Source: an uncultured Collinsella sp.
Lineage (GTDB): Bacteria > Actinomycetota > Coriobacteriia > Coriobacteriales > Coriobacteriaceae
Assembly (NCBI GenBank): GCA_934646865.1
Contig: CAKUEU010000017.1
Span: forward strand, 1 to 28,896
Direction of reading: 5' to 3'
DNA length: 28,896 bases
The translations under genes and the position numbers were made by a program. Position 1 is the stretch's first letter. Each line of letters starts with the position of its first letter. A model generated the notes under the pieces. It worked only from the letters and a program-made list of their open reading frames with translations. It searched no databases and was not told the DNA's origin. Shown one piece after another: positions 1 to 28,896 of the stretch.

Positions 1-42
1 CTGTACGATTTTGCGATACAACCAGCAAGGAGCAAATCGACC

Positions 43-1506
43 ATGACGAAGACCAAGGCACAGCAGATTATGGCGGCTACCGAGGTTCGCACAGCCAATG
101 ACGTCACCGCGGCCATCCAAGATATCGCCGCCGAGTTTGAGCCCTACATCATCAAGCAGCGCCGGCACTTCCATAAGCACCCAGAGCTGAGCCTCGCCGA
201 GGAGCGCACGACTTCCGACATCGCAAACCAGCTCGACGCCATGAACATCCCCTACGAGCGCCCGCTCAAGACGGGCCTGGTGGCGACGCTTCGCGGCACC
301 GCGCCCGACGCTTACCGCGAGGACGGCACGCCGCGCCGCCGCATCCTGCTGCGCGCCGACATCGACGCCCTTCCCGTTACCGAACAGACCGGGGAGGAGT
401 TCGCCAGCGTCAACGACGGCTGCATGCACGCCTGCGGCCACGACTGCCACATCGCCATGATGCTCGGCGCGCTGCAGATTCTGCGCCACATGACCGATGA
501 CATTCACGGCGAAATCCGTATCGTATTCCAGCCCAGCGAGGAAAACGGCCAGGGCGCCAAGCTCATGATCGGCACCGGTGTGCTCGACGGCGTCGACGGC
601 GCCTATGCCGCACACATCTGGAGCGAGGTCGATGCCGGCACCGTGAGCTGCGAGCCCGGCCCGCGCATGGCAAACACCGACTGGTTCCGCATCGACGTCC
701 GCGGCACTTCGTGCCATGGCGCCATGCCCCAGCGCGGCCACGACGCCGTTATGGTGGCCGCCGAGATCGTCAATGCCCTGCAGACCATCGTTTCGCGCGA
801 GATCAGCCCCTACGAGCCGGCCGTCATCACCGTCGGTGAGCTGCACGGCGGAACCGCACGCAACGTCATCGCTGGCACGGCATACCTCGCCGGCACGGTG
901 CGCACCTATGGCGACAAGACGCATGAGGAGATGCCCGAGCTTATGCGCCGCATCGTGGAGCACACCGCAGCAGCTTTGGGCGCCGAGGCCGAGCTTACCG
1001 ATTACACCATCGCCAACTACAAGGTCGAAAACGACGCCGCCTCGAGCGAGCGCTGCCGCCAAGCCGTGCTCAAGTGCCTGGGCCCCGCGGGCGAGGGCCA
1101 TTACCGCGGCACACTTTCGGGCGAGGATTTCTCGGAGTATCTGCGTCGCGTGCCGGGCGTGCTTGCCTTTGTGGGCGCGCGCAATCCCCAAATCGGTGCG
1201 ACGTACGCCCAACACTCCTGCTTCTACAAGATTGATGAGAGCGTGCTTGCCAAGGGCTCCATGGTAGCCGCCCAGTATGCCATCGACTTTTTGGCCGAGC
1301 CCACGCAAGAGGAGCTCGACGGCCCCACGATTGCTGCCGTTGCCGAGACCAATCCCGATCTGGCCGCCAAACTGCGCTCTGCCAAGGCAACGGCTGCCGA
1401 AGCTCGCGACGCCGTGCACGATGCCCGCACCGCCCGCCATGCCGCAATCAAGGGCATCCACGATGCCCGCGCCGCTGCTCGCCACGAAGACCATCGCGAC
1501 GAGTAG
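43..1506 (+). CDS. M20-family metal-dependent amidohydrolase (N-acyl amino acid / hippurate hydrolase type)
   Basis: A cytoplasmic amidohydrolase of the M20D group, which cleaves N-acyl amino acids or related amides with a two-metal site. The family signatures are visible in order: HKHPELS near residue 44, ADIDALP at 105-111, HACGHD at 129-134 (metal ligands), PSEE at 164-167, HIW at 191-193 and SGEDF in the C-terminal third. The start ATG has AAGGAG ten bases upstream. At 487 residues it is longer than the usual ~390-400. The excess is an Ala/Arg/His-rich, probably helical tail from about residue 440, after the catalytic domain ends. Substrate cannot be read from sequence: indole-acetyl amino acids, hippurate, p-aminobenzoyl-glutamate and N-acetyl-diaminopimelate are all used by relatives. 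It is the only plus-strand gene in the first 12 kb and faces the next gene tail to tail across a strong shared terminator. Confidence 0.88.
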   Translation: MTKTKAQQIMAATEVRTANDVTAAIQDIAAEFEPYIIKQRRHFHKHPELSLAEERTTSDIANQLDAMNIPYERPLKTGLVATLRGTAPDAYREDGTPRRRILLRADIDALPVTEQTGEEFASVNDGCMHACGHDCHIAMMLGALQILRHMTDDIHGEIRIVFQPSEENGQGAKLMIGTGVLDGVDGAYAAHIWSEVDAGTVSCEPGPRMANTDWFRIDVRGTSCHGAMPQRGHDAVMVAAEIVNALQTIVSREISPYEPAVITVGELHGGTARNVIAGTAYLAGTVRTYGDKTHEEMPELMRRIVEHTAAALGAEAELTDYTIANYKVENDAASSERCRQAVLKCLGPAGEGHYRGTLSGEDFSEYLRRVPGVLAFVGARNPQIGATYAQHSCFYKIDESVLAKGSMVAAQYAIDFLAEPTQEELDGPTIAAVAETNPDLAAKLRSAKATAAEARDAVHDARTARHAAIKGIHDARAAARHEDHRDE

Positions 1507-1539
1507 CCATCGCGCACTCTAGATTAATCGTCAATAACA

Positions 1540-1579
1540 AAGCGGAGGGGGACGTCAAGATGAACGTCCCCCTCCGCTT
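1540..1579. terminator. Bidirectional intrinsic terminator between convergent genes
   Basis: A perfect 16-bp stem (1540-1555 paired with 1564-1579) closes an 8-nt loop. It is followed by ATTTGTT on the plus strand and by TTGTTATTG on the minus strand. It lies between the plus-strand M20 gene and the minus-strand zinc-ribbon gene, so it can serve both. Confidence 0.9.
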
Positions 1580-1598
1580 ATTTGTTAAGCGCTATTTC

Positions 1599-1627
1599 TG
1601 CCATTTCTATCCCGTCCCCAAATGGCA
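1599..1627 (-). other. Post-stop hairpin with GGGGACGGG loop
   Basis: An 8-bp perfect stem (TGCCATTT at 1599-1606, AAATGGCA at 1620-1627) encloses 13 nt that read GGGGACGGGATAG on the minus strand. It begins 10 nt after the stop codon of the zinc-ribbon gene. It has no U-tract, and a separate strong terminator follows. It belongs to a set of similar post-stop hairpins in this window. Confidence 0.6.
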
Positions 1628-1637
1628 GGTGGCAGGG

Positions 1638-2930
1638 CTATTCGTCCTGCGGAGCCTCGTCGGAGTTCGGGTCGGGCGCAGGGTCCGGTTCAGGCTCGGG
1701 CACAGGCGCAGGCTCGGGCTCCGGCACAGGTGCGGACTCGGGCTCCGGCGCAGGTGCGGGCTCGGGCGTAGGTGCGGGCTCTGGCGCAGGCTCGGGCTCT
1801 GGCGCAGGCGCGGGAGCAACATCCGGAGCATCGTAGCCTGCAGGGGCAGCCTTCTTTTCGAAGGGCAGCACGAAGGTCAGGACGTCGTCCTTGTCCTCGT
1901 CGGCCCACTCGCTTGCGTAGCGCGCTACCCAATAGCCAACGGCACGATGCTTGAGCATGCTGCCAAAGACCGTGAGGAATACCGTGACAAACGCCGTCAG
2001 CACCAAGAACAATACGAGCGTAATGCCACCGCCGGTAACAAGCGCCTCAATAGCCGTAGGACGGTAGTAGTAGCTATACATACCGACAGAGGCAATGGTG
2101 CCAAAGACGAGCGTCAGGATCCATGTGACAACGTTGGCGACCAGACCCGTCAAAAACTCGGGAAGGAACGATGCGCAGAACAGCTTGGTCTTATTGTTCT
2201 TAAAGGCCGCCCAGACCTTATCGAGCGAAAACGCGCTCTCGACGCGACCGGTCACCGCAAAGTGCATCACGGCGATGTCGGCGAACATAGTAAAGAAGAC
2301 ACCCAGGACCGCCGTGGCAATCATAGCCAGAACAAACAGGCCCAGCGAGCCAAACAGCGCGGCCTCAAGCGCATAAGAGCCGTAATACGAATACGAGCCC
2401 GCGGCACCAATTACCACGCTCTCCACCAGCGAAAGCGCTACACCAATAACGGGAATAGCCGCGATAACCTTGAGCACGCTCGAAATAACACCCGAAAAGA
2501 CGCCAAGGCCAAACGACGTGGAGCGCATCAGCGGACGATCCATGCCGTCATCGACCTTAAGCGACAGGTCGCGACCCCACTCGATGCCAAAGCCCGAACC
2601 GCACACGCTCGCCACGTAAGCGGCCAAAAAGCCGATGGCAGCTGCAATACCGCCGATAACGGGAATAAACAGCACGAGCACCGACACGACACAGATAAGC
2701 GCCGGCAAAAAGGCAATCTGGCATACGCGCTGCAGCACGCCCGGAGTCTTGGTCATATCCTCAAACGCCTGAGCCGTGCAGCCCTTGGACACGTTCATGA
2801 CAGGTTGAGGGGCAAACTGCTGAGGCTGACCCTGAGGGGCGGAGGCTGCAGTGCCGGCATTGGGGGCACCACACACGCCGCAGAACTTGTCGTTATCACC
2901 CATAGGGGCGCCACACTGCGAACAGAACAT
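1638..2930 (-). CDS. Zinc-ribbon polytopic membrane protein with Pro/Glu-rich tail
   Basis: A 430-residue protein of unknown function. The N-terminus is a zinc ribbon of the 'zinc-ribbon domain' type, with Cys at positions 3, 6, 17 and 20 (CSQC...CGVC). A linker rich in Ala/Gln/Pro follows, then several long hydrophobic segments between about residues 70 and 350. The last ~50 residues are almost pure Ala-Pro-Glu repeats (PEPAPEPAP type) ending in an acidic tail. The start at 2930 is chosen because the Cys motif begins at residue 3 and GAAGGG lies upstream; a longer in-frame ORF adds 28 residues unlike any ribbon protein. Such proteins (DUF4013-like or similar membrane families) are common in gut Firmicutes and Actinobacteria. 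The ribbon suggests a protein-protein or regulatory role at the membrane, which is inference only. Confidence 0.75.
   Translation of the reverse strand: MFCSQCGAPMGDNDKFCGVCGAPNAGTAASAPQGQPQQFAPQPVMNVSKGCTAQAFEDMTKTPGVLQRVCQIAFLPALICVVSVLVLFIPVIGGIAAAIGFLAAYVASVCGSGFGIEWGRDLSLKVDDGMDRPLMRSTSFGLGVFSGVISSVLKVIAAIPVIGVALSLVESVVIGAAGSYSYYGSYALEAALFGSLGLFVLAMIATAVLGVFFTMFADIAVMHFAVTGRVESAFSLDKVWAAFKNNKTKLFCASFLPEFLTGLVANVVTWILTLVFGTIASVGMYSYYYRPTAIEALVTGGGITLVLFLVLTAFVTVFLTVFGSMLKHRAVGYWVARYASEWADEDKDDVLTFVLPFEKKAAPAGYDAPDVAPAPAPEPEPAPEPAPTPEPAPAPEPESAPVPEPEPAPVPEPEPDPAPDPNSDEAPQDE
1660..1815. repeat. Tandem degenerate repeat coding the Pro/Glu tail
   Basis: GC-rich imperfect repeats of units such as GGCTCGGGCACAGGCGCA run through this stretch. 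They encode the alternating Pro-Glu/Ala-Pro tail on the minus strand. Such repeats can expand or contract between strains. The same low-complexity DNA produces spurious Ser/Gly-rich ORFs on the plus strand. Confidence 0.8.
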
Positions 2931-3080
2931 CGAAATCATCCCTTCGTATCTAGAGCGAATCACCTGGATCGCGAACGATGTCTTAGGCATCATTATCACC
3001 CAATGTGGGGACAAATACTCTTAGATGACGTATTTGCAACGCGCGGGGCACTTTTCGATTGTTTGATGAGTGCGTCCGCG

Positions 3081-4103
3081 CTAGTTCGTTCCGCGGAAGC
3101 CCTTGCCGACGATCTCGGAACTGTCTACGATGGTGATAAACGCGTCCGGATCGATCTCGCGGGCATAGCGACGCAGCTGCACGGCCTCGCGGCGGCTCAG
3201 CACGCTCATGATCACCGTTACGCACTTGCCCGAGAAGGCACCATAGCCGCGGCTGATAGTTGCCGTACGGTTGAGATGCTTAACGATAAACTCCTCGACT
3301 TTGCGCGGCTCGGAGCAAATGACCGTGCAGACCTTGCGCAGGTGAATGCTCTCGATGGCCTTATCGACCACAAGCGTCTTGGCAAACAGGCCAAGCACGC
3401 AGTACAGACCGACGCGCGGACCGTACAGGAAAGCAGCGATCGTCACGATGCCGATATCCACCAGCAGCAGCGCACGGCCGATCTCGAGCGTCGTGCGGCG
3501 CTTGAGGATCATGGCAAGGATGTCGGTGCCGCCCGTCGAGGCGCCGATGTCAAAGACGATGGCGCTGCCCAGCGCCGGCAAGATAACGGCAAAGCACAGG
3601 TCAAGCCACATGTCGCCTGTGAGCGAAACATCGGTCGGAATGAAAATCTCAAACAACGAAACGTAGGCCGAAAGCGCAAACGAGGCGAAGACGCTCCAGA
3701 GGATTGCCTTGCGCTCCAAAAAGATAAAGCCCAGGATGACCAGGACCGCGTTGATGATCCACATAAAGACGCCGACGGGCAGGGTCGGGAACAGCGTGGA
3801 AAGAATAACCGAAACGCCCGAGGTGCCGCCAAAGGCGAAGTGATTAGGGGTTTTAAACGCGACGATGGCAAAGGCCGTGAGGATCAGGCCCAAATTGAGC
3901 TCGACAAAAAAACGAGGAAAGCCCGGCTCCTGGCTGCGCTTGCGACCAGCGCGCTCACCACGCTCGATAACATCGCGATCGACCACGCGCTCCATCGGCA
4001 CTACGGGAGGACGATGAACCTCCTCGGCAGCACGCGACGCCGCTTCTGCCGCAGCGGCCTCAATCGCCCATGCCTTGCTTTCTGTCTCGTGCTCGTCGGC
4101 CAT
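3081..4103 (-). CDS. YitT-family membrane protein with C-terminal DUF2179
   Basis: A 340-residue integral membrane protein of the YitT/DUF161 family, whose function is unknown. After a charged N-terminal region of about 65 residues come five to six hydrophobic segments (LNLGLILTAFAIVAF onward). They include the family-typical GGTSGVSVILS and IGASTGGTDILAMI loops. The C-terminal ~80 residues form the soluble DUF2179 domain (CTVICSEPRKVEEFI... IVDSSEIVGKGF). It is somewhat longer than the usual ~280-290 residues because of the N-terminal extension. The start ATG is preceded by GAGGAG eight bases upstream. It sits alone between the asp23 operon terminator and the zinc-ribbon gene; nothing nearby indicates a substrate. 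Confidence 0.88.
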   Translation of the reverse strand: MADEHETESKAWAIEAAAAEAASRAAEEVHRPPVVPMERVVDRDVIERGERAGRKRSQEPGFPRFFVELNLGLILTAFAIVAFKTPNHFAFGGTSGVSVILSTLFPTLPVGVFMWIINAVLVILGFIFLERKAILWSVFASFALSAYVSLFEIFIPTDVSLTGDMWLDLCFAVILPALGSAIVFDIGASTGGTDILAMILKRRTTLEIGRALLLVDIGIVTIAAFLYGPRVGLYCVLGLFAKTLVVDKAIESIHLRKVCTVICSEPRKVEEFIVKHLNRTATISRGYGAFSGKCVTVIMSVLSRREAVQLRRYAREIDPDAFITIVDSSEIVGKGFRGTN

Positions 4104-4219
4104 TACGGCAACTCCTCGTTAACAATTTGGAAACAATGCGCCCATTAGGGTAACGCGGAACGCAGCGATTGCAACCCTTAGTTAGACAAACGGCATGCCT
4201 ACATCGGGGGCGTACAAAC

Positions 4220-4257
4220 AACGGCCGGCCGCGCTTTTGCTTGCGCGGTCGGCCGTT
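4220..4257 (-). terminator. GC-rich terminator after the amaP-asp23 operon
   Basis: A 15-bp stem with one imperfect pair (4220-4234 with 4243-4257) closes an 8-nt loop and is followed on the minus strand by TGTTTGT. It lies about 50 nt beyond the asp23 stop codon. The imperfect pair is G-U in the plus-strand RNA, so the structure would also work in that direction, though no plus-strand gene ends here. Confidence 0.75.
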
Positions 4258-4275
4258 TAACGTTTTCGCAGATAA

Positions 4276-4312
4276 AACCTGCCAAAACAAACCTGTCCCT
4301 TTTTGGTAGGTT
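4276..4312 (-). other. Post-stop hairpin with GGGACAGG loop (asp23)
   Basis: A stem of 12 positions (4276-4287 with 4301-4312), one of them G-U on the plus strand, encloses 13 nt that read AGGGACAGGTTTG on the minus strand. Its outer edge overlaps the asp23 stop codon at 4311-4313. It resembles the hairpin behind lgt in both loop motif and position. Confidence 0.65.
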
Positions 4313-4826
4313 ACTCGTGCTGGCTGGTACGGTGCTCGTACTCCTCGGGGGTGATGACATCCTCGATGCGCAGGTTGACGCCCGCCACCTCAAGACCGGT
4401 CATCGCAGCGAGGCGCTCAGTGACGCGCTCCTTGACGTCGTCGAAGATTGCAGGCGCATAGGCGCCGTACTCGATGATGACGGAGATGTTGACGACCACA
4501 CGGTTGTCGTCGGTGACCTCGACCGTCACGCCCTTGGTCAGGTTCTCGGCACCAAACTGCTCCTGCACAAAGTGCATGAGGTTACCCTTCATGCCCAGGA
4601 CGTGCGGAACCTCGCGGGTGGCCATGGCGACGATCTTCTCGATTACGCCGTTAGAATAGGTCAGCGAGTCCTCGGACTCGTCCGCCTCCTCGTCATCCTC
4701 ATCCGCATCGGACTCGGCCTCGACGAGCGCCTCGTCCTCGAGCGTGGCGTCCTCGGCTTCGGCGACGACCGCCTCGTTCTCCTCGAGCTCGGTATCGGCC
4801 ACATCGACCTTCGTATTAAAAGCCAT
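4311..4826 (-). CDS. asp23: Asp23/Gls24-family envelope stress protein
   Basis: A 171-residue Asp23/Gls24 protein. The Asp23 domain spans about residues 55-165: SLTYSNGVIEKIVAMATREVPHV, then the VTVEV...VVVNISVIIEYG strand pair and VNLRIEDV near the end. The first ~55 residues are a strongly acidic Glu/Asp/Ala stretch, long for the family. In Staphylococcus aureus, Asp23 is held at the membrane by AmaP and affects cell-wall stress responses. Here it is the last gene of the same three-gene set. SD is GGAGG just before the ATG. A 44-nt gap separates it from the DUF2273 gene upstream, with no terminator seen, so co-transcription is likely. Confidence 0.9.
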   Translation of the reverse strand: MAFNTKVDVADTELEENEAVVAEAEDATLEDEALVEAESDADEDDEEADESEDSLTYSNGVIEKIVAMATREVPHVLGMKGNLMHFVQEQFGAENLTKGVTVEVTDDNRVVVNISVIIEYGAYAPAIFDDVKERVTERLAAMTGLEVAGVNLRIEDVITPEEYEHRTSQHE

Positions 4827-4870
4827 GGTTCCTCCTTATGCCCACCGCAAATGCGGCAGTCGAATACGTA

Positions 4871-5248
4871 TTAGCGGCCGCTGAACAGACGACCAAAGAA
4901 GTTGACGATACCGTTTTCGCCGTCGCGAATCTGGCCGATCACGGCACCGATCAGCACAAAGAATGCGATGACGAGCGTATCCCACAGGCCCAGCGTGAGC
5001 ACCAAAACGGCAAGGATAAAGCCCGCGACAGCACCAAGCGTGGTGTTGGGGTGGCGCACGGCATAGCTCCAGATGGCAGCCCCGGTTCCCTTGATGAGAC
5101 CCATAGCCTCGTCAAAATCCGCGGCAGCCGCGTCATGCGGCTCGGTTGCTTCGTGTTTGGAATCAACAGGCTCGCCCGCCGGGGCGGCGCACTGGTCGAT
5201 CGTCAGGCGCGGCGTGCGGGTGGTCTTGTCTTGATTGGTATCACTCAC
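4871..5248 (-). CDS. DUF2273 small membrane protein
   Basis: A 125-residue DUF2273 protein, the usual partner between amaP and asp23. Two adjacent hydrophobic segments (TTLGAVAGFILAVLVLTLGLW and TLVIAFFVLIGAVIGQIRDG) form the domain, which ends in FFGRLFSGR. The hydrophilic N-terminal ~60 residues are an extension beyond the ~60-residue core family. The start is taken as GTG at 5246-5248: GGAGG lies six bases upstream, and this start overlaps the amaP stop by 8 nt, typical of translational coupling. An ATG at 5371 opens the same frame but would overlap amaP by 131 nt and lacks a good ribosome site. The role is presumed to be in the membrane complex anchoring Asp23. Confidence 0.82.
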   Translation of the reverse strand: MSDTNQDKTTRTPRLTIDQCAAPAGEPVDSKHEATEPHDAAAADFDEAMGLIKGTGAAIWSYAVRHPNTTLGAVAGFILAVLVLTLGLWDTLVIAFFVLIGAVIGQIRDGENGIVNFFGRLFSGR

Positions 5249-5786
5249 CGGAAACCTCCACGGTCTGGACGGTAGTCTTGGACGGTAAAAAGCGGACGCG
5301 CGCGGACGTACCCGGCGTGCCGAGCATGGTGTCGCAGGCTTCCTCGATACGCTGCTGCATCGCGGTAGCAAGAGAAGCGACGTCCCTATCGTCGAGCGCG
5401 ATGGCCTCGACCTTAAAACGGACGCTCGACTCGTCGGAGCCCTGCACGCGTGCCTCGATATGCTCGATCATTACGCGGTCGTCGCGCTCGGCGGCGGCCC
5501 TGGCACACGAGGAAAGCGCTGCGAGGGTGACCTCGATATTGCGCTCCCCCGCAGGATGCACGCAGGACGGCTCACGACGGGCAAACATCAGGCGGAAGAA
5601 GCCCACCAGCACGCCAAGCGCCACAACGCCGGCACATACCGTAACGACGATACGCGGCATGGGATCGCGCATCAGCAGCATAAAGCGATACGTATACGGC
5701 CCCCAGAACTGGCAGACGAACGTACCCAGCGCCACGATGGCGGCGGCAAGATACACGATCGCTAGGGCTCGTTTGAGTACGCGCAC
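5241..5786 (-). CDS. amaP: Alkaline-shock response membrane anchor protein AmaP
   Basis: An AmaP-like protein of 181 residues, known in S. aureus as the membrane anchor of Asp23. Two transmembrane segments lie at about residues 7-29 (ALAIVYLAAAIVALG) and 44-66 (IVVTVCAGVVALGVLVGFF). A cytoplasmic Asp23-like region follows (NIEVTLAALSSCARAAAERDDRVMIEHIEARV...). I place the start at GTG 5784-5786: GAAGGGAG precedes it by five bases, and the upstream ATG at 5837 lies inside a perfect TATAAT box, so it would be at or upstream of the transcription start. It is the first gene of amaP-DUF2273-asp23, whose order is conserved in Gram-positives. Confidence 0.8.
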   Translation of the reverse strand: MRVLKRALAIVYLAAAIVALGTFVCQFWGPYTYRFMLLMRDPMPRIVVTVCAGVVALGVLVGFFRLMFARREPSCVHPAGERNIEVTLAALSSCARAAAERDDRVMIEHIEARVQGSDESSVRFKVEAIALDDRDVASLATAMQQRIEEACDTMLGTPGTSARVRFLPSKTTVQTVEVSGE

Positions 5787-5835
5787 GCGCGCTCCCTTCA
5801 AATCTCGGCTCTCGGAATGCAAAACGATTCGCATC

Positions 5836-5841
5836 ATTATA
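5836..5841 (-). promoter_or_regulatory. Candidate -10 box of the amaP operon
   Basis: The minus strand reads TATAAT at 5841-5836, about 50 nt before the proposed GTG start of amaP and directly after the yebC terminator. No convincing -35 hexamer is found 16-18 nt upstream, where the terminator stem lies. Confidence 0.5.
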
Positions 5842-5845
5842 AAAG

Positions 5846-5881
5846 AGCCGGGTCCGGTGCTCTACGCACGCGGATCCGGCT
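5846..5881 (-). terminator. Terminator after yebC
   Basis: An 11-position stem (5846-5856 with 5871-5881) continues into an inner GTGC/GCAC stem with a 5-nt loop. It is followed on the minus strand by CTCTTTTAT. It lies 70 nt past the yebC stop and just upstream of the amaP -10 box, insulating the two units. Confidence 0.8.
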
Positions 5882-5951
5882 CATCTATTCCACGAGGCTT
5901 GCATGCTCGCTTCATTATGCCCAGATATGCACGGCTTAACCCGTGCGAGCG

Positions 5952-6758
5952 CTACTCCTCCTCGAGGGCAGCGATGACCTCGTCGGTCATGTCCATGGTG
6001 CTGTAAACATCCTGGACGTCGTCGAGCTCCTCAAGACGGTCGATGAGGCGCTGGACCTTCTTGGCGTCGGTACCAGAGACCTCGGTCGGGGTGGTCGGGA
6101 CCATGGTGGTCTCGGAACCCTTGACCTGGACGCCCTGCTCCTCGAGCGCCTTGGAGACAGCCATGACGTCGTTGGCAGTAGTCCAGACGATCCACTCCTC
6201 GCCGGCATCCTCGTAGTCCTCGCCACCGGCCTCGGCGATGGCCATCATGAACTCATCCTCGTCGCCGGCAGCACCGTTGGCGATCATGGTCTCCTTCTTG
6301 GCGTTCTCGTCCAGGATCTCCTTGGCGACGACGATCTGGCCCTTGCGCTCAAACTGGAAGGCGACGGAGCCGGAGGTACCCAGGTTACCACCAGCGTGGG
6401 AGAAGGCGGAACGGACATCAGCGGCGGTACGGTTGCGGTTGTCGGTCAGGCAGTCGACGTAGACGGCGACACCGGCGGGACCGTAGCCCTCGTACACGAT
6501 GTTCTCGTAGACGGCGGCGTCAGCACCCGAACCAAAAGCCTTGTCGATAGCGGACTTGATCTTGTCCTTAGGCATGGACTGAGCCTTGGCCTTGGCAACG
6601 GCAGCGGCGAGGCTGGCGTTGTTCTCGGGCAGCGGGTCACCGCCGAGACGGGCAGCAACGGTGATGTTGCGGCTGAGCTTGGAGAAGAGGGCGGAACGCT
6701 TGGCGTCCTGCGCGCCCTTACGATGCTTGGTTGTGGCCCACTTAGAGTGTCCGGACAT
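5952..6758 (-). CDS. yebC: YebC/PmpR-family protein (translation/regulatory factor)
   Basis: A 268-residue YebC-family protein of full length. The N-terminus MSGHSKWATTKHRKGAQDAKR matches the family signature, followed by FSKLSRNITVAARLGGDP, NNASLAAAVAKAKAQSMPKD, YEGYGPAGVAVYVDCLTDNRNRTAADVRSAF and GNLGTSGSVAFQF. The acidic C-terminus is typical. Members have been described as DNA-binding regulators (PmpR) and, for YebC-type proteins, as factors relieving ribosome stalling at proline stretches. The Pro/Glu tail encoded at 1.7-1.8 kb would be a natural client, but that link is speculative. SD GGAG lies seven bases before the ATG. It is transcribed alone, with a strong terminator behind it. Confidence 0.95.
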   Translation of the reverse strand: MSGHSKWATTKHRKGAQDAKRSALFSKLSRNITVAARLGGDPLPENNASLAAAVAKAKAQSMPKDKIKSAIDKAFGSGADAAVYENIVYEGYGPAGVAVYVDCLTDNRNRTAADVRSAFSHAGGNLGTSGSVAFQFERKGQIVVAKEILDENAKKETMIANGAAGDEDEFMMAIAEAGGEDYEDAGEEWIVWTTANDVMAVSKALEEQGVQVKGSETTMVPTTPTEVSGTDAKKVQRLIDRLEELDDVQDVYSTMDMTDEVIAALEEE

Positions 6759-6888
6759 ACGTGTCTCCTATCGGTTTCGACCTAAAGCCCAGCGCAGATG
6801 CTCGGGCAATATAAACAAACGTCGTTATGATATACCTACTAGCCTGCGAGATAAACCCCAAAATGAAGGCGTCGTGATGATGCCCCCT

Positions 6889-6921
6889 TTGGTGCAAAGA
6901 AACCTGACCCCAATGCACCAA
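6889..6921 (-). other. Post-stop hairpin with GGGGTCAGG loop (DUF6020)
   Basis: An 8-bp perfect stem (TTGGTGCA at 6889-6896, TGCACCAA at 6914-6921) encloses 17 nt containing GGGGTCAGGTTTC on the minus strand. It begins one nucleotide after the stop codon of the DUF6020 gene. A purine-rich AGGGGGC follows instead of a U-tract, so it is not a classical terminator. Confidence 0.6.
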
Positions 6922-6922
6922 G

Positions 6923-9106
6923 TTAGGACCAGAGGAAGTCGCTGCGGGTGACGGTGGCGCCGATGGCGAAGGGCATGCAGGCGATGACCGGATACAAGTA
7001 GCGCATGTAGGTCGAGCCGTTGCACGGACCAATCAGGCACACGGCGAGCACGCCCAACAGCGGCACCCAGATCGCCAGCGCACGCCATGAATGACGACGC
7101 AGCAGGTAGACCACCACGGCGATCATGATCCACACATAGGTGGCCGAGCTCATGGTGAGCGAAATAAACGGGATGCGCTGCACCGCCACACGGTACAGAT
7201 TGATCAGGTGGTCACACCAGCGCACCACGTTGCTGTCAACCGGATGGAAGTCGAAGTACTTGAGGTTGTCGGGGCGCGCCACGATCTCGGCACTACGCGC
7301 CGTGCTGTAGACCCAGGCATCGCGCGCGCTCGGATAAAAATAACCATAGTAGTTATTGATAAGCGCCGAAATATAGCACTCGGGATCTTTCTTAAACATC
7401 TGGGCCCATACCTCAAAATAGGCATCGATGTCCTCCTGCGAGGCGTACTCGTTAAAGCAGTTCTTGACGGCATCGGACTTGTCAGGGTTGTAGCGGCGGC
7501 CCAGGTTCTCGTACTTGAGCACGCGATCGATCACGGCACGCTCTTCGTCGGTCACCAAGCCGTCGCAAGGAGCCTCCACGATGGTGCCGTCCTCCTTAAC
7601 CGTGGGGTTGACGCCCGAGTTGAGGCCGTCGTGCTTTTGGACGAAACGAGCCGTCTGCTGGAACGGAATCGAGAGGATTTCGCGCTTGGAACCAGGCGTA
7701 ATGTCGTGCGCCGGCATAAACACCTTGGTGAAGTACATATTAGAGGCAAGGCAGAGCGCGAGCACCGCGAGGACGCCAACCCAGCGGAATCGCGGCGTGA
7801 CGTATGAGACCGCGGCGCCCGTCTGCTTGGCTGCACGACGAGCCACATGCGCGTCCCATGCGCAAAACGCCGACGCGATTACGCATGCCGCCAGGGGAAA
7901 CACCAGGCCGCCGTTGCGCAGAAACGTGGAACCCATGGCAGCCAGCGCAAGCAACAGCCAGTCATGGCGCGCAAAGAGCACGGGGGCTTTCTCGCCCAAT
8001 CGCTCGACATTGGCATCACGACGGGGCAGGCCACATGCCACGAGCTTGACGGTCTGTACCAGCAGCACCAAGAACGCGTCGGCAAAGAGCACGTCTTTGG
8101 TGAGCAACGCCGCGTAGTTAGAGAACATCGGCATAAACGCAAAGAACAGCAGGATCGCACCGCGAACCGGCAGGCTCACGCCCAGTTTGCGCAGTGACGA
8201 AATGGAATAGGCCATGCAGGCAGCCGTGATGACAAATTGAGCGCAGGTATAGATGATGAGGCCCGCGTTAGCGCTGTTGAACAGCGAAAGCCCCAGCTGA
8301 ACGCACGAGCCGATAATGGCCGTGTGCACTACGGGATGATGCCCGTTGAGCAGCACGTTGGGGTTGAGTAGGCGCAGGTAGTCGCTCGTGCCGTTGGGAT
8401 AGTTGAACCACTGGCGAATCTGTGCGCCGGTGTCCCCCATAAAAAGGCCGGGCAGCGAAGCGGTGAGCGTGGGCGCCCAGACGATCATAAGCACTAGGAA
8501 GGGCCCGGCAAAGGGATGGACCGAGAGCACGGCATGGGCCACGCGCCATATGCGGCCAAAGTGCGCCTCGGAAAACGGGATGCGTCGGGAGCTCAGCCAA
8601 TCCAGGAACTCAAAAGCCAGATAGAAGGCCACGATCGCTAGGAGCATCCAGCCCGCGCCGCCAATCCAGGCGCAGATGATGCGGGCTTTGTCGCCAAGGA
8701 CAATCTCGGCCGAGTCGGTGAGATCGTAGCTGCGGCCGAACACCATGCAGATGGCGAAAAACAGCGACGGCAGAATAATCGATGGGCGCCAGGTGTCGCC
8801 ACGGCCAAAGAACACGTAGCGAAACGGCAGCGTGAGCAGGCAGGCAAGCGCAAGCAGCATGACCGCGTCGGTATGGCCGGCAAACGAGAGGAGCACCTCG
8901 TAGCACACGTACAGCATGCCCGAGGCTTTGGGGTCAATCGCCAAGACTACGTTGCTCGACACTGGGGCGGGATCGATGGAAAACGCCGTGGTCGCCAACA
9001 GCGCGAGCAGAAATGCGATGAGCGTCTGCTTGGCGGGGTAGCGCTTAAACCAGACGATGCGGGCAGCGTCGCGCGCAGCCGTTGTGGAGAGATCGGAATC
9101 CTTCAC
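6923..9106 (-). CDS. DUF6020-family polytopic membrane protein
   Basis: A 727-residue integral membrane protein with roughly a dozen hydrophobic segments. It has a large loop between about residues 470 and 610 (HDITPGSKREILSIPFQQTARFVQKHDG... FKKDPECYISALINNYYGYFYP). The layout, with many helices, a loop early in the chain (PNGTSDYLRLLNPNVLLNGHHPVVHT) and a large hydrophilic domain before the last helices, resembles GT-C fold, PMT-like glycosyltransferases. I recognise the sequence type as DUF6020, found in Actinobacteria and Firmicutes. A role in cell-envelope glycosylation is inference. The start is GTG at 9104-9106 with a weak AAAGG about ten bases upstream, so the exact N-terminus is uncertain. 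It is followed by lgt upstream on the same strand, separated by a terminator, so it is probably its own unit. Confidence 0.75.
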   Translation of the reverse strand: MKDSDLSTTAARDAARIVWFKRYPAKQTLIAFLLALLATTAFSIDPAPVSSNVVLAIDPKASGMLYVCYEVLLSFAGHTDAVMLLALACLLTLPFRYVFFGRGDTWRPSIILPSLFFAICMVFGRSYDLTDSAEIVLGDKARIICAWIGGAGWMLLAIVAFYLAFEFLDWLSSRRIPFSEAHFGRIWRVAHAVLSVHPFAGPFLVLMIVWAPTLTASLPGLFMGDTGAQIRQWFNYPNGTSDYLRLLNPNVLLNGHHPVVHTAIIGSCVQLGLSLFNSANAGLIIYTCAQFVITAACMAYSISSLRKLGVSLPVRGAILLFFAFMPMFSNYAALLTKDVLFADAFLVLLVQTVKLVACGLPRRDANVERLGEKAPVLFARHDWLLLALAAMGSTFLRNGGLVFPLAACVIASAFCAWDAHVARRAAKQTGAAVSYVTPRFRWVGVLAVLALCLASNMYFTKVFMPAHDITPGSKREILSIPFQQTARFVQKHDGLNSGVNPTVKEDGTIVEAPCDGLVTDEERAVIDRVLKYENLGRRYNPDKSDAVKNCFNEYASQEDIDAYFEVWAQMFKKDPECYISALINNYYGYFYPSARDAWVYSTARSAEIVARPDNLKYFDFHPVDSNVVRWCDHLINLYRVAVQRIPFISLTMSSATYVWIMIAVVVYLLRRHSWRALAIWVPLLGVLAVCLIGPCNGSTYMRYLYPVIACMPFAIGATVTRSDFLWS

Positions 9107-9143
9107 AGTCCGAAAGCCTTTCTAGAAACCTATCAAACTCGGC

Positions 9144-9184
9144 AAAACCACCACAAAGGTGCCTGTCCCCTTTGTGGTGGTTTT
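9144..9184 (-). terminator. Terminator after lgt, loop carries GGACAGG
   Basis: A perfect 16-bp stem (9144-9159 with 9169-9184) has a 9-nt loop reading GGACAGGCA on the minus strand; with the stem edge this reads GGGGACAGGCACC. It lies five nucleotides after the lgt stop. The stem ends in GGTTTT on the minus strand, giving a short U-run. It is the best-formed member of the post-stop hairpin set. Confidence 0.85.
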
Positions 9185-9189
9185 GGTGG

Positions 9190-10011
9190 TTAGGCGTCCA
9201 GGTAGACGCGCTGAGGTTGGTTGCGGTGTCGGGCGAAGATGATGAGCGCCAGACCGGCGATCACGAGCGGCAGGCTCAGCAGCTGACCCATCGTGATGAC
9301 GCCGCCCAGCAGATAGCCAAGCTGGGCATCGGGCACGCGCACGAACTCGACGAGGAAGCGGACGATGCCGTAGCCCATCACAAACACGCCCATAAACGTG
9401 CCCTGGGGCAGCAGCGGTTTTTTGCGGCTGAGCACCTGCAGGATGCAAAAGAGCACGATACCCTCTAGGAACGCCTCGTAAAGCTGAGAGGGATGGCGCG
9501 GCATGTCGCCCGCGGTGCCGCCAAAAATCACGCCCCAGGGCAGATCGGTCGGCTTGCCCCACAGCTCGCCGTTGACAAAGTTGGCGCAACGGCCCAGGCA
9601 CAGGGCAAGCGGGGCGCCGATCACGGCAAGGTCGGCGATGGTCCATGCATCGAGCTTGTACATGCGGCACACGAGCACGCCGCCGATAATGCCACCAACG
9701 AGGCCGCCATGGAAACTCATGCCGCCCTCGTTGGTGGCAAAGATCTCGAGCGGGTGTGCCCAGTAGTAGCCATCGCCGTAAAAGACGACATAGAACAGGC
9801 GGGCGCCGATAATGAGGCCGAAGACTACGCCGACCACGACGCTCGTCAGGTCGTCAATCGTGATGTTAAAGCCCCAACGGCGCTGCGTGCGGTACATGAC
9901 GACCGCCGTAAGCAGGGCGCCGACCACATAGGCCAGACCGTACCAGTAGATGGTGATGGGACCCGCCGAAATCGCGACGGGATCAAGCATATGGTAGAGG
10001 TCGTTGAGCAT
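9190..10011 (-). CDS. lgt: Prolipoprotein diacylglyceryl transferase
   Basis: Lgt transfers a diacylglyceryl group from phosphatidylglycerol to the lipobox cysteine of prolipoproteins at the cytoplasmic membrane. The family motifs are present: IYWYGLAYVVG near residue 21, SFHGGLVGG at 99-107 with His101, and the Lgt signature GRCANFVNGELWG at 140-152 with Arg141, Asn144 and Glu149. The 273-residue length and seven hydrophobic segments fit the family. The C-terminus ends in a short basic tail (IIFARHRNQPQRVYLDA). The ATG at 10011 has AGGGG six bases upstream. It lies behind nifU but is separated from it by a likely terminator, so it is probably transcribed on its own. Confidence 0.96.
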   Translation of the reverse strand: MLNDLYHMLDPVAISAGPITIYWYGLAYVVGALLTAVVMYRTQRRWGFNITIDDLTSVVVGVVFGLIIGARLFYVVFYGDGYYWAHPLEIFATNEGGMSFHGGLVGGIIGGVLVCRMYKLDAWTIADLAVIGAPLALCLGRCANFVNGELWGKPTDLPWGVIFGGTAGDMPRHPSQLYEAFLEGIVLFCILQVLSRKKPLLPQGTFMGVFVMGYGIVRFLVEFVRVPDAQLGYLLGGVITMGQLLSLPLVIAGLALIIFARHRNQPQRVYLDA

Positions 10012-10037
10012 GTCGATCCCCTGCTCCCTACATACAA

Positions 10038-10070
10038 ATGCGGCCGCGGGCCTTTCGCTCGCAGCCGCAT
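10038..10070 (-). terminator. Likely terminator between nifU and lgt
   Basis: An 11-position stem (10038-10048 with 10060-10070) has one pair that is G-U only in the minus-strand RNA. The loop is 11 nt and TTGTATG follows on the minus strand. A smaller 6-bp hairpin (10089-10094 with 10103-10108, TGCGGA/TCCGCA) precedes it, just after the nifU stop. The direction-specific wobble pair supports minus-strand function. Confidence 0.6.
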
Positions 10071-10119
10071 ATTTGGGCGTAACGTCTATGCGGAGTTTGC
10101 CGTCCGCAGCTTTCGCATC

Positions 10120-10398
10120 TTAGAACGGCGCGTACTCGTCGTACAGGTCGTCGGTCTCGCCGGAAGCATTGACCTGCTCGACGCGGGTAACGCCGGGCAC
10201 ATGCTCCTTGAGGATGCGCTCGATACCCATGGACAGGGTCAGCGAGCTCATGGGGCAGCCGGCGCAGGCGCCCTGCAGCTCCAGCTTGACGACACCCTCG
10301 TCGTCGACGCCCACATACTCCATATCGCCGCCATCGGCCTGCAGGTTGGGGCGGATCTCCTCAAGAACCTTCTTAAGCAGCTCTTCGTTAACAGCCAC
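10120..10398 (-). CDS. NifU-like Fe-S cluster scaffold (NFU domain)
   Basis: A 92-residue stand-alone NFU domain, which holds a [4Fe-4S] cluster between two subunits and passes it to apoproteins. The family hallmark CxxC is at Cys45 and Cys48 (GACAGCPMS), preceded by LRPNLQ-like IRPNLQADGGDMEYVGVD at about 16-32. Length and organisation match single-domain NfuA/YutI proteins. The start is GTG (10396-10398) with AAAGGAG five bases upstream. The window's tandem activase and other Fe-S enzymes would need such a carrier, but no operon link is visible. The 170 nt upstream contain only a repeat element and a short palindrome. Confidence 0.93.
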   Translation of the reverse strand: MAVNEELLKKVLEEIRPNLQADGGDMEYVGVDDEGVVKLELQGACAGCPMSSLTLSMGIERILKEHVPGVTRVEQVNASGETDDLYDEYAPF

Positions 10399-10515
10399 AG
10401 GGGCTCCTTTCTCACAATAACGCGGGCACGCCCGCGGACAGGGGCTATGTTACTACAGCCATGTACCCGCTTGAGCGCCAGCCATGCGCGCGGACACGAC
10501 TTTCACGAGCAGTCA

Positions 10516-10545
10516 ATTTGGGACGGGGCTCTTTTAGCTGTTTTG
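10516..10545 (+). repeat. Copy 1 of 30-nt dispersed element
   Basis: It starts ATTTGGGACGGGGCT and ends TTTTAGCTGTTTTG. It matches the reverse complement of 12084-12113 at 28 of 30 positions. The preceding AGTC is also shared with sequence near copy 2. It lies between the dCMP deaminase stop and the nifU start. A 12-nt perfect palindrome (CGCCAGCTGGCG, 10547-10558) sits next to it and may be the deaminase gene's transcript end. Confidence 0.7.
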
Positions 10546-10568
10546 CCGCCAGCTGGCGTTGGCACGCA

Positions 10569-11093
10569 CTACTGCTGAGCCCGCTCCCCGGTGCCAATAT
10601 GGACATCGACGATAACCTGGCGGTAACTGATACCGCAGGAGTCGAGGATGCGGCGGCTGATACGGCCGTCGTCGGTATCGGCGTACTTGTTGTCCAGGTA
10701 GACAACCTCGCCTACACCTACCTGCGCCAGGATCTTGGCGCAGTCGTGGCACGGGAACAGCGTGACGTAGACCGTGGAACCCTCGAGGTCTTTGAGCGAG
10801 CCGCGGTAGTTGAGCACGGCGTTTGCCTCGGCATGCACCACGTAGTTGTGCTTGTCCTGCAACGGATCGTCACTCGTTCCCCACGGGAAAAAGTCGTCGT
10901 TGAGCGCCGAGGGCGTACCGTTGTAGCCCACCGAAAGGATGCGGTGGTTGGTGCTGGCGATGCACGCGCCCACCTGCGTGTTGGGGTCCTTGCTGCGGCG
11001 CTGCGCGGCAATGGCCACGCTCATAAAGAACTCGTCCCAGCTAATGACGTCGCGGCGCTTGCCCGACGCGGTTTGATGAAGATCGTCCGACAT
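10569..11093 (-). CDS. Deoxycytidylate deaminase (dCMP/ComEB family)
   Basis: A cytoplasmic zinc enzyme that deaminates dCMP to dUMP to feed thymidylate synthesis. The zinc/catalytic motifs are clear: HAEANAVL at 87-94 (His87 ligand, Glu89 catalytic) and PCHDCAK at 114-120 (Cys115, Cys118). SWDEFFMSVAIAAQRRSKDPNTQVGAC at the N-terminus is also typical of ComEB/dCMP deaminases. The start at 11093 is preferred over an upstream ATG at 11165 because GGAGG lies eight bases before it and the family N-terminus begins here; the resulting length is 174 residues. It lies downstream of coaX on the same strand, 84 nt apart. A TACAAT box at 11133-11128 could give it its own promoter. Confidence 0.93.
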   Translation of the reverse strand: MSDDLHQTASGKRRDVISWDEFFMSVAIAAQRRSKDPNTQVGACIASTNHRILSVGYNGTPSALNDDFFPWGTSDDPLQDKHNYVVHAEANAVLNYRGSLKDLEGSTVYVTLFPCHDCAKILAQVGVGEVVYLDNKYADTDDGRISRRILDSCGISYRQVIVDVHIGTGERAQQ

Positions 11094-11143
11094 GGCAGAC
11101 ACCTCCGTAATCGCAATAGTTTGACCCATTGTAGCAGGTGAAA

Positions 11144-11166
11144 GGTGGGGGCGTTTTTGTCCCACC
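11144..11166 (-). other. Short hairpin after coaX
   Basis: A 6-bp stem (GGTGGG at 11144-11149, CCCACC at 11161-11166) encloses 11 nt. On the minus strand it reads GGTGGGACAAAAACGCC and then CCCACC, followed by TTTCACC. It lies 11 nt past the coaX stop and contains GGGACA at the stem-loop junction, so it may be a weak relative of the other post-stop hairpins or a weak terminator. Confidence 0.35.
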
Positions 11167-11177
11167 AGCCCCTTGCC

Positions 11178-12029
11178 CTACGCGCGGCGGGGCTTTTGGT
11201 TGATGTGGTAGAGCTCGGCGAGACCCCGCAGCGTCAGCGCGTCGTCAACCGTCAGGCTGTGACCGACCAGCGCCGCAAGTGCCTCGGCATCGTCTCCGGT
11301 GATGACGATGGGCACGCTGCCCTCCCCCGCCGCCTTGGTCGCGCGCATCTCGGCAAGCACCATATCGAGCATGCCATCGATGCGTGCCACCTCGCCCAAA
11401 ACCACGCCCGAGCGCATGGCCTCGCGCGTGTTGCGGCCGATGACGTGCGTCGGTGCCGAGGGCTCAACCTGGGGCAAGCGCGCTGCTGCCGCCGAAAGCG
11501 AGCGAGCGCCGAGTGCCAGTCCCGGTGCGATGACGCCGCCGACAAAGGTGCCGTGCGCGTCGATGACCTCGATATTGGTCGTCGTACCCAGATCGATCAC
11601 GATGCACGGCGAACCATAGACAGCGCGGGCCGCCACGGCGTCGGCGATGCGGTCGGGGCCGATCTCGGCCGGGTCATCGTAGTGTACGGGCATACCGGTC
11701 TTGAGCCCCGGTCCCACGGTGAGCACGCGTCCCGTGCAGGTGCGGGAAAGTGCCGCCTTCCACGGGCGTTCGAGTGCCGGCACCACGCAGCTCAGCACGG
11801 CCGACGCGGGAACAAGTGCACCCGGCATACCCGCATCGGCGGCGAGCGCGCCCATGACCTGTGCGAGCCTCATGCGTGCTTCGTCGGCCGTAATGCTAGA
11901 CGGCGTCGTGATCTCGCACGTCGCAAGTGGGCATTCCTGCGCCGCGGCCGAGTCCTCGGCAAACAGGCCAAAGCGAATGAACGTGTTGCCCACGTCGACC
12001 GTCAGTATATATGCGCACCCATTAAGCAT
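11178..12029 (-). CDS. coaX: Type III pantothenate kinase
   Basis: CoaX catalyses ATP-dependent phosphorylation of pantothenate, the first step of coenzyme A synthesis. Unlike CoaA it belongs to the ASKHA fold. Visible motifs are DVGNTFIRFGLF at 12-23 (phosphate 1), EIGPDRIADAVAARAVYG near 110-125, and DLGTTTNIEVID (phosphate 2), followed by GGVIAPGLALGARSL. The start at 12029 gives 283 residues with AAAGGAG upstream; a longer reading from 12086 would add 19 residues before the first strand and lacks support. The gene may head a unit with the dCMP deaminase. The divergent region to the OPT gene carries copy 2 of the 30-nt repeat. Confidence 0.95.
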   Translation of the reverse strand: MLNGCAYILTVDVGNTFIRFGLFAEDSAAAQECPLATCEITTPSSITADEARMRLAQVMGALAADAGMPGALVPASAVLSCVVPALERPWKAALSRTCTGRVLTVGPGLKTGMPVHYDDPAEIGPDRIADAVAARAVYGSPCIVIDLGTTTNIEVIDAHGTFVGGVIAPGLALGARSLSAAAARLPQVEPSAPTHVIGRNTREAMRSGVVLGEVARIDGMLDMVLAEMRATKAAGEGSVPIVITGDDAEALAALVGHSLTVDDALTLRGLAELYHINQKPRRA

Positions 12030-12083
12030 CGTCGGCGCTCCTTTCGTCTGCCCAGCAGTATATCTCCTACCCAAATTGACTAC

Positions 12084-12113
12084 CAAAGCAGCTAAAAAAG
12101 CCCCGTCCCAAAT
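12084..12113 (-). repeat. Copy 2 of 30-nt dispersed element
   Basis: On the minus strand it starts ATTTGGGACGGGGCT and ends TTTTAGCTGCTTTG, matching copy 1 (10516-10545) at 28 of 30 positions in opposite orientation. It lies in the divergent region between coaX and the OPT transporter. A plus-strand TATACT box (12129-12134) sits just beyond it. Confidence 0.7.
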
Positions 12114-12191
12114 GAGTTACCTTGCGGCTATACTGGTGCGCGGTCGTTTGCGAGCTCACGCGGCGGCCCTTGGTAACCCGACTTCCCGCGC

Positions 12192-12230
12192 CGTATCCGT
12201 AGCGGCGCTCCCGGGGGAAGCGGATATACG
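12192..12230 (+). promoter_or_regulatory. Inverted repeat just before the OPT gene ribosome site
   Basis: CGTATCCG (12192-12199) can pair with CGGATATACG (12221-12230) with a two-base bulge. This leaves a GC-rich 21-nt loop directly before AAAGGAG (12232-12238) of the OPT transporter. It could be a leader hairpin or an operator. No known riboswitch consensus was recognised. Confidence 0.3.
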
Positions 12231-12244
12231 CAAAGGAGTTATAT

Positions 12245-13948
12245 ATGAGCAATCCCTCGAACCGCGCCTCGATGCGCGGGCAACTCACGCTGCGCGGCGT
12301 CATCATCGGCGTCCTTGGCTGCGTGATTATCACGGCAAGCTCGGCCTACACCGCCCTCAAGATGGGCGCACTCCCCTGGCCGATCGTCTTCGCTGCCGTC
12401 ATCTCGCTGTTCTTCCTTAAGCTCATGGGCAACGCCAGCCTCAACGAGGCCAATGTCACCCACACCATCATGTCCGCAGGCGCCATGGTCGCCGGCGGCT
12501 TGGCGTTTACCATCCCGGGTGCCTGGATGCTGGGCTATGCCGACCAGATCAGCTGGCTCGACATGTTTATCGTGGCGCTCGCCGGCACTATCTTGGGCCT
12601 GCTGGCCACCGCGCTCATCCACCGTCACTTTATCGTGGACGCCGCGCTTGAGTTCCCCACCGGCAACGCCGCAGCTCAGACCTTGCGCGCGACCGAGGCT
12701 GGCGGCAAAACCGGCAAGCAGCTCTTTGGTTCCATGGCCATCGCCGGCATCTATAGCGTGCTGCGCGACGCCCTGGGCGTGGTGCCCAGCATGCTGTGCA
12801 CGCTCAACATCCCCGGCGTGACCTTTGGTATCTACAACTCGCCCATGCTGCTCTCCGTCGGCTTCCTCGTGGGCTTCGCCCCGGTCGCCTTCTGGTTTGC
12901 CGGCGCCCTGCTAGGCAACTTTGGCATCATTGTGGGCGGCACCGCCGCCGGTCTGTTCGACGTTGTGACTGCGCAGGGCATCGTCAAGTCCCTGGGCATG
13001 GGCCTCATGATGGGCTTTGGCGTCGCCGTCGTCCTCAAGGACATCCTGCCGCAGGTCGCCGGTATCGTCCGCGGCCTCGCCGCCGACAGCTCCACCGACA
13101 CCGACGAGCAGTCGCTCATCTCGGGCTCCCTTAAGCTCGACGCCGGCATCATCGGCCTGGGCGCTGCCGCCATCGCCGTGATCATCGCCATCGTGCTCGA
13201 CCTTGGCCCCGTTCCGGCCGTCATCGTCACGCTGTTCACCTTTGTCACCACCATCATGAGCGCGCAGAGCTGCGGCCAGACGGGCATCGACCCCATGGAG
13301 ATCTTCGGCCTCATCGTCATGCTCATCGTTGCCGCTTTCGCGCAGCTCGCTCAGGTCAAGCTGTTCTTTATCGCCGGCATCGTGGCCGTAGCGTGCGGCC
13401 TTGCGGGCGACGTCATGAACGACTTTAAGGCCGGCGCCGTGTTGGGCACCAACCCGCGCGCACAGTGGGTCGGCCAGGCCATCGGCGGCATCGTGGGCGC
13501 CCTGGTCGCTGCCGCCGTCATGGTCGCGCTCGTCACCGCCTATGGTCCGGACGCCTTTGGTCCCGACAAGAGTTTCGTTGCCGCACAGGCAAGTGTGGTC
13601 GCCACCATGGTCTCGGGCATCCCGAGTGTGCCGTGGTTCGCAGGCGGCTTTATCGCCGGTATCGTCATGTACTGGCTCGGTATTCCGGCCATGATGATCG
13701 GCCTGGGCGTGTACCTGCCGTTCTACATGTCGCTCACGGCCTTCCTGGGCTCCTGCGTTAAGCTCGCCTACGACAAGTGGGCCGCACACCGCGATGCCCA
13801 GGCAGGTCTTTCGGGCAAGGAGAAGGCCGCCAAGGACGCCGCCTTCCAGGAGCAGGGCTTGGTCGTCGCCAGCGGCCTGCTCGGCGGCGAGTCTATCGTC
13901 GGCGTTATTCTGGCGTTTGTCTCTGTTGGTCTGAGCCTGCTGGGGTAG
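12245..13948 (+). CDS. OPT-family oligopeptide transporter
   Basis: A 567-residue polytopic membrane protein of the OPT (oligopeptide/metal-siderophore) family, which imports small peptides by proton coupling. Features include LTLRGVIIGVLGCVIITASSAYTALKMGALPWPIVFAAVIS at the N-terminus. Many hydrophobic segments follow, with FPTGNAAAQTLRATEAGG after the fourth and GIPAMMIGLGVYLPFYMSLTAFLGSCVK near the end, a region conserved in bacterial OPT proteins. The length suits the bacterial branch (about 530-670). SD AAAGGAG lies seven bases before the ATG. A strong terminator follows directly, so it is a single-gene unit. Peptide uptake would fit an amino-acid-fermenting gut anaerobe; the substrate is not determined. 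Confidence 0.9.
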   Translation: MSNPSNRASMRGQLTLRGVIIGVLGCVIITASSAYTALKMGALPWPIVFAAVISLFFLKLMGNASLNEANVTHTIMSAGAMVAGGLAFTIPGAWMLGYADQISWLDMFIVALAGTILGLLATALIHRHFIVDAALEFPTGNAAAQTLRATEAGGKTGKQLFGSMAIAGIYSVLRDALGVVPSMLCTLNIPGVTFGIYNSPMLLSVGFLVGFAPVAFWFAGALLGNFGIIVGGTAAGLFDVVTAQGIVKSLGMGLMMGFGVAVVLKDILPQVAGIVRGLAADSSTDTDEQSLISGSLKLDAGIIGLGAAAIAVIIAIVLDLGPVPAVIVTLFTFVTTIMSAQSCGQTGIDPMEIFGLIVMLIVAAFAQLAQVKLFFIAGIVAVACGLAGDVMNDFKAGAVLGTNPRAQWVGQAIGGIVGALVAAAVMVALVTAYGPDAFGPDKSFVAAQASVVATMVSGIPSVPWFAGGFIAGIVMYWLGIPAMMIGLGVYLPFYMSLTAFLGSCVKLAYDKWAAHRDAQAGLSGKEKAAKDAAFQEQGLVVASGLLGGESIVGVILAFVSVGLSLLG

Positions 13949-13973
13949 GCCGAACAACAACGCACCAGTGCAG

Positions 13974-14011
13974 AGCGCGGGGTCGGAATCAAACCGGCCC
14001 CGCGCTTTTTT
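13974..14011 (+). terminator. Intrinsic terminator after the OPT transporter
   Basis: A 13-bp stem with one G-U pair (13974-13986 with 13994-14006) has a 7-nt loop and is followed by TTTTTTG. It starts 25 nt beyond the stop codon. Confidence 0.92.
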
Positions 14012-14163
14012 GTATCTGTCGAAACCCTCGGCAGTACTCGCTTGTGGCGTGTCTTCCTTTGCCTGCTCGCCTAAGTTCCATGTCAAGATGACCGCCCCAC
14101 CCGTCACGGTGTAGAGTACATGCTGCGAACGCACTCGCGTTCCTGCGGCAATACGAGGTGGAC

Positions 14164-15303
14164 ATGGAACTCGACAAACAACAGCTCAAGCGACTGCGCG
14201 AGCGCCATCATCGGCGCCATGGCATACGCCCCGCACACAGCGAGGCCATGGAGAATGCCACCCGTTTCCTTAAGCAGGCATTCAACATTCGCGAGGGACG
14301 CGCGCCCTATCACGTGATTCGCAAACGCTTTGTAAACGGGGCGCGCCTGACTGGCTCGCACTTATGCATCCTGATCATTGCTATGTTGATTGCGAGCATC
14401 GGCCTCGATATCGACTCGGATATCGCCATTGTAGGTGCCATGCTCATCTGCCCGCTTATGGGATCGGTCCTTGCCATGGCATATGGCATCGCCACGCTCG
14501 ACCGCGAGATTACCGTCGAAGCCGTCGCGAGCTTGGCTCTACAGATGGCCTTTTGCCTGGTCACGTCCACGCTGTACTTTAAGCTCTCGCCCCTTGGCAC
14601 CACCACGGCCGCCATCATCGACAATTCGACACCGACTGTGTGGGACCTTGCCGTCGCGCTCGCGGGCGGCTTTGCGGGTGGCCTGGGCAACTCGCGCGAT
14701 CAGGAACCTGCTACGCTCATCGCCGGCGTGGCCGTGGCGACCGCGCTCATGCCGCCCCTGTGCGCGGCGGGCTATGGCATCGCCATCGCAAGCGGGTCGC
14801 TGTTTCTCTCGGCGCTTTACGAGTTTGGCATCAACGTGGTCTTTATCGCACTCGCGGCCGAAGCCGTGCTGCTTCTTTTGCGCGTGCCGCTCAAGCGCGA
14901 CCTCAACGGCGACGGTATTGTGACCGCCGAGGAAAACGCCGAGGTCGACGAGCTATCGCGCAAGGTGCGCCGCCGCATCATCGTGGGTACGGTGATCTTT
15001 GCCATCCCCTGCATCGTTATGACCGCGGGATCCATTGGCTCGGCGCAGGCCGGCGTGCAGGACGGCTATGGCGTCACCGAAACCACGCGCGAGCTTGCCG
15101 CGGTGCTGCCGGGCTTTAAGGATTACACCGTTGCCGTCGAGACCTCGGCCACCGAAGGCAGGGAGGAGGGTATCGTCGAGCGCGAGACTGTCGCCCATGT
15201 GACGACAAGCGAGGCGCTTGGGACACACGACCGCCACGTCGCTCGTAAACTCATCAACCTCAACGTACCCGAACTCGATCGCGTGGAGTTCGATGTGAAG
15301 TAA
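14164..15303 (+). CDS. DUF389 membrane protein (TIGR00341-like)
   Basis: A 379-residue membrane protein of the DUF389 family, of unknown function. After a basic N-terminal ~65 residues there are six or so hydrophobic segments. Family-typical sequences are IGLDIDSDIAIVGAMLICPLMGSVLAMAYGIATLD near 80-115, GFAGGLGNSRDQEPATLIAGVAVATALMPPLCAAGYG near 175-210, and a run ending in LLLRVPLKRDL. The C-terminal ~130 residues include one more membrane segment and a soluble domain. I prefer the ATG at 14164, with GAGG five bases upstream, over the GTG two codons earlier, which falls inside that ribosome site. It is monocistronic, with a hairpin behind it and a terminator in front. Confidence 0.88.
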   Translation: MELDKQQLKRLRERHHRRHGIRPAHSEAMENATRFLKQAFNIREGRAPYHVIRKRFVNGARLTGSHLCILIIAMLIASIGLDIDSDIAIVGAMLICPLMGSVLAMAYGIATLDREITVEAVASLALQMAFCLVTSTLYFKLSPLGTTTAAIIDNSTPTVWDLAVALAGGFAGGLGNSRDQEPATLIAGVAVATALMPPLCAAGYGIAIASGSLFLSALYEFGINVVFIALAAEAVLLLLRVPLKRDLNGDGIVTAEENAEVDELSRKVRRRIIVGTVIFAIPCIVMTAGSIGSAQAGVQDGYGVTETTRELAAVLPGFKDYTVAVETSATEGREEGIVERETVAHVTTSEALGTHDRHVARKLINLNVPELDRVEFDVK

Positions 15304-15312
15304 CGTGATGTA

Positions 15313-15335
15313 GGGCGCAGTTCACGACTGCGCCC
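15313..15335 (+). terminator. Probable terminator after the DUF389 gene
   Basis: A perfect 9-bp stem GGGCGCAGT/ACTGCGCCC with a 5-nt loop lies ten bases past the stop. A T-rich run (GTTTTATT) starts only about 8 nt further on, so it is a weaker terminator. It may also serve the minus-strand orphan gene that ends at 15360. Confidence 0.55.
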
Positions 15336-15359
15336 CGCTCGCTGTTTTATTGCCGTGAA

Positions 15360-15809
15360 TCAACTGTCCACATCGACATCGCCAGACTCCACCATAAACG
15401 CCGGATCGGTGCTCACCAGATAAAAACGGGTCACCTTGGTATCTCTAAATAGGTAGAGCAAGCCCTGATCGCGTCGGCGTGACATATACGCCACGTGGAC
15501 CGTACCGAATTCTTCGCCGTTTTCATTCTTTAATACCAGAATGTTGGGGTCGTCCATACGCTCGAACTGTCCATCAACGCAGCTGCCGCCCTTGTCGACC
15601 AGCTGCCATCGACAGTTGTCCTCCTCAAGAAAAGCCAGGGTTTCCCGACTCGTTTTGTCATCCCGATAGTAACCATCAATGGCGAAGCCTTCGGAAGCAC
15701 ATTCCTGCATATAGGATGTTTCTCGACTTATAGCAAACTGCCCCATAGCGCCCAGGAGCACAGCTAGGCAAACCACTGCAAGGGTTATCGAGATAGTACG
15801 GCGGCCCAT
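15360..15809 (-). CDS. Hypothetical membrane-anchored or secreted protein
   Basis: An unrecognised 149-residue protein. Residues 5-25 form one hydrophobic segment after a short basic start (MGRRTISIT...), consistent with an uncleaved anchor or signal peptide, placing the rest outside the cell. The outer domain is polar with cysteines at 37, 66 and 77, alternating predicted strands (CRWQLVDKGGSCVDGQFERM, NILVLKNENGEEFGTVHVAYMS, TRFYLVSTDPAFM) and an acidic DVDVDS end. The first part has no lipobox. Base composition is AT-richer than the neighbours, hinting at acquisition. The ribosome site is poor (no clear GGAGG before the ATG), so the start could be off. No operon partner is evident. Confidence 0.6.
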   Translation of the reverse strand: MGRRTISITLAVVCLAVLLGAMGQFAISRETSYMQECASEGFAIDGYYRDDKTSRETLAFLEEDNCRWQLVDKGGSCVDGQFERMDDPNILVLKNENGEEFGTVHVAYMSRRRDQGLLYLFRDTKVTRFYLVSTDPAFMVESGDVDVDS

Positions 15810-16071
15810 ATTAACCAGCCCGATACTTGTTTAACGGAGCGCGAAACATACTTGGCACCTCCGATATCAGAGCAAACGTCACCCGCAGCCCGGCGGCAGT
15901 CATATGTTTCCAACATCAAACCATATGGCAACCACTCGCGAGAGGAGTATCGGCGAACGGTGCATTTTTGCGCTCCATTGGTCAAACGTCAACGCGCGCT
16001 ACAGCTCTTGCCCGATCAATTCAGATTTTGTCGCATACTACCGTAGATCCCCAACGCTTCCACCCCCCGAA
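15810..16071. other. 262-nt intergenic stretch
   Basis: No convincing gene. Small ORFs here lack ribosome sites and family features. It contains one TATGCGGCAAAAT-type repeat (16019-16043) near the right end and two CATATG words at 15900-15926. It is AT-richer than surrounding coding DNA. Confidence 0.5.
16019..16043 (-). repeat. TATGCGRCAAAAT repeat, copy A
   Basis: On the plus strand it reads ATTCAGATTTTG then TCGCATACTACCG. It matches copy C (18227-18251) at 23 of 25 positions in the same orientation. It lies 28 nt downstream of the AAC(3)-family gene stop. Confidence 0.7.
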
Positions 16072-16869
16072 TTACTCAGGGCGGGCGCGATGGCGCTCAA
16101 TCCAGCCCACGGCAAAATCGACAAGCTCGCGTTGACGCATAAAGCGGATCATCCCGTTACCGAGAGGCGCCGTGCGCACCGAGCATTCACGCTCAAAAGC
16201 AGCGCCGATTTCATCAAAATCATCGCCATCGACAAAGAGCGTGCGGTACTCCTTCCACACGCGCTGGCCGTTTTCCATGATCGCGCTGTGCTCCACGCAG
16301 TCGTGCTTGCCGGGGTATTGCGCGCGGGCATCCGCCAAATGCAGGGATGTGTTCTTGTCGTAGCCCACGCCCACGAGCAGCACATAGCCGTCCAAATCGT
16401 ACAGGCGCGCGATGGGCGATCCGTCGCCAAAGATGTTGCTCAGGTCGTGGTTTTCCGTCAAGAGCTGCGCTCGCGGGCCGTTTGCCGCCACCGAACGCGC
16501 CGGGTGGTCGCTGCGGAGCGTGCCCGGCCACGTGCGGAACATCTCGGCAACGGCCCCCATCGTATTGGTGGGCGTGATGCGCTTGTCATAGGCCGGCCAG
16601 TTGTCACGGATCAGCTGCCACCACTCTTGCGGCTCCTGCCAATGGACGCCGCTCGCCGGGTCCAGGTTTTTCCAGGATTGCGTCGGCATCATGATGGTGC
16701 CGGTCTCGCCCACCGTCTGGAGCAGGGCCTCGATCACCGGCTGCGCGCCGCCGCACACATATCCAAGCGAGCTGAGCGAGCAATGGACCATAACCGTCTG
16801 CCCTGCGCACATACCGACGGCGGAGAGCGCGTCGAGGATATCCTGCTTAAGCACGATTTGCCGATTCAT
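16072..16869 (-). CDS. AAC(3)-family N-acetyltransferase
   Basis: A 265-residue protein of the aminoglycoside 3-N-acetyltransferase/YokD fold, which uses acetyl-CoA. Motifs: GQTVMVHCSLSSLGYVCGGAQPVIEALL at about 20-47, GTIMMPTQSW, SDHPARSVAANGPRA and VLLVGVGYDKNTSLHLAD, all typical of the family. The start at 16869 has GAGGGG eight bases upstream and matches the usual N-terminus; an ATG at 16938 would add 23 residues without a ribosome site. Many chromosomal family members have no demonstrated aminoglycoside activity, so naming it a resistance gene would be unjustified. It sits between the orphan protein and the dehydrogenase with a 124-nt gap, likely its own unit. Confidence 0.88.
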   Translation of the reverse strand: MNRQIVLKQDILDALSAVGMCAGQTVMVHCSLSSLGYVCGGAQPVIEALLQTVGETGTIMMPTQSWKNLDPASGVHWQEPQEWWQLIRDNWPAYDKRITPTNTMGAVAEMFRTWPGTLRSDHPARSVAANGPRAQLLTENHDLSNIFGDGSPIARLYDLDGYVLLVGVGYDKNTSLHLADARAQYPGKHDCVEHSAIMENGQRVWKEYRTLFVDGDDFDEIGAAFERECSVRTAPLGNGMIRFMRQRELVDFAVGWIERHRARPE

Positions 16870-16993
16870 TGCCGTTTCCCCTCTATCCCCACACATCAGT
16901 TTCTTTTGCGTCATGCGCCGAAATAGCACACGGGCCATGCGGCGCTTGACGCTGCAAAAGATACGTTTCCCAATGTTGCCGAGGGATCATTAT

Positions 16994-17953
16994 TTAGTAC
17001 TTGAAGAAGCCCTCGCCCGAGCTTTCGCCCAGCTTGCCTTCGTCGAGCATTTTCTTGAGGACGGACGCCATAGCCTTAAAGTTGTAGGGCATCATCATCT
17101 TCTTGAGCAGCGGGCTCACCAGGCCCGGGACCTTCTGATACTGCATAACGATGTTGTAGGCCGTCTGGATGCCCACCGTGTCGAATACGCGGAACGGGCC
17201 CTTGGGGGCACCGGTGCCACGCGTCCACGCGAGGTCGATGCTCTTGGGATCGCTCACGCCCGAGACATACAGGTCAAGACCCGAAAGCAGCCACGGCACC
17301 AGCATGGAATTGAGCAGGTAGCCGTTCTTTTCCTTGTTGACGGGAAGCGCCAGCATGCGGATGTCGTTGGCAAAGTCGACGAGCTCGTCGAAGTAGCGCT
17401 TGTCGGTCTGGTCCTGGGCCATGACCTCGGTCATGTTGTTCTTCCAGATGGAATTGGCAAAGTGCAGCGACAGGTACTTCTCGGGGCGGCCGGTGTACTT
17501 GGCAAAGGTGCTCGGCAGCAGCGTGGAAGAGTTGGTGACGATGACGGTCTTTTGCGGCAGAACCGGGGCGAGCTTCTTGTAGAAGTCAATCTTTGCCTGG
17601 GTGTCCTCGGCCATAGACTCGATGACCAGGTCGGCGTCGACCACTGCCTTGGCAAGATCGAGCTCCAGCTTGAGCGTGGAGTAGGCGCGCTCAACGGCAG
17701 CGAGCGCCGCCTCCTTGTCGAAGGGCTTGCCGCTATCGGCGATACCGGAGCACCACTCGCCCGTGCCGTCCGCCATGCCCTCGATTGCCGCGATGTACTC
17801 CTCGCGCACGTGGTCGATCTTGGGCTGGGTGCGCCCGATGCTGCCCTCGCTGCGCAGCCAGATCGTCACATCAAAGCCGCAGTAGGCGGCCTGGAAGGCA
17901 ATCTGGCTTCCCAGCACGCCGCCGCCGGCAACACAAACGGTCTTGTAGCTCAT
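16994..17953 (-). CDS. 3-hydroxyacyl-CoA dehydrogenase (NAD-binding, Hbd-like)
   Basis: A 319-residue oxidoreductase of the 3-hydroxyacyl-CoA dehydrogenase family, which interconverts 3-hydroxyacyl-CoA and 3-ketoacyl-CoA with NAD(H). The Rossmann motif is VAGGGVLGSQIAFQAAYCGFDVTIW at about 7-31. It is followed by LVIESMAEDTQAKIDFYKKLAPVLPQKTVIVTNSSTLLPS and the catalytic-His region LSLHFANSIWKNNMTEVM. The C-terminal 3HCDH half contains PWLLSGLDLYVSGVSDPKSIDLAWTRGTGAPKGPF, and the protein ends ESSGEGFFKY, a typical close. It is slightly longer than Hbd (about 282). The ATG at 17953 is chosen because AGAGG lies about eight bases upstream and the Rossmann strand begins at once. Substrate chain length is unknown. 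The tandem activase next door makes an acyl-CoA fermentation role plausible. Confidence 0.88.
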   Translation of the reverse strand: MSYKTVCVAGGGVLGSQIAFQAAYCGFDVTIWLRSEGSIGRTQPKIDHVREEYIAAIEGMADGTGEWCSGIADSGKPFDKEAALAAVERAYSTLKLELDLAKAVVDADLVIESMAEDTQAKIDFYKKLAPVLPQKTVIVTNSSTLLPSTFAKYTGRPEKYLSLHFANSIWKNNMTEVMAQDQTDKRYFDELVDFANDIRMLALPVNKEKNGYLLNSMLVPWLLSGLDLYVSGVSDPKSIDLAWTRGTGAPKGPFRVFDTVGIQTAYNIVMQYQKVPGLVSPLLKKMMMPYNFKAMASVLKKMLDEGKLGESSGEGFFKY

Positions 17954-18031
17954 GAAACGGTCCTCTCTCTTACGTAATTCCATAGATGTGTATTTATTCA
18001 ACCGTAAGGATGACGCGCGCTGGGGGTGGGT

Positions 18032-18059
18032 TCTATAAACGGACGGTATTTAGCGGCAA
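18032..18059 (-). promoter_or_regulatory. Candidate promoter of the 3-hydroxyacyl-CoA dehydrogenase
   Basis: On the minus strand TTGCCG (18059-18054) and TATAGA (18037-18032) are 16 nt apart, a fair sigma70-type match. The predicted transcript would have a leader of about 70 nt before the ATG at 17953. Confidence 0.45.
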
Positions 18060-18122
18060 ACGGCTACATATGTTCATTATCTCAGGGCTTCAAGGGCAAT
18101 TTTTGGTGCCACCGAGACGTCG

Positions 18123-18147
18123 TTTTCAGAAGTATGCGGCAAATTTT
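18123..18147 (+). repeat. TATGCGGCAAAAT repeat, copy B (inverted)
   Basis: Contains GAAGTATGCGGCAAA on the plus strand, the exact 15-nt reverse complement of the core of copy C. It is placed about 85 nt from copy C in opposite orientation, so the two could pair. Confidence 0.65.
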
Positions 18148-18226
18148 AAAACTCTCGAGCACACCCCCGTTTTCCGTAAATAAAACCGCAGGTACAGAGC
18201 TTGGGCATACCAAGTGTGCTCGGCCT

Positions 18227-18257
18227 ATTCAGATTTTGCCGCATACTTCCGAAATCT
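18227..18257 (-). repeat. TATGCGGCAAAAT repeat, copy C
   Basis: On the plus strand it reads ATTCAGATTTTG then CCGCATACTTCCG and ends GAAATCT. It shares 23 of 25 positions with copy A and a 15-nt exact core with copy B. The ends AGATTT (18231-18236) and AAATCT (18252-18257) are themselves complementary. Confidence 0.7.
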
Positions 18258-18308
18258 AAGTTGGCAAAGGGTGATAGTTGGGGCGTTTACGCAACATATG
18301 TCCAGCAA

Positions 18309-18343
18309 AAACGGGTGATAGCCAGTACGGCTACCACCCGTTT
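18309..18343 (-). terminator. Terminator of the tandem activase operon
   Basis: A 15-position stem (18309-18323 with 18329-18343) has a 5-nt loop. Its single imperfect pair is G-U only in the minus-strand RNA, and TTTTTGC runs out of the stem on that strand. It lies about 30 nt after the stop codon. Confidence 0.9.
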
Positions 18344-18371
18344 GTCTTATATCCGGCTCAAAGCAGGCCGT

Positions 18372-21300
18372 CTACTTCTTAATGCCGCGCCCCAGACGCT
18401 CGGCGACCGATGCCACGGCCTCCTCGTCGACCGAGCCGCAGCTCACGCAGCCATCGTGGGCACGCATCTGGCCGGTGACCTCGTCCATCGCGAGCGGTGC
18501 CACCTTCTCGAGCTTAAAGCCCTTGCCGGCGCGCATGTTTTCCTTGGCCACGCTGATCATGAGCTTAATGCGGTTGAGCTGGTTGACCTCGGACGCACCG
18601 GGGTCGTAGTCCACCGCGACAATGTTGCTCTCGGGGTGCTGACGGCGCAGTTCCTTGATCACGGCCTTGCCCACCACGTGATTGGGCAGGCACGCGAAGG
18701 GCTGCGTGCAGATGATGTTGGGCGCGCCATGGTCAATCAGGTCGAGCATCTCGGCCGTGAGCAGCCAGCCCTCGCCCATGTTGTTGCACACCGAAAGCAC
18801 CGTGCGGGCCTTGTCCGCCATGGTGCCGATGCGTTCGGGTGCCTCAAAGCGGTGGGACTTTTCGAGCATCTCCTCCACCGGCGTACGCATCCAGTCCACG
18901 AGTTTGATGAGCGCCTGCATACCAGCGCGCGTGGTAGCAGAGCTACCCAGCTCGTCCTTCTGCAGCTCGGCGTTGCTCATGGAGTACAGGAAGAAGTCGA
19001 GCAGGCCTGGCACCACGGCCTCGCAGCCCTCGCGCTCGATAACGTCGACCACGTGGTTGTTGGCCGTAGGGTGGAACTTGACCAGGATCTCGCCGACCAC
19101 GCCCACGCGCGGCTTGGTGCCCTCGCCCACGAGCGGCATGGTGTCGAACGCGCGGATGGCCTCGCGGCACAGCTTGGTGTAGTTGTGGCGGTTGAACTTG
19201 GGCGCCAGCTTGCGGGCGCGCGCCATGTACTCCTCGTAGAGCGCGTTGGCGGCGCCGGGCGTGGCCTCGTACGGGCGGCAGCGATAGAGCATCTGCATCA
19301 TGACGTCGCCAAAGAGCACCGCGTAGACCGCCTGCTTGAGCAGCGCCGGCGTAATCTTAAAGCCGGGGTTGTCCTCGCCCAGCGCCACGGCCGAAAGCGA
19401 GATCACCGGGATCTCGGGGTGGCCGCTTTCGCGCAGTGCCTTGCGGATGAGCGCAATGTAGTTGGTGGCACGGCAGCCGCCGCCAGTCTGGCTGATGACC
19501 ACGGCCGTCTTGGACAGGTCGTAGCGACCGCTCTCGATAGCCTCCATAATCTGGCCCGTCACCAGAATCGACGGGTAGCAGATGTCGTTGTTCACGTAGC
19601 GCAGGCCGGCCTCGACGGCGTCGTGGTCGGTCGAGGGCAGCAGCTCCAAGTTGTAGCCGGCACCGCGGAACACCTCTTTGACCAGGTCAAAGTGAATCGG
19701 TGCCATCTGCGGGCACAGGATGGTGTAGCCCTCGTCGCGCATCTGTTCGGTAAAGGGCACCTTGGGCCACGCGGTCGAAGCACTCTCGCGCTGCGCCTCA
19801 AACGTGTACTTGCGGCTCGCGAACGCGGGGGCATCCGTGGAGGGCGCCACCGGCGCGGCGTCGCCCTGCTCGTAGGCCTCGCCCGCAGCCGTGGCCTCGG
19901 CCAAACGCTCGGCCTCCTGGTCCTTAAGCGCGGCCATGAGCGAGCGGATGCGGATGCGCGCGGCACCCAGGTTGGACACCTCGTCGATCTTGAGCACGGT
20001 GTAGATCTTGCCGCTGGCCTCAAGGATTTCCTGCACCTGGTCGGTGGTCAAGGCGTCCAAGCCGCAGCCGAAGGAGTTGAGCTGAATCAGGTCCAAATCG
20101 TTGCGCATCGTCACAAAACGGGCGACGGCGTACAGGCGGCTGTGGTACATCCACTGGTCGACGACGCGGATGGGGCGCTCGGGCTTCACGAGATGCGCGA
20201 GCGAATCCTCGGTAAAGACCGCAAAGCCAAAGCTCGAGATAAGCTCGGGCAGGGCATGGTTGATCTCGGGGTCGTTATGATAGGGACGGCCGGCGAGCAC
20301 GATGCCGTGACCGCCGTGGTCCTCGACCCACTTAAGAGCCTCCTCGCCAATGGTCTGGATGTCCTCGTGGAAACGCGCATCGGCCTCAAATGCAGCGTTG
20401 ACGGCGGCATCGACCTCGGAGCGCGTGATCTTGGGTCCACGCACGCGACCGCGACCAGCCTCGGCATCGGCCACGCGGTCGACGGCGAGCACCTGGTACA
20501 GGCGGCGCTTGAGCTCGGTCTTGTCATGATAGGGCACAAACGGATACAGGAACTCGATGTTCTGCTCGCGGATCTCGTCGACGTTGAGCGCCAGCGCCGT
20601 GGGGTAGCTCATGACGATGGGGCAGTTATAGCAGTTGCCAGCCGTCGGGTCCTCTTTGCGCTCCCAGCGCACGCACGGCATCCAGATGAAGTCGACGTCA
20701 CGGTCGATAAGGTTCATCACGTGGCCGTGGCTCATCTTGGCCGGATAGCACACGCTCTCGGACGGCATGGACTCGATGCCCGCTTGGTAGGTCTTCTTGC
20801 TCGACTGGTCGGACAGCTGCACGCTAAAGCCCAGGCGCGTAAAGAACGCGTGCCAGAAGGGGTAGTTCTCGTACATGTTGAGTGCGCGCGGGATACCCAC
20901 GGTGCCGCGCGGGGCCTCGTCGGGGCTCAGAACCTCGCGGTTAAAGAGCAGCTCGTTTTTCTTTTTGAAGAGGTTGGGGGCCTCGGTCTTCTGCTTTTTG
21001 TGGCCGGCGCCCTTCTCGCAGCGGTTGCCGGTGATAAAGCGCCTGCCGCCGCCAAAGTCGTTGACGGTAAGCTGGCAGTTGTTGGAGCAACGGCCGCAGC
21101 GGACGTGCTTTTGCGTCACGGTGAGGTGCGCGATGTCCTCGGCCGAAAGGATGGTCGAGGTGCCGTCGGCGCCGGCGCGATCGCGGGCGAGCAGGGCCGC
21201 ACCGTATGCGCCCATGCAGCCGGCAATGTCGGGACGCACGGCATGAACGCCGGTGAGCTGCTCAAACGCGCGCAGCGTAGCGTCGGACATAAAGGTGCCG

Positions 21301-23159
21301 CCTTGGACAATTACCTGGCTGCCGATCTCCTTGGGGTCGCGCAGCTTAATGACCTTGAACAGGGCATTCTTGATGACGGAATAAGACAGGCCGGCCGCGA
21401 TGTCGCCCACCGTGGCGCCTTCCTTTTGCGCCTGCTTGACGCGCGAGTTCATAAAGACCGTACAGCGACTGCCCAGGTCGACGGGGGCCTTGGCATGGAT
21501 GGCGGCATCGGCGAACGCGCGCACGTCCATGTTCATGGATACGGCGAAGCTCTCGATAAAGCTGCCGCAGCCCGACGAGCAGGCCTCGTTGAGCATAATG
21601 TGCTCGATGACGCCGTCCTTCACGCGCAGGCACTTCATGTCCTGGCCGCCGATGTCCAGAATGAACTCGACACCGGGCAGGAATGCCTTGGCGCCGCGCA
21701 GGTGCGCAACGGTCTCGATCTCGCCGGAGTCGGCCTTGAGTGCCTCGATGAGCAGCGCCTCACCATAGCCGGTGGTGGTCACGTGGCCGATGGTGCAGCC
21801 GGCGGGGATGTGGTTGTAGAAATCGGCCATGATGACCTTGGCTGTGCCCAGGATGTCGCCGTTGTTGTTGCCGTACCAGGTGTGCAACAGCTGGCCGTCC
21901 TCGCCCACGAGCGCGGCCTTCATGGTGGTGGAGCCGGCGTCAATGCCGATGAACACGCGGCCGGTGTAGCCTTCGAGCTTGCCCTTGGGGACGACCTCGG
22001 TGTCGTGGCGGTTCTTGAACTCAGCAAAGTCCTCGTCGGTGGCAAAGAGCGGATCCAGGCGCTCGACCTCGGCACCCTGCGTGTCACCCAGGCTGTCGAT
22101 GGCATCGATGAGCTGCGGGAATGTGCTGAGCTTGTTGGACTCGTGCGCCATGGCGGCACCGCTCGCCACAAACAGGTGGGCGTTTTGGGGCACGATGCGG
22201 TGCTCCTCGTCCAGGTTGAGCGTGAGGTAGAAGCGGTGGCGCAGCTCGGAGAGGTACTGCAGCGGGCCGCCCAGGAAGGCGACGTTGCCGCGGATGGGAC
22301 GGCCGCACGCCAGGCCCGAGATGGTCTGGGTCACGACGGCCTGGAAGATGGAGGCCGCCACGTCCTCGGGGCGGGCACCCTCGTTGAGCAGCGGCTGCAC
22401 GTCGGTCTTGGCAAAGACGCCGCAGCGGCTGGCGATGGGATAGATGGTGGTGGCGTTGGCCGCGAGCTCGTTGAGGCCGCTCGCGTCGGTGTGCAGCAGG
22501 GTTGCCATCTGGTCGATGAACGCGCCCGTACCGCCGGCGCAGGTACCGTTCATGCGCTGCTCGATGCCGTTGTCGAAGTAGATAATCTTGGCATCCTCGC
22601 CGCCCAGCTCGATGGCGACGTCGGTGGCCGGGATGAGGGTCTCGACGGCGCGTTTGCTGGCGATGACCTCCTGGACAAACTCCAGCTCGAGCCACTGGGA
22701 CAGCAGCAGACCGCCCGAGCCGGTAATGGCGCAGGTCATTTGGGCCGTCGGCAGCACGGTCGCAGCACCCTCGAACAGGTCACGGGCGCAAGCGCGGACA
22801 TCGGTGTGATGGCGCTGGTACTTGGCGTACACGATCTGGTTGTCGTCGTTGAGCACGGCGAGCTTGACGGTGGTGGAGCCCACGTCGATGCCCAGGTGAA
22901 GGTTGCCACGGGCGGCCTCGGGGTTGAAGATCGCGCCTTCGGGGGCCTGGCCGGCGGTGGCGGTCACGGACTCGGCGGTGACGACGGGTTCGCCAGCGGC
23001 GAGCGTCTCCCCTGCCGCATTCTTGGCCTCGGCAACCGCCTCGGCGACTTTCTCGGCAGCGGCGGTCGCGGCCTTCTGCGCGGCGTCCGCCACGGCGGGC
23101 GCGGCCTCGCGTGCGGCAGCGACCACGCGGTCCTTAATGCCTTCGACGAGTTTGCTCAT
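18372..23159 (-). CDS. Giant tandem 2-hydroxyacyl-CoA dehydratase activase-like protein (two BcrAD/BadFG ATPase domains + DUF2229 + dehydratase-like region)
   Basis: A 1595-residue fused protein. Residues 1-85 are an Ala-rich amphipathic extension. ATPase domain 1 (about 87-340) has GIDVGSTTVK at 90-99, ELGGEDAK at 184-191, NGTCAGGTGAF with Cys208 and SRCGVF with Cys246. Domain 2 (about 402-660) has GIDAGSTTMK at 405-414, DIGGQDMK at 502-509, NEACSSGCGSF with Cys527 and Cys531, and SRCTVF with Cys566. The Cys pairs correspond to the ligands of the intersubunit [4Fe-4S] cluster of HgdC-type activators, so the fusion could form the cluster within one chain. A Cys cluster (688, 691, 695, 714) leads into DUF2229 (IPRALNMYENYPFWHAFF, SVCYPAKMSHGHV, PTAGNCYNCP). 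The C-terminal part resembles dehydratase-type sequences (CYPSILVTGQIMEAI, GGGCRATNY). Relatives accompany many anaerobes, but their exact role is not settled. It is co-transcribed behind tetR (12-nt gap, SD GAGGAG). Confidence 0.88.
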   Translation of the reverse strand: MSKLVEGIKDRVVAAAREAAPAVADAAQKAATAAAEKVAEAVAEAKNAAGETLAAGEPVVTAESVTATAGQAPEGAIFNPEAARGNLHLGIDVGSTTVKLAVLNDDNQIVYAKYQRHHTDVRACARDLFEGAATVLPTAQMTCAITGSGGLLLSQWLELEFVQEVIASKRAVETLIPATDVAIELGGEDAKIIYFDNGIEQRMNGTCAGGTGAFIDQMATLLHTDASGLNELAANATTIYPIASRCGVFAKTDVQPLLNEGARPEDVAASIFQAVVTQTISGLACGRPIRGNVAFLGGPLQYLSELRHRFYLTLNLDEEHRIVPQNAHLFVASGAAMAHESNKLSTFPQLIDAIDSLGDTQGAEVERLDPLFATDEDFAEFKNRHDTEVVPKGKLEGYTGRVFIGIDAGSTTMKAALVGEDGQLLHTWYGNNNGDILGTAKVIMADFYNHIPAGCTIGHVTTTGYGEALLIEALKADSGEIETVAHLRGAKAFLPGVEFILDIGGQDMKCLRVKDGVIEHIMLNEACSSGCGSFIESFAVSMNMDVRAFADAAIHAKAPVDLGSRCTVFMNSRVKQAQKEGATVGDIAAGLSYSVIKNALFKVIKLRDPKEIGSQVIVQGGTFMSDATLRAFEQLTGVHAVRPDIAGCMGAYGAALLARDRAGADGTSTILSAEDIAHLTVTQKHVRCGRCSNNCQLTVNDFGGGRRFITGNRCEKGAGHKKQKTEAPNLFKKKNELLFNREVLSPDEAPRGTVGIPRALNMYENYPFWHAFFTRLGFSVQLSDQSSKKTYQAGIESMPSESVCYPAKMSHGHVMNLIDRDVDFIWMPCVRWERKEDPTAGNCYNCPIVMSYPTALALNVDEIREQNIEFLYPFVPYHDKTELKRRLYQVLAVDRVADAEAGRGRVRGPKITRSEVDAAVNAAFEADARFHEDIQTIGEEALKWVEDHGGHGIVLAGRPYHNDPEINHALPELISSFGFAVFTEDSLAHLVKPERPIRVVDQWMYHSRLYAVARFVTMRNDLDLIQLNSFGCGLDALTTDQVQEILEASGKIYTVLKIDEVSNLGAARIRIRSLMAALKDQEAERLAEATAAGEAYEQGDAAPVAPSTDAPAFASRKYTFEAQRESASTAWPKVPFTEQMRDEGYTILCPQMAPIHFDLVKEVFRGAGYNLELLPSTDHDAVEAGLRYVNNDICYPSILVTGQIMEAIESGRYDLSKTAVVISQTGGGCRATNYIALIRKALRESGHPEIPVISLSAVALGEDNPGFKITPALLKQAVYAVLFGDVMMQMLYRCRPYEATPGAANALYEEYMARARKLAPKFNRHNYTKLCREAIRAFDTMPLVGEGTKPRVGVVGEILVKFHPTANNHVVDVIEREGCEAVVPGLLDFFLYSMSNAELQKDELGSSATTRAGMQALIKLVDWMRTPVEEMLEKSHRFEAPERIGTMADKARTVLSVCNNMGEGWLLTAEMLDLIDHGAPNIICTQPFACLPNHVVGKAVIKELRRQHPESNIVAVDYDPGASEVNQLNRIKLMISVAKENMRAGKGFKLEKVAPLAMDEVTGQMRAHDGCVSCGSVDEEAVASVAERLGRGIKK

Positions 23160-23171
23160 CTGTCTCTCCTC

Positions 23172-23882
23172 TTAGTTGTTGGACTCGACGGTTGCGGCGG
23201 TGTCGACCGCATCCTCGAGCTGCAGGTTCAATAGCTTCATGCCGTATTCCGGCACGTTGATATCGATGGGTTGGCCATACAGGTCGCCAGGGCGCACAAA
23301 GGCGATGACCGTCATGATGCGCGCCATTGCCTCGGGCGATTCGGCGAGCCCGCGTTCAAACCAGCGCTGGATCATGCCGACCTCGGCGCTCACGACATAG
23401 GTGACGTAGTAGTCAAAGAACGTGCCCAGCGCCAAGCCCAAAATGCCCGTCTGTGCACGCGGCACCACGGCCTCTCGTGCGGTATCGATGATCTTTTTAA
23501 TGAAGGCCTGGTCGCCGCCAGGGCCCAGCAGGGCACCGATAAGATCGCGATTGGCCGCAAGATAGCGCAGCAACTCAACTGAGCCGGGCGCCGGCTCGAG
23601 CTCGTCGATATTGCGGTAAAGATCGGGCAGCTTAGCTGCGGTGATGAGCTCCACGCGCTCACGAATCTCAGTCAGCAGGCCGTCCTCGATTTGGTTGATA
23701 AAGTCGGGAATATCGCGGTAGTGCGAATAGAATGTACGGCGCGTGAGGCCAGCGCGCTCGGTAAGCGACGCGACGTTAACGCGCGAAAGATCGCCGCCTT
23801 CGGCAAGCTCGCTGGCAAGTGCCTGGCGAAGGGCACGCTGCGAGCGAAGGGACCGGCGGTCGCATTTCTCGAGCTGGGACAA
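23172..23882 (-). CDS. TetR/AcrR-family regulator of the activase operon
   Basis: A 236-residue TetR-type repressor. The N-terminal helix-turn-helix is seen in RSQRALRQALASELAEG...VNVASLTERAGLTRRTFYSHYRDIPDFINQI (about 14-65). The C-terminal ligand/dimer domain (residues 75-230) is unassigned. The start is TTG at 23880-23882, preceded by AAGGAGG four bases upstream, a rare start codon. It is the first gene of a two-gene operon with the giant activase. Inverted repeats centred at 23941 and 23912 lie just upstream and are the natural operators, so autoregulation that also controls the activase is likely. The ligand may be an acyl-CoA or related metabolite; this is inference from context. Confidence 0.85.
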   Translation of the reverse strand: MSQLEKCDRRSLRSQRALRQALASELAEGGDLSRVNVASLTERAGLTRRTFYSHYRDIPDFINQIEDGLLTEIRERVELITAAKLPDLYRNIDELEPAPGSVELLRYLAANRDLIGALLGPGGDQAFIKKIIDTAREAVVPRAQTGILGLALGTFFDYYVTYVVSAEVGMIQRWFERGLAESPEAMARIMTVIAFVRPGDLYGQPIDINVPEYGMKLLNLQLEDAVDTAATVESNN

Positions 23883-23903
23883 GCGTCCTCCTTGTTACTC
23901 AGC

Positions 23904-23921
23904 CTGTGCGCTATTGCACAG
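23904..23921. promoter_or_regulatory. Inverted repeat, second candidate operator
   Basis: CTGTGC and GCACAG (6 bp) are separated by 6 nt. TATTGCACA occurs here (23912-23920) and again at 23931-23939, 19 nt apart, linking it to the main operator. Confidence 0.45.
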
Positions 23922-23933
23922 TGCGAGTATTAT

Positions 23934-23948
23934 TGCACACCGTGTGCA
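23934..23948. promoter_or_regulatory. Candidate TetR operator of the activase operon
   Basis: TGCACAC-C-GTGTGCA is a perfect 15-nt palindrome about 52 nt upstream of the tetR start codon, in the expected place for an autoregulatory operator. Confidence 0.6.
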
Positions 23949-23979
23949 TCAACACGTAAAGGCAATATTTAGATTGTGG

Positions 23980-23998
23980 CAAAGGGACTGTCCCTTTG
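23980..23998 (-). other. Post-stop hairpin with GGGACAG motif (HAD gene)
   Basis: CAAAGGGA and TCCCTTTG form a perfect 8-bp stem with a 3-nt loop. On the minus strand it contains GGGACAGTCCC, and an extra GGGAC precedes it. It lies 4 nt past the HAD stop codon. There is no U-tract, only TTGCCAC. Confidence 0.55.
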
Positions 23999-24002
23999 TC
24001 CC

Positions 24003-24860
24003 TTATTCGATGATGGTGCGGGAGTTTTGCTTGTGCATGGTGGCGAGCATGTGTTTGGGGACGGCGTGGACCATGCAGCTGCCGATGGTCGCGCTCGCGG
24101 CGGCCTTGGCTGCATCGCTTGCGTTTTTGGTCGCGTAGCTGTGGCGGAAACGCTTGAGCATGGCGATGTCGTTGCCGCCGTCGCCGTAGACCGCGACCTC
24201 GTCCTCAGCAATACCGTAGTAGCTTGCCAGCCACGCCACGCTCTCGCCCTTGTTGCACGCCGCGTCGGTGATCTCGAACATTACCGGGTCAAACGGCGCG
24301 TTGACCACACGGTCCGAGCGCTCGGCAAGGTACGCCTTAAGGTTGCGCTCTAGCTCAAGCGAAGTCACGCGACAGTTGATCTTGCACACGTCATGACGCA
24401 AGATGTCGCCGATCGACTGGTCAAAATACTGCTCCTCGTGATAGCCGCCACGCGCACGCATGCCGCGCATCACAATGCGCTTGATGGGGCTGTCCTTCTT
24501 AAAGCCCGCCTGATGCATCTCAAACGAACCGCTCGAAAACATGCCGTCGGGCGTGGAGCAATCAAAGCAAATGTCCGGAAACGCCTTGAGCAGCTCCTCG
24601 GTAATCTGAGGATCGATGGTCCAGGTCTTGAGCACCTCGCCGTGGCTGTCACGAACGATGGATCCGTTGGAGCAACAGGCATCGAGCGCCAAACCTGTAA
24701 AGCCATGCTCGCCGATCGGCAGCGTCGAGCGACCCGTCGCGGGAACCACGTGCAGCCCAGCTTCGGTCAACTCGCGAATGGCGCGGCGAATGGTTCCGTC
24801 GGCCTCGTGCAGGGCGTTAAGCAGCGTTCCGTCTAAATCACTCGCGAACATCTTGATCAT
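24003..24860 (-). CDS. Cof-type HAD-superfamily phosphatase
   Basis: A 285-residue HAD hydrolase of the Cof/class IIB group, which dephosphorylates sugar phosphates or cofactor intermediates. Motif I is DLDGTLL with Asp8 (nucleophile) and Asp10. Motif II is PATGRS at about residue 40. The conserved Lys lies in NKGESVAWLASYYGI near 205, and motif IV is VAVYGDGGNDIAMLKRF near 225. The start at 24860 (MIKMFASDLDGT) is preferred over the ATG at 24866, because AGAGAGG is 7 nt from the former but only 1 nt from the latter. An 18-bp inverted repeat covers this ribosome site. It is separated from the MFS gene by 112 nt with no other obvious promoter. Confidence 0.9.
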   Translation of the reverse strand: MIKMFASDLDGTLLNALHEADGTIRRAIRELTEAGLHVVPATGRSTLPIGEHGFTGLALDACCSNGSIVRDSHGEVLKTWTIDPQITEELLKAFPDICFDCSTPDGMFSSGSFEMHQAGFKKDSPIKRIVMRGMRARGGYHEEQYFDQSIGDILRHDVCKINCRVTSLELERNLKAYLAERSDRVVNAPFDPVMFEITDAACNKGESVAWLASYYGIAEDEVAVYGDGGNDIAMLKRFRHSYATKNASDAAKAAASATIGSCMVHAVPKHMLATMHKQNSRTIIE

Positions 24861-24863
24861 GGG

Positions 24864-24911
24864 CATGCCTCTCTTTCGTCTGCACGATATTGTAGACGAA
24901 GGAGAGGCATG
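24864..24911 (-). promoter_or_regulatory. Near-perfect inverted repeat over the HAD gene ribosome site
   Basis: Arms 24864-24881 and 24894-24911 match at 17 of 18 positions, with a 12-nt loop. In the minus-strand RNA the 3' arm contains the AGAGAGG ribosome site and the first ATG of the HAD gene, three bases before the chosen start codon. No U-tract follows, so it is not a terminator. It could act as an SD-sequestering leader hairpin or a protein-binding site. Confidence 0.65.
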
Positions 24912-24972
24912 TTCTCGTATGGGCGCCCCACACTGCAGCGATTGCTTCTGTTAAACCGCTGCACTGCGAACG

Positions 24973-26235
24973 TCACATTGTTTGTCGTGAGCGACTTTTC
25001 AAGCGATAAAACAGCACCGTCGTCAGCATCAGTACCACCAGCATAGCTGCGAACACAGCCGCCGGCGCCCATCGATCATATGCGAATCCGTATGCCAATT
25101 GGCCAAAAGGCGTTGCGCAAGAAAGCGCCATGTATACGACCGAAAGCACCTTTCCGCAGAGTTCCGTCGGCGCCGTCCGCTGAACGAATGCAACGATTTC
25201 GACCGATGCAACACTTGCCCACACCATGACCCATGCCGAACCGACTGTAAGCGCGGCAAACACAATTACGTCAACGCCGATCGGTAGCGTGACAATAACC
25301 GGCACGACTCCAAGGCAGATCATCGCAACATATCGGCATATGCCATTGAAAGAAAAGCGATTCGGCCAAATACCGACTAGGCCGCCGCCTACAAGGCCGC
25401 CCAGTCCCATAGCCGCCTCAATAATCCCAACGCAGGAAGATTGCATGCCGAGATGCCTTGTAACAATAACGGGCGCACCAATCGTTAACCCAACCAACGC
25501 AAGATTCAAAACAGCCGTAAGCAAAATCACAGCGAGCAACGAGGTGTTTTGAAGCAGATACCGAATCGCCGACAGAAAATCGCCTTGGCATGCCATACGA
25601 GTCGAGCTATCCCCCGTCACTTCAGAGGGAACATTTTGTTTGAGTGTGGTCCAAAACAGCAGCGACGACATCGCAAACGCCGCCGCCGCGATCGCGCAAA
25701 GGACGTCAATTCCAAGGCATCCGTAGACGGCTGTTCCAACCACGGGACCTAGAATATTGCTCGCCATGGTCGTCTGTGACACTAATGCGGTGGCCCGCTC
25801 GACCTTTTCCTTGCCGGCTATGCGCAGCGTCTCAATTTGAAGTATCGGCTTCAGAATAGATTGAACGGCGTATTGGACGCACAGCATCACCGCCACAACG
25901 ACCGCAAGAGGCAACGAGCGCTTCATGGGGACAAACAGCATCGCTGCAACCATTAAAACAATACCGAGAGCCGCTAAAACGCTGCGATGCCCCTCTCGAT
26001 CAGCCAATACTCCGCCAGCCGGAGTCGCGAGCACACTCGGTATAAACGCTATAGCCGCAACGGCGCCATATAACGTCGACGAGCCGCTGCGGTCGAGCAA
26101 GTAAAGCGGGCACGCAAAGCACAGCGCCGACAACGTCGAATACACGCACAGCTGCGCAACGAGAAGACCGACGAGTCTTATAGACAGCGCTGTCTTTGAT
26201 GCTGACGCGACATCGAAATCTCTCATCCCACCCAT
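24973..26235 (-). CDS. MFS transporter (efflux type)
   Basis: A 420-residue major facilitator protein with twelve hydrophobic segments (LVGLLVAQLCVYSTLSALCFACPLYLL first). The motif-A loop between helices 2 and 3 is PAGGVLADREGHRSVLAALG, close to the family GxLaDrxGrkxxl pattern. The layout resembles enterobactin-exporter/MdtH-like drug efflux proteins. SD AGGAGG lies seven bases before the ATG at 26235 and touches the inverted repeat at 26249-26269. AT content is visibly higher than in neighbouring genes. With the tetR gene just upstream it forms a regulator/exporter cassette, probably acquired. The substrate is unknown: drugs, bile compounds or metabolites are all possible. Confidence 0.87.
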   Translation of the reverse strand: MGGMRDFDVASASKTALSIRLVGLLVAQLCVYSTLSALCFACPLYLLDRSGSSTLYGAVAAIAFIPSVLATPAGGVLADREGHRSVLAALGIVLMVAAMLFVPMKRSLPLAVVVAVMLCVQYAVQSILKPILQIETLRIAGKEKVERATALVSQTTMASNILGPVVGTAVYGCLGIDVLCAIAAAAFAMSSLLFWTTLKQNVPSEVTGDSSTRMACQGDFLSAIRYLLQNTSLLAVILLTAVLNLALVGLTIGAPVIVTRHLGMQSSCVGIIEAAMGLGGLVGGGLVGIWPNRFSFNGICRYVAMICLGVVPVIVTLPIGVDVIVFAALTVGSAWVMVWASVASVEIVAFVQRTAPTELCGKVLSVVYMALSCATPFGQLAYGFAYDRWAPAAVFAAMLVVLMLTTVLFYRLKSRSRQTM

Positions 26236-26248
26236 GGCTTTGCCTCCT

Positions 26249-26269
26249 ATACATACTATTGGTATGTAT
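26249..26269. promoter_or_regulatory. Operator 1 of the TetR/MFS cassette
   Basis: ATACATAC and GTATGTAT are perfect 8-bp arms with a 5-nt centre. It lies between tetR and the MFS gene, directly against the AGGAGG ribosome site, where a bound repressor would block the MFS gene. Confidence 0.75.
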
Positions 26270-26313
26270 TTAATGACTTGAAAAGGGCAGCCGTAGCCAC
26301 CCTCTCAAATCTA

Positions 26314-26334
26314 TTACATACCGTTGGTATCTAT
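26314..26334. promoter_or_regulatory. Operator 2 of the TetR/MFS cassette
   Basis: A 21-nt site matching operator 1 at 17 of 21 positions, with ATACC/GGTAT arms around GTT. It lies immediately after the tetR stop codon, 65 nt from operator 1, so paired binding is possible. Confidence 0.65.
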
Positions 26335-26335
26335 A

Positions 26336-26998
26336 TTACCACCCGGCGCGTTTCCATACGTTCCAAATCTGGTCCGTTGTCTGGAGCACTTCATCCCCCA
26401 AATCGAGCCCTACCGCAGCCGCCATCTGCGCCAAACATTGCGCGCGAGCGACCATTCGCTCCTTGGGCTCGAGCGGACGGAACAATGGCAGCAGCCAAAG
26501 ATTCGCTAGCAACGATACGGCCTCTGCCGCTTCACGCGGGCATTCGCACGCAATGGAGCCATCGGCGATGCCCTCCTCGATCACCGGCAATAAATAGCCA
26601 TCTGCCGACTCGTCAAACGAGCCCTGGTACTGCATCGCCAGTAGACGTGAGCTTTTTACCGGATCTGCCGCGGGGTGCATGCGGGCCCAAAGCTCAATTT
26701 GTGGTACGACGGACTCAGGCGCATAAAGTCGCCTGAGCTTTTGGGCGCCTGTCATATTGCCAGCACCGAGCGTCGCGCGGCGGCGCTCCACAACGGGAGC
26801 CATCGCCCGATCAAACGCGGCGTTGAAAATCTCTTCTTTGCTCTTGAAGTGATGATAGACAGCACCCTTGGTCATGCCATCGAGACGGTCAACGATATCT
26901 TGAATGCTCGTCCCCTCATAACCCTGTGCACAGAATAACTCCAGTGCCGCGTCGAGAATCTTCGCGACCGTCTCCTCGGGATATTTATTGCGACCCAT
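26336..26998 (-). CDS. TetR/AcrR-family repressor of the MFS exporter
   Basis: A 220-residue TetR protein. The helix-turn-helix region is classic: TVAKILDAALELFCAQGYEGTSIQDIVDRL then MTKGAVYHHFKSKEEIFNAAF (about 8-60). The C-terminal domain is of the drug-sensor type but not further assignable. I take the ATG at 26998 (MGRNKYPEE) because the HTH is at its usual distance. The ribosome site is weak (GGGCGG) and part of it lies next to a 12-bp inverted repeat. A longer reading from 27034 has no ribosome site. It precedes the MFS gene on the same strand by 100 nt, with two matched operators in or next to the gap. Confidence 0.88.
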   Translation of the reverse strand: MGRNKYPEETVAKILDAALELFCAQGYEGTSIQDIVDRLDGMTKGAVYHHFKSKEEIFNAAFDRAMAPVVERRRATLGAGNMTGAQKLRRLYAPESVVPQIELWARMHPAADPVKSSRLLAMQYQGSFDESADGYLLPVIEEGIADGSIACECPREAAEAVSLLANLWLLPLFRPLEPKERMVARAQCLAQMAAAVGLDLGDEVLQTTDQIWNVWKRAGW

Positions 26999-27005
26999 AA
27001 TCCGC

Positions 27006-27059
27006 CCATCCGCAACGCAAGTCTTGTGCCTCATTGCAGCATTTTAACGTTGCGGATGG
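27006..27059 (-). promoter_or_regulatory. 12-bp inverted repeat upstream of the tetR start
   Basis: CCATCCGCAACG (27006-27017) and CGTTGCGGATGG (27048-27059) are exact complements with a 30-nt spacer. On the minus strand the second arm runs into GGGCGGATT before the tetR ATG, so the stem would lie on the only ribosome-site-like sequence. It could instead be the end of the glnB transcript, since glnB stops 13 nt upstream, but no U-tract follows. Confidence 0.5.
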
Positions 27060-27072
27060 CAGGCGGTCGATT

Positions 27073-27411
27073 CTACACCGCGGCGGGGCCGTGTTCGCCG
27101 GTACGGATGCGGATAACCTCCTCGACCGGCTCGACCCAAATCTTGCCGTCGCCGACGGCGCCGGTGCGTGCAGCGTTGCAGATGATGTCGACAATACCGT
27201 CGACGTGCTCGTCGGCACAGATAAGGGTGAACTGCACCTTGGGAATCGTGTTGACGAGCAGCTCGTTGCCGCGCACGTATTCCTTCCAGCCATGCTGCGC
27301 GCCGCAGCCCTGCACCTGGTTGATGGTCATGCCGCGAACATCGGCAGCAAACAGCGCGTCCTTAAGAACCTCAAGCTTCTCGGCACGAACAATCGCCGTA
27401 ATCTTCTTCAT
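27073..27411 (-). CDS. glnB: P-II nitrogen-regulatory protein
   Basis: A 112-residue P-II signal protein that senses 2-oxoglutarate and ATP/ADP and controls targets such as AmtB. The sequence follows the family end to end: MKKITAIVRAEKLEVLKDAL at the start, the T-loop around 36-55, TGAVGDGKIWVEPVEEVIRIRTGE near the end. At the E. coli uridylylation position 51 there is Leu (RGNELLVN) instead of Tyr, so GlnD-type modification is not expected. SD GAGAGG is eight bases before the ATG. It follows amtB on the same strand after a 213-nt gap; the gene order amtB then glnB is the reverse of the common glnK-amtB. With neighbour amtB a role in gating ammonium uptake is likely. Could equally be named glnK. 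Confidence 0.92.
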   Translation of the reverse strand: MKKITAIVRAEKLEVLKDALFAADVRGMTINQVQGCGAQHGWKEYVRGNELLVNTIPKVQFTLICADEHVDGIVDIICNAARTGAVGDGKIWVEPVEEVIRIRTGEHGPAAV

Positions 27412-27518
27412 AGTGAATTCCTCTCTTAGTTAAAGAAATGAATTGCCCTTCTCATGGCACGGGTTTTCCAGGTGCCACAAACCAACCTTGCAGATCAAAA
27501 AAGTGCAACTAACAGGTC

Positions 27519-27628
27519 TTAGCAGGTTTCCCAAGTGCCGCAGATCGGCCTGAAAGAGGAGTGCCGCGTACTTAAGGTACGCAAACGACGATTGAAGGCC
27601 GAGGTGCGGTGCTTGGGGAAGCTGCTAA
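27519..27628. repeat. 110-nt imperfect inverted repeat (cruciform-like) at the amtB 3' end
   Basis: Arms 27519-27551 and 27596-27628 match at 27 of 33 positions as reverse complements. The 44-nt loop holds an inner perfect hairpin GCGTAC-TTAAG-GTACGC (27566-27582). The right arm contains the amtB stop codon (27625-27627) and the rest lies in the amtB-glnB gap. A related stretch, GGTTTTCCAGGTGCC near 27464, resembles GGTTTCCCAAGTGCC in the left arm (12 of 15), in direct orientation. Confidence 0.8.
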
Positions 27629-28896
27629 TCGAGTCCCGAGAACGAGGGGTAGGCGCTTTCGCCGTGCTGACTGGCATCCAAGCCCAGCGCCTCGTCGGCC
27701 TCGTCCACGCGCAGGCTGCCGTGGAACAGCGCCTTGACCACCGCGGCGATCACCAAGTCGAGCATCAGCACTATAACGACCGTCACCACAATGCCCAGAA
27801 CCTGCGAGACAAGCAGCGACACGTCGCCCGTGTAGAACAGGCCGCCCTTACCGGTCCACGAAAGCTCCGGCACGCAGAACAGGCCCGTGAGCACACCGCC
27901 CAAGATGCCGCCGACACCGTGACAACCAAACGCATCGAGCGCATCGTCGTAGCCAAACTTGGTCTTAAGATGGCTGATGGCCAGGTAGCAGACGGGCGAG
28001 ACGATCAGGCCCATGACCAGTGCCGCCCACGGCTCGACAAAGCCCGCGCCCGGCGTGACCACCACGAGACCCGCAACCAAACCGGTGCTGGCACCCACCA
28101 GCGTGGGACGACCGGTGTGCACGCGCTCGACGGCAAGCCACGAGACCATGCCCGCCGCGCTGGCCGTCACGGTGTTGAGGATGGCAAGCGCCGCCACGGC
28201 ATCGGCCTTGAACTCGCTGCCTCCGTTAAAACCAAACCAGCCAAACCAAAGCAGACCGGCGCCCAGCGCCACAAACGGCACGTTATGCGGACGATAGCTC
28301 ACCATGCCAAAGCCGCGACGACGGCCGAGCATTAAGCAGAGAATCAGGCCGGTAAGACCGGACGAGATGTGCACCACGTCTCCGCCGGCAAAGTCGAGCG
28401 CGCCGATGATGTCGCCGATAAAGGAACCATCGCCGCCCCACACCATGTGGGCAAGCGGCGCGTAGACCACGAGCAGCCAAATGCCCAGGAACGCCGTCAT
28501 GGCGCCAAACTTAACGCGTCCGGCAAGGCTGCCCGTAACGATGGCGGCGGTGATCATGGCAAAGGCCATCTGAAAGGCGATGTTGATAATCTCCGGGTAG
28601 ACGGCGCCGTCCGCGGCATTGCCCTCAGCCGCCTGCAGCACCTGGTTGAGCACCGGCAGGCACAGCAGCTGGTCAAAGCCGCCAATAAACGGACTCGAGC
28701 CGTCGCCGCCGTAGGCCAGCGACCAGCCGGCAACAATCCACAGCACGCCCACCAAGCCAATGACTCCAAAGCACATAAGCATGGTGTTGATGACATTTTT
28801 GCGTCTAGACAGACCGCCATAGAAAAACGCCAGGCCCGGTGTCATTAAAAACACGAGCATGGTGCAGATGAGCATAAACGTTGTCGATCCCGTATC
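27625..28896 (-). CDS. amtB: Ammonium transporter AmtB (5' end beyond window)
   Basis: An Amt/MEP/Rh ammonium channel, cut by the right edge. The frame continues upstream of the first in-window ATG (28875) through seven more codons (D-T-G-S-T-T-F) to the edge, and that sequence is typical of Amt N-termini just before MLICTMLVFLMTPGLAFFYGG, so the true start lies outside. The twin conducting histidines are present: DVVHISSGLTG and DAFGCHGVGG. FYGGLSRRKN follows the first full helix. At least 423 residues are in the window, with a short cytoplasmic tail of about 30 residues. It is followed by glnB after 213 nt. P-II proteins gate AmtB directly, which fits the neighbourhood. Confidence 0.95.
   Translation of the reverse strand, partial: DTGSTTFMLICTMLVFLMTPGLAFFYGGLSRRKNVINTMLMCFGVIGLVGVLWIVAGWSLAYGGDGSSPFIGGFDQLLCLPVLNQVLQAAEGNAADGAVYPEIINIAFQMAFAMITAAIVTGSLAGRVKFGAMTAFLGIWLLVVYAPLAHMVWGGDGSFIGDIIGALDFAGGDVVHISSGLTGLILCLMLGRRRGFGMVSYRPHNVPFVALGAGLLWFGWFGFNGGSEFKADAVAALAILNTVTASAAGMVSWLAVERVHTGRPTLVGASTGLVAGLVVVTPGAGFVEPWAALVMGLIVSPVCYLAISHLKTKFGYDDALDAFGCHGVGGILGGVLTGLFCVPELSWTGKGGLFYTGDVSLLVSQVLGIVVTVVIVLMLDLVIAAVVKALFHGSLRVDEADEALGLDASQHGESAYPSFSGLD

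Follow-up and report, generated by a model that had tools for sequence, protein, structure and literature searches.

Genes for RAYT-like transposases that are located between inverted repeats with the common sequence GGGGWSAS have been described under the names TIRYT and TIRtron (Di Nocera et al. 2013, PMC3733652); according to the main text of that paper, in which the words "Collinsella" and "Actinobacteria" do not occur, some of these repeats are self-complementary, and moderately abundant families are formed by some. In a later study, Quentin et al. (2018, PMC6006769) describe subclass 2.1 of the TnpAREP proteins by an HUH/Y1 core, the motif Y---NP and a C-terminal helix-turn-helix (HTH), and they propose that this subclass corresponds to the TIRYTs; in the portion of their paper available to us, REP-like sequences near subclass 2.1 genes are not reported.

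Here, we compare with these systems the hairpins of the window, i.e. the whole stretch of 28,896 nt from an uncultured Collinsella sp. that was analysed. The five hairpins that a first-pass annotation had placed behind stop codons are real: all of them are on the minus strand, with perfect stems 1-9 nt past the stop, and very probably each is a solitary copy of a terminal repeat that belongs to a RAYT transposase of the TIRYT type. The sense orientation that had been claimed for them holds for these five; it does not extend to two degenerate repeat copies of the same window, T1 and T2, which are antisense to the preceding gene and in a divergent spacer, respectively. When folded as RNA and compared with shuffled sequences, H4 (z -4.7) and H5 (z -3.2) are followed by H1 and H3 (both z -1.8), and H2 folds no better than its shuffles (z -0.33). 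The window contains no RAYT gene, and a known Rfam RNA is ruled out, with no match at gathering score in the window or in the RAYT loci L053, L123 and L128.

Table 1. Hairpins and degenerate repeat copies of the window; sequences are given as stem(loop)stem.
Feature	Positions	Strand	Sequence	Motif	Stem	Context
H1	1598..1628	minus	CTGCCATTT(ggggacgggatag)AAATGGCAG	GGGACGGG	9 bp	9 nt past TAG stop
H2	4276..4312	minus	AACCTACCAAAA(agggacaggtttg)TTTTGGCAGGTT	GGGACAGG	6 bp perfect; longer if one mismatch is allowed	extends to stop codon
H3	6889..6921	minus	TTGGTGCA(ttggggtcaggtttctt)TGCACCAA	GGGTCAGG	8 bp	1 nt past TAA stop
H4	9143..9185	minus	CAAAACCACCACAAAGG(ggacaggca)CCTTTGTGGTGGTTTTG	GGGACAGG	17 bp	4 nt past TAA stop
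H5	23980..23998	minus	CAAAGGGA(cag)TCCCTTTG	GGGACAGT	8 bp	4 nt past TAA stop
T1 (degenerate L052/L079-type repeat copy)	10510..10540	plus			perfect stem 3 bp	antisense to preceding gene
T2 (degenerate L052/L079-type repeat copy)	12088..12120	minus			perfect stem 3 bp	divergent spacer

The evidence for a transposase origin comes from the RAYT genes of Collinsella and its order, where flanking inverted repeats, detected without regard to the motif, are found at 64 of the 89 genes tested (26/43, 12/17 and 26/29 in the three RAYT sets). Outside the clade of a fixed-locus RAYT, which is treated below, the count is 64/75, the other 11 genes showing no repeat above shuffles. The motif GGG[ACT]C[AG] is present in 59 of the 64 repeats, many of which are near-copies of one another (GGGACA 32, GGGACG 22, GGGTCA 3, GGGCCA 2), and absent from five; it points inward in 57/59. 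It usually lies, as GGG(G)[ACT]C[AG], in the loop of a hairpin or at the loop edge, a stem of 6 bp or more surrounding it in 42 RAYT repeats against 2.5 expected from shuffling, and the stems vary among RAYT lineages. The domain PF01797 (Y1_Tnp) scores above its cut-off in all six RAYT proteins searched; an HTH was above the cut-off in one of the six (the fixed-locus protein), weak and below it in four, and not found in L128. Outside the fixed-locus clade, the HUH motif is kept in 74/74 readable proteins and the catalytic tyrosine in 74/75. Three loci (L071, L075 and L191) had no BLAST match, the flank of L136 was too short for testing, and the RAYT tree covers 88 of 90 proteins.

Three of the RAYT repeat types, all from relatives within the genus, are matched in the window: H1 is a direct sequence match to the repeat at the flanks of L123, H2 to those of L128, L130 and L138, and T1 and T2 match, by sequence comparison, the repeats of L052, L079 and L118; H5 resembles, by eye, the repeat of L219, TGACAAAGGGACAGTCCCTTTGTCA. 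Since genus RAYTs carry H1-, H2- and T-type hairpins as terminal inverted repeats, the earlier suggestion of a REP-like mobile element with a tyrosine transposase is well supported. The accompanying statement that the motif is kept while the stems differ stands as regards the shared motif; the stems are those of separate repeat families, not of one element drifting, and a single element with covarying stems is ruled out, the covariation expected by the first-pass annotation being weak at H3 (a single pair with changes in both partners, a level also reached by 170 of 500 shuffles).

H2, H3 and H4 are dispersed families that occur in 22 of the 43 genus genomes, with 4-44 copies in each (4-24 for H3, 17-39 for H4); among the RAYT loci examined, none has H3 or H4 repeats. 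Such numerous, dispersed intergenic palindromes are REP-like; among the matches listed, inverted pairs lie close together as in REP dimers (H3 34 bp apart, H2 67 bp), and none of 45 H4/H3 copies falls within a called gene. Positions are shared between species, and letters of the motif have been lost at 3 of 19 orthologous H2 sites. A search for empty sites gave candidates at 26 of 109 sites, none of them a clean insertion; on reading, they come down to a single H2/H4 locus plus H1 matches that are shifted and of low identity. The single clear case of presence and absence looks like a deletion, and all six H4 sites that could be compared carry a copy in either genome. We suggest that the HUH domain recognised a single-stranded hairpin through the common loop motif together with its own stem, and that the RAYT would have cut beside the hairpin, spreading single or paired hairpins; the insertions would have persisted mainly right behind stop codons, presumably the least harmful place, and many copies may by now be old and vertically inherited, in genomes where a matching transposase was not found.

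That the hairpins are ordinary, unrelated terminators or chance structures with a purine-rich loop is extremely improbable, even though post-stop hairpins are commonplace and H2 does not stand out in RNA folding, as both the copies of the families and the flanks of the RAYT genes contradict this reading. A scan of the motif against its reverse, of the kind that the first-pass annotation had called for, also speaks against chance: GGGGACAGG occurs 46 times in G001, the nearest genome compared, against five occurrences of the reversed pattern, and in a 400-kb sample of that genome (about one fifth of it) GGGACAG lies in a hairpin of at least 8 bp in 9/34 cases (reverse 0/22) and GGGACGG in 6/59 (reverse 1/61). 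GGGTCAG, the H3 form, is not enriched in the same sample (0/38), a point on the side of chance; the commonest loop 7-mers of 148 intergenic hairpins are GGACAGG and GGGACAG, with nine each against about 0.5 expected. Thus, chance is ruled out for the motif by the count, the loop 7-mers and the hairpin enrichment, GGGTCAG alone being unenriched. A rather unlikely alternative accepts the transposase origin and holds that selection now keeps the hairpins just behind stops because they end transcription or block exonucleases, the motif being read at the RNA level. The predicted enrichment right after stops was indeed seen, and it favours this alternative together with the shared positions and the strong folding of H4: the median distance to the stop codon, approximate because the gene calls are home-made with loosened thresholds, is 16 nt in G007 against 51.5 nt for random placement in the same spacers (0/200 as low) and 17.5 against 60.9 nt in G001 (4/200 as low). 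However, copies behind stops are also expected from the avoidance of promoters and genes, and the weak covariation of H3 and the lost motif letters at H2 sites speak against selection. Orientation, likewise based on approximate gene calls, is divided: H4 is in sense in 26/33 cases in G007 (p 0.0013), but in 3/6 in the G001 sample, with 4/8 for H3 and 1/4 and 2/2 for H2, so that "always" in the same orientation is incorrect: H4 favours the sense strand in one genome, and this is no general rule. With a bias confined to one family in a single genome, and with copies that also occur antisense and in divergent spacers, a protein-recognised 3'-end element or an RNA-processing or Rho signal, as proposed earlier, is not needed; a secondary role of the hairpins in mRNA 3' ends is possible.

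A fixed-locus RAYT characterises the Collinsella aerofaciens clade; it is unlikely that this gene spreads, or formerly spread, H3 and H4 in trans. It is present in 21 of the 43 genus genomes at an identity of at least 71%. All 21 genomes also have H3 and H4, an overlap that is explained by common descent, whereas G036 holds 33 H4 and 13 H3 copies without this gene; moreover, none of 14 fixed-locus genes tested has terminal repeats, and the catalytic tyrosine is replaced in 11/15; the fixed-locus hits in G006, G012, G029 and G031 were not among the loci retrieved. The G001-type protein retains its catalytic residues; in many species they are gone while purifying selection continues. A single-sequence search of the PDB gave no match, and a structure predicted without an alignment for the G001 protein (mean pLDDT 43.6) was set aside. 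It is a distinctly doubtful, speculative reading that this RAYT, having lost its residues stepwise, now serves the host by recognising, in DNA or in RNA, the H2, H3 and H4 hairpins behind genes; transposase and repeats would then have turned together into a regulatory or chromosome-organising system.

Under the preferred reading, as terminal repeats of RAYT transposases, the hairpins tie a transposase subclass reported without REP-like hairpins, in the part of the literature available to us, to a hairpin rule across a bacterial order, namely a common loop motif with a private stem. The 64 natural enzyme-hairpin pairs, many of them near-copies, would be a test bed for how an HUH fold reads both; beside them stand repeat families for which the transposase was not found, and a sibling of the transposases that is retained despite the loss of its catalytic residues.

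As compared with the GTAG REPs and REPtrons (PMC3733652, PMC6006769, PMC8266576), the likeness lies, as far as these sources were available, in short intergenic palindromes with many copies and inverted pairs and in an HUH transposase of the same superfamily; the constant tag lies here within the loop or next to it, in place of a GT[AG]G at the hairpin foot, and GTAG REPs are ruled out, since GT[AG]G stands at the 5' foot in 5/53 hairpins. With TnpAREP subclass 2.1, as portrayed in the accessible text, the RAYTs of the Collinsella order share the HUH/Y1 core and Y---NP and may share the C-terminal HTH, for which the matches are mostly weak; they differ in that hairpins are common. The likeness to the TIRYTs of the 2013 main text is as follows: RAYT-like genes have flanking inverted repeats that share a GGGGWSAS-like motif, some repeats are self-complementary and some belong to moderately abundant families. 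GGGGWSAS is fitted by H3 and H4 and missed by one letter in H2 and H5; H1 and the T repeats, with GGGACGG, deviate from it. The differences from the published description are that the usual form is here a hairpin whose loop, or loop edge, holds the motif, that the families lie mostly behind stops, several of them without a RAYT in the loci examined, and that the hosts are Coriobacteria. Since the 2013 paper (PMC3733652) already described GGGGWSAS repeats next to RAYT-like genes, this is a known kind of system; what looks new, within the literature searched, so far as it was accessible, is the hairpin rule for this order, together with the orphan families H3 and H4.

The first-pass annotation had described five minus-strand hairpins (H1–H5) behind stop codons, with a purine motif on the sense strand; all five have been confirmed in the window sequence at the positions it gave, and all have this placement and orientation, lying 1–9 nt past the stop. 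Its wider claim that the motif is always in sense holds for these five, but not for two degenerate copies that were absent from its list, of which T1 is antisense and T2 is located in a divergent spacer. A strong two-way, terminator-like hairpin of 16–17 pairs, distinct from H1, is also found between convergent genes of the window.

Coordinates of the hairpins and related features, and members of the fixed-locus RAYT clade
Feature	Sequence	Position	Strand
H1	window	1598-1628	-
H2	window	4276-4312	-
H3	window	6889-6921	-
H4	window	9143-9185	-
H5	window	23980-23998	-
T1	window	10510-10540	+
T2	window	12088-12120	-
Terminator-like hairpin	window	1540-1579	
Site of longer MITE-like repeats in some species	window	12075-12130	
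Further hairpin family, with GTGAAATAGGGACTG	G001	C1:28995-29065, C3:25417-25485	
Hairpins with TGTTACAGATCGAGA	G001	C1:968, C1:6761, C3:69277	
Inverted copies bearing tRNA-Ala (GGC)	L114	1234-1311	-
Inverted copies bearing tRNA-Ala (GGC)	L114	2306-2383	+
Fixed-locus RAYT clade members	L053, L055, L056, L060, L080, L082, L085, L086, L087, L121, L122, L136, L143, L144, L145		

The hairpin motif is not due to chance. One window protein is carried whole by 19 Collinsella loci (93–97% identity), which assigns the window to the Collinsella aerofaciens complex. In G001, the nearest genome compared, GGGGACAGG has 46 occurrences and the reversed pattern 5. Of the GGGACAG copies in a 400 kb sample of G001, 9 of 34 lie inside hairpins of at least 8 bp, versus 0 of 22 for the reverse and a mean of 0.65 for the other 104 permutations; the expected excess over control sequence is seen for GGGACAG, but not for GGGTCAG, the form of H3 (0 of 38). 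In a motif-free count over 148 intergenic hairpins, the top loop 7-mers are GGACAGG and GGGACAG, with 9 each versus ~0.5 expected.

The search for a REP-associated tyrosine transposase (RAYT), which had been suggested along with the hairpins, has yielded RAYT-like genes both within the genus and elsewhere in the order. Of the 43 genus genomes, 37 encode PF01797 proteins; 15 matches score as ordinary IS200-type TnpA, and the remaining ones are RAYT-like. The upstream flank of each gene (up to 450 bp) was compared with its reverse-complemented downstream flank (up to 450 bp), the motif not being used, and an inverted repeat was counted if it exceeded the best of 40 shuffles; such repeats flank 26 of 43 RAYT-like genes, 12 of 17 further ones and, outside the genus but within the order, 26 of 29 RAYTs (one of the 30 loci read had no match). 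Among the 64 RAYTs with inverted repeats, about ten of which are a single orthologous lineage, 59 have GGG[ACT]C[AG], directed at the gene in 57 of the 59, and 42 have a stem of at least 6 bp around the motif (versus 2.5 with shuffled flanks). The stems are not alike from one RAYT lineage to another, and the motif variants are clustered on the tree of 88 RAYTs (28 changes versus 49.3 shuffled, near-copies contributing). At locus L114, the RAYT is located between two inverted ~160 bp copies, each with a tRNA-Ala (GGC) adjoining the RAYT repeat.

Several RAYT repeats match the window hairpins: CTGCCATTTGGGGACGGGGTAGAAATGGTAGAAATA at L123 of genome G009 (H1 type), AACCTGCCAAAAAGGGACAGGTTTATTTTGGCAGGTTTTATCTG or near variants at L128, L130 and L138 (H2 type), and GTAGCTAATTTGGGACGGGGCTTTTTTAGCTAC or near variants at L052, L079 and L118, with T1 and T2 resembling degenerate copies of this last type. 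Neither the H3 nor the H4 pattern occurs beside a RAYT in the 61 genus loci scanned (four fixed-locus matches lie outside the scan). Some species have longer MITE-like inverted repeats with GGGACGGGG at the site listed in the table (L001, L002, L009, L012, L016).

H4 (at most 3 mismatches) has 17–39 copies in 22 of 43 genomes, 5 and 1 in two more and 0 in 19, with at most 1 per genome for the reversed control; H3 (at most 2 mismatches), H2 and H1 (at most 3 each) have 4–24, 19–44 and 1–8 copies in 22 genomes, the controls being 0. One set of 22 genomes is common to H2, H3 and abundant H4; since an H2-type RAYT is seen in just three of these, shortened in one, H2 looks like a mostly orphaned family. 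Among the copies listed, some of H3 and H2 form close inverted pairs, like REP dimers. G001 has two other hairpin families, one with GTGAAATAGGGACTG and stems of 23–27 bp, the other with TGTTACAGATCGAGA.

In genome G007, none of the 45 H4/H3 pattern copies lies in a called gene; a stop flanks 41 of them, at a median distance of 14 nt and within 30 nt in 29 of 41. Adding the H2 copies from the same stretches, which gives 45 with a stop, yields a median of 16 nt, versus 51.5 for random placement confined to the same spacers (none of 200 placements as low), and a G001 sample of 8 copies gives 17.5 versus 60.9 (4 of 200); enrichment close behind stop codons, as had been anticipated, therefore exceeds random placement in both. 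A sense bias is seen in relatives for H4 in G007 (26 of 33, p 0.0013), but not for H4 in G001 (3 of 6), H3 (4 of 8) or H2 (1 of 4 and 2 of 2). The hairpin sites are old: H2 and H3 are present at the orthologous site in 19 of 19 loci and H4 in 20 of 20, a few being degenerate, and of the G007 H4 sites whose two flanks both lie in the G001 sample, all 6 are occupied in G001 as well. In the single clear presence/absence case, an H2-type unit next to H4, a left-arm remnant persists, so that the window's lineage seems to have lost the unit by deletion.

One RAYT clade, the fixed-locus clade (15 sequences, tree support 100/100), has matches of at least 71% identity in 21 of 43 genomes, with a common upstream region and terminal repeats absent in all 14 tested. 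A block of ~75 bp, located ~250–330 bp upstream of the RAYT start, is nearly invariant in 14 of these loci despite protein identities down to 71%; it may act as a promoter or encode an unknown RNA, and L053, which carries it, has no Rfam match. In a profile-search alignment with E. coli TnpAREP (4er8, E 0.00014), the RAYT tyrosine falls on Y115; there, Y115F is termed the catalytic mutant (PMC8266576) and the Asn following Tyr is a metal ligand (PMC6006769). Within the fixed-locus clade, Ser replaces this Tyr in 11 of 15 sequences, Asp replaces the Asn in 9 of 15 and the HUH histidines are altered in 6 of 15; the remaining 75 RAYTs retain these residues, apart from a single Tyr change and a fragment lacking HUH. 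Across the 10 pairs of the five-member HUH-altered subclade, dN/dS is 0.27, with 0.15 for the core domain and 0.44 for the part behind it; the Tyr-lacking set gives 0.28 and the Tyr-bearing set 0.10. These residue changes and ratios make it probable that the fixed-locus RAYT has been domesticated and, in many species, lacks cleavage activity. The overlap of this RAYT with H3/H4 is uninformative on hairpin binding, because it is confounded by descent, and genome G036 carries the repeats (33 H4, 13 H3 and 29 H2 copies) with no fixed-locus RAYT match, through loss or an assembly gap.

Beyond the observed association, architecture, families and placement of the hairpins, a mechanism may be proposed by analogy: TnpAREP enzymes process single-stranded REP hairpins, loop positions being critical in some (PMC8266576), and TIRYTs, i.e. 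RAYTs with terminal inverted repeats, may likewise process single-stranded hairpins, with the motif borne in the loop. Insertions behind stop codons would have outlasted others, being least harmful there.

Searches of the literature for Collinsella REP repeats have returned nothing related-looking, and those for inactive or domesticated catalytic-site RAYTs and for GGGGACAG as a palindrome with a transposase only unrelated work, the latter once as a PCR primer; the term TIRYT was found there only in Di Nocera et al. 2013 (PMC3733652) and Quentin et al. 2018 (PMC6006769). The former describes RAYT-like genes whose inverted repeats have GGGGWSAS in common and are in some cases self-complementary; the latter links TIRYT genes to subclass 2.1, where REP-like sequences reportedly were not found. 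The general kind, i.e. a RAYT with GGGGWSAS-type inverted repeats, is therefore already known, while the rule that the hairpins follow in this order, the orphan families and the sibling transposase with its altered residues appear to be new within the literature searched.
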